Positions 1 to 40,494 of a stretch of 40,494 nt of DNA are shown one piece after another. The position numbers and the translations under genes were made by a program. Every line of letters begins with the position of its first letter. Positions within the stretch are counted from its first letter, which is position 1. The notes under the pieces are model-generated. The model was not told the DNA's origin. It ran no database searches and worked only from the letters and a program-made list of their open reading frames with translations. Source of the DNA: an uncultured Massilia sp. (lineage in GTDB: Bacteria; Pseudomonadota; Gammaproteobacteria; Burkholderiales; Burkholderiaceae_D); assembly GCA_913777025.1 (NCBI GenBank), contig CAJYQM010000410.1, forward strand, positions 1 through 40,494. The letters are read 5' to 3'.

Positions 1-555
1 GCCGACCCGAACGCCGTGCGCAAGTCCTGGGTGGTCGGTCCTTACAGCTACTACGCCCAGTTCCGCTACAACCCGAACAATGAGCCCGACCTGCACGCGC
101 CGTGGATGTACACGCTGATGGGCCAGCCCTGGAAGACCGCCACCGTGCTGCGCGCCGCCGAAACCTTGTTCGGCAACGGCCCCGCAGGCGTGACGGGCAA
201 CGACGATCTTGGTACCATGTCGGCCTGGTACCTGTTCAGCGCGCTGGGCATCTACCCGGACGCACCGGGTAGCGGCCGCTTCCTGCTGCACGCGCCGCGT
301 TTCGCCCGCGCCGAGATCGACCTGGCGCAGGGACGTACGCTGCGCATTGAAGCGCCGCAAGCCAAGCCTGGCGAGCGCCGCTTCGTGCAGTCGGCGAGCT
401 GGAACGGCCGTGCGCAGAACCGGGTCTGGCTCGACTGGGAACAACTGCAGGCGGCAGGTACGCTGACGTACAAGCTCGCGCCGCAGCCTGACACCAAAGG
501 CTGGGGCACGCATGGACGCGACCTGCCGAACGCACCGGCGGGCGTGGCCAATTAA
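1..555 (+). CDS. GH92 family alpha-mannosidase, C-terminal part (5' end outside window)
   Basis: The open frame runs from base 1 without a start and ends in TAA, so only about the last 184 residues are present. The segment with GNDDLGTMSAWYLFSALGIYP is the hallmark of the catalytic (alpha/alpha)6 barrel of glycoside hydrolase family 92, calcium-dependent exo-acting alpha-mannosidases that release mannose from glycans. It is followed by a typical beta-sandwich tail with a W-N-G-R segment. Family members are usually secreted or periplasmic and about 750 residues long; any signal peptide would lie outside the window. The next gene, 27 bases downstream on the same strand, is a sugar transporter, which fits a glycan-degradation and sugar-uptake operon. 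The family call is firm; the exact substrate linkage is inferred. Confidence 0.9.
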   Translation, partial: ADPNAVRKSWVVGPYSYYAQFRYNPNNEPDLHAPWMYTLMGQPWKTATVLRAAETLFGNGPAGVTGNDDLGTMSAWYLFSALGIYPDAPGSGRFLLHAPRFARAEIDLAQGRTLRIEAPQAKPGERRFVQSASWNGRAQNRVWLDWEQLQAAGTLTYKLAPQPDTKGWGTHGRDLPNAPAGVAN

Positions 556-582
556 GATGGTTCGATAGACACAGGAGACAGT

Positions 583-1848
583 ATGGCAAACATGACACCC
601 GGCGCGGCATCCGTCGCGCGGCAGGACGACCCGGTCGGGGCGCAACAAGGCGGCAACACGAGCGCGCTCGTCATCGTCACCATGCTGTTCTTCATGTGGG
701 GCCTGATCACCTCGCTGAACGACATCCTGATCCCGCACCTGAAGGCGATCTACACGCTGACCTATGTGCAGGCGATGCTGGTGCAGTTCTGCTTCTTCGG
801 CGCCTACTTCATCGTCTCGCTGCCGGCCGGCATGCTGATCCGCCGCATCGGCTACCAGAAGGGCGCCGTCACGGGCCTGCTGATCGCGGCCGTCGGCTGC
901 GCGCTGTTCTACCCGGCCTCGTACAGCAGCTACGGCGTGTTCCTGTTCGCCTTCTTCGTGCTGGCATCGGGCATCACGGTGCTGCAGGTGGCGGCCAACC
1001 CCTACGTGGCGGTCCTCGGTCCGGCACGCACGGCCTCGAGCCGCCTGACCCTGACCCAGGCCTTCAACTCGCTGGGCACCACCATCGGCCCGTACGCCGG
1101 CGGCCTCCTGATCCTGTCGACGGTCGGCGTGGCCGCCGGTGCGGCAGCCGATGCGGCCACCGTGCGCGGTCCCTACCTGGCCCTGGCCGCCGTGCTGGTG
1201 GTGCTGGCCGTGCTGTTCATGGCCGCGCGCCTGCCGAAGATCGCCGAGACCGAAGACGTGTCGCTGCCCGGCGAAAGCCACGGCTCGGCGCTGGCGCACC
1301 GCCACCTGGTGCTGGGCACCATCGGCATCTTCCTGTACGTCGGCGCGGAAGTCAGCATCGGCAGCTTCCTGATCAACTTCCTGGGCGAGTCGCGCATCGC
1401 CGGCCTGGCGCACGCCGACGCCGCCCACTACGTCAGCTTGTACTGGGGCGGCGCGATGGTCGGCCGCTTCATCGGCTTTGCCGTGATGCGCGTCGTCAGC
1501 CCGGGCAAGACCCTGGCCTTCAATTCGCTGCTGGCGATCGCGCTGGTGCTGACCGCCGTATTCGGCCAGGGCAGCGTGGCGATGTGGGCAATCCTGGCGG
1601 TGGGCCTGTGCAACTCGATCATGTTCCCGACCATCTTCAGCATGGCGCTGCATGGCCTGGGCAAGTTCACGGGGCAGGGCTCGGGCATCCTGTGCATGGC
1701 CATCGTGGGCGGTGCGCTCGTGCCGTTCGCGCAGGGGGCGATTGCGGATGCGAGCGGCGTGCAGATTTCGTTCCTGCTGCCGGCGGCTTGCTATGCGTTT
1801 ATTCTTTACTTTGGGGCTAAGTACGCTTCGATGTACAAGGCGCAGTAA
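583..1848 (+). CDS. MFS sugar transporter of the FucP/GluP (glucose/galactose) type
   Basis: This 421-residue protein has about 12 hydrophobic segments. The N-terminal [19 protein letters not shown] motif and the [14 protein letters not shown] motif are characteristic of the FucP/GluP branch of the major facilitator superfamily, proton-coupled symporters for fucose, glucose, galactose or related sugars in the inner membrane. The length matches the family. A Shine-Dalgarno-like AGGAGA lies just before the ATG. The gene follows the GH92 mannosidase closely on the same strand and is closed by a strong terminator, so it probably imports the monosaccharide released by that enzyme. Mannose or another hexose as substrate is inference from context. 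Confidence 0.88.
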
Positions 1849-1876
1849 GAGACAGACGAAACGCTGTAAGAACTTG

Positions 1877-1909
1877 AAGCAGCGGGCGACTCGCCCGCTG
1901 CTTTTTTTT
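1877..1909 (+). terminator. Rho-independent terminator after the sugar transporter
   Basis: A perfect 10-bp stem (GCAGCGGGCG at 1879-1888 with CGCCCGCTGC at 1892-1901) has a 3-base loop and is followed by eight T residues. It ends the mannosidase/transporter unit and separates it from the cassette that follows. Confidence 0.92.
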
Positions 1910-1928
1910 GGCCGCTTTTCCCTGATGA

Positions 1929-1977
1929 CTGGAGTGTCTGCGCTCCAGTTTCTAAAAATGGAGCGCATGAACTCCAT
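1929..1977 (+). promoter_or_regulatory. Pair of palindromic operator-like sites upstream of the XRE regulator gene
   Basis: Two 20-bp inverted repeats share one design: CTGGAG-N8-CTCCAG at 1929-1948 and ATGGAG-N8-CTCCAT at 1958-1977. They are spaced 29 bp centre to centre, close to three helical turns. They lie in an AT-richer leader 60-110 bases before the GTG start of a helix-turn-helix regulator. A TATAAA box at 2006-2011 could be the -10 element; no good -35 is seen. The simplest reading is autoregulation by the XRE protein. The repeats are seen directly; which protein binds them is inference. Confidence 0.6.
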
Positions 1978-2036
1978 TCGGCTCTTTATTTTGTCGATGC
2001 TCGGTTATAAACTTGCCGTTAAGCAAGGAGACAACT

Positions 2037-2672
2037 GTGACCGACATTGGCTATACCCCGTATCAAGCACCGTCCTTCACTGCCCAGTTTGCTGCCAACG
2101 TCAAGGTTGCCATGCAGGTAGCCGGGCCAGCGGATGCGACAGGCAATGCCCGCCCATTGCGGTCGGTTGCCCTGCAACGCCGTACCGGCATCGCTCGCAG
2201 TACCCTGCGGGCGATGACGAATCCGGCTCCCGACGCACGCCCGAACCCTGACCTGAACACGCTGTCGAGGCTGGCCGAGGCGCTTGGGATACCCATTGCG
2301 TTTCTCCTGATGCGGCCGGAAGACTGGCGCTTGCTTTCCAGGGCGCTCAACGATATGCCCACCTTGGTCACTGCGGCCGAAAAGCTGATCGGCAGAAAGC
2401 CGCTTGCTGTCCCCGTTGGCACGCCCGAACGGGTGTTGCGCGAATGCCGGCTACAGCCGGACGCCGTGCCCTACGGCTTGGGTGCCAACCCTGTCGAGAT
2501 TGCGCGTGTCGAACAGCGCAATGAACAACGTCGTCGTGCGAGTCATGTGCTGGGCAGTCTGGCGCTGCGTGGCTTGCCGGAGCCCGATGCAAAGGTCTTC
2601 CTCACCGCGCTGGCAGCCGCGCTTGCCCATCAGCTCAGTTTCGCCAGCGAAGCGCCGGCCGAGCCAAATTAA
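2037..2672 (+). CDS. XRE-family helix-turn-helix transcriptional regulator
   Basis: This 211-residue protein has a Cro/CI-type HTH at about residues 35-90. It reads as LQRRTGIARSTLRAM for the recognition part, then NPDLNTLSRLAEALGIPIAFLLM, the usual helix-4/helix-5 ending of XRE domains. The C-terminal 110 residues are helical and match no family I recognise; they may form a dimerisation or sensor region. I chose the GTG at 2037 because AAGGAG lies six bases before it; an in-frame TTG at 2013 has no ribosome site. The gene starts the 2037-5065 cassette, has palindromic operators just upstream, and is followed 22 bases later by the YaaW-like gene. It probably controls the cassette. Base composition is visibly less GC-rich than in the flanking core genes. 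Confidence 0.78.
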   Translation: MTDIGYTPYQAPSFTAQFAANVKVAMQVAGPADATGNARPLRSVALQRRTGIARSTLRAMTNPAPDARPNPDLNTLSRLAEALGIPIAFLLMRPEDWRLLSRALNDMPTLVTAAEKLIGRKPLAVPVGTPERVLRECRLQPDAVPYGLGANPVEIARVEQRNEQRRRASHVLGSLALRGLPEPDAKVFLTALAAALAHQLSFASEAPAEPN

Positions 2673-2694
2673 TCATTGATAACCGGAGTCGAGC

Positions 2695-3531
2695 ATGCCC
2701 CTCATCCACGACGCCGACCTCGCATCTGTCCTGCTGGACGCCGACGTCGACGATATGCACGTTTTGATAGACCACATCACCGACAAGGGAGAGGGCCGGA
2801 TCTCGCTCGCCGCATCGACCTGCGCCATGCTCGTACGAGCCAGAAAGGAAGGGGCGATCGACGAGACCGCGCGGGCATTGGTTGCGGAAGAGCTCAGCCG
2901 CTTTGGCGGCAACTCGCTGATGAACCTGTTCCGTGGTGGCGGCGGCGTGAGTTACCGTGAAATCGCGCGCGACGTGGCCGACCATCTGAAAGCCTCGCAC
3001 CGCGCCGACAGCGATGTGGCCGGACTCGAAACGGCGATCCTTGAAAAACTGACGGAGCAGTCGCTCAGCAAGATGAGCGAAGACGACAAGGTCGACTTCT
3101 TCAAACAGTTCGGCATGCGCTATGCAGTCGGTTCCGGAGCCGCCGCATCGGCAGGCCTGGTGGCCAGCATCGTGGCGTCGAACACGGCTGGCTATCAGCT
3201 GTCGGCAATGATCGCCAATGGCGTGGTCAGGGCTTTGCTCGGCCGTGGGCTGGGGTTTGGTCTGGGCTCGGCCACCGGTGGAGCCGCCCTGGTCGGGCCG
3301 GTGGCAGTCGCACTGTCCGTCATCTGGGGCCTGTATGGTTTGACCAGCCCGGCTTATCGCATCACGGTGCCATGCGTCGTTCATGTGGCGTACATGCGCC
3401 GCAAGCAAGCCATCGCCAACACCTGCCGCCACTGCGGTGCGACGCCAGCGTCGGGCTCGCGCTTTTGCGGCAACTGCGGCGCACCATTTGCGCCCACACC
3501 TGCGTTGCCGTTCGGCGCTGGCGTGGCGTGA
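2695..3531 (+). CDS. YaaW/UPF0174 (DUF3944) family protein with C-terminal zinc ribbon
   Basis: This 278-residue protein aligns from memory with E. coli YaaW along most of its length. The markers are the N-terminal DADLASVLLDADVDDMHVLI segment (DUF3944 type), VAEELSRFGGNSLMNLFRGGG, then SYREIARDVADHLK, and the late motif AYRITVPCVVHVAYMRR. A Gly/Ala-rich hydrophobic stretch at about residues 140-215 could insert into or contact membrane. Unlike E. coli YaaW, it continues into a CxxC-x10-CxxC zinc ribbon at about 247-264. The molecular function of the family is unknown. It sits between the XRE regulator and the NYN-RNase gene, all on the same strand, which suggests co-transcription. The family call is good; any role in stress or defence is inference. 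Confidence 0.72.
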   Translation: MPLIHDADLASVLLDADVDDMHVLIDHITDKGEGRISLAASTCAMLVRARKEGAIDETARALVAEELSRFGGNSLMNLFRGGGGVSYREIARDVADHLKASHRADSDVAGLETAILEKLTEQSLSKMSEDDKVDFFKQFGMRYAVGSGAAASAGLVASIVASNTAGYQLSAMIANGVVRALLGRGLGFGLGSATGGAALVGPVAVALSVIWGLYGLTSPAYRITVPCVVHVAYMRRKQAIANTCRHCGATPASGSRFCGNCGAPFAPTPALPFGAGVA

Positions 3532-3632
3532 GAGCGATGAGGCTGCCACGGGGCGGCTGTATACACCAGTAATAGCAGCAAGAACAGGACCGCCCGGAAC
3601 CCGGAGGCGGTCGACGACGACAAGGAGGAAAT

Positions 3633-4877
3633 GTGCAAATCAATCCATATAATATCGAGCTCGATAAGCTGGAAGCGAACAAGAAAACGGCGCTCGAACG
3701 AATCGCGCAATTGTCCGGCCAGCTTGATTGGTATCGCGGCTTCCAGCCGGAGGCTGCCCATGTACGCCGCCTTGGTATTGCTCGTGCCTTGCGCGAGCAT
3801 GCCGTCCAGGAGGCTGGCCATGCTGCCCGGCTGGCTGGGATGAATGAACGCTTGCAACATCTGCGGGCTGCGAAACGTGCCACCGAAGAAGAGGCGAAGG
3901 CTGGATTCGATCCGCGTTCCTGGCTGTCGTCCGAACGTTCGATCGCCAAGCGCAAGGCCGTCGAATTGGGCAACCAGATCGCCCAGCTCGACATCGATAT
4001 CAGCACGCTGGCCGAGTCGACGTCGGCATCGATCAAGAGCCTGCACGACGCAAATGATGCCTTGCAACGCGACCTGGACACTTATCGTGGTTTCGATCCG
4101 CTGCGGATCCAGTCCGAGGTCGGGATGCGTACTACGGAACTGGGACAGATGGAGTCCGAACTGGCCAAGGTCCGCGATCGCAAACTGGCGCTCGACCGCG
4201 TGATTGCGCCGCTCTGGCAGCGTCTTGAAGCGTGCCGCGCCCAGCAGTCCAGCCTGGAGCACGACCTGCGCAAGGCCGAGATGTTTTGCGAACAGCTGGC
4301 TGCAGCGCAAGGCAACCGGGCCGCAATCCACCAGGCCTGCGAGCGCGCGTTTGGGGATGGCAGGCCCGGTATGGTGAAACGCGGCTTGAAGGGCAAGCTG
4401 GAGCCGGTCAAGCGCGAGATCGGTAAGCTCGAGGAACGCATCGCAGACGAAGTGAGGAAGTCCCGGCTCGACGTACGCGAAGTCATCATCGATGGGAACA
4501 ACATGGCCTACCATGCCGGCAACTTCATCGGCCTGCAGGCCCTTGAGGCCATCGTGCCGTTGTTGGCGACCCGATGTGCGGTCACGATCAACTTCGACCC
4601 TAACTTCCGGCGCAAAACCGGATTGAACAGTGCCGACATTCGTAACCGTTTCCCGCAGGCCAGCGTGCATTTTGCGCCGCATGGAATGAAGGCCGACCCG
4701 TTCGTGTTGAAGTGCGCGGAAGGCAAACCACACGCCTATGTGATCAGTAATGACAAATTCAGCGAGTTTCTCGACAAAGACGCGGTCCGGCAGGGAAGGA
4801 TATTGAAACACGCCATCATGAATAACGAGGTGCACATCCCTGATCTCGACATGAGCACGCCCTTGCGTCGCGAGTAG
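3633..4877 (+). CDS. Coiled-coil protein with C-terminal Regnase-like NYN/PIN ribonuclease domain
   Basis: This is a 414-residue protein. Residues 1 to about 275 are heptad-rich, charged helix predicted to form long coiled coils, with no membrane segment. Residues about 283-410 form a NYN (PIN-like) nuclease domain closest to the Zc3h12a/Regnase type: VIIDGNNMAY (D287, N290), KADPFVLKCA (D355) and YVISNDKF (D374) supply the expected metal-binding acidic residues. The position matching the first Asp of the usual DD pair appears to be Ala354. Such domains are Mg-dependent single-strand RNases. I chose the GTG at 3633, four bases after GGAGG; the overlapping ATG at 3631 is in another frame that ends early. 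It is the third gene of the cassette. RNase activity is inferred, and the target is unknown. Confidence 0.72.
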   Translation: MQINPYNIELDKLEANKKTALERIAQLSGQLDWYRGFQPEAAHVRRLGIARALREHAVQEAGHAARLAGMNERLQHLRAAKRATEEEAKAGFDPRSWLSSERSIAKRKAVELGNQIAQLDIDISTLAESTSASIKSLHDANDALQRDLDTYRGFDPLRIQSEVGMRTTELGQMESELAKVRDRKLALDRVIAPLWQRLEACRAQQSSLEHDLRKAEMFCEQLAAAQGNRAAIHQACERAFGDGRPGMVKRGLKGKLEPVKREIGKLEERIADEVRKSRLDVREVIIDGNNMAYHAGNFIGLQALEAIVPLLATRCAVTINFDPNFRRKTGLNSADIRNRFPQASVHFAPHGMKADPFVLKCAEGKPHAYVISNDKFSEFLDKDAVRQGRILKHAIMNNEVHIPDLDMSTPLRRE

Positions 4878-4951
4878 CAATCGTTGGCCTGCGTACGACA
4901 TGAGCGTACTGCACGTTTTGCAGTGAATATGGTTCATCCAAGGAGTTCGAT

Positions 4952-5065
4952 ATGTTTCCCAGTCCAATGGAATTTCTCAAATCTCACGCCATCGCCTTCG
5001 TGGCAGGCGCAGTGACTGTCGCTGCTGCACAGCTTTATGGGAGGCTCATCAGCAGACGCGATTAG
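4952..5065 (+). CDS. Small single-pass membrane protein (37 residues)
   Basis: A short frame starts with ATG six bases after a good AAGGAG ribosome site and ends in TAG. The product begins MFPSPMEFLKSH, continues with a hydrophobic helix of about 18 residues (AIAFVAGAVTVAAAQLYG) and ends in a positive tail with RLISRRD, which predicts a cytoplasmic C-terminus. It follows the RNase gene by 74 bases on the same strand, so it may be the last member of the cassette. No homologue is recognised. The ribosome site, hydrophobic pattern and position support a real gene, but at this length chance cannot be excluded. Confidence 0.5.
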   Translation: MFPSPMEFLKSHAIAFVAGAVTVAAAQLYGRLISRRD

Positions 5066-5149
5066 GCGTTCGTCGGCGAGGAAAGAAGGCTTTTCCTGTG
5101 CCTGCGCGAAGGACCACGTATCGGTCGATCCGCCGTACGATCCAAAGCA

Positions 5150-5191
5150 AAAAACAAAAAAGCCAGATCCGCAAACGCAAGATCTGGCTTT
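5150..5191 (-). terminator. Rho-independent terminator of the tRNA-Pro transcript
   Basis: An 11-bp stem (AAAGCCAGATC at 5159-5169 with GATCTGGCTTT at 5181-5191) is followed on the minus strand by a run of T with one interruption. It lies 11 bases beyond the encoded CCA end of the nearer tRNA. Confidence 0.85.
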
Positions 5192-5201
5192 CAGAATTCT
5201 G

Positions 5202-5278
5202 TGGTCGGGGTGAGAGGATTCGAACCTCCGGCCTCTACGTCCCGAACGTAGCGCTCTACCGGGCTAAGCTACACCCCG
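5202..5278 (-). tRNA. tRNA-Pro (anticodon CGG), copy 1
   Basis: On the minus strand a 77-base cloverleaf begins CGGGGTG and ends CACCCCG-A-CCA, so CCA is encoded. The anticodon arm CTACG-TTCGGGA-CGTAG gives anticodon CGG, reading the proline codon CCG. The T arm contains GGTTCGAATCC. It is identical to the second copy 74 bases upstream and probably transcribed with it. Confidence 0.96.
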
Positions 5279-5352
5279 ACGGTAGGGAGTCTTTGAGGCA
5301 GCGGCTAGACCCGGGAGAGTGTCGCGTGGATGCTGCGATAAAGGAAAAACAG

Positions 5353-5429
5353 TGGTCGGGGTGAGAGGATTCGAACCTCCGGCCTCTACGTCCCGAACGT
5401 AGCGCTCTACCGGGCTAAGCTACACCCCG
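5353..5429 (-). tRNA. tRNA-Pro (anticodon CGG), copy 2
   Basis: This is a second tRNA gene, identical base for base to the copy at 5202-5278, with the same CGG anticodon and encoded CCA. It is the promoter-proximal copy on the minus strand. The spacer between copies is unique sequence, so this is a tandem duplication. CCG is a much-used proline codon in this GC-rich genome, which may explain the extra dose. Confidence 0.96.
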
Positions 5430-5480
5430 ACTGTTCGAGATTCGGGTCGCGAATCTCGGGAAGGCATTACTATAGTTGTC

Positions 5481-6470
5481 TCAATGGTTCCTGTCAACAG
5501 CGAAGCTGCAGAGCTGCAGCAGGCTCTGCTTGTATTCGCTGTCCGGCAGGTCGCTGATCGCGGCCTGCGCGCGCTCGGCGGCGGCTTCGGCCTGGCGGCG
5601 CGTGTAGTCGAGCGCGCCGCTGTTCGTGACGGCCGACAGGACGGCGTCGAAATGGGTTTCGTCGCCGTTTTCGATGCAGCTGCGGATCAGTTCGCGCTGT
5701 TCAAGCGTGCCGTTTTCCATCACGTAGATCAGGGGCAGGGTGGGCTTGCCTTCGCGCAGGTCGTCGCCGACGTTCTTGCCGATCTCGCTGGCGTCGCCGG
5801 CGTAGTCGAGCACGTCGTCGATCAGCTGGAAGGCGGTGCCAAGCGAGCGGCCGAATTCGCCGGCGGCTTCGATCTGGCCGTCGCTGGCGCCGGCGACCAG
5901 CGCGCCGAGCTGGGCCGCGGCTTCGAACAGCTTGGCGGTCTTGGAACGGATCACGGTCAGGTAGCTGTCCTGGGTGACGTCCGGGTCGTGCATGTTCAGC
6001 AGCTGCAGCACTTCACCCTCGGCGATGACGGTGGTGGCGCGCGACAGGATTTCCATGATGCGCATGTCGTCCAGGCTGGTCATCATCTCGAACGAGCGCG
6101 AGTACAGGAAGTCGCCGACCAGCACCGAGGCCGCGTTGCCGAACAGGGCGTTGGCGGTCTGGCGGCCGCGCCGCATCGAGGATTCGTCGACCACATCGTC
6201 GTGCAGCAGGGTGGCGGTGTGGATGAACTCGACCACCGCCGCCAGTTCGTGGTGGCCCGCGCCGCGGTAGCCGTAGGCATTGGCCAGCAGCAGCACCAGC
6301 ACAGGGCGGATCCGCTTGCCGCCGGCACTGATGATGTACTCGGCGATCTGGTTCACCAGCGCGACGTCGGAATGCAGGCGCTGGCGGATGACCGTGTTCA
6401 CGGCCTCCATGTCGGCTGCGATCGTGCGGGTGATGGGGTTCTGTTGGGCAGTTTGGATGGCGGCGGACAA
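5481..6470 (-). CDS. ispB: Octaprenyl diphosphate synthase
   Basis: This 329-residue trans-type polyprenyl diphosphate synthase extends farnesyl diphosphate with isopentenyl diphosphate to make the C40 side chain of ubiquinone in the cytosol. The signatures are GGKRIRP at about 50-56, the first aspartate-rich motif DDVVD at 91-95, and the second motif FQLIDDVLDYAGD. The small residues before the first motif (TLLH) fit a long-chain enzyme rather than a farnesyl synthase. Length is as in E. coli IspB. It lies divergent from rplU, the standard arrangement in beta- and gammaproteobacteria, and ends 51 bases before the tRNA-Pro pair. Octaprenyl rather than another length is assigned by family and context. 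Confidence 0.93.
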   Translation of the reverse strand: MSAAIQTAQQNPITRTIAADMEAVNTVIRQRLHSDVALVNQIAEYIISAGGKRIRPVLVLLLANAYGYRGAGHHELAAVVEFIHTATLLHDDVVDESSMRRGRQTANALFGNAASVLVGDFLYSRSFEMMTSLDDMRIMEILSRATTVIAEGEVLQLLNMHDPDVTQDSYLTVIRSKTAKLFEAAAQLGALVAGASDGQIEAAGEFGRSLGTAFQLIDDVLDYAGDASEIGKNVGDDLREGKPTLPLIYVMENGTLEQRELIRSCIENGDETHFDAVLSAVTNSGALDYTRRQAEAAAERAQAAISDLPDSEYKQSLLQLCSFAVDRNH

Positions 6471-6641
6471 GGCAGACCTGCGTGAGGGTAAAGGCGGTTT
6501 GGATTTTGATAACTGGCGCGATTATACGACAAGCAAGCCAATCCCGCCTTTTTCCCGAGGTATGACCGCCAAGCGCGCAGGCGGATGATCGCTGTGCTTG
6601 TTGCAACTGCGACACCTATGGCAACAGCCGCCACAGCCGCT

Positions 6642-6670
6642 TTGACGCGTCCGGTCCATCCATGTATAAT
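6642..6670 (+). promoter_or_regulatory. Sigma-70 promoter of rplU-rpmA
   Basis: TTGACG at 6642-6647 and a consensus TATAAT at 6665-6670 are separated by exactly 17 bases. The -10 box lies about 80 bases before the rplU start, leaving a leader of roughly 70 bases in which no known regulatory RNA was recognised. Confidence 0.85.
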
Positions 6671-6749
6671 CGTCTGTTCCCTGGACCTCGAGGGCTGTTC
6701 GACTCGGTCTTAGTGGAAATCTTTTTAACAATTAACGAGGTTTCAAATC

Positions 6750-7061
6750 ATGTACGCGGTCATAAAAACCGGTGGCAAGCAATATAAAGTTGTCGCTGGC
6801 GAAAAACTCAAAGTAGAACAGATACCGGCAGACATTGGTTCCGAACTCACTATCGATCAGGTTCTCGCCGTTGGCGAGGGTGAGAGCATCAAGTTTGGTG
6901 CTCCGCTGGTGGAAGGTGCTTCGGTTCGCGTGACTGTTGTGTCGCACGGTCGTCACGACAAAGTGCGTATCTTCAAGATGCGTCGTCGTAAGCACTACCA
7001 GAAGCGTCAGGGCCATCGCCAGAACTACACCGAAATCCAAGTGGTTGCGATCAACGGCTAA
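6750..7061 (+). CDS. rplU: 50S ribosomal protein L21 (bL21)
   Basis: This 103-residue protein begins [14 protein letters not shown], the classic bL21 start, and contains [16 protein letters not shown] near the end, the 23S rRNA-binding basic segment. Length is exactly that of E. coli L21. It is first in the rplU-rpmA-obgE order that is widely conserved in bacteria and follows a near-consensus sigma-70 promoter. AACGAGG before the ATG is the ribosome site. Codon use is noticeably biased compared with neighbours, with many CGT codons, as expected for a highly expressed gene. Confidence 0.98.
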
Positions 7062-7101
7062 TCGCCGCGCGCCCATTCTTTAGTCAGCAAGGAGCATCTA
7101 A

Positions 7102-7380
7102 ATGGCACACAAAAAAGGTGGCGGTACTACCCGCAACGGCCGTGACTCAGAAAGCAAACGCCTCGGCGTGAAAGTCTACGGCGGCCAGTCGATCAACGCA
7201 GGCGGCATCATCATGCGTCAGCGCGGCACCACCATCCGTCCGGGCACCAACGTCGGCCTGGGCAAGGATCACACCCTGTTCGCCCTGGTGAACGGCACTG
7301 TGAAATTCGTCAAGCAAGGCGTCGGTTCGAAGCAGTACGTGACCGTCGTTGCCGCTGCTGCCGAAGCAGTCGCTGCCTAA
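7102..7380 (+). CDS. rpmA: 50S ribosomal protein L27 (bL27)
   Basis: This 92-residue protein begins [24 protein letters not shown], the diagnostic bL27 N-terminus that reaches towards the peptidyl-transferase centre, and continues with [25 protein letters not shown] strong AAGGAG precedes the ATG. It lies 40 bases after rplU on the same transcript. The C-terminus ends in an Ala-rich run, slightly longer than in E. coli, as often seen in betaproteobacteria. Confidence 0.98.
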
Positions 7381-7462
7381 TAATAGGTAACGATGTAGAG
7401 GAATCCGGCGTATCGCTCAGCGAGCCGCCGAGTTCCTGTGAGGCGCAAGCCTTGCAATCGAT

Positions 7463-7490
7463 AGGCTCTGCCCTCAGGTGGAGCCTTTTT
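7463..7490 (+). terminator. Probable terminator between rpmA and obgE
   Basis: A 6-bp stem AGGCTC (7463-7468) / GAGCCT (7481-7486) with a 12-base loop is followed by five T residues. It would separate the highly expressed ribosomal genes from obgE, which then needs its own promoter in the rest of this 200-base gap. The stem is short, so partial read-through is likely. Confidence 0.55.
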
Positions 7491-7561
7491 AATTTCCGGC
7501 GTTGTCACCGTTAAGTGCGGTTCCATGGGCCCATCTTGTGGCACATTTAACAGTGACATAG

Positions 7562-8695
<1,134 letters not shown>

Positions 8696-8703
8696 GCAGT
8701 TTG

Positions 8704-9111
8704 ATGGTCCCCGCCGCAACGCGTGAACGCCTGCGCAGCCAGCTGTTGCAGGCCACGGCCACCGTGTGCTCGCTGGCCGCGTTGTCGGCCATGCTCGATC
8801 CGGACCGGATCGCGACGCGGCTGGGACTGTTTCTCGTCGGCGTGAACGGCTACAGCCAGTTCTACGCCATCTATGTCGGAGTGCGCTTCGCTACCGCGTT
8901 GCTGGCTCTGTTGGCTGCGAGGCGGGGCGACCAGCCCATCCTCGGCGACCTCACCGCCTTGTTCATCCTGGCGCAACCGATCGGCCGCCTCGTCGCGGCA
9001 TTTGCGATCGGGCTGCCCCAGGGTGTATTGTTAGCCGTTTGCGGGATCGAATTGCTGGTCGGCCTGGCGCTGCTGGCGTTGCGCCCGCGGGGACGCCTGT
9101 TTTCGCCATGA
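8704..9111 (+). CDS. Small integral membrane protein, DUF4345-like
   Basis: This 135-residue protein has about four hydrophobic helices and no catalytic motif. The pattern (an early [12 protein letters not shown], a [25 protein letters not shown] helix pair, then a [10 protein letters not shown] turn and a hydrophobic C-terminal helix) resembles the DUF4345 family of small membrane proteins, whose function is unknown. An in-frame TTG lies just before the ATG at 8704. The gene starts 8 bases after obgE and its stop overlaps the proB start (ATGA), so it is probably translationally coupled to proB. The family assignment is by pattern memory and moderate. Confidence 0.6.
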
Positions 9112-10256
9112 CCAACCAACACGCCGACACCAACCCACTCCACTCCGTCATCCGGGAAGCCAGCCGCATCATCGTCAAAGTCGGCTCCTCGCTCGTCACC
9201 AATGAAGGCCGCGGCCTCGACCACGGCGCCATCGCGCGCTGGGCCGCGCAGATCTCCTCGCTGCGCTCGCTCGGCAAGGAAGTCGTGCTGGTCTCCTCGG
9301 GCGCCATCGCCGAAGGCATGCTGCGCCTGGGCTTCACCAGCCGCCCGACCGACATCCACGAACTGCAGGCCTGCGCCGCCTGCGGCCAGATGGGCCTGGC
9401 CCAGATCTACGAAACCAGCTTCCGCACCCATGGCGTGAAAACCGCGCAGGTGCTGCTGACCCACGCCGACCTGGCCGACCGCGAACGCTACCTGAACGCA
9501 CGGTCGACCCTGACCACGCTTTTGCGCCTGGGCGTGGTCCCGATCATCAACGAGAACGACACCGTGGTCACCGACGAGATCAAGTTCGGCGACAACGACA
9601 CCCTCGGCGCGCTGGTCGCGAACCTGATCGAAGCCGATGCCCTCGTCATCCTGACCGACCAGAAAGGCCTGTATTCGGCAGACCCGCGCAAGGACCCGTC
9701 CGCGAAGCTGATCCAGGAAGCCCCGGCCGGCGACACCTCGCTGGAAGCGATGGCCGGCGGCGCCGGCAGCAGCATCGGCCGTGGCGGCATGCTGACCAAG
9801 GTGCTGGCCGCCAAGCGCGCCGCGCGCTCGGGCGCCCACACCGTGATCGCCTGGGGCCGCGAAGACAACGTGCTGGTGCGCCTGGCGGGCGGCGAAGCGA
9901 TCGGTACGCAACTGAGCGCCGCCACGGCGCGCTTGACTGCGCGCCGCCAGTGGATGGTCGACCACCTGCACACGGCCGGGGAGCTGGTGCTGGACGCCGG
10001 CGCGGTGCAGAAGCTGGCGAAAGAGGGTAAATCCTTATTGCCGATCGGCGTGGTCGCCGTGCGCGGCGAATTCGGCCGCGGCGCGCTGGTCACCTGCGTG
10101 GCCGAGGACGGCCGCGAGATCGCGCGCGGGCTGACCAACTACACCAGCAGCGAAGTCAAACGCATCATGCGCCACGCCTCCAGCGAGATCGAAGCCATCC
10201 TCGGCTACGTCGAGGCGCCCGAGCTGGTCCACCGCGACAACCTGGTCCTGTCCTGA
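9108..10256 (+). CDS. proB: Glutamate 5-kinase
   Basis: This 382-residue cytosolic enzyme phosphorylates L-glutamate to glutamyl 5-phosphate, the first and feedback-inhibited step of proline synthesis. The amino-acid-kinase domain starts with [15 protein letters not shown] and contains [38 protein letters not shown] and [18 protein letters not shown] domain follows from about residue 290 ([13 protein letters not shown]...[18 protein letters not shown]). Length is normal for ProB with a PUA domain. It sits in the obgE-proB order typical of betaproteobacteria, and its start overlaps the stop of the preceding small membrane protein gene. Confidence 0.96.
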
Positions 10257-10278
10257 TTAGCTGTAGCGATCACTGCGG

Positions 10279-10313
10279 GTAGGGTGGACGGGTTTCCCGT
10301 CCACGCGTTCAAC
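10279..10313. repeat. REP-like palindromic repeat, single unit
   Basis: GTAGGGTGGAC at 10279-10289 opens a perfect 9-bp hairpin (GTGGACGGG 10284-10292 / CCCGTCCAC 10296-10304), and the unit ends with GCGTTCAAC. The same ends occur in the paired elements at 23429-23554 and 39660-39756. It lies 22 bases after proB, between the convergent proB and LysE-remnant genes, and could also help end transcription. Confidence 0.8.
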
Positions 10314-10348
10314 AAGCTACCGCGGTTCGCATCGCCGTCCGCAACAGC

Positions 10349-10540
10349 TCAACGTGCCTGGCGTGACAGCAGCATGCGAATACCCGCATAAGCAAACCCC
10401 CCGTCCAGCACCGCACTCACCCAGCACATCCACTTGCCGCGCACGCGCCGGCAGTCCCAGCTAAACCACCGACAGCCACACCACGATCGCCTTCGGATTC
10501 GCCAGGTGCATGGCCAGCACCCGGGCGGACGTCGGCGCAA
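10349..10540 (-). pseudogene. Remnant of a LysE-family exporter gene
   Basis: On the minus strand just after the VOC gene, one frame reads AMHLANPKAIVVWLSVV and then stops. HLANPKAI-x-W is the conserved segment of LysE/RhtB-type amino-acid exporters. A second frame then gives VSAVLDGGFAYAGIRMLLSRQAR and a stop at 10349, which looks like the usual last transmembrane helix of the family. The in-frame stop, the change of frame and the missing N-terminal two-thirds show a decayed gene. About 64 codons remain of a normal 200 or so. The family call rests on two short segments. Confidence 0.6.
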
Positions 10541-10954
10541 TCACGATGCGGCCTCGCCGGAGGATGGCGCGTCGTGGCAGACCACGCACAGCTTGTTGCC
10601 GTCCGGGTCGCGGAAATACGCGCCGTAGTAATGCGCGTGATAGTGGGCGCGCAGGCCGGGCGCGCCGGCGTCGCTGCCGCCGTGTGCAAGCGCGAGCGCG
10701 TGGGCCTGGTCGACGCTGGCGCGGTCCGGCGCCAGGAAGGCCGTCATCTGGCCGTTGCCAGGCGCATGCGACTGCCCGTCATGGGGCAAGCCGATCAGGA
10801 AGAGGGGGCGCGCATGGCCGGGCTCCTGCCAGCAGTCCCAGGGCCGGGCCGGATCGCAGAAGCGCTGCGAGATGCCCAGCGCGGCCATGAGCGGCTGGTA
10901 GAACGCGAGCGCACGCTCGAAATCGCTGACGCTGATGAATACATGGGAGAACAT
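10541..10954 (-). CDS. VOC-superfamily (glyoxalase/bleomycin-resistance-like) protein
   Basis: This 137-residue single-module protein has the vicinal-oxygen-chelate pattern: an N-terminal FSHVFISVSDFERALAFYQPLMAALG (beta-alpha, with the metal-ligand His at position 4) and a C-terminal GAYFRDPDGNKLCVVCH, the usual second half ending with the ligand-bearing strand. VOC proteins are metal-dependent lyases, dioxygenases or resistance proteins; the substrate here cannot be told. It is divergent from the ExbB operon across a 125-base AT-rich gap. The LysE remnant starts directly at its stop codon, so it may once have been paired with an exporter. Confidence 0.85.
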   Translation of the reverse strand: MFSHVFISVSDFERALAFYQPLMAALGISQRFCDPARPWDCWQEPGHARPLFLIGLPHDGQSHAPGNGQMTAFLAPDRASVDQAHALALAHGGSDAGAPGLRAHYHAHYYGAYFRDPDGNKLCVVCHDAPSSGEAAS

Positions 10955-10995
10955 CGCTAGCTGCCTTTCCAGATTGACCCTCCTCGAATTACTAC

Positions 10996-11023
10996 TTGAT
11001 AGTAAAAATATTGCTTACATACT
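10996..11023 (+). promoter_or_regulatory. Candidate promoter of the ExbB/ExbD operon
   Basis: In an unusually AT-rich stretch before exbB, TTGATA (10996-11001) and CATACT (11018-11023) are spaced 16 bases apart. Other pairings such as TTGCTT at 11011 are possible, so the exact boxes are uncertain. AGGAAGGA before the exbB ATG is the ribosome site. Confidence 0.35.
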
Positions 11024-11079
11024 TACCTTCCATGCTACATTAATACCTAGCCAGTTCAACAAGATCAGGAAGGATAACG

Positions 11080-11817
11080 ATGTCCAGCTTTTCGCGCATG
11101 GGTTTCTTCTGTTGCCTGTCCCTGGCCGCCTTGCCGGCCGCGGCCCAGGAATTGAATATCGCGTCCCAGCTTGCCAGCGGCGGCACCGGCGTCTTCGTGA
11201 TCGGTGCCCTGTCGGTGCTGGCGCTGGCGGTGAGCCTGGAGCGCCTGGTCCACCTGCGCGCAGGCAGGCTGGCGCCGCCAGGCCTGGCCGAAGAAGCGCG
11301 TGTCCTGTGGCGCGCCGGCCGCTTCGACGACCTGCGCGCACAGACCACGGACGCGGACAGCATCCTGGCGCGCATCCTGGCCTGGCTGGTCGAGCAGCGC
11401 CACCTGCCGCACGATCAACTGGCGGCGCGCGCCGGGGAGATGGCAGCGCTCGAGCTGCGCCAGCAGCAGCACAAGGCCTATGCTCTGAACGTGGTGGCGA
11501 CCATCGCACCCATCGTCGGCCTGCTCGGCACCGTGGTCGGCATGATCGAATCCTTTCACGTCATCGCCGGAAGCGGCATGGGCGACCCGAGCCTGCTGGC
11601 CGGCGGCATCTCGAAGGCGCTGGTGAATACCGCGGCCGGGCTGTCGGTGGCCTTGCCTTCGCTGGCCATGCACCACTACCTGCGCCACCGCCTCGCCGGC
11701 ATCGGCTTTGTCCTCGAACGCCAGCTGAACGCCGTGCTGGACGAGCTGCGCCCGGCCGCACCGTCATCCGCTTCTTCTGCCGATTCCGCCATCGAGGAGG
11801 CCGCCCATGCGTATTGA
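11080..11817 (+). CDS. ExbB/TolQ/MotA-family proton channel subunit
   Basis: This 245-residue inner-membrane protein has a cleavable-looking signal (ending PAAAQ), a first membrane helix at about 36-56, a cytosolic loop, and two further helices. These carry TIAPIVGLLGTVVGMIESF and NTAAGLSVALPSLAM, the signature segments of ExbB/TolQ with the pore-lining Thr residues. With ExbD it forms the pentamer-dimer motor that turns proton flow into force on TonB-type partners. The ExbD gene overlaps its 3' end by 11 bases, and no tonB gene follows; two TonB-anchored paralogues do. I leave the symbol empty because it is not the canonical exbB locus. Confidence 0.9.
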   Translation: MSSFSRMGFFCCLSLAALPAAAQELNIASQLASGGTGVFVIGALSVLALAVSLERLVHLRAGRLAPPGLAEEARVLWRAGRFDDLRAQTTDADSILARILAWLVEQRHLPHDQLAARAGEMAALELRQQQHKAYALNVVATIAPIVGLLGTVVGMIESFHVIAGSGMGDPSLLAGGISKALVNTAAGLSVALPSLAMHHYLRHRLAGIGFVLERQLNAVLDELRPAAPSSASSADSAIEEAAHAY

Positions 11818-12244
11818 TGTCGACGACGACGAGCAACCCGAGATCGGCCTGATCGCGCTGATCGACTGCATCTTCTTCCTGCTGATGTTCTTCATGGTCG
11901 CGACCTCGTTCAAGCAGAAGCAGGAACAGCACAAGGAAAAGCAGATGTCCATCGTGCTGCCGCGTTCGGCCGCCTCGCTCGACATGGCCAAGGCGGCGCC
12001 GGACCCGCTGGTGATCCGCGTCGACCGCGCCGGCGGGGTGGCGCTGGGCGAGGACGCATCGTCGCCGGCGCTGTCGACCGAAGAGCTGCACGAGCGCCTG
12101 CGCGGGGAAGCCGGCCGCAATCCGGGCCGCCCGGTACGCATCGACGGCGATGGCCGCGTGCCCTACGAATCGATCGTGCGCGTGCTCGACCTGTGCCAGT
12201 TCGAAGGCCTGACCAACATCTCGATGCACACGCGGCAGAAATAG
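11807..12244 (+). CDS. ExbD/TolR-family motor subunit
   Basis: This 145-residue protein has the ExbD plan: a short cytoplasmic start, one membrane helix (IGLIALIDCIFFLLMFFMVATSF) carrying the essential membrane Asp at residue 20, and a periplasmic domain ending in the R-V-L-D-L-C...G-L-T-N-I-S pattern typical of ExbD/TolR. GAGGAGG lies within the 3' end of the ExbB gene before the ATG, and the 11-base overlap implies coupled translation. It should pair with the upstream ExbB and drive the two downstream TonB-anchored proteins. Confidence 0.92.
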   Translation: MRIDVDDDEQPEIGLIALIDCIFFLLMFFMVATSFKQKQEQHKEKQMSIVLPRSAASLDMAKAAPDPLVIRVDRAGGVALGEDASSPALSTEELHERLRGEAGRNPGRPVRIDGDGRVPYESIVRVLDLCQFEGLTNISMHTRQK

Positions 12245-12247
12245 GAC

Positions 12248-13681
12248 ATGGCCGCCTTCATGACGCCGGGCCTGAAGCGGCCGCCGCTGTACGAACCGCT
12301 GCGCCGCCACCCCTGGCTGCCGCTGTCGCTGGCCGCGCACGTGGCACTTGCCGCCAGCCTGTACACGGCCGGTCCCGTGCGGGTCGGATTCAAGCACAGC
12401 GCCGACGTGCGCGTGCACGTCGAACAATCGCTGCGGCAGACGGCGCGGCGCGAAGCGCAGCGCCAGCTGCAGCAGATGGAAGAAATCAGGGAGGCGCTCC
12501 AGCAGAGTGCCGGCGTGCCTTCGAAAGGTGGCGACGCCAAGGCGGCAGCCAAGGACCCGGTCGCCCGCGCACGCCAGCTGGCGGCATCGATCGAGGCGGT
12601 CCAGCAGCAGGTGCGCGCCACCGAGATGGCGCGCCTGCTGAACATCCCGGCGCAGGAAGCGCTCAAGCGCGTGCGGGCGGAGGCGGCGCGCCTGCCCAGG
12701 CCCAAGCCCGCGCGCACCGAAGCGCCCGAGGCCACGGTGGCGCGGCTGGCGGCCCAGGCCAGGGCCGCGCTGGTCCAGCGCCGTGCCCAATTGCTGGCGC
12801 AGCAGCAGGGCACGGCCGTCCAGCCGGGCAAGCGTGCGCCAGGCGATGGCCGTGCCAGCGGCATGGCGAAGGAACGCGGTGCGGCCGGCCCGGGTGGCGG
12901 CAAGAACGGAGCTTCCGACAAAGGGGCGCCTGGCAACGGCGGCGCGAAAGGCGATGGAGGCGACAATACCGGCATGTCGTCGGCCTCCGGCAGCCGTCTC
13001 GAAGCCTTGGCCCGGGGACTGGAAATGGGACCGCCGGGCGCCTTGACCGGTTCCAGCCTGGACATGTCGAGCAGTGCCTTCAGCGACGTCCGCGGCTACG
13101 GCAGCTACCTGGCGCCGCCGCCGCTCGACGCCGCCCGCGTGCGGCCGGGCTTGGGGCGCATACTCGGCGCCGGCGGTCCGTTTGCCAGCAGGGTGGTGCT
13201 CGACACCTGGTACGTGATCGGTCCCTTCGAAGGCCACGGCGGCGACAGCCAGCAGGCGATCTACCCGCCCGAGCGCGGTGTCGACCTGGACGCTGTCTAT
13301 TACGGCAAGAACGACTTGCCGGTGCGCTGGACCTGGCAGCAGGACAGCGCCTACCCCTCGATCCCGCATCCGCGCGCCGAGAACGCGGTGTACTACGCGT
13401 ACACGGAAGTCACGGTCGACGACGATGTCGACCTGTGGGCCTGGATCGGCGCCGACGACGATTCGAAGATGTGGTTCAACGACCGGCTGGTCTGGATCAG
13501 CGGCGACGGCGACAAGCCCTGGTACCGCCAGCCCTTCTACCGCCAGCGCACCGCAGTGGCGACGCGCAACCTGAGCGAAGGGCAGCGCAAGCTGCACTTC
13601 CACAAGGGGCGCAACACCATCCTGTTCAAGCTGTACAACGGCGTGAACCTGATGTTTTATTCGGTGGTGCTGTCGACATGA
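12248..13681 (+). CDS. TonB-anchored coiled-coil protein with PA14-like sandwich domain, paralogue 1
   Basis: This 477-residue protein is not a known named family to me. A cytoplasmic start is followed by one membrane helix at about 24-42 (LPLSLAAHVALAASLYTA) with Ser27-x3-His31, the spacing of the essential Ser16/His20 in the E. coli TonB helix. Residues about 50-190 are charged coiled coil rich in Arg, Gln and Ala, and about 195-245 form a Gly-rich linker. From about 305 a beta-sandwich begins: WYVIGPFEG (W321), VYYAYTEVTVDDDVDLWAWIGADDDSKMWFND and KGRNTILFKLYNG, resembling PA14-type modules that bind glycans. The TonB C-terminal domain is absent. It lies 3 bases after ExbD and its stop overlaps the next gene. 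A glycan-facing, motor-driven role is inference. Confidence 0.62.
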   Translation: MAAFMTPGLKRPPLYEPLRRHPWLPLSLAAHVALAASLYTAGPVRVGFKHSADVRVHVEQSLRQTARREAQRQLQQMEEIREALQQSAGVPSKGGDAKAAAKDPVARARQLAASIEAVQQQVRATEMARLLNIPAQEALKRVRAEAARLPRPKPARTEAPEATVARLAAQARAALVQRRAQLLAQQQGTAVQPGKRAPGDGRASGMAKERGAAGPGGGKNGASDKGAPGNGGAKGDGGDNTGMSSASGSRLEALARGLEMGPPGALTGSSLDMSSSAFSDVRGYGSYLAPPPLDAARVRPGLGRILGAGGPFASRVVLDTWYVIGPFEGHGGDSQQAIYPPERGVDLDAVYYGKNDLPVRWTWQQDSAYPSIPHPRAENAVYYAYTEVTVDDDVDLWAWIGADDDSKMWFNDRLVWISGDGDKPWYRQPFYRQRTAVATRNLSEGQRKLHFHKGRNTILFKLYNGVNLMFYSVVLST

Positions 13682-15018
13682 TCCAGGTCCGCCGCCATCG
13701 ATTCCTGTTGCTGTCGCTTGTGACGCATGCGGCGCTGCTCGGCGTGCTGTACATGGGCGCAGTTCGCGTCCAGCAGGACCAGCAGCGCATCCAGCGCAGC
13801 CGGGAGCAGCCATCGGTCGATGCCGGCGAGCGGCTGATGGAAAGGGCACGGTTGGAGAAGCGCGTGCGCGACATGGAGCGGATCAAGTCCCAGCTGGAGT
13901 CAGGCGCAGCCGGCAAGGACGAGGACGTGCGGTTCAGCGCGCAGCCCAGGACGCCGGAAGAACTGCTCAAGCAAGCCAGGGAACTGTCCCGCAAGATCGA
14001 CGAGATCGAGCGTGCCGCCCGCGCCGAACGACTGGCGAAGCTGCTCCACATCCCGAAACAGAAAGCGCTGGAAAAGGTGGCGCAGACGCGCAAGCCGGAA
14101 GCGCCGGCCGCCGCCGAGCCGCGCAAGCCCGTCGATGCGGCGGCGCAGATCGAGCAGCTCGAAGCGAAGGCACGCGAGGCTTTGGCCCGGCGCAGCGGGC
14201 AACTGGAGCAGCAGCGGGACGGCACGCGCGTGGCGGCGATCGAATCACGCAGCGGCAGCGCTGCGCGGCAGGGCGGACCAGGCAGGCCGGTCGGCAGTGC
14301 CCCGGGCTCGGGGCGCCTGGACGGCATATCCATCTCGGGCGTGTTGGGGGCAATCGATGCATTCATGAAGTCCGACCGGGCCGGCCGGGGGATCGAGGGC
14401 AATATCGTGGCGGGCCCCCACGACGACATCGATCGAACCATCGTGCGCATTCCGGACCTTCCCGCCGGCGCCAGGGTCAAGGGCAAGGGCCGCATCATCG
14501 GGCCCGGCGGCCCTTATGCCGACCGCGTCTACGTCAATCGCTGGTACCTGATCGGTCCCTTCGAGCGCAAGCATCACGACGCCTGGCTGTTGCCCGATCC
14601 GCCCGAGCAGGCCGTCATCCTGGACGCCGCCTATCGCGGCAAGGACGGCCGCCTGCTCAAGTGGGAATACGTCGACTCGGCAAGCTATCCGCTGGTGCCG
14701 CTCCGGCCCGCCGGAGAGGCCGTGTATTACGGCTATACCGAGCTGATGGTCGACAAGGAACAGGACCTGACGATCTGGGTCGGCGCCAACGACGACGCGC
14801 AGCTGTGGCTCAACGACAAGCTGGTCTGGCGCGGCAGGAGCGTGGCCAAGGCGCTGTTCTACAGCGAGGTCAACGACAGCGGCAAGCCCCATGCCGGTGA
14901 TTACAATTTCAGCGAAGGCAAGCGCGTCGTGCACTTGAGACAGGGCCGCAACAAGCTGTTCTTCAAGCTGTCGAACGGATTGGGCTCCCTGTTTTTTTCG
15001 CTGGTGTTGACGAAGTGA
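13678..15018 (+). CDS. TonB-anchored coiled-coil protein with PA14-like sandwich domain, paralogue 2
   Basis: This 446-residue protein has the same order of parts as the gene before it. The membrane helix at about 9-28 (LLLSLVTHAALLGVLYMG) carries Ser13-x3-His17 and resembles the E. coli TonB helix LLSVCIHGAVVAGLLYTS over its length. Coiled coil follows to about 190, then a linker. A beta-sandwich from about 270 has WYLIGPFER (W289), VYYGYTELMVDKEQDLTIWVGANDDAQLWLND and QGRNKLFFKLSNGLGSLFFSLVL, each matching paralogue 1 in order. The start ATG overlaps the previous stop (ATGA), so the two are probably made in fixed ratio. The pair may form a heteromer coupled to ExbB/ExbD. Function is unknown. 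Confidence 0.62.
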   Translation: MIQVRRHRFLLLSLVTHAALLGVLYMGAVRVQQDQQRIQRSREQPSVDAGERLMERARLEKRVRDMERIKSQLESGAAGKDEDVRFSAQPRTPEELLKQARELSRKIDEIERAARAERLAKLLHIPKQKALEKVAQTRKPEAPAAAEPRKPVDAAAQIEQLEAKAREALARRSGQLEQQRDGTRVAAIESRSGSAARQGGPGRPVGSAPGSGRLDGISISGVLGAIDAFMKSDRAGRGIEGNIVAGPHDDIDRTIVRIPDLPAGARVKGKGRIIGPGGPYADRVYVNRWYLIGPFERKHHDAWLLPDPPEQAVILDAAYRGKDGRLLKWEYVDSASYPLVPLRPAGEAVYYGYTELMVDKEQDLTIWVGANDDAQLWLNDKLVWRGRSVAKALFYSEVNDSGKPHAGDYNFSEGKRVVHLRQGRNKLFFKLSNGLGSLFFSLVLTK

Positions 15019-15023
15019 TTCGT

Positions 15024-15634
15024 ATGCACCGTTTATCCGCCATCGCCCTCGCCCTGTGTACAGGGCATGCCGCCATCGCCGCGCCAGCCGTCGACGGGGC
15101 AATCCGGACAGCGTCACCCAGTTGAGCGCCTATTTGTTCGACGGCCAGCCGGTGCACCTGAACGACCAGCTCACGCGCGGCACCGGGCGCGTGTTGCCGG
15201 TGTGGACCCAGCCGGTGGCGAGCGACCTGCGCTTCGGCAGCCGCAAGCCGGTGTTCATCCTGGTCGGCAAGGAGACCTTTTCCGCGGCCGAGAACCTGGC
15301 CTATACGCTGCAGGCGCTGAAGCGCGCGACCATCGTCGGCGTCCCGACCGGCGGCGGTGCACACGGCGGGCGCGGATTCAGGCTGTCGGCCCACTTCATC
15401 GGCGGCATCCCGAATCGCCGGACGGTGAATGCGATGACGGGCGCGGACTGGGAAGGGAAGGGCGTGCAGCCCGACGTGCGCGTCGACGAAGCGCAGGCGC
15501 TGCAGGCGGCGCAGGCACTGGCGGCGCAGGCCATCGCCGCCGCCCCGCTCAATCCGACAGCGAAGGCACGGACGGCGGCAGGACCTGCTTCGGCGCCGGC
15601 GTCTTGTCCTTGTACTCGCACAAGTCGGCGATGA
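15024..15634 (+). pseudogene. S41-family peptidase gene with a large internal deletion
   Basis: ATG at 15024, five bases after the previous stop, begins a signal peptide (MHRLSAIALALCTGHAAIAAPAVD). The frame then closes at 15125. From about 15097 another frame continues GNPDSVTQLSAYLFDGQPVHL, then VFILVGKETFSAAENLAYTLQALKRATIVGVPTGGGAHGG, which is the C-terminal catalytic half of S41 (tail-specific/IRBP-like) proteases including the Ser of the FSAAE nucleophile motif. So signal and catalytic end are joined by a deletion that removed several hundred bases and shifted the frame. The reading frame runs on into the convergent nth gene (86-base overlap). It was probably the fifth gene of the ExbB/ExbD operon and is now non-functional. 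Confidence 0.75.
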
Positions 15635-16226
15635 TGCAGTTCCAGCACTTGGGCGTGCGCGCCACGCAGGTGTAGCGGCCGTGCAGGATCAGCCAGTGGT
15701 GGGCGTCCAGCAGGAATTCCTTCGGCACGAACTTCAAGAGCTTCTGCTCGACGATGTCGACGTTCTTGCCCGGTGCGATTTTCGTGCGGTTCGAGACCCG
15801 GAAGATGTGGGTGTCGACCGCCATCGCCGGCTCGCCGAAGGCCGTGTTGAGCACCACGTTGGCGGTCTTGCGGCCCACGCCCGGCAGCGCTTCCAGCGCC
15901 TCGCGCGAGCGCGGTACCTCGCCGCCGTACTGGTTGACCAGGATCTCGCAGGTGGCGATCACGTTCTTGGCCTTGTTGTTGTACAGGCCGATGGTCGAGA
16001 TATAGGTCTTCAGCTCGTCCAGGCCGAGATCGAGGATGGCTTGCGGCGTGTTCGCCACCGGGTACAGCCGGCGCGTGGCCTTGTTGACGCCGACGTCGGT
16101 GGACTGGGCCGACAGCAGCACCGCGATCAGCAGTTCGAACGGCGTCGTGTATTCGAGTTCGGTGGTGGGCGTCGGGTTGGCGTTGCGGAAGCGCGTGAAG
16201 ATCTCGAGGCGTTTGGCGGCGTTCAT
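15549..16226 (-). CDS. nth: Endonuclease III (DNA glycosylase/AP lyase)
   Basis: This 225-residue base-excision repair enzyme removes oxidised pyrimidines and cleaves the abasic site. The helix-hairpin-helix LPGVGRKTANVVLN holds catalytic Lys120, and VDTHIFRVSNR holds Asp138. The C-terminal cluster loop C-x6-C-x2-C-x5-C (CVARTPKCWNCIIADLC) binds 4Fe-4S. Length is slightly above E. coli Nth (211), owing to a Pro-rich C-terminal tail. It lies just downstream of rsxB on the same strand, an nth-rsx linkage that also occurs in E. coli. Its 3' end overlaps the S41 peptidase pseudogene on the opposite strand. Confidence 0.96.
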   Translation of the reverse strand: MNAAKRLEIFTRFRNANPTPTTELEYTTPFELLIAVLLSAQSTDVGVNKATRRLYPVANTPQAILDLGLDELKTYISTIGLYNNKAKNVIATCEILVNQYGGEVPRSREALEALPGVGRKTANVVLNTAFGEPAMAVDTHIFRVSNRTKIAPGKNVDIVEQKLLKFVPKEFLLDAHHWLILHGRYTCVARTPKCWNCIIADLCEYKDKTPAPKQVLPPSVPSLSD

Positions 16227-16229
16227 CGT

Positions 16230-16916
16230 TCAGTCTTTTTTCTCGGGCGGCGGGGGCGTGGCGGCTTTCTGGCGCGCGCGCTCGATGGCGGCGGCGATGA
16301 TCGCGCGCTTGCGCTCCTTCTCGGCCAGTTCTTCCGCGTTGTTGGTTTCCTCGGCCGTCACGGCACGCATCTTTTCCAGTGCCTTGGCGGCCAGGCGCGC
16401 TTCGTTCTCTTCTTTTTCGCGCTTCAGGCGCTCGCTGCGGAAGTCGTGGCGCGCTCTAGCGGCATCGGCCTGTTCCTGCGACCAGGCGGCCCAACCGGTT
16501 TGGTCTCCAGTGATGGGCAGCATGCTGATGCAATCGACCGGGCAGGGCGCCACGCACAGGTCGCAACCGGTGCACAAGCTGGGCAGGATGGTGTGCATCT
16601 GCTTGGCCGCGCCCAGGATGGCGTCGACCGGGCAGGCCTGGATGCACAGCGTGCAGCCGATGCACAGGTTCTCGTCGATATAAGCGACCGGGCGCGGACG
16701 CTCGATGCCGTTGGCCGGGTTGATCGGGATGACGGGGCGGCCGGTCAGCGCGGACAGGCGGGCCACGCCTTCCATGCCGCCCGGCGGGCACTGATTGATC
16801 TCGGCCTCGCCACGCGCGATCGCCTCCGCATACGGACGGCAGGCGGGATAGCCGCACTTGGTGCACTGGGTCTGCGGCAGCAGGTCTTCGATCTGGTCGG
16901 CGAGCGTCTTGGTCAC
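16230..16916 (-). CDS. rsxB: RsxB/RnfB-type electron transport ferredoxin
   Basis: From the GTG at 16916 the protein has 228 residues. It begins with [33 protein letters not shown], the 4Fe-4S (Fes) domain of RnfB/RsxB, then CPPGG. Two bacterial-ferredoxin 4Fe-4S motifs follow: [16 protein letters not shown] and [15 protein letters not shown]. The C-terminus is a long charged helix rich in Glu, Lys and Ala, then Pro. No N-terminal membrane anchor is present, as in the short betaproteobacterial form. An upstream in-frame GTG at 17054 would add 46 residues of poor quality. In E. coli RsxB is part of the complex that re-reduces SoxR; here no other rsx genes are adjacent, so its partner is uncertain. 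nth starts 3 bases downstream. Confidence 0.87.
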
Positions 16917-17120
16917 GGCTGTGTTGTCGAGTGAGGCTTTGACTAAACCATCATTATCCGCGAAATGACGGACGGCGTCGAAATGTGGCCTTGCGTGGGC
17001 TGGATAACGCATGGGCCGAAGTTCCGATGCGATCGGCCTGCCTGGGTGATGCACCTAACGGAGCGCCGGGGGCGCTTGGTGGTCTACTGGCGACAAGCAA
17101 TGAACCTCGAGGAGGGTCTT

Positions 17121-17588
17121 ATGAGCAAAAAGCATTGGATGGTTTTCGCCCTGGCGGCCGCGCTGGTGAGCGCTGCGGCGCCGGGCTTCGCCCAGGACCG
17201 CTACCATGGCGGTGGTGACCGCGACCGTTACAGCCAGCGCGACAATGACCGCCGCGACGACGGGCGGCGTGACTACAACGACCGCCGTGACGACGGCCGC
17301 CGTGACGACGGCCGCCGTGACTTCAACGACCGCCATGACGGCCGCCGCGACTACGACGGCCGCCGCAACGACCGCCGCTGGGACGGCGCCGGCCCCTCGC
17401 ACGACCTGCGCCGCGGCGGCCGCCTGCCGAACCAGTATCGCAACCGCCAGTACGTGGTCGACGACTGGCGCGGCCACCGCCTGCGCCAGCCCCCGCGCGG
17501 CTACCACTGGGTCCAGACCGGCGGCGATTACGTGCTGGCGGCGATCGCCACCGGCGTGATCGCGGACCTGATCATCAACAGCCGTTGA
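17121..17588 (+). CDS. RcnB-family periplasmic protein
   Basis: This 155-residue protein has a clear signal peptide (MSKKHWMVFALAAALVSAAAPGFAQ). The central half, about residues 27-95, is a run of Arg/Asp-rich repeats such as RRDDGRRD and NDRHDGRRD. The C-terminus, VDDWRGHRLRQPPRGYHWVQTGGDYVLAAIATGVIADLI, is the RcnB domain; E. coli RcnB is a periplasmic protein involved in nickel/cobalt homeostasis. The start at 17121 follows GGAGGG by four bases, better than the ATG at 17100. The charged repeats are close to perfect at DNA level and may vary in number between strains. A metal role is family-based only. Confidence 0.82.
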   Translation: MSKKHWMVFALAAALVSAAAPGFAQDRYHGGGDRDRYSQRDNDRRDDGRRDYNDRRDDGRRDDGRRDFNDRHDGRRDYDGRRNDRRWDGAGPSHDLRRGGRLPNQYRNRQYVVDDWRGHRLRQPPRGYHWVQTGGDYVLAAIATGVIADLIINSR

Positions 17589-17683
17589 GTTCTTAGCGTT
17601 CACCGAGTCCGAGGGCTGCCCGTTGGGGCGGCCCCGGTAGGCGATACCGGTTGTCCGCTTCTTTCATGCAAGGAGGCGGTGTG

Positions 17684-17717
17684 AACGGCCTGCTTCGCTT
17701 TGCGAGGCGGGCCGTTT
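17684..17717. other. Long GC-rich hairpin of unknown role
   Basis: AACGGCCTGCTTCGC at 17684-17698 can pair with GCGAGGCGGGCCGTT at 17702-17716 with two mismatches and a 3-base loop. It lies between the RcnB-like gene and the terminator at 17741. No T run follows directly, so by itself it is not a standard terminator. Confidence 0.4.
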
Positions 17718-17740
17718 GCACGTGGGAGATGAGAAATAAA

Positions 17741-17767
17741 AATGCCGCGATTTACGCGGCATTTTTT
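17741..17767. terminator. Bidirectional terminator between rcnB-like gene and phaZ
   Basis: AATGCCGCG (17741-17749) pairs perfectly with CGCGGCATT (17755-17763). T residues follow on the plus strand and A residues precede it, giving a T run on the minus strand. It can end both the plus-strand RcnB-like gene and the minus-strand phaZ, whose stop is at 17785. Confidence 0.85.
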
Positions 17768-17784
17768 ATCGAAGCCCCTGCCAA

Positions 17785-19020
17785 TCAGGCATGCTTCCGA
17801 ATGAACTCCCCAATCATCGGACAAATGATCTCGCGCCAGCGGCGTCCCGAGAAAATACCGTAGTGACCGCATTTCGGCGCCGTGAAGTGCTGGTGCTTGT
17901 CTTCCGGGATACCGGTGCAGAGCTCGTGCGCGGCCTGGGTCTGGCCGGCGCCGGAGATGTCGTCGAGTTCGCCTTCGATGGTGAACAGGGCGACACTCTC
18001 GATATCCTGCGGGCGCACCAGCTTGCCGCCGACTTCCCAGGTGCCTTTCGGCAGGCGGCATTCCTGGAACACGGTCTTGATGGTTTCCAGGTAATACTCG
18101 GCCGGCATGTCGAGCACGGCGTTGTATTCGTCGTAGAACTTGCGGTGCGCTTCCGCCGAATCGTCGTCGCCGCGCACCAGGTGCTGGTAGAACTCGCGAT
18201 GGCTCTGGGCGTGGCGGCCCGGGTTCATGGCGATGAAGCCGGCGTGCTGCAGGAAGCCCGGGTAGACCTTGCGCCCGAAGCCCGGGTAATTGCCCGGCAC
18301 CGCGTAGATCACGGTGTTCTCGAACCACGAGAACGGCTTTTCCATGGCCAGGTCGTTCACCGCCGTGGGCGATTTGCGCGGATCGATCGGGCCGCCCATC
18401 ATGATCATGGTCTTGGGCAGCTTCGGATCTTTCTCGGTCGCCATCAGCGAGATCGCGGCCAGCACCGGCACGGTCGGCTGGCAGACCGAGATCACGTGCA
18501 CGTCCGGGCCCAGGTGGCGGATGAAGTCCTGGACGTAATAGATATAGTCGTCGAGGTGGAATGCGCCATCGGACAGCGGCACCATGCGGGCGTCGACCCA
18601 GTCGGTGATGTAGACGTCCTGGTTCGGCAGCAGGGCGCGCACGGTGTCGCGCAGCAGGGTGGCGTGGTGGCCGGACAGCGGCGCGACCACCAGCACCGTC
18701 GGCTGCGCCAGCGCGGCGAAGTCGGCGTCCGCCATGTCTTTCTTGAAATGCAGCAGCTTGCAGAACGGTTTGCTGACGGCCGTGCGTTCCATGATGCCGA
18801 CGGTCTGGCCGTCGATGGTGGTCGAATTCAGGCCGAAAGCGGGTTTTTCGTAATCCTTGCCCAGGCGATACATCAGCTCGTAGCCGGCGGCGATACGTTG
18901 CGAGAACGGGGTGTGCGCGAACGGGGAAACCGGGTTCGAAAACAGCTTGGCGGAAGCGTCAGCCCACTGCATCAGCGGGTTCAGGAAGGAGCGTTGCATT
19001 TCGTGCAGTTGATAAAGCAT
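17785..19020 (-). CDS. phaZ: Intracellular polyhydroxyalkanoate depolymerase
   Basis: This 411-residue alpha/beta-hydrolase lacks a signal peptide and starts MLYQLHEMQRSFLNPLMQWADAS, as in PhaZ1-type enzymes of Cupriavidus necator. It hydrolyses stored PHB granules in the cytoplasm. The nucleophile elbow has Cys180 in ISVCQPTVPVLAAI instead of Ser, as known for this class. The acid is in TIEGELDDISGAG and the His in APKCGHYGIFSG near the end. It is transcribed alone: terminator downstream, and a 250-base gap upstream. Other PHA-linked genes are at 22761 and 23067. Confidence 0.94.
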   Translation of the reverse strand: MLYQLHEMQRSFLNPLMQWADASAKLFSNPVSPFAHTPFSQRIAAGYELMYRLGKDYEKPAFGLNSTTIDGQTVGIMERTAVSKPFCKLLHFKKDMADADFAALAQPTVLVVAPLSGHHATLLRDTVRALLPNQDVYITDWVDARMVPLSDGAFHLDDYIYYVQDFIRHLGPDVHVISVCQPTVPVLAAISLMATEKDPKLPKTMIMMGGPIDPRKSPTAVNDLAMEKPFSWFENTVIYAVPGNYPGFGRKVYPGFLQHAGFIAMNPGRHAQSHREFYQHLVRGDDDSAEAHRKFYDEYNAVLDMPAEYYLETIKTVFQECRLPKGTWEVGGKLVRPQDIESVALFTIEGELDDISGAGQTQAAHELCTGIPEDKHQHFTAPKCGHYGIFSGRRWREIICPMIGEFIRKHA

Positions 19021-19201
19021 ATGATTTCCTTCGCGATGTCTGTGCGTCCAATCAATTTTTGCGCATCAGATTCGTCAATTATAGGCCAATTGGTTTGACG
19101 TGGAGCAACATCTAGAGGCCTTTCTCGATTGAATAATAGTGCGATGCAACAGTAGTATCACATTCCTCATACCGTCATCGGTTAAGTGACCTACATAAGA
19201 A

Positions 19202-19228
19202 AAATGCCCCGCACTGGGCGGGGCATTT
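19202..19228 (-). terminator. Terminator of the ferredoxin reductase gene
   Basis: A perfect 11-bp stem, AAATGCCCCGC (19202-19212) with GCGGGGCATTT (19218-19228), is followed on the minus strand by T residues. It lies 44 bases beyond the stop of the reductase gene. The rest of 19021-19271 holds only the phaZ upstream region. Confidence 0.9.
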
Positions 19229-19271
19229 CGTGGCGGCTCCGTTACGGAACGCTATCGGGTCAAGCAGAGAC

Positions 19272-20363
19272 TCAGTCGAAGACCGGGGTCTCGACGCCGA
19301 GGATCTTGTGCAGCTTCGGCGAGGTGGTGGTGTACTGCATATGGATCTTCTTGTCCGGGAAGATGTACGGCGCGGCGCCGAAGGCGGCCAGCGCGGCTTC
19401 GTGGAAGCCCGACAGGATCAGCTTCTTCTTGCCCGGGTAGGTGTTGATGTCACCCACGGCAAAGATGCCCGGCACGTTGGTCTCGAACTTCTCGGTGTCC
19501 ATCACCTTCAGCTGCTTGCGCTCGATGTCCAGGCCCCACTCGGCGATCGGGCCCAGCTTCGGCGACAGGCCGAAGAACACCATCAGCATGTCCAGCGGAA
19601 CGCGGCGGGTCACGCCGTCGGCGCCGGTGACCTTGACTTCGGACAGCTTGCCGTCCTTTTCGTCGAAGCCGGTGACCTGGCCGGTGATCAGCTGCATTTC
19701 GTACTCTTCGCACAGCTGCTTCATCTTGGCGACCGAGGCCGGGGCGGCGCGGAAGTCGTCACGGCGGTGCACCAGCACGACCGACTCGGCCTTGCCGACG
19801 AAGTTCAGGGCCCAGTCCAGCGCGGAGTCGCCGCCGCCGCAGATGACCAGGTTCTTGCCGTCGAACAGTGCCGGATCCTTGACGCGGTAGAACAGCTGGC
19901 TGTTCTCGAATTTCTCGATGCCGTCGACCTTGATCGTGCGCGCCTGGAACGAACCGACGCCGGCAGCGATGAAGATGGTCTTGGTGATGAAACGGGTGCC
20001 GGTCGAGGTTTCGACGTTGAAACGGTGGTCTTCGCGGCGCTGGACCGTGGTCACTTCCTGGCCCAGGTGGAAAGTCGGGTCGAACGGTTCGATCTGCTTG
20101 AGCAGGTTGTCGGTCAGTTCCTGGCCGGTGCAGACCGGCACGGCCGGGATGTCGTAGATCGGCTTGTCCGGGTACAGTTCCACGCACTGGCCGCCGACGG
20201 CCGGCAGCGAATCGATGACGTGGGCTTTGATTTCCAGCAGGCCCAGTTCGAACACCTGGAACAGGCCGACCGGACCCGCGCCGATGATCACGGCATCGGC
20301 TTCGATGGCGCCGGCAAAGGAGCTGTTGGGAGCGATGGTGCCCGCTTCGGGGGTGATAGTCAT
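19272..20363 (-). CDS. Ferredoxin-NADP+ reductase, thioredoxin-reductase-like type
   Basis: This 363-residue FAD enzyme belongs to the TrxR-like (YumC-type) ferredoxin/flavodoxin-NADP reductases. Residues about 14-30 hold the FAD motif [14 protein letters not shown], the middle holds the NADPH motif [15 protein letters not shown] with HRRDDFRA, and a late [18 protein letters not shown] contacts FAD. The thioredoxin-reductase CxxC pair is absent, which distinguishes the two families. I chose the ATG at 20363 because GGAAGTAAGC precedes it; an upstream extension is of poor quality. fdxA lies 111 bases upstream on the same strand, so the pair probably forms an NADPH-ferredoxin electron route. 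Confidence 0.92.
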
Positions 20364-20474
20364 GCTTACTTCCTGTTGATGTGTATTGGGTAGGAGAGGG
20401 CGGACCGGCTGCGGCCGGCTAAGAGGACACATCACCGGAGCAAGGACGCGCTGGGCGTCCCGCTCCGGCGGATC

Positions 20475-20798
20475 TCATCGGGCCAGTTGGTCCAGCTTGT
20501 CCTTGACGTCTTTCCACTCTTCCGCGTCGGGCAGGGCCGGCTTGGTCTTGGTGATCGACGGCCAGTTGCGTGCCAGGTCGACGTTGATCTTGATGAATTG
20601 CTGCTGGTCCGACGGCACGTCCTCTTCCGCATAGATGGCGTTGACCGGGCATTCCGCCACGCACACGGCGCAGTCGATGCATTCATCCGGGTCGATGACG
20701 AGGAAGTTCGGGCCTTCGCGGAAGCAATCTACCGGGCAGACATCCACGCAATCGGTATAGCGACAACGGATGCACGATTCGGTGACAACGTGGGTCAT
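20475..20798 (-). CDS. fdxA: Seven-iron ferredoxin FdxA
   Basis: This 107-residue protein begins [26 protein letters not shown] and continues with [16 protein letters not shown], the Azotobacter FdI-type arrangement that holds one 3Fe-4S and one 4Fe-4S cluster. A C-terminal extension with [14 protein letters not shown] is typical of the family. It is a low-potential cytosolic electron carrier. The ferredoxin-NADP reductase gene follows on the same strand, its likely redox partner. Confidence 0.96.
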
Positions 20799-20965
20799 AA
20801 CAGTCCTATTTATTAGATGTGAGCGGCGGCGTTGGGCGTAGGGAAGCTCGCCGGACGCGGCAAAGCACTGTATTTTAGGGCAATTCGGCTTTTACGACAA
20901 ATCAGGCTTATACACAATACACATAAGCAAATGTGATCGTGGTGCCACGCCAAATCGATTGCGAT

Positions 20966-21003
20966 GAAGAAAAAACAAGGGCCGGCGCAGGCGCGTCGGC
21001 CCC
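20966..21003 (-). terminator. Terminator of the gluzincin protease gene
   Basis: On the minus strand GGGCCGACGC and GCGCCGGCCC form a 10-bp stem with one mismatch (20979-20988 / 20993-21002), followed by TTGTTTTTTC. It lies 18 bases past the stop of the metalloprotease gene. The remaining 20799-20965 is AT-rich and probably carries the fdxA promoter. Confidence 0.82.
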
Positions 21004-21020
21004 GAGGATTCCCCGTGTGT

Positions 21021-22619
21021 TCAGGTCACCCGATCGGTGACGGCCGGGTCATCCTCCGCTGCCGCGGACGTGGTCGAGGTCGCTACCGAGGCGGCCACGA
21101 CCGTGGCGGTTTCGCCCGCCGTGCGCAAGGACGCGACCACGGCCGCCACCTCGGTGGTGGCCTGCGGCGTCTCGCTGCCGGCCGGGCCGAAGCGGCCATG
21201 TTCGGCGCACCAGCGCGCCAGCGCCGCCGCCTCGGCGTCGAGGATGCGTTCGACCTTGTAATACTCGGCCAGGTTCATCGTGCCGCAGCAGGCGCGCCGG
21301 TCCTGGCGCGCGCCCGGGGCGTCGGTGACCAGTGCCGCCAGGCGCAGCCCGGGCGGATGCCCGCCGGTGAGGGACGCCGGCACGTCCAGCACCTCGCGCT
21401 GGGCGAAGCGGTCGCGGATGAAGCCGGTGTAGGCGGACGGCTGGCCGTCTTCCTGGCACAGGCGCAGCATCTCGTTGGCAACATCGGCATAGCTTGCGGC
21501 AAGGTCGGGGGCGGCCACCAGCGCGCGCAGCACCAGGCCGCGCAGCCAGGCGGCCACGCGGTGCAGCACGCCGGCGCAATCCTCGAGCTCGGGCTTGCGC
21601 TCTTGGGCGAAGATGTCGGCCAGGATGTCGTAGACGGCGCCGGTGAACACCTGCGAGATCGCGTGCACCTCGGTGCCGGCCTGGGTCAGGGTCAGGTCGT
21701 TGTCGGCGTTGCGCAGGCCGTTGGTGCTGCCCAGCGCCAGGCCGAACTGCTCGGCAATGTCGGCGAGGAAAGTTTTATCGTGCAGGAGGGCCTTGGTCTG
21801 GACCACCACGGCTTCGCACTGGTCGAGCTGGGACAGGACCAGGAAGATCGCGGTGAGGTCGCCGAAGGATTCGTGCAGGCCGCCGGTCTGGGGCGGATTG
21901 TCGGCTTCCAGCCAGTGCGGTTTCAAGCCGTCGAGCACCGCGTGGCCGGTTTCGTGCGCGACGATGTCGAAGGAACGGCAGGTGTAGACGCGACCGCTTT
22001 CTTCGGAAGCCAGGAAATGGCCGAACTTCAGGCAGCCCTGCGAGCGGCTGTAATACGCGTTCATGACGTCCTGCAGGCCGTAGGGGAAGACCTGCAGCGG
22101 CGCGGTATCGACGCTGCTGTTCCATTGCCAGGGCAGGGGCAGCAGGGTGCCGGCGGCGGACAGCGCGCGCTGGTACATGGTCAGGGTCTGGCGCACCACG
22201 GCAAAGGTATGGACGGCGTCGAACTGCGGGGTGTCGGGCATGGTCACGAAGTCGCCGAAGGCGTTCGGCTCGACCGCGGGAATGGCCGGATCCTTGATCT
22301 CGATGCGGGCGTCCCTCGGCCCGGTCAATACCACGCCCGGCAGGAAGGCGCGCCGGGTGCCGATCTCGTCCACGGAAGGATCCTGCTTCCACATCAGCAC
22401 GCGGGCGCCGAAGGCGTAGGGCAGGGGGACGTCGCCGGGCGCGCCTTCCTCGGCGGCATCGGGCGCGCCCGGACCGGTGAAGCCCCCTGGCGCCAGCCCC
22501 GCGCCGACCGGGCGTGGACGTCCGGGCTGGTCGAGCAGCTGGGCCGCCTTGCGGTGCTGCCGGTAGGGGGCGCTGGGCATCGGGATGAAGCCGACGGGGG
22601 GCGGCACGGGGGTGTCCAT
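21021..22619 (-). CDS. Gluzincin (M4/M36-like) metalloprotease without signal peptide
   Basis: This is a 532-residue protein. Its zinc site is FDIVAHETGHAVLDG (HExxH) with a third ligand Glu 24 residues later in GGLHESFGDLTAIF, the H-E-x2-H...E-x3-D layout of thermolysin-type gluzincins. The N-terminus is Pro-rich (MDTPVPPPVGFIPMPSAP) and has no signal or membrane segment, so it is either cytosolic or exported by a non-Sec route. A canonical thermolysin propeptide is not apparent. The C-terminal 40 residues are Ala/Thr/Val-rich low complexity. The start at 22619 follows a strong GGAGGAATCAAG; a longer frame from 22691 lacks one. I do not recognise a characterised subfamily; the protease call rests on the motif. 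Confidence 0.72.
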   Translation of the reverse strand: MDTPVPPPVGFIPMPSAPYRQHRKAAQLLDQPGRPRPVGAGLAPGGFTGPGAPDAAEEGAPGDVPLPYAFGARVLMWKQDPSVDEIGTRRAFLPGVVLTGPRDARIEIKDPAIPAVEPNAFGDFVTMPDTPQFDAVHTFAVVRQTLTMYQRALSAAGTLLPLPWQWNSSVDTAPLQVFPYGLQDVMNAYYSRSQGCLKFGHFLASEESGRVYTCRSFDIVAHETGHAVLDGLKPHWLEADNPPQTGGLHESFGDLTAIFLVLSQLDQCEAVVVQTKALLHDKTFLADIAEQFGLALGSTNGLRNADNDLTLTQAGTEVHAISQVFTGAVYDILADIFAQERKPELEDCAGVLHRVAAWLRGLVLRALVAAPDLAASYADVANEMLRLCQEDGQPSAYTGFIRDRFAQREVLDVPASLTGGHPPGLRLAALVTDAPGARQDRRACCGTMNLAEYYKVERILDAEAAALARWCAEHGRFGPAGSETPQATTEVAAVVASLRTAGETATVVAASVATSTTSAAAEDDPAVTDRVT

Positions 22620-22760
22620 CTTGATTCCTCCTGGAAAGGTATGCAGGGGAATAGTCGCCGCTTGCTCAAGTGAGCTATTGACTATGGTCAATTGAGCTGG
22701 CCTTTGTGCAGCTCAACTGGCATCATGGCGGGCTCTTTGATTCAGGAAGGAATTGCCGGC

Positions 22761-23039
22761 ATGGCGGACATCAGCATCACCCAACAGCACAGCCTGAGCG
22801 ACGACGCGGCACGCGGCGCGGCGCAAAAAGTGGCGGACAAGCTGGTCAGGGAATATGGACTGGATTGCAAGTGGGAGGGGAACATCCTGCGCTTCGAGCG
22901 CAGCGGCGTGGAAGGATCGCTCGCACTGGGCGAGCGCCAGGCCGCGCTGCGCATCAAGCTGGGTTTCCTGATGAGTGCTTTCGCGCCGGCCATCGAGCAG
23001 AAGGTGGCGGAAAGCATGCGCAAGACCTTCGTCAGCTGA
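22761..23039 (+). CDS. Polyhydroxyalkanoic acid system family protein
   Basis: This 92-residue protein starts MADISITQQHSLSDDAARGAAQKVADKLVREYGLDCKWEG and ends with FAPAIEQKVAESMRKTF, matching the short PHA_gran_rgn family found next to PHA genes in betaproteobacteria. Its role is thought to be at PHA granules, but the biochemistry is unclear. GGAAGG lies about ten bases before the ATG. It is divergent from the protease gene and convergent with the acyl-CoA-binding protein gene. No phaC lies in this window. Confidence 0.82.
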   Translation: MADISITQQHSLSDDAARGAAQKVADKLVREYGLDCKWEGNILRFERSGVEGSLALGERQAALRIKLGFLMSAFAPAIEQKVAESMRKTFVS

Positions 23040-23066
23040 CATTGCGGCCCGGGCCGCAAGGATGCA

Positions 23067-23324
23067 TCAGGCGTCTTTCAGTTCTTCGATCAGGTCGACG
23101 TATTGCTGCTGGGCGTCTTCCTGCGAGGTGCCCTTCAGGGCCGCCCAGGCATCGTACTTGGCGCGGCCGACCATGTCGGTGAAGCCCGGACGCTCGCCGG
23201 TCACGTCGCCGCTCGATCCTTGCTTGTACAGCGAGTAGATCTTCAGCAGCGTCATGTTGTCCGGACGTTCCGGCAGGTTCTTCGAATCGATCTGGGCCTG
23301 GGCAAAGTGCTCTTGCAAACTCAT
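23067..23324 (-). CDS. Acyl-CoA-binding protein
   Basis: This 85-residue four-helix protein has the ACBP signature: LPERPDNMTLLKIYSLYKQGSSGDV followed by RAKYDAWAALKGTSQEDAQQQYVDLIEEL. It binds and buffers medium- to long-chain acyl-CoA in the cytosol. The length is exactly that of the stand-alone family. The ATG at 23324 follows GAAGGAG. Bacterial ACBPs occur in a limited set of lineages, including Burkholderiales. A link to PHA or lipid metabolism is inferred from the neighbouring PHA gene. Confidence 0.94.
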   Translation of the reverse strand: MSLQEHFAQAQIDSKNLPERPDNMTLLKIYSLYKQGSSGDVTGERPGFTDMVGRAKYDAWAALKGTSQEDAQQQYVDLIEELKDA

Positions 23325-23428
23325 GGTGACTCCTTCGTGATATGCATTGATGGCAAGATTTCGGGGCATCTTAGCGCATCGTGGGCCTAATCACGGCTGA
23401 GTTGCAGGCATTTTAGAGGAATTGCTCG

Positions 23429-23554
23429 GTAGGGTGGACAGCTTCGCTGTCCACACGGTGATACGTAGCGGCTCCGTTATCGTGTACCTGACTGGAACCG
23501 ATAACTATCACCGCGTGGACGGCACAGCCGACTCGCCGTCCGCGTCCACCCTAC
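23429..23554. repeat. Paired REP-like element (BIME-like) with GTAGGGTGGAC ends
   Basis: Perfect 11-bp terminal inverted repeats, GTAGGGTGGAC at 23429-23439 and GTCCACCCTAC at 23544-23554, enclose nested palindromes, including CGGTGATA (23456-23463) / TATCACCG (23506-23513). There is no coding frame. It belongs with 10279-10313 and 39660-39756. It lies between the FKBP stop and the acyl-CoA-binding protein start, where its hairpins may end FKBP transcription. Confidence 0.85.
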
Positions 23555-23568
23555 GCGGACAGGCAGGC

Positions 23569-23925
23569 TTACACGCCCAGCAGTTCGACGTCGAAGATCA
23601 GCGTCGCATTCGGCGGGATCACGCCGCCGGCGCCGCGGGCGCCGTAGCCCAGGCTTGCCGGGATGACCAGGCGGCGCGCGCCGCCGACCTTCATGCCCTG
23701 CACGCCTTCATCCCAGCCCTTGATCACATGACCGGCGCCCAGCGGGAACTGGAACGGGTCGTTGCGGTCCTTGCTGGAATCGAACTTGGCGCCGGGGGTG
23801 CCGTCGTCGTTCTGCAGCCAGCCGGTGTAATGCACGGTGACGTATTTGCCGGCGGTCGCTTCCGGGCCGCTGCCCTCGACGGTGTCTTCGTACTGCAGGC
23901 CGGAATTCGTGGTGTTGAAAGCCAT
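23569..23925 (-). CDS. FKBP-type peptidyl-prolyl cis-trans isomerase
   Basis: This 118-residue single-domain FKBP has [26 protein letters not shown], then [60 protein letters not shown], which contains nearly all residues of the active-site pocket. It catalyses proline isomerisation during protein folding. There is no signal peptide, so it is cytosolic. The ATG follows AAGGAAA. It is divergent from the beta-propeller gene. No extra chaperone insert of the SlyD kind is present. Confidence 0.96.
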
Positions 23926-24121
23926 GGAGTTTCCTTCTTGTTCACGTTAAAGTCCGATTGTAGTCCATGGCCTGTCAAAGCGCTAATGACAGGCTTTTCA
24001 CTGTGTTGCGGCGGCGCGCCGAATCTGTGCGAAAACTGTCTAAATCCGGTCAACCGTCCATTGACACTGAACGTTTCCCCGTAGAATAAGAACCTTTCCA
24101 CCTCCGGGCTCCCGTCCTGCC

Positions 24122-25093
24122 ATGCTGCGCCGTTTCCAGAAGTTTTTCCTCTCCGTCGCCTGCCTGCTTTCCGCCGCCCAGGCCGCCCAGGCCAATGTGG
24201 TCGTGGTCCTGAATTCGCGCGATGCCACCGTCCAGCTGCTGGACCAGGCCACCGGCACCGACCAGGGCACGTTTGCCGTCGGCAAGGAGCCGCACCACCT
24301 GATGGCGACGCCGGACAACAAGTCCGTGATCGTGGCCAGCTCGATGGGCAACGAACTGATCTTCCTGGACCCGATCACCGGCAAGATCCAGCGCCGCCTG
24401 ACCGACGTGCTCGACCCCTACCAGATCGGCTTTTCGCCGGACCAGAAATGGTTCGTCTCGACCGCGCTGCGCCTGGACCGTGTCGACATCTACCAGTACG
24501 TGAACGGCAACCTGGTGCTGAGCCGCCGCGTGCCGCTGCCGCGCATGCCCAGCCACATCGCCTTCGATGCCGCCAGCACCACGGCCTTCATCACGCGCCA
24601 GGGCAGCGACCAGGTCAGCGCGATCGATCTCAAGACCGGCGCGGTCAAGTGGACCCTCCCGGTCGGCAAGCTGCCGGCCGGTATCACCATGACCCCGGAT
24701 AACAAGTACCTGCTGGTCGGCATCATGGGCGCCGACTACGTCGAAGTCATCGACTGGCGCACCGCGAAGACGGTCAAGCGCATCAAGACCGGCATGGGCG
24801 CCCACAACTTCCGCGCGCTGGGCGACAAGCGCCACATCTTCGTGTCGAACCGGGTGCAGAACTCGATCAACATCATCGACCAGGTCACGCTGGAAAACGT
24901 CGGCATGATCCCGGTGCCGGGCGGCCCGGACTGCATGGAACTCTCAAGCGACGGCAAGACCCTGTGGGTGACCCAGCGCTGGATCAAGAAGGTGGCCGTG
25001 ATCGACGTGGCCAGCCGCAAGGTCGTCAAGATGATCCCGGTGGGGCGCTCGCCGCACGGCGTGTTCTTCGCTAACTCGGCCCCGAGGATGTAA
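24122..25093 (+). CDS. YncE-like periplasmic beta-propeller protein
   Basis: This 323-residue protein has a signal peptide (MLRRFQKFFLSVACLLSAAQAAQA). About seven blade repeats of the YVTN/YncE kind follow, each with a pattern like GKEPHHLMATPDNKSVIVAS, GKLPAGITMTPDNKYLLVG and GRSPHGVFF. Proteins of this class are secreted or periplasmic seven-bladed propellers; some bind DNA or quinone cofactors, but most are uncharacterised. Its stop overlaps the start of the polysaccharide deacetylase gene by one base (TAATG), suggesting coupled expression. The specific function is unknown. Confidence 0.82.
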   Translation: MLRRFQKFFLSVACLLSAAQAAQANVVVVLNSRDATVQLLDQATGTDQGTFAVGKEPHHLMATPDNKSVIVASSMGNELIFLDPITGKIQRRLTDVLDPYQIGFSPDQKWFVSTALRLDRVDIYQYVNGNLVLSRRVPLPRMPSHIAFDAASTTAFITRQGSDQVSAIDLKTGAVKWTLPVGKLPAGITMTPDNKYLLVGIMGADYVEVIDWRTAKTVKRIKTGMGAHNFRALGDKRHIFVSNRVQNSINIIDQVTLENVGMIPVPGGPDCMELSSDGKTLWVTQRWIKKVAVIDVASRKVVKMIPVGRSPHGVFFANSAPRM

Positions 25094-25977
25094 TGCGGGG
25101 AGGGCCTGCAAAAGCCTCCATGGCTGCGTTGCATCGTCTCGCCGTACCAGGCGTACTGTCTTCGACGCTGCGTCGGTCGGCCGCATCCCTTGCCCTGAAG
25201 GCTTTTGCAGGCCCTCCGGTGCTGGGTGCAATCCTGCTGGCGGCCATCTTCCAGCCCGCCGATGCGGCCGATGCCTGCAAGGGCACGATCTACCTGACCT
25301 TCGACACCGGCAGCCAGTCGCAGGCCGAGCTGATCGCCGACACGCTGCGCAAGCACGGCGTCAAGGCCACCTTCTTCCTGGCCAACGAAAAGACGGTGCG
25401 CGGCGACTGGTCGCTCGACCCGTCCTGGTCCGCCTACTGGAAGGCGCGCGTGGCGGAAGGGCATGCCTTCGGCACCCACACCTTCGACCACGTCTACTGG
25501 CGCGCCGACGAAGCCGGCGGACGCATCAAGGTCAGGCCCCAGTTCGGCGCCCAGGGCGGCACAACGCAAAACTGGAGCGCCCAGCAATACTGCGACGAGC
25601 TGCGCCGCGTCGACACCCGCTTCACGCAACTGACCGGCCGCCACATCGACCCGATCTTCCGCGCGCCCGGCGGCCACACCTCGCCCAACATCCTGGCCGC
25701 CGCGAAAGCCTGCGGCTACCGCCACGTGGGCTGGGCCAAGGCCGGCTTTTCGGGCGACGAAACATCGAGCGAAGCCTACCCCAACGCGCTGCTCCTGAAG
25801 CGCGCGCTCGACAAGCTGAGGGACGGCGACATCTTCATGGCCCACATGGGCATCTGGTCGCGCCAGGACCCGTGGGCGCCAGCCAACCTGGACCCCCTGA
25901 TTACCGGGCTCCAGCAGAAAGGCTTCTGTTTCGCTACACTGCGTGATCATCCGGCTTACCGGCTGCCGACACAATGA
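25093..25977 (+). CDS. Polysaccharide deacetylase (CE4/NodB-like), with altered N-terminus
   Basis: From ATG 25093 the protein has 294 residues. The NodB fold begins with GTIYLTFDTGSQSQ (motif 1, with Thr where the usual second Asp of TFDDG lies), then GTHTFDHVYW (motif 2, His pair) and IFRAPGGHTSPN (motif 3). The family removes N- or O-acetyl groups from chitin-like or peptidoglycan polymers in the envelope. Residues 3-42 are encoded by the 119-bp inverted-repeat element, and the true signal peptide seems to be VLGAILLAAIFQPADA at about 43-58. A GTG at 25219 would give a cleaner start, so the start is unsure. It overlaps the beta-propeller gene by one base. Confidence 0.8.
   Translation: MRGGPAKASMAALHRLAVPGVLSSTLRRSAASLALKAFAGPPVLGAILLAAIFQPADAADACKGTIYLTFDTGSQSQAELIADTLRKHGVKATFFLANEKTVRGDWSLDPSWSAYWKARVAEGHAFGTHTFDHVYWRADEAGGRIKVRPQFGAQGGTTQNWSAQQYCDELRRVDTRFTQLTGRHIDPIFRAPGGHTSPNILAAAKACGYRHVGWAKAGFSGDETSSEAYPNALLLKRALDKLRDGDIFMAHMGIWSRQDPWAPANLDPLITGLQQKGFCFATLRDHPAYRLPTQ
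25099..25217. repeat. 119-bp element with perfect 19-bp inverted ends inside the deacetylase 5' end
   Basis: The arms GGAGGGCCTGCAAAAGCCT (25099-25117) and its exact complement (25199-25217) enclose 81 bases that contain GTACCAGGCGTACTGTCTTC. The element starts six bases after the beta-propeller stop and reads through in frame into the deacetylase. Size and symmetry resemble a miniature inverted-repeat element. No second copy lies in this window. Confidence 0.75.
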
Positions 25978-26003
25978 CTTCTTGATATCGGAATACCCGC
26001 AGC

Positions 26004-27008
26004 ATGATCCAGCACTTCCTCGATTGGTTCGCATTCCTCCAGGGCTGGCTGTTCGAAAGCCTGGTCGAGCCCTTCCTGTTCCATTCCGGCCTCGGCGAGT
26101 ACACCGAGGACGCCTTCGAGGGCGTCGAATGGTTCCTCATCGGCGCCTGCGAAGTGGCGGCCCTGTGGCTGGTGCTGCGCCCGCTCGAAGCGGTCATCCC
26201 GGCCCAGCGGATGACCGACCGCCGCGCGCGCTGGAACGATTTCATCTACACCCTGATCCACCGCCTTGGCCTGTTCACGATGGCGGTGTTCTTCACCTTC
26301 GACCCGCTGATGGACCGGGTGGCCGGGGCGCTGCGCATGGAAGGCGTGCACCCGTTCAACCTCGAGTCCCTGATGACGGGCTTCCATCCGCTGGCCGCGT
26401 TCCTGATGTACCTGGTGGTGCTGGACTTCTTCGATTACTGGTTCCATCGCGGCCAGCACAAGTTCCGCTGGTGGTGGGCGCTGCACAGCCTGCACCACAG
26501 CCAGCAGAACATGAACCTGTGGAGCGACAACCGGAACCACCTGCTGGACGACTTGCTGCGCGACGTCTACCTGGCCGTGATCGCGCTGGCGATCGGCGTG
26601 GCGCCGTCCCAGTACGTGCTGCTGGTCTCGGTGTCGCGCGCGCTGCAGTCGCTGCAGCATGCGAACGTGCGCATCCACTTCGGCGCCATCGGCGAGCGGC
26701 TGCTGGTCTCGCCGCGCTTCCACCGCACCCACCACGCGGTCGGCATCGGCCACGAAACCCGGGGGCGCGAGCTGGGCGGCTGCAATTTCGGCGTGCTGCT
26801 GCCGGTGTGGGACATCCTGTTCCGCACCGCCAACTTCGCCCCGGGCTGGCACGGCACCGGCGTGCGCGACCAGTTCGAGCGCGTGAACGCCGATGGCAGC
26901 GTGCGTCCGGGCCGCGACTATGGCCGCGGCTTCTGGCGCCAGCAGTGGCTGGGCATGGTGCGCATGGTCGACGCCTTCCGCGCAATCGGCCGGAAGCGCG
27001 CCTCATGA
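26004..27008 (+). CDS. Sterol desaturase / fatty acid hydroxylase superfamily protein
   Basis: This 334-residue membrane protein has about four to five helices and the three His clusters of the di-iron hydroxylase superfamily: WFHRGQHKFRWWWALHSLHHS at about 144-164, and RTHHAVGIGHE late in the protein. These clusters bind two irons on the cytoplasmic face and support O2-dependent C-H hydroxylation or desaturation of lipids. The substrate in bacteria is not predictable from sequence. It overlaps the following EI24-like gene by four bases (ATGATG/TGA), so the two are coupled. It follows the deacetylase by 26 bases. Confidence 0.9.
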   Translation: MIQHFLDWFAFLQGWLFESLVEPFLFHSGLGEYTEDAFEGVEWFLIGACEVAALWLVLRPLEAVIPAQRMTDRRARWNDFIYTLIHRLGLFTMAVFFTFDPLMDRVAGALRMEGVHPFNLESLMTGFHPLAAFLMYLVVLDFFDYWFHRGQHKFRWWWALHSLHHSQQNMNLWSDNRNHLLDDLLRDVYLAVIALAIGVAPSQYVLLVSVSRALQSLQHANVRIHFGAIGERLLVSPRFHRTHHAVGIGHETRGRELGGCNFGVLLPVWDILFRTANFAPGWHGTGVRDQFERVNADGSVRPGRDYGRGFWRQQWLGMVRMVDAFRAIGRKRAS

Positions 27009-27832
27009 TGCGCCCGATCGCCATCGCCTACGGCCGCGCACTGCGTTCGCAGTTCTCGAGCCGCATGCTGCTGCTGTCGATCGTGCCGCTGCTGCTGTCG
27101 CTGGCGCTGTGGGGCGGCCTGCTGTACGCCGGGATGCAGCCGCTGCTGGATTATCTCCACGCCGTGTTCAGCGAATACGGTCTGTTCGAGACCAGCGGCA
27201 GCGTGCTGGCCAGCCTCGGCCTGGGCTTCTTGAAGACCCTGGTGGTGCCGCTGGTGGCCATGCTGGCGCTGCTGCCGCTGATGATCATCACCTCGCTGCT
27301 GTTCATCGGCATCGGCGCCATGCCGGCCATCGCGCGCCACGTCAGCCGCATCCAGTTCCCGCAGCTGGAGCGCCTCGAGGGCGGCAGCTTCCTGGGCAGC
27401 CTGGCCGTGAACCTGACCGGCATCCTCGTGTTCACGCTGCTGTGGATCGTGACCCTGCCGCTGTACGCGCTGGCGCCGGTGGCGCTGGTGGCGCAGGCCG
27501 TGCTGTGGGGCTGGCTGACCGCGCGCGTGATGAGCTACGACGCGCTGTCGATCCACGCCAGCCGCGAAGAGCGGCGCGCCATCGTGATCTCGCGCGGACG
27601 CCAGCTGCTCGTCATCGGCACCATCTCCGGCCTGCTCGGCGCGCTGCCGGGCGTGGTCTGGATCGGCGGCGCGCTGTTCTCCGTGGTGCTGTTCCCGGTG
27701 CTGGCGGTGCTGTCGATCTGGCTCTACCTGATCATCTTCATCTTCACCGGGCTGTGGTTCCAGTATTACTGCCTGCAGGAGCTGGCCGACCTGCGCGCCG
27801 CCAGGGAAGCCGGCACCCTCGACAAGGCCTGA
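27005..27832 (+). CDS. EI24/CysZ-like membrane protein
   Basis: This 275-residue protein has about six hydrophobic helices and starts MMRPIAIAYGRALRSQFSSRMLLLSIVPLLLSLALW, the N-terminal pattern of the EI24 domain family to which CysZ (sulfate permease) also belongs. YDALSIHASREERRAIVISRGRQLLVIG is a typical cytoplasmic loop. The family includes transporters and proteins of unknown role; sulfate transport is not implied by the context. The start overlaps the preceding hydroxylase stop. Confidence 0.8.
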   Translation: MMRPIAIAYGRALRSQFSSRMLLLSIVPLLLSLALWGGLLYAGMQPLLDYLHAVFSEYGLFETSGSVLASLGLGFLKTLVVPLVAMLALLPLMIITSLLFIGIGAMPAIARHVSRIQFPQLERLEGGSFLGSLAVNLTGILVFTLLWIVTLPLYALAPVALVAQAVLWGWLTARVMSYDALSIHASREERRAIVISRGRQLLVIGTISGLLGALPGVVWIGGALFSVVLFPVLAVLSIWLYLIIFIFTGLWFQYYCLQELADLRAAREAGTLDKA

Positions 27833-27908
27833 ACGACCGGGGCGGGCGGTGCGTCGCCCGCCGGCGCTTCGTGGCACACTGCAAGCACCCCCTTTCTGGA
27901 GAACACGC

Positions 27909-28682
27909 ATGGCATTCGGCCTCATCATCATCGGCGACGAAATCCTGTCCGGCAAGCGCAGCGACAAGCACCTGCCCAAGGTCATCGAACTGCTCGGCGA
28001 GCGCGGCCTGCAACTGGCCTGGGCCGAAGTCGTCGGCGACGATCCCGAACGCATCACGGCGCTGCTGCGCCGTTCCTTGGCCGGACCGGACATCGTGTTT
28101 TCCTGCGGCGGCATCGGCGCCACGCCCGACGACCACACGCGCCAGTGCGCGGCCGCGGCGCTCGGCGTGCCGCTGGCGCTGCATCCCGAGGGCAAGCTGC
28201 TGGTGCAGGAGCGCATCCGGGAGACCACGCCGGACGCCGACCTGGACGCCCCGGACAACCTGCAGCGCCTCAAGATGGCCGAGTTCCCGCAAGGTGCCGG
28301 CCTGATCCCGAATCCCTACAATCGCATCCCCGGCTTCACGGTGGCCGATCACCACTTCGTGCCGGGCTTCCCGGTGATGGCCTGGCCGATGATCGCCTGG
28401 GTGCTCGACACCCATTACGCGCACCTGTTCCACGCGCAGGCGCGTGCCGAGCAGGCCGTGCTGGTCTACGAGCAGGCCGAATCGACGCTGACGCCGCTGA
28501 TGGAGCGCCTGGAAGCGCGCTATCCCGGCGTCCGCGTATTCAGCCTGCCGAGCGTGGGCGATGCGCAGACGCGCCGCCATATCGAGCTCGGCGTCAAGGG
28601 AGATCCTGAACAAGTGACGCCGGCGTTTGCCGACCTGCGGGCCGAGTTGGCGCAGCTCGGCGCCGAGACTGCGCCTGTGTAG
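27909..28682 (+). CDS. CinA-like molybdopterin-binding-domain protein
   Basis: This 257-residue protein has the MoCF/MogA-type fold of CinA N-termini: MAFGLIIIGDEILSGKRSDKHLPKVIELLGERGLQL, then IVFSCGGIGATPDDHTRQCAAAALG, which corresponds to the GGLGPTxDD motif of the family. The C-terminal deamidase domain of full CinA is absent; the remaining region resembles the KH-like part of stand-alone COG1058 proteins. Some relatives are nucleotide pyrophosphatases (ADP-ribose type); the exact reaction here is uncertain. GGAG precedes the ATG. It is probably a single-gene unit. Confidence 0.85.
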   Translation: MAFGLIIIGDEILSGKRSDKHLPKVIELLGERGLQLAWAEVVGDDPERITALLRRSLAGPDIVFSCGGIGATPDDHTRQCAAAALGVPLALHPEGKLLVQERIRETTPDADLDAPDNLQRLKMAEFPQGAGLIPNPYNRIPGFTVADHHFVPGFPVMAWPMIAWVLDTHYAHLFHAQARAEQAVLVYEQAESTLTPLMERLEARYPGVRVFSLPSVGDAQTRRHIELGVKGDPEQVTPAFADLRAELAQLGAETAPV

Positions 28683-28713
28683 GATTAATCTTAAGAAACA
28701 TTGACTTCCTTGC

Positions 28714-28744
28714 ACGGCCGGACAAACTGTGCCGTTGTTTTTTT
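28714..28744 (+). terminator. Possible terminator after the CinA-like gene
   Basis: ACGGC (28714-28718) and GCCGT (28731-28735) flank a 12-base loop and are followed by TTGTTTTTTT. The stem is short but the T run is strong. The rest of 28683-28957 shows no gene; it must carry the promoter of the large PBP gene. Confidence 0.45.
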
Positions 28745-28957
28745 GCGAAAATACTGGGGCGACGTCAAAAAACTGCGCAAGCGGTTCCAGAGCGTCACAT
28801 TGATGTGGTGGAATGATGTCTGTAGGCAGCGTGATCTGGAGTGAGCTCGCGTCTGACTTTGTGACTTTTTTTGACGACCTGGATCACTCGGACCGACCAG
28901 CAGCATGGGCGAGCCGGTTGCGGGATATGCAGGGAATTCATAACCGGTTGAGCCATC

Positions 28958-31900
28958 ATGGAAAGTATCCGCCGTCCCCGACGGCCTCGTATCGTCGCCC
29001 GCGCACTTCGCCGCATCCTTAGCCTGGCGCAGCCGGGCCAACAACCCGTCCTCGCCGGCGTGCCCGCCATGGCCGCCGTGCAGGACGTCCCGTTGCGCGG
29101 CGCGCCGGCGCGCCTGGAACCCGTCCTCGATCCCGTCGAACAGGAACTGCCCTCGCAGGCCGGTTCCGGCGGCGACGCGCCCGTGCAGCCGCAATCGCAG
29201 CCGCCGAAGCGCCGCTGGCGCAAGGTCAAGCGCGCCTTCCTGGTGCTGCTGCTGCTCGCCGTGGCCGCCGCCTCGGCGCTGGGCGTGTACGAAAGCCGCA
29301 CCTCGGCGCTGCAGGCGCGCTTCTTTTCGGAGCTGGCGAAAAAGGTCAGCTACCGCGTGCAGGCCGGCCCCAGCGACGCGATCCGCTTCCCGTCCTCCAG
29401 CCCGTACGACGAGCGGCTCGGCTACTCGAACCTGCCGAACTACCTGGCCAAGCTGAAGACGCGCGACTACGTGGTCGCATCGCAGGCGCGCATGTCGCCC
29501 AAGATGCTGGAGCTGGCCGACATGGGCCTGTACCCGACCTACCGCGAAAAGACCCGCGCCGGCCTGGACATCCTCGACTATGGCGGCGAGACGCTGTTCT
29601 CGGCGCGCTTCCCGGAGCGCCTGTACGAGAAGTTCGATGCCGCACCTTCGCTGCTGGTGCAAAGCCTGCTGTTCATCGAGAACCGCGAGCTGCTCGACTC
29701 GACCTATCCGAAGCGTAACCCGGCGGTCGAATGGGACCGCTTCTCGAAGGCGGTGTTCGACAAGACCCTGCATTCGGTCGGCCTGGGCAGCGGCTCGCGC
29801 GTGGCCGGCGGCAGCACGCTGGCCACCCAGATCGAGAAGTACCGCCACTCGCCGGAAGGCCGCACCGCGTCCACCACCGACAAGCTGCGCCAGATGGCCT
29901 CGGCCACGCTGCGCGCCTACGAAGGCGGCGAGAACACCGGCGCGGCGCGCCGCCGCATCGTGCTCGAATACCTGAACACCGTGCCGCTGTCGGCCAAGCT
30001 CGGCTACGGCGAAGTGAACGGCATCGGCGACGGCATGTGGGTCTGGTACGGGCGCGACTTCGCCCAGGTCAACCGCATCCTGGCCAGCAATGCCGTCACC
30101 CCGGAATTCGCACTGGTCTACAAGGAAGCGCTGTCCCTGATGATCGCGCAGCGCCGCCCGGCCTACTACCTGGGCGCCGGCGAGAAGGACCTCGAGATCC
30201 TGACCAACAGCCACCTGCGCGTGCTGGCCCAGGCCGGCGTGATCTCGGCGCAGCTGCGCGACGCCGCCCTGAACGTGGTGCTGCACCCGGCCCTCGGCTC
30301 GGGCGTGGCGCCGCCGCCGGCCAATACCTTCGTGACGCGCAAGGCCGCCAACGCGGTGCGCAACCACCTGGCCAACCTGCTGGGCGACTCGCGCCTGTAC
30401 AACCTGGACCGCCTCGACCTGACGGTGCAGACCACGCTCGATTCGGATGCGCAGAAGGCCGTCACCGCCGCGCTGCGCCGCCTGACCGACAACGAAGCGG
30501 CAGCCGCCGCCGGCCTGACCGGCAAGGGCATGCTCGGCAACGGCGACCCGTCCAAGGTCGTGTACAGCTTCACGCTGATGGAACGCGGCGACAAGGTCAA
30601 CTACCTGCGCGTCCAGACCGACAACTACGACCAGCCGCTCGACATCAACGAGGGCGCCAAGCTGGACCTGGGTTCGACCGCCAAGCTGCGCACGCTGGTG
30701 ACCTACCTGGACATCATCGACCAGCTGCACGGGCGCTACGAGCCGATGAGCAAAGCGCAGCTGGCGCAGCAGCGCATCGATCCGAAGGACCGGCTGTCGG
30801 CATGGGCGGTCGAGTACTTCGCGACGCTGCCGGAAGGCGCGGACCGCGGCTTGACGCCGATGCTGCACGCGGCCATGGAGCGCAAGTATTCCGGCAACCC
30901 GGGCGAAGCCTTCTTCACCGGCGGCGGCGTCCACACCTTCGGCAACTTCAGCAAACTCGACGACGCGCGCATCCTGACCGTGCAGCAAGGCCTGCAGAAC
31001 TCGACCAACTTGCTGTTCGTGCGCCTGATGCGCGACGTGGTGCGCTACTACATGTTCCAGCTGCCGGGCTCCTCGGCCCAGCTGCTGGCCGACGCCGACG
31101 ATCCGCGCCGCGCCGAATACCTGTCGCGCTTTGCCGACCGCGAAGGCCGCGAATTCCTGGCGCGCTTCTGGAACAAGTACCGCGTGATCGCGCCGAACGA
31201 GGTCGAGCCGACGCTGATGCAGGGCGTGCGCATCAAGGCCTCGAAGCTGGCGGCGGTGCACCGCACCGTCCACCCGGACGCCTCGCTGGCCGAGTTCAGC
31301 AAGTTCATGCACGCCTGGCTGCCGGCCGAGATCGAGGTCGACGACGAACACATCGCCAAGATGTACGACCAGTACGCCCCGGCCAACATGTCGCTGGCCG
31401 ACCGCGGCTACGTCGCCTCGGTGCACCCGCTCGAGCTGTGGCTGGTCGGCTACCTGCGCACCCATCCGAAAGCCGGCTGGGACGAGGTCACCAAGGCCTC
31501 GGTCAAGGAGCGCCAGGAAGTGTACTCGTGGCTGTTCAAGACCCACCGCAAGCACGCCCAGGACAAGCGCATCGCCGGCCTGATCGAGGTCGAAGCCTTC
31601 CTCAAGATCCACGCCCAGTGGAAGAAGATGGGCTACCCCTTCGATTCGCTGGTGCCCTCGTATGCCACCACGCTGGGCGCCTCGGCCGACCGCCCGATCG
31701 CGCTGGCCGAATTGATGGGCATCATCGTCAACGGCGGCGTGCGCAAACCGACCCAGCGCATCGACTCGCTCCACTTCGGCAAGGACACGCCGTACGAAAC
31801 CCTGGTCAAGCGCAGCGATGCCGTGAAGGGCGAGCAGGTGCTGAACCCGCTGGTGGCGCGCGCCGTCGCCGACGCCATCAAGGGCGTGGCCCAGGAAGGC

Positions 31901-32713
31901 ACCGCCAAGCGCGTCAAGATGGCCTTCGTCAAGCAGGACGGCAGCGTGATCTCGATGGGCGGCAAGACCGGTACCGGCGACCAGCGCTTCGACGTCTACG
32001 GCGCCGGCCACCGCCTGATCGAATCGCGTTACGTGAACCGTTCGGCCACTTTCGTGTTCAACATCGGCGAGCGCTTCTTCGGCAGCATGACCGCCTACGT
32101 GCACGGTCCGGAATCGGCCCGCTACGACTTCACCAGCGCGCTGCCGGTGCAGCTCTTGGTGACGCTGGCGCCGAGCCTGATGCCGATGGTCGAGAAACAG
32201 GACACGGTGACCATCCCGGGCCTGCACGTCGACCGGCCGGGTTTGGCTGCGCCGGCCGGTCCGGCCGATGCGGTCGCGACCGACAAGGAGCAGGCCGTGT
32301 CCGGCGACGACGCCGCCGGTGCCGAAGCCGCCGAGGCGATGCCGGTCGAGGAGGACGTCGCGCCGGCCAAGCCGGCCGCCAAGGCCTTCGACATCGAGGC
32401 CCAGCGTCCGAAGCCGGCCGCCAAGCCGGCGGGGGAGGGCGCACCGCACGCGAAGCCCGCGGCCAAGCCTGGCGCCGATGCCCCGGTCCATGCCAAGCCC
32501 GCAAGCAAGCCGGCTGCGGAAAGCACGCACGTGAAGAAGCCGGCTGCCGAGGGTTCGCACCCCAAGGACGCGGGGGAGTCGCATCCGAAGGCGACCGAGG
32601 CCGCCCGCGCCAAGCCGGCCGCGCCGCGCAAGCCCGCCGCCGACAAGGACGACGACAAGCCGGCCGCCAAACCGCGTCCGAAGGCGGCCGCGGTGGAGGA
32701 AGTCCTGCATTGA
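28958..32713 (+). CDS. Large class A-type penicillin-binding protein (GT51 plus transpeptidase) with Lys/Ala/Pro tail
   Basis: This 1251-residue protein has a cytoplasmic start of about 90 residues, then a membrane anchor (KRAFLVLLLLAVAAASALGVY). The GT51 glycosyltransferase has SLLFIENRELLDS (E241, where the usual form is EDRxF), VAGGSTLATQIEKYRHSPEGR and RRRIVLEYLNTVPL. The transpeptidase has S573-T-A-K, an STN triad motif in LQNSTNLLFVRLM, and KTGT at about 1003. It should polymerise and cross-link peptidoglycan at the inner membrane. The last 160 residues are low-complexity repeats of AKPAAKP type, like a histone H1 tail. It is longer than PBP1A/1B, and the GT motifs are divergent, so it may be a special-purpose enzyme. 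The TAXI gene follows 28 bases later. Confidence 0.85.
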   Translation: MESIRRPRRPRIVARALRRILSLAQPGQQPVLAGVPAMAAVQDVPLRGAPARLEPVLDPVEQELPSQAGSGGDAPVQPQSQPPKRRWRKVKRAFLVLLLLAVAAASALGVYESRTSALQARFFSELAKKVSYRVQAGPSDAIRFPSSSPYDERLGYSNLPNYLAKLKTRDYVVASQARMSPKMLELADMGLYPTYREKTRAGLDILDYGGETLFSARFPERLYEKFDAAPSLLVQSLLFIENRELLDSTYPKRNPAVEWDRFSKAVFDKTLHSVGLGSGSRVAGGSTLATQIEKYRHSPEGRTASTTDKLRQMASATLRAYEGGENTGAARRRIVLEYLNTVPLSAKLGYGEVNGIGDGMWVWYGRDFAQVNRILASNAVTPEFALVYKEALSLMIAQRRPAYYLGAGEKDLEILTNSHLRVLAQAGVISAQLRDAALNVVLHPALGSGVAPPPANTFVTRKAANAVRNHLANLLGDSRLYNLDRLDLTVQTTLDSDAQKAVTAALRRLTDNEAAAAAGLTGKGMLGNGDPSKVVYSFTLMERGDKVNYLRVQTDNYDQPLDINEGAKLDLGSTAKLRTLVTYLDIIDQLHGRYEPMSKAQLAQQRIDPKDRLSAWAVEYFATLPEGADRGLTPMLHAAMERKYSGNPGEAFFTGGGVHTFGNFSKLDDARILTVQQGLQNSTNLLFVRLMRDVVRYYMFQLPGSSAQLLADADDPRRAEYLSRFADREGREFLARFWNKYRVIAPNEVEPTLMQGVRIKASKLAAVHRTVHPDASLAEFSKFMHAWLPAEIEVDDEHIAKMYDQYAPANMSLADRGYVASVHPLELWLVGYLRTHPKAGWDEVTKASVKERQEVYSWLFKTHRKHAQDKRIAGLIEVEAFLKIHAQWKKMGYPFDSLVPSYATTLGASADRPIALAELMGIIVNGGVRKPTQRIDSLHFGKDTPYETLVKRSDAVKGEQVLNPLVARAVADAIKGVAQEGTAKRVKMAFVKQDGSVISMGGKTGTGDQRFDVYGAGHRLIESRYVNRSATFVFNIGERFFGSMTAYVHGPESARYDFTSALPVQLLVTLAPSLMPMVEKQDTVTIPGLHVDRPGLAAPAGPADAVATDKEQAVSGDDAAGAEAAEAMPVEEDVAPAKPAAKAFDIEAQRPKPAAKPAGEGAPHAKPAAKPGADAPVHAKPASKPAAESTHVKKPAAEGSHPKDAGESHPKATEAARAKPAAPRKPAADKDDDKPAAKPRPKAAAVEEVLH

Positions 32714-32741
32714 GCGGTAAGCCACGCGGGCCGGGAGCGCG

Positions 32742-34112
32742 ATGAAACGTCCGGCCCTGCGCAAGTTCTCCCTGGTCTCGCTGCGCGACCTGCTGGTGGC
32801 GTCGGCACCGACCATCCTGCTGGTGGCGATCGCCTGCGTGGTCGCCTACTGGGTGGTCGACCCGGCACCGCCGCGCCGCGTGGTGCTGGCCACCGGCCAG
32901 GAAAATTCGGCGTATGCGGAATTCGGCCGCAAGTACGCGGCCCGGCTGGCGCGCGAGGACATCCGCGTCGAGCTGCAGCCTTCCCTCGGCTCCCAGGACA
33001 ATCTGCAGCGCCTGATCGACGGCAAGGCCGATATCGCGTTCGTCCAGAGCGGCTCCACGTCCGACGCCCAGTCCGGCGAGTCGGAAGCCGAGCGGCACGG
33101 CCTGGTCTCGCTGGGCAGCCTGTTCACCGAGCCGGTGTGGCTGTTCCTGCGCCAGAGGGATGGCAAGGACGGCAAGGTGAGCAGCCTGACGCAGCTGAAG
33201 GGCCTGCGCATCAACCTCGGCCCGGAAGGCACCGGTGTGCCGAAACTGTTCCGCCAGGTGCTGGCCGCGAACGGCGTCGAGCCAGGCCAGCTGGCCATCT
33301 CCTCGATGGAAAACACGCCGGCCACGATGGCGCTGCTGGATGGCCGCATCGACGGCCTGGTATTCAGTTCGGCCCCGGAAGCGCCGCTGGTGCAGATGCT
33401 GCTGCAGACGCCGGGCATCCGCCTGTTCGACTTCCGCCAGGCCGAAGCCTACACGCGGCGCCTGCCTTTCCTCACCCACGTGGTGCTGCCGCGCGGGATC
33501 GTCGACCTCGGGCGCGACATCCCGGCCCAGGATTTCCACCTGATCGCGCCGACGGCCACGCTGGTCGCGCGCGAAGACCTGCATCCGGCGCTGGTCGACC
33601 TGTTCGTGAACGCCGCCACCGCGATCCACGGCGGCACCGGCTGGTTCCAGCAGCAGGGCCAGTTCCCGTCGCCGCGCTACACCGAGATCCCGGTCTCGAA
33701 GGAAGCGGCGAAATACTACCGCGACGGCCCGCCTTTCCTGCAGCGCTACCTGTCGTTCTGGCTGGCCAACCTGTTCGATCGTTTATGGGTGGTGGCGGTG
33801 GCGCTGGCGGCCCTGATCATCCCGCTGTCGAAGATCGTGCCGCCGCTGTACGTGTGGCGCATCCGCTCGCGCGTGTACCGCTGGTACGGCCAGCTGCGCG
33901 CGGTGGAGCAGGAACTCGAGAAGGCGCTGGAGACGAGCGCGGATCCGAAGCGCCGCGAGGCCGTGCGCGCCGACCTGCTGCACCGGCTCGACGACATCGA
34001 GCGGCGCGTGAATCACATCTCGATCCCGCTGTCCTACGCCGACGCCCTGTACGGCCTGCGCAGCCACATCAACTTCGTGCGCCAGCGCGTGCAGGACATC
34101 CAGGCGCCCTGA
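32742..34112 (+). CDS. TAXI-family solute-binding protein with two membrane anchors
   Basis: This 456-residue protein has an N-terminal membrane helix (ASAPTILLVAIACVVAYWVV). A periplasmic binding domain of the TAXI/TRAP type begins RRVVLATGQENSAYAEFGRKYAARL and contains DNLQRLIDGKADIAFVQSG and LKGLRINLGPEGTGV. A second helix at about 345-365 (LWVVAVALAALIIPLSKIV) leads into a cytosolic helical tail of about 90 residues. Normal TAXI proteins are soluble or lipoprotein ligand carriers for a TRAP permease; no permease gene is near. The two anchors and the tail suggest a sensor or a scaffold, which is inference. It may be co-transcribed with the PBP gene. Confidence 0.82.
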   Translation: MKRPALRKFSLVSLRDLLVASAPTILLVAIACVVAYWVVDPAPPRRVVLATGQENSAYAEFGRKYAARLAREDIRVELQPSLGSQDNLQRLIDGKADIAFVQSGSTSDAQSGESEAERHGLVSLGSLFTEPVWLFLRQRDGKDGKVSSLTQLKGLRINLGPEGTGVPKLFRQVLAANGVEPGQLAISSMENTPATMALLDGRIDGLVFSSAPEAPLVQMLLQTPGIRLFDFRQAEAYTRRLPFLTHVVLPRGIVDLGRDIPAQDFHLIAPTATLVAREDLHPALVDLFVNAATAIHGGTGWFQQQGQFPSPRYTEIPVSKEAAKYYRDGPPFLQRYLSFWLANLFDRLWVVAVALAALIIPLSKIVPPLYVWRIRSRVYRWYGQLRAVEQELEKALETSADPKRREAVRADLLHRLDDIERRVNHISIPLSYADALYGLRSHINFVRQRVQDIQAP

Positions 34113-34126
34113 GTTTCAGGCCAGGT

Positions 34127-34585
34127 TCAGGCCCCGGTCCAGGGCAACCCGGCCTTGCACCAGCCGCCCACGGTCTTGCGATGGCCTTCCGCATCGCGGT
34201 CGCCCTCGAAGCCCTCCAGGATGTCGAATGCGTTCTCATACCCGAGTTCGGTGGCCACGCGCGCCGCATGGCGCGAACGCACGCCCGAACGGCACAGGAA
34301 CAGCACCACGTCGTCCTTGTCCGCCGCCTGTTCCAACTGCGGCCCGAAATCGGGATTCGGCGCACCACCCGGGTACAGGCTCCATTGCACCGCGCCGTGC
34401 TGGCCCTCGGGAATGGCGGGGCGGCCGATCCAGTCGCGCTCCGCGTTCGTGCGCACGTCGACCAGCTTGACCTTCGGGTCGGCCTGCAACAGTTCGAACG
34501 CTTCCCGGGGCGTGACCGCCCCGGCGTAGGGCTGGCCGGCACCACGGCTGCGCGCGGTGTCGAGGATGTCGTCGAGTTTGCTCAT
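34127..34585 (-). CDS. Rhodanese-like sulfurtransferase domain protein
   Basis: This is a 152-residue single-domain protein. VTPREAFELLQADPKVKLVDVRTNAERDWIG is the standard first half, and VVLFLCRSGVRSRHAARVATELGY holds the active-site loop with catalytic Cys98. It has no signal peptide, so it is cytosolic. Rhodaneses carry persulfide sulfur between donors and acceptors; the partner is unknown. It is convergent with the TAXI gene and divergent from glnA. A Shine-Dalgarno GGAGAA precedes the ATG. Confidence 0.93.
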   Translation of the reverse strand: MSKLDDILDTARSRGAGQPYAGAVTPREAFELLQADPKVKLVDVRTNAERDWIGRPAIPEGQHGAVQWSLYPGGAPNPDFGPQLEQAADKDDVVLFLCRSGVRSRHAARVATELGYENAFDILEGFEGDRDAEGHRKTVGGWCKAGLPWTGA

Positions 34586-34673
34586 GTGTTCTCCTGTTCA
34601 ATGATGGGGCGTCATTGCTCCCGGCTCGCACAAATGGTGCAGTGCGCTTTAACTTGGTGCATACTGAGAAAAT

Positions 34674-34690
34674 TGCACCCTCCTGGTGCG
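34674..34690 (+). promoter_or_regulatory. NtrC (GlnG) binding site upstream of glnA
   Basis: TGCACC-N5-GGTGCG matches the NtrC palindrome TGCACC-N5-GGTGCA with one changed base. It lies about 110 bases upstream of the sigma-54 promoter, a usual enhancer distance. Further half-sites (GGTGCA at 34635 and 34656, TGCACC at 34716) lie nearby. Confidence 0.75.
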
Positions 34691-34799
34691 CATGCTTGCG
34701 TTTGCATCAAAGCTGTGCACCCGAGCCGGATCATTGATTTTACGGGGCAAATCCTGACGCACCAAAGGATTGATTGTTTATTTGCTCATAGTCAAGTGC

Positions 34800-34815
34800 T
34801 GGCACAATTTCTGCT
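34800..34815 (+). promoter_or_regulatory. Sigma-54 promoter of glnA
   Basis: TGGCAC-AATTT-CTGCT has the -24 GG and -12 GC exactly 10 bases apart and matches the RpoN consensus TGGCACG-N4-TTGCW except at two positions. It is 71 bases before the glnA start. With the NtrC site upstream it predicts induction by nitrogen limitation. Confidence 0.8.
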
Positions 34816-34886
34816 ACATGGAGGGTGCGCTGCCGCAAAGCCCATTGGCTTGATCGGCACCCCTTTTTCACTTAGGAGATACACGA

Positions 34887-36302
34887 ATGGCAAGGACCGC
34901 CGCAGATGTAATGCAGATGCTGAAGGACAACGAAGTCAAGTTCGTTGATTTGCGTTTCGCCGATACCCGCGGCAAGGAACAGCACGTGACCGTCCCCATC
35001 TCGCACTTCGACGAAGACAAGTTCGAATCCGGCCACGCCTTCGACGGTTCGTCGATCGCCGGCTGGAAAGGCATCGAAGCATCCGACATGCTGCTGATCC
35101 CGGACCCGAACACCGCCAACCTCGACCCGTTCATGGAAGAGACCACCGTGTACATGCAGTGCGACGTGATCGAACCGTCGGACGGCAAGGGCTACGACCG
35201 CGACCCGCGTTCGATCGCCAAGCGCGCTGAAGCCTACCTGAAGTCGACCGGCATCGGCGACACCGCCTTCTTCGGCCCGGAACCGGAATTCTTCATCTTC
35301 GATTCGGTGAAGTGGAAAGTCGAAATGGCCGGCTCGATGGTCAAGATCGATTCGGAAGAAGCGTCCTGGTCGACCGACAAGGACTTCGAAGGCGGCAACA
35401 GCGGCCACCGTCCGACCGTCAAGGGCGGCTACTTCCCGGTCCCGCCGGTCGACAGCTTCCAGGACATGCGTTCGGAAATGTGCCTGATCCTCGAATCGCT
35501 GGGCATCCCGGTCGAAGTGCACCACCACGAAGTGGCCGGCGCCGGCCAGAACGAAATCGGCACCAAGTTCTCGACCCTGGTCGAGCGCGCCGACTGGACC
35601 CAGACCATGAAGTACGTGATCTGGAACGTCGCCCACAGCTACGGCAAGACCGCCACCTTCATGCCGAAGCCGATGGCCGGCGACAACGGCTCGGGCATGC
35701 ACGTGCACCAGTCGATCTGGAAGGACGGCAAGAACCTGTTCGCAGGCGACGGCTATGCCGGCCTGTCGGAAACCGCCCTGTACTACATCGGCGGCATCAT
35801 CAAGCACGCCAAGGCACTGAACGCGATCACCAACCCGGGCACCAACTCGTACAAGCGCCTGGTGCCGGGCTTCGAAGCCCCGGTCAAGCTGGCCTACTCG
35901 GCCCGTAACCGTTCGGCCTCGATCCGCATCCCGCACGTGGCGAACCCGAAAGGCCGCCGCATCGAGACCCGCTTCCCGGACCCGCTGGCCAACGTCTACC
36001 TGTGCTTCGCCGCGCTGCTGATGGCCGGCCTGGACGGCATCCAGAACAAGATCCACCCGGGCGAAGCCGCGACCAAGGACCTGTACCACCTGCCGCCGGA
36101 AGAAGACAAGCTGATCCCGACCGTCTGCTCCTCGCTGGAAGAAGCGCTGGACGCCCTGGACAAGGACCGCGAGTTCCTGACCCGCGGCGGCGTGTTCAGC
36201 GACAGCATGATCGACGCCTACCTGGACCTGAAGATGCAGGAAGTGCAGCGCATGCGCATGACCCCGCACCCGGCCGAATTCGACATGTACTACTCGTCGT
36301 AA
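34887..36302 (+). CDS. glnA: Glutamine synthetase, type I
   Basis: This 471-residue GSI-beta subunit of the dodecamer joins ammonia to glutamate with ATP. It has [19 protein letters not shown] near the start, [19 protein letters not shown], the [10 protein letters not shown] metal-site segment, and the [21 protein letters not shown]/glutamate segment. The NRSASIRIP loop follows, and then the adenylylation site Tyr400 in DLYHLPPEE. The adenylylation Tyr and the length match the proteobacterial enzyme that GlnE controls. The upstream region has an NtrC site and a sigma-54 promoter. NtrB and NtrC are encoded shortly downstream. AGGAG precedes the ATG. Confidence 0.98.
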
Positions 36303-36330
36303 TCGGAAGAGTGTATCCTTGAAGTAACAA

Positions 36331-36370
36331 AACGCGGGGAATGCCGGTAGGCATCCCCGCGTTGTACTTT
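36331..36370 (+). terminator. Terminator-like hairpin after glnA
   Basis: AACGCGGGG (36331-36339) plus ATGCC pairs with GGCAT plus CCCCGCGTT (36355-36363), a 14-bp stem with a single bulged A and a 4-base loop. The following T tract is weak (GTACTTTG), so some read-through into the next genes is plausible. Confidence 0.7.
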
Positions 36371-36429
36371 GAATGCGGTATAGTCGGTGATTCCCCAACC
36401 AGGCACCACCGTGCCGACTGACTGACCTG

Positions 36430-36972
36430 ATGCGAATGACAAGCAGCCGCTTCCTCATGCGCCCGGCCGGTTTCGCGGCAGCCTTCGCGCTGGCCGCGGC
36501 CATGGCGACCCCGCATGCCCACGCCGACTCCATCGTCTACAAATGCGTCGACAAGAGCGGCCGGGTGGAATTCACCGACGTTAACAAGGCCGGCTGCAAG
36601 CCGCTCGACCTGCCCGGCTACATCCCGGCGCCACCCCAGGCCGCCCGTTCGCCGGCACCCGCCGTGAACATGCGCCAGGGCGCCGCGCGTCCGCCCACGC
36701 CCAGCCCGGCCAACTTCCCGCGCGTCGACACCGGCGCCCAGCGCGCCCGCGACGACGACCGCCGCGAGATCCTGAGCGAGGAATTGCGCGCCGAGGAAAA
36801 GAAGCTGGCCGACCTGCGGCGCGACTTCAACAACGGCGAGCCCGAGCGCCAGGGCAACGAAAAGAACTACGCGAAGTACCAGGAACGCGTGGCCAACATG
36901 CGCGACGATATCGGACGCGCGGAAAAGAACGTCGAAGCCCTCAAGCGCGAAATCGCCAACATCCGCCAGTGA
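36430..36972 (+). CDS. DUF4124-domain protein
   Basis: This 180-residue protein has a signal peptide ending in PHAHA (about residue 32). The DUF4124 segment SIVYKCVDKSGRVEFTDVNKAGCKPLDLPG follows, with two Cys that could form a disulfide. A Pro-rich spacer leads to a C-terminal charged helix (EELRAEEKKLADLRRDF...), probably a coiled coil. DUF4124 proteins are periplasmic and of unknown function, common in beta- and gammaproteobacteria. The gene lies between glnA and ntrB, 10 bases before ntrB, so it is probably expressed with the two-component genes. A DUF4124 gene at this spot also occurs in relatives (from memory). Confidence 0.85.
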   Translation: MRMTSSRFLMRPAGFAAAFALAAAMATPHAHADSIVYKCVDKSGRVEFTDVNKAGCKPLDLPGYIPAPPQAARSPAPAVNMRQGAARPPTPSPANFPRVDTGAQRARDDDRREILSEELRAEEKKLADLRRDFNNGEPERQGNEKNYAKYQERVANMRDDIGRAEKNVEALKREIANIRQ

Positions 36973-36982
36973 AAGCCCTTTG

Positions 36983-38059
36983 ATGAACGTGATCCCGGCC
37001 CATCCTCCTTCGCACGACCGCTACGCGGGCCTCGACCTGCTGGCGTCCGCCGTGCTGGTGATCGACGAGGACGGCCTGGTGCGCTACGCCAACCCGGCCG
37101 CCGAGCACCTGCTCGAGATCTCGGTCAAGTCGCTGTCGCGCCAGAAGCTGCTGGGCCTGTTCACCAACGGCGAGGAACTGGGCGCGCTGTGCCGCCAGGC
37201 GATCGAACACAAGTATGCCGACCTGCGCCAGGACCTGGCCCTGCACCGCCCGGCGCGCGAGCCGCTGCACGTGCACAGCATCGTCAGTGCCACCGGCGAG
37301 GCCGAGGTCGTGGTCGAGCTGCGCGAGAACGTGCAGCAGTTGAAGCTCGACAGGGAAGAGCGCATCCTCGACCAGAGCCAGGCCAACAAGGAGCTGATCC
37401 GCAATCTCGCCCACGAGATCAAGAATCCGCTGGGCGGGATCCGCGGCGCCGCCCAGCTGCTGGAACTGGAACTGCCGGATGCGTCCCTGCGCGAATACAC
37501 GCAGGTCATCATCAAGGAAGCCGACCGCCTGCAGACCCTGGTCGACCGCCTGCTGGCGCCGCACCGCCGTCCGCACATCGTCGGCGACGTGAATATCCAC
37601 GAAGTGTGCGAACGCGTGCGCAGCCTGGTGCTGGCCGAGTTCCCCTCTGGCCTGGCGATCCGGCGCGACTACGACGCCTCGATTCCCGAGTTCCGCGGCG
37701 ACAAGGAGCAACTGATCCAGGCCGTGCTGAACATCGTCCACAACGCCGCCCAGGCCCTGCGCAGCCAGATTGGCGAGGGCAGCGCCGAGATCGTGCTGCG
37801 CACGCGGGTGGCGCGCCAGGTCACGCTGGCGAAGGTTCGTTACGGGCTGGCATTAGACTTGCATATCATCGATAACGGACCGGGCATCGCCCCCGACATC
37901 CGCGACCGCATCTTCTATCCGCTCGTCTCCGGGCGCGAAGGCGGCAGCGGACTCGGGCTGACGCTGGCGCAGACCTTCGTGCAGCAGCACATGGGCCTGA
38001 TCGAGTGCGAAAGCCGGCCTGGACTCACCGATTTCCGCATCCTGATTCCGCTGCCATAA
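36983..38059 (+). CDS. glnL: Nitrogen regulation sensor kinase NtrB
   Basis: This 358-residue cytosolic histidine kinase has an N-terminal PAS domain (YAGLDLLASAVLVIDEDGLVRYANPAAEHLL). The dimerisation/phosphoacceptor helix NLAHEIKNPLGGIRGAAQLLELEL has His144. The ATPase domain has FRGDKEQLIQAVLNIVHNAAQAL (N box), IDNGPGIAPDIRDRIFYPLVSGREGGSGLGLTLAQ (G boxes) and no membrane segment. NtrB phosphorylates NtrC under nitrogen limitation and is turned to a phosphatase by the PII protein. The start is the ATG at 36983. ntrC follows after 62 bases. Confidence 0.96.
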   Translation: MNVIPAHPPSHDRYAGLDLLASAVLVIDEDGLVRYANPAAEHLLEISVKSLSRQKLLGLFTNGEELGALCRQAIEHKYADLRQDLALHRPAREPLHVHSIVSATGEAEVVVELRENVQQLKLDREERILDQSQANKELIRNLAHEIKNPLGGIRGAAQLLELELPDASLREYTQVIIKEADRLQTLVDRLLAPHRRPHIVGDVNIHEVCERVRSLVLAEFPSGLAIRRDYDASIPEFRGDKEQLIQAVLNIVHNAAQALRSQIGEGSAEIVLRTRVARQVTLAKVRYGLALDLHIIDNGPGIAPDIRDRIFYPLVSGREGGSGLGLTLAQTFVQQHMGLIECESRPGLTDFRILIPLP

Positions 38060-38121
38060 GCGGCGACTATCCAGGACGGCATCGAAGGTCCCCCTTGAAC
38101 TATCGCGGGAAGTAGAAATAG

Positions 38122-39642
38122 ATGAAACCAATCTGGATTGTCGACGACGATGCATCGATCCGCTGGGTGCTGGAAAAAGCCCTGGCGCGTGAAAACCTCG
38201 CAACCCGGAGCTTTGCCAGCGGACGCGAAGCGCTGGCGGCCTTCGAAACCGAGTCGCCGCAAGTGCTGGTGTCGGACATCCGCATGCCGGGCGAATCGGG
38301 CCTGGACCTGCTGGCAGCCGTCAAGGAAAGCCATCCCGGCCTGCCGGTGATCGTCATCACCGCCTTTTCCGACCTGGACTCCGCCGTCGCCTCGTTCCAG
38401 GGCGGCGCCTTCGAATACCTGGCCAAGCCCTTCGACATCGACAAGGCCGTCGCCCTGATCCGGCGCGCGCTGGAAGAAAGCCTGCGCGAAGCCAGCGTCG
38501 AGATCGCCCCCGCCGAAACGCCCGAGATCCTGGGCCAGGCGCCGGCGATGCAGGAAGTGTTCCGCGCCATCGGCCGCCTGTCGCAGTCGAACGTGACGGT
38601 CCTGATCACCGGGGAATCCGGCACCGGCAAGGAACTGGTGGCGCGCGCCCTGCACAAGCACAGCCCGCGCGCCGCCCAGCCTTTCATTGCGCTGAACACG
38701 GCGGCGATCCCGAAGGACCTGCTCGAATCCGAACTGTTCGGCCACGAACGCGGCGCCTTCACCGGCGCCCAGGCGATGCGGCGCGGCCGCTTCGAGCAGG
38801 CCGAGAACGGCACGCTGTTCCTGGACGAGATCGGCGACATGCCCTTCGACCTGCAGACGCGATTGCTGCGCGTGCTGTCCGATGGCCATTTTTATCGCGT
38901 CGGCGGCCACCAGCCGGTCAAGGCCAACGTGCGCGTGATCGCGGCCACCCACCAGAACCTGGAACAGCGCGTGCGCGACGGCCTGTTCCGCGAAGACTTG
39001 TACCACCGCCTGAACGTGATCCGGCTGCGCCTGCCGTCCCTGCGCGAACGGCGCGAGGATATCCCCATTCTGGTGCGCCACTTCCTGGTGCAGAGCGCAC
39101 ACCAGCTGGGCGTCGAACCGAAGCGCCTGAGCGAGGAAGCGCAGCGCTTCCTGGCCGGCCTCGAGTTGCCGGGCAACGTGCGCCAGCTGGAAAACCTGTG
39201 CAACTGGATCACCGTGATGGCACCGGGCCAGACCGTCGAGGTCAAGGACCTGCCGCGCAACCTGACCCAGGCCCAGCCGGCAACAAGCGTGGCCACGGTG
39301 GCGATGCCGGCGCCGTCGGCGGGCCCGCTGAGCAGCGGCATCACGACCCCGGACGGCAGCGCCATCGCCGCCTCCAGCCCGATGGGCTTCTCGGCGGTAC
39401 TGCCGAACGGCGCCGACGGCTGGATCGGCCTGCTCGAACTGCAGGCGGCGCGCATGCTGTCCGACGGCCAGGTCGAGGTGATGGACGTGCTGGGCCGCCA
39501 GTTCGAATCGGCGCTGATCCGCACGGCGCTGAAGCACACGCACGGGCGCAAGAACGATGCGGCGATCCGGCTGGGGATTGGACGTAACACCATCACCCGT
39601 AAGATCGCCGAGTTGGGCATCGACGGCGCCAAGGACGAATAA
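38122..39642 (+). CDS. glnG: Nitrogen regulation response regulator NtrC
   Basis: This 506-residue regulator has a receiver domain at about 1-120 (IWIVDDDASIRWVLEKAL, phospho-acceptor Asp52 in VSDIRMPG, Lys in LAKPF). The AAA+ sigma-54 activation domain has GESGTGKELVARALH (Walker A), ELFGHERGAFTGA (GAFTGA loop) and GTLFLDEIGDMP (Walker B). A Fis-type HTH at the end reads ALKHTHGRKNDAAIRLGIGRNTITRKI. A variable linker at about 385-430 is Ala/Ser/Pro-rich and longer than in E. coli NtrC. Phosphorylated NtrC drives RNA polymerase-sigma54, including at glnA just upstream. Confidence 0.97.
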   Translation: MKPIWIVDDDASIRWVLEKALARENLATRSFASGREALAAFETESPQVLVSDIRMPGESGLDLLAAVKESHPGLPVIVITAFSDLDSAVASFQGGAFEYLAKPFDIDKAVALIRRALEESLREASVEIAPAETPEILGQAPAMQEVFRAIGRLSQSNVTVLITGESGTGKELVARALHKHSPRAAQPFIALNTAAIPKDLLESELFGHERGAFTGAQAMRRGRFEQAENGTLFLDEIGDMPFDLQTRLLRVLSDGHFYRVGGHQPVKANVRVIAATHQNLEQRVRDGLFREDLYHRLNVIRLRLPSLRERREDIPILVRHFLVQSAHQLGVEPKRLSEEAQRFLAGLELPGNVRQLENLCNWITVMAPGQTVEVKDLPRNLTQAQPATSVATVAMPAPSAGPLSSGITTPDGSAIAASSPMGFSAVLPNGADGWIGLLELQAARMLSDGQVEVMDVLGRQFESALIRTALKHTHGRKNDAAIRLGIGRNTITRKIAELGIDGAKDE

Positions 39643-39659
39643 CCTTACGTGATTGTCGG

Positions 39660-39756
39660 GTAGGGTGGACGGCTTGCCGTCCACGCGTTCAACCGGCGCA
39701 TGTGCGGCCGTGTACATGACAGTTGAACGCGTGGACAGCGCAGCTGTCCACCCTAC
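39660..39756. repeat. Paired REP-like element (BIME-like) with GTAGGGTGGAC ends
   Basis: Eleven-base inverted ends, GTAGGGTGGAC (39660-39670) and GTCCACCCTAC (39746-39756), enclose a second inverted pair GTCCACGCGTTCAAC (39679-39693) / GTTGAACGCGTGGAC (39722-39736). The left half matches the single unit at 10279-10313 in its ends and in GCGTTCAAC. It lies between ntrC and corA and is not coding. Confidence 0.85.
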
Positions 39757-39831
39757 GTTCGTAGCGTCGGCAAGCACCGCATTGCGTTAAACTCTGTCAT
39801 CCGCGCAACAAGCGCTGCTTTGACGACTCCC

Positions 39832-40494
39832 ATGCTGATCAACTGTGTCGCCTACCAGGAAGGCAAGAAGCTGTCCGACATTCCGGTCGAAGACATCAGC
39901 GACTACCTGGACCAACCCGGCTGCTTCGTCTGGGTGGCCCTGCGCGACGCCACCGAAGCCGAGATGCGCCAGATGCAGGAAGAATTCAACCTGCACGAGC
40001 TGGCGGTGGAAGACGCCGCCCGCGGCCACCAGCGCCCCAAGGTCGAGGAATACGGGGACTGCCTGTTCACCGTGGTGCACACGGTCGACCTCGAAGGCGA
40101 CGAACTGGTGGCCGGCGAACTGGCCATCTTCGCCGGTCCCAACTACGTGCTGTCGATCCGGCGCGATGCCCTGAAGGGCTTCCTCGGCGTGCGCGCGCGC
40201 GCCGAGCGCGAGCCGCACCTGCTGAAGATGGGCTCCTCCTTCGTGATGTACGCGCTGATGGACGCCGTGGTCGACCGCTACTTCCCGATCGTCGACATGC
40301 TGGAATCCGAACTCGAGACCATCGAGGACCGCATCTTCACCCACGGCGCCCAGCGCAACAATGTCGAGCGCCTGTACCAGCTGAAACGCAAGGGACTGGA
40401 GCTGCGCCACGCCGTGGTGCCGCTGATGGATGCGGTCGGGCGCCTGCTGGGCGGCCGCGCGCCGACGGTGGCCAGCGGCGTGCAGGACTACTTC
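39832..40494 (+). CDS. corA: Magnesium/cobalt transporter CorA, N-terminal part (3' end outside window)
   Basis: The frame opens at ATG 39832 and is still open at the last base, giving 221 residues of a usual 320 or so. The N-terminal cytoplasmic domain is visible: CFVWVALRDATEAEMRQMQEEFNLHELAVEDAARGHQRPKVEEYGDCLFTVVHTV, then LSIRRDALKGF. The long stalk helix follows with MYALMDAVVDRYFPIVDMLESELETIEDRIF. These are typical of the CorA pentameric Mg2+/Co2+ channel. The membrane helices with the GMN motif would lie beyond the window. Confidence 0.93.
   Translation, partial: MLINCVAYQEGKKLSDIPVEDISDYLDQPGCFVWVALRDATEAEMRQMQEEFNLHELAVEDAARGHQRPKVEEYGDCLFTVVHTVDLEGDELVAGELAIFAGPNYVLSIRRDALKGFLGVRARAEREPHLLKMGSSFVMYALMDAVVDRYFPIVDMLESELETIEDRIFTHGAQRNNVERLYQLKRKGLELRHAVVPLMDAVGRLLGGRAPTVASGVQDYF

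What the first reader, a model, noticed from the sequence alone, without database searches (positions are those of the whole stretch)
11080..15018. ExbB/ExbD operon in which TonB is replaced by two TonB-anchored sandwich proteins
After a clear ExbB and ExbD come two proteins with no TonB C-terminal domain. Each has one N-terminal membrane helix with Ser-x3-His (S27/H31 and S13/H17), the spacing of Ser16/His20 in E. coli TonB, which are needed to engage ExbB/ExbD. In the second protein the helix resembles that of TonB over about 18 residues. Each then has a coiled coil across the periplasm and ends in a PA14-like beta-sandwich. Genes overlap or abut (11-base overlap, 3-base gap, ATGA). This suggests a proton-driven machine that moves a glycan- or wall-binding head instead of pulling on TonB-dependent receptors. 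I know no named system of this kind.
Basis: partly seen in the sequence, partly recalled or inferred. Interest (0 to 1): 0.85.

Follow-up and report, generated by a model that had tools for sequence, protein, structure and literature searches.

The report
ExbBD motor with PA14-like arms
Some Massilia-type bacteria carry a proton-driven membrane motor (ExbB/ExbD) whose usual pulling arm, TonB, appears to be replaced by a long arm with a TonB-style membrane anchor and a sugar-binding-like head, pointing to an undescribed force-transmitting machine of the cell envelope.

Summary
ExbB, ExbD and two related proteins (X1, X2) form one overlapping operon in a Massilia genome. X1/X2 match no Pfam or NCBIfam family above cut-off; none of 31 homologues matches TonB_C in Pfam. 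The Ser/His idea survives a test: in 31 homologues the four most conserved columns of the helix region are H31 (31/31), S27 (30/31), L38 (29/31) and G42 (28/31), the spacing of the SHLS motor-binding motif of TonB/TolA with the last Ser turned Gly. exbB-exbD-X order holds at 25 of 27 loci, 21 of them with a single X, so the pair is the exception. The head is predicted as a beta-sandwich nearest PA14 and GH2 sugar-binding domains, but misses the Pfam PA14 model. Closest precedent: SHLS-anchored vWA force transducers (PMC12204202). 'Instead of TonB-dependent receptors' is untested and partly contradicted by context: the upstream dyad's only other copy in this genome precedes a receptor gene, and 3 of 10 loci outside the usual site have a receptor gene nearby. 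Verdict: real; a new variant of a known kind, function open.

The parts
10989..11005 (.). 17-base dyad TTACTA-N5-TAGTAA upstream of exbB (putative operator)
   Evidence: perfect inverted repeat; 2 places match TTRCYA-N5-TRGYAA in the genome, reversed control 0
11033..11041 (+). TGCTACATT, -10-like element that recurs in upstream regions of several homologous operons (read by eye)
   Evidence: upstream sequences printed; by eye only
11080..11817 (+). exbB-type proton channel subunit, 245 aa
   Evidence: Pfam MotA_ExbB 1.1e-24; E. coli S34, T148, T181, P190 kept, W38 and E176 not
11807..12244 (+). exbD-type subunit, 145 aa, pore Asp kept (E. coli D25)
   Evidence: Pfam ExbD 6.9e-26; Asp in 26 of 26
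12248..13681 (+). X1 (alpha type): TonB-anchored protein with sandwich head, 477 aa
12311..12370 (+). X1 membrane helix with S27, H31, L38 (SHL of SHLS); G42 follows
12401..12808 (+). X1 helical periplasmic arm, residues 52-187, followed by a Gly-rich low-confidence linker to about residue 313
   Evidence: AlphaFold2 model
13148..13678 (+). X1 C-terminal PA14/GH2-like beta-sandwich (residues 301-477)
13678..15018 (+). X2 (beta type): TonB-anchored protein with sandwich head, 446 aa
13699..13758 (+). X2 membrane helix with S13, H17, L24
14482..15015 (+). X2 C-terminal sandwich domain
   Evidence: profile A4 match E 5.7e-83
15098..15478 (+). remnant of an S41 (IRBP-type) peptidase gene; a complete relative follows exbB-exbD-X in L012
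   Evidence: Pfam Peptidase_S41 2.9e-13; 72% identity to residues 191-317 of the 338-aa L012 protein, the N-terminal part not matched

Best explanation
exbB-exbD-X is a self-contained proton-driven force transducer. ExbB5/ExbD2 makes the motor (family membership shown by HMM; stoichiometry from established knowledge). X docks its single N-terminal helix on the outside of ExbB through the Ser-x3-His-x6-Leu face used by TonB and TolA (motif register shown; binding inferred). A TolA-like helical arm plus a Gly-rich linker crosses the periplasm (predicted). A PA14/GH2-like sandwich head then grips a target at the wall or outer membrane (fold predicted at moderate confidence; ligand unknown), so that proton flow pulls on or releases that target. 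X1 and X2 are two alternative heads for one motor, since each type occurs alone at other loci. The operon may share an operator with a TonB-dependent receptor and secreted S41 peptidases (inferred from the dyad only).
Confidence: 0.6

Rival explanations
1. X is a specialised TonB substitute that still serves TonB-dependent receptors: the head recognises a particular receptor or its partner instead of the usual Ton box.
For: The strict upstream dyad occurs at 2 places in this genome: before exbB, and 58 bases before the first ATG of a TonB-dependent receptor ORF. Of 30 sites inspected in the genus, 4 lie before receptors of that kind. At L069 a receptor gene is the next gene on the same strand after X, 31 bases from the X stop to its first possible start; at L070 and L017 receptor genes lie within about 2 kb of X on the other strand.
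Against: Three of the four receptor sites are in genomes without X (G768, G763, G783: no match). The receptors near L069, L070 and L017 fall in different neighbour clusters, the three loci are sister loci, and none was looked for at the 17 loci of the usual site beyond the clustering. The head has no TonB_C match.
Confidence: 0.2
2. A Tol-like envelope-stability machine: the head holds peptidoglycan or an outer-membrane lipoprotein, and the motor recycles it at division or under wall stress. (A narrower form of the best explanation.)
For: The ExbD-type subunit scores best against the TolR model among NCBIfam hits, 57 bits, below the cut-off of 127; helical arm as in TolA domain II; S41 peptidase after X in L012 and, as a remnant, in the window.
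Against: A separate Tol-type locus is present. No tolB- or pal-like neighbour recurs among the clusters, as far as names can be read by eye.
Confidence: 0.25
3. X is a membrane-tethered sensor or lectin that does not receive force; the gene order reflects shared regulation only.
For: W38 of ExbB is lost and two loci have X alone.
Against: The SHLS register is the most conserved part of an otherwise variable helix; exbBD stays beside X at 25 of 27 loci.
Confidence: 0.1
4. An ordinary TonB with a diverged TonB_C domain.
For: E. coli TonB-like helix.
Against: 0 of 31 members match TonB_C in Pfam at E <= 1; head predicted as a sandwich of about 180 residues.
Confidence: 0.02

Closest known systems
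SHLS-anchored vWA force transducers beside tolQR-like genes (PMC12204202, section 8 read)
   Same: Motor genes followed by a protein with one SHLS helix, a linker and a non-TonB C-terminal domain; function unknown.
   Different: Head is vWA there and a predicted beta-sandwich here; they are reported in five phyla, X was found only in the window's own family in the genomes sampled; in the PVC group a TPR gene accompanies them, none recurs here by eye.
TonB-ExbBD
   Same: ExbB/ExbD motor; Ser-x3-His-x6-Leu helix; periplasm-spanning arm.
   Different: No TonB_C match, helical rather than proline-rich arm, ExbB W38 and E176 replaced. A receptor gene is nearby at only 3 of 10 off-site loci scanned.
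TolQRA
   Same: Motor, SHLS-type helix, helical domain II.
   Different: No TolA C-terminal domain found; not in a tolB-pal operon; a separate Tol-type locus is present.
PA14 / Flo5-like lectin domains (e.g. Cea1A) and GH2 sugar-binding domains
   Same: Predicted sandwich; Asp-Asp loop in the PA14 position in the profile alignment; an invariant Asn (N464) near the C-terminal strands, as the Ca2+-binding Asn lies in CBL2 of Cea1A (my reading; no coordinates checked).
   Different: Not matched by the Pfam PA14 model; tethered to a motor in the periplasm.

Membership tests
ExbB/TolQ/MotA (PF01618) | Pfam family match and pore threonines | tested here: met
   1.1e-24, 87 bits against cut-off 22.9; T148 and T181 26/26
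ExbD/TolR (PF02472) | Pfam family match and pore Asp | tested here: met
   6.9e-26; Asp 26/26
TonB | SHLS membrane helix, first three residues | tested here: met
   S 30/31, H 31/31, L 29/31 in register
TonB | last Ser of SHLS | tested here: not met
   Gly in 28/31; the source says Leu and Ser are less conserved in Ton
TonB | TonB_C domain | tested here: not met
   0 of 31 members in Pfam at E <= 1
TonB | proline-rich domain II | tested here: not met
   helices 52-88, 104-131, 135-148, 160-187 in X1
TonB | D-box that binds ExbD | tested here: inconclusive
   motif described in PMC10907165 (passages); the stretch after the helix is short and low-confidence
TolA | TolA match over cut-off; tolB-pal operon | tested here: not met
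   tolA_full E 0.75 for X2 over residues 32-207 only; operon neighbours by eye
vWA force transducers (PMC12204202) | vWA C-terminal domain | tested here: not met
   C-terminal domain predicted mostly beta; no vWA family among the 22 listed
PA14 (PF07691) | Pfam match over gathering score | tested here: not met
   not listed for any of 31 members at E <= 1
PA14 (PF07691) | PA14 sandwich fold | tested here: inconclusive
   PA14-bearing chains among the top Foldseek rows, tied with or below GH2 domains in VIA; by sequence a lipocalin is the best PDB hit, E 0.0011
PA14 lectins | DcisD plus Asn calcium site | tested here: inconclusive
   D404 and N464 invariant, D405 nearly so in 31; site described in PMC6218569 passages; geometry not checked
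Zorya and other defence motors | PADLOC model match | tested here: not met
   only PbeC E 0.06 for X2

The most novel reading that the evidence does not exclude
A motor-driven periplasmic lectin: a class of Ton/Tol-type machine in which proton flow pulls on a Ca2+-dependent PA14-like glycan-binding head that holds cell-wall or outer-membrane glycan, with interchangeable alpha and beta heads on one motor, switched on with secreted peptidases and a TonB-dependent receptor.
Probability: 0.25. Interest if true: 0.85.

Novelty: new variant of a known kind. Interest (0 to 1): 0.6.

Why it matters
It would add a second C-terminal design, after vWA, to the SHLS-anchored force transducers. That would show that the Ton/Tol helix is a portable motor-docking module onto which heads can be swapped. 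It also gives a natural test of which ExbB residues are needed for docking, since this family keeps Ser34 and Pro190 but not Trp38, and a tractable non-model system in which two heads share one motor.

Tried and rejected
Hidden TonB_C domain: none. Sequence relatives of X in the PDB: none significant for the whole protein; for the head, lipocalin chains 7l5k (E 0.0011) and 6ubo (E 0.038), aligned over 114 positions; I set this aside because the fold searches show no such barrel among the rows listed, but it is not disproved. Defence system: no. X on plasmids: none with X1 as query. Head-only relatives elsewhere in the phylum: two weak rows in 299 genomes (E 0.004 within a 4014-aa frame; E 0.038 with stops inside), not followed. 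ExbD-based search for sister motors: in 249 genomes, at E <= 1e-20, one hit outside own genome (G468), whose exbD is followed by an aspartokinase-like frame by eye, not an X; its ExbB also has Lys at the E176 position by eye, so that change is not special to X systems. Constant partner gene beyond exbBD: none found by clustering. BlaI-type regulator as reader of the dyad: recalled resemblance only; one paper search gave nothing useful. Genes beside control sites were not examined. Of the 30 sites for which loci were given, 15 lie before exbB, receptor, S41 or hydrolase genes; of the other 15, 3 are inside ORFs, 2 precede a YajC-like gene, and the rest have other or no called genes downstream. 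My dyad score uses a consensus taken from the same sequences, so it is circular; strict matches were found in 6 of 25 upstream regions, and at L058, L062, L016, L018, L019 and L071 nothing convincing. Alignment A2 was out of frame and was not used.

Full report
WHAT IS THERE. ExbB and ExbD match their Pfam families strongly; X1 and X2 match none, and the NCBIfam tolA_full row for X2 is E 0.75 over residues 32-207. The window belongs to a genome of 4.73 Mb, 83.5% complete. Its genus is Massilia: three contigs of named Massilia records found have the same lengths as contigs of genomes labelled 'same genus' (622443, 57627 and 547939 bases). NCBI puts Massilia in Oxalobacteraceae; the family of the genome search is unnamed and may be drawn differently.

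SPREAD. With X1 as query 6 of 97 genomes of the window's family match, in 3 of 44 genera; with the profile A1, 22 of 61 of the genus, 3 of 300 of the order and 2 of 398 of the phylum, the hits of the last two sets being own-genus genomes. A pattern scan of 84,980 species of all phyla with X1, which reaches close relatives only, gave 3 loci, all Massilia. No plasmid match. No phylum but the window's own was searched with a profile. So the family is patchy within its own family and unseen outside it in these samples.

GENE ORDER. I examined 27 loci with X in 25 genomes. exbB and exbD lie directly upstream in 25. The exceptions are L015 (G018) and L065 (G782). G018 has exbBD elsewhere, followed by a 33-residue match to X (L020), which looks like a deletion; G782 has a complete operon at L064. 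Five loci have two intact tandem X genes (window, L054, L066, L067, L068), L063 has a remnant plus an intact copy, and the other 21 have one X, frameshifted at L072. Seventeen of the 27 loci, and L020, share one chromosomal site with rnfB-like (and mostly nth-like) genes downstream, named by eye; the other 10 lie in surroundings that share no neighbour cluster with each other. The motor and X therefore travel as a unit. Of 10 large neighbours scanned at off-site loci, three are TonB-dependent receptors: at L069 the next gene on the same strand after X (31 bases from the X stop to its first possible start), at L070 and L017 within about 2 kb on the other strand. These three loci are sisters in the tree but their receptors fall in different clusters. 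Massilia-type genomes carry many receptors (recalled), and I have no rate for random genes, so this is context, not proof. Other neighbours scanned include GH3 (L073), GH28 (L017), S9 peptidase (L019) and EAL/GGDEF (L065) proteins.

ANCHOR. In the 31 complete X sequences (alignment A3; dropped: L072 frameshifted, the first copy at L063, the L020 remnant, the own-genome fragment on C392) I ranked columns 19-46 of X1 by entropy. The four lowest are H31 (31/31), S27 (30/31, one Ala), L38 (29/31) and G42 (28/31). This is Ser-x3-His-x6-Leu-x3-Gly; in X2 and three others the Gly comes one residue earlier. The SHLS motif of TonB and TolA is Ser-x3-His-x6-Leu-x3-Ser; its Ser and His touch ExbB Ser34 and Trp38, Trp38 touches Pro190, and the His is essential (PMC12215075, passages seen). 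By position count alone four of 28 columns fall in this register by chance about 6 times in 10,000; this ignores that helix faces are conserved together and that the sequences are related. The dropped L072 copy has Ala at the Ser position. In ExbB, 26 sequences keep Ser34, Thr148 and Thr181 in all and Pro190 in 25, but have Leu (21), Val (4) or Met (1) for Trp38, Lys (25) or Gln (1) for Glu176, and His for Asn196 in all, whereas the genome's own canonical ExbB and TolQ keep all three; ExbD keeps the pore Asp in 26. So the docking face is kept on X and half kept on ExbB: a real difference from Ton and Tol.

ALPHA AND BETA. The tree puts X1 with eight others (support 91/98, not starred) apart from X2 and its relatives. 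Alpha alone occurs at loci L062, L064 and L071 (G782, which holds L064, has a beta-side copy at L065); beta-side types alone at most others; both occur as alpha-beta (window, L066-L068) or beta-alpha (L054, L063). L073 and L074 sit on long branches and are unsure. One motor can evidently be paired with either head.

REGULATION, A LEAD. The 125 bases before exbB are 40% G+C in a 65% window and contain the perfect dyad TTACTACTTGATAGTAA. TTRCYA-N5-TRGYAA has two places in the genome: this one and C331:4639-4655, 58 bases before the first ATG of a 737-aa TonB-dependent receptor ORF (Plug 6.8e-18, barrel 3.1e-29). Over 62 genomes of the genus there are 90 sites against 78 for the reversed pattern, so no clear overall excess. 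Yet of the 30 sites for which loci were given, 4 lie before exbB of this operon (L135, L136, L140, L141), 4 before a receptor of the C331 kind (L125, L129, L149, L150; tblastn E 3e-120 to 5e-126), and 5 before S41 peptidase genes (L124, L138, L146, L151 by Pfam; L147 by its N-terminal sequence only), with single cases of a beta-lactamase-family and a DLH-type hydrolase; the other 15 show nothing of the kind. In the window and in L012 an S41 peptidase gene, broken here and complete there, follows the X genes. Without a null for genes beside control sites this is suggestive only. With the receptor neighbours above it speaks against a strict reading of 'instead of TonB-dependent receptors'.

HOW IT PROBABLY WORKS. 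Shown: motor subunits, anchor motif, near-constant linkage, no TonB_C match. Predicted: helical arm, sandwich head. Inferred: docking on ExbB, force transmission, glycan or wall contact, shared operator. The nearest thing in print that I found is the vWA class of SHLS transducers (PMC12204202, section 8 read in full), whose authors write that more PMF-driven envelope systems remain to be discovered. Searches for ExbB/ExbD/TonB with PA14, with TolA/His20, with TolQ/MotA neighbourhoods, with force transducer and vWA, and with Massilia showed no description of X in their listings (open-licence papers only; besides that section I saw passages of PMC12204202, PMC12215075, PMC8262864, PMC6218569 and PMC10907165).

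VERDICT. Real, conserved and not described as far as these searches show; a new variant of a known kind, with the function open.

Noticed in passing
window 15098-15478: Remnant of an IRBP-type S41 peptidase gene after X2; a complete relative follows exbB-exbD-X in L012 (Massilia MAG).
   Followed up: partly
window 10989-11005 and L123 4639-4655: Same dyad before exbB and before a TonB-dependent receptor gene; in relatives also before S41 peptidase genes. The regulator is unknown.
   Followed up: partly
L069 2455-4773: A TonB-dependent receptor gene directly follows X on the same strand, as if in one operon.
   Followed up: partly
L021 2-271 (G000 contig C392): C-terminal piece of a third X gene at a contig end of the same genome.
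   Followed up: no
L020 and L015 (G018): exbBD with only a 33-residue X match at the usual site, and a complete X without exbBD elsewhere in the same genome.
   Followed up: partly
window 11080-11817: ExbB subfamily with Lys instead of the Glu at the E. coli E176 position; also seen by eye in a distant ExbB in L108.
   Followed up: partly
L132 (G018): A TonB-like proline-rich protein starts about 227 bases after a dyad site; may be chance.
   Followed up: no
L142 and L152: The dyad lies 75 bases before a YajC-like gene in two genomes.
   Followed up: no
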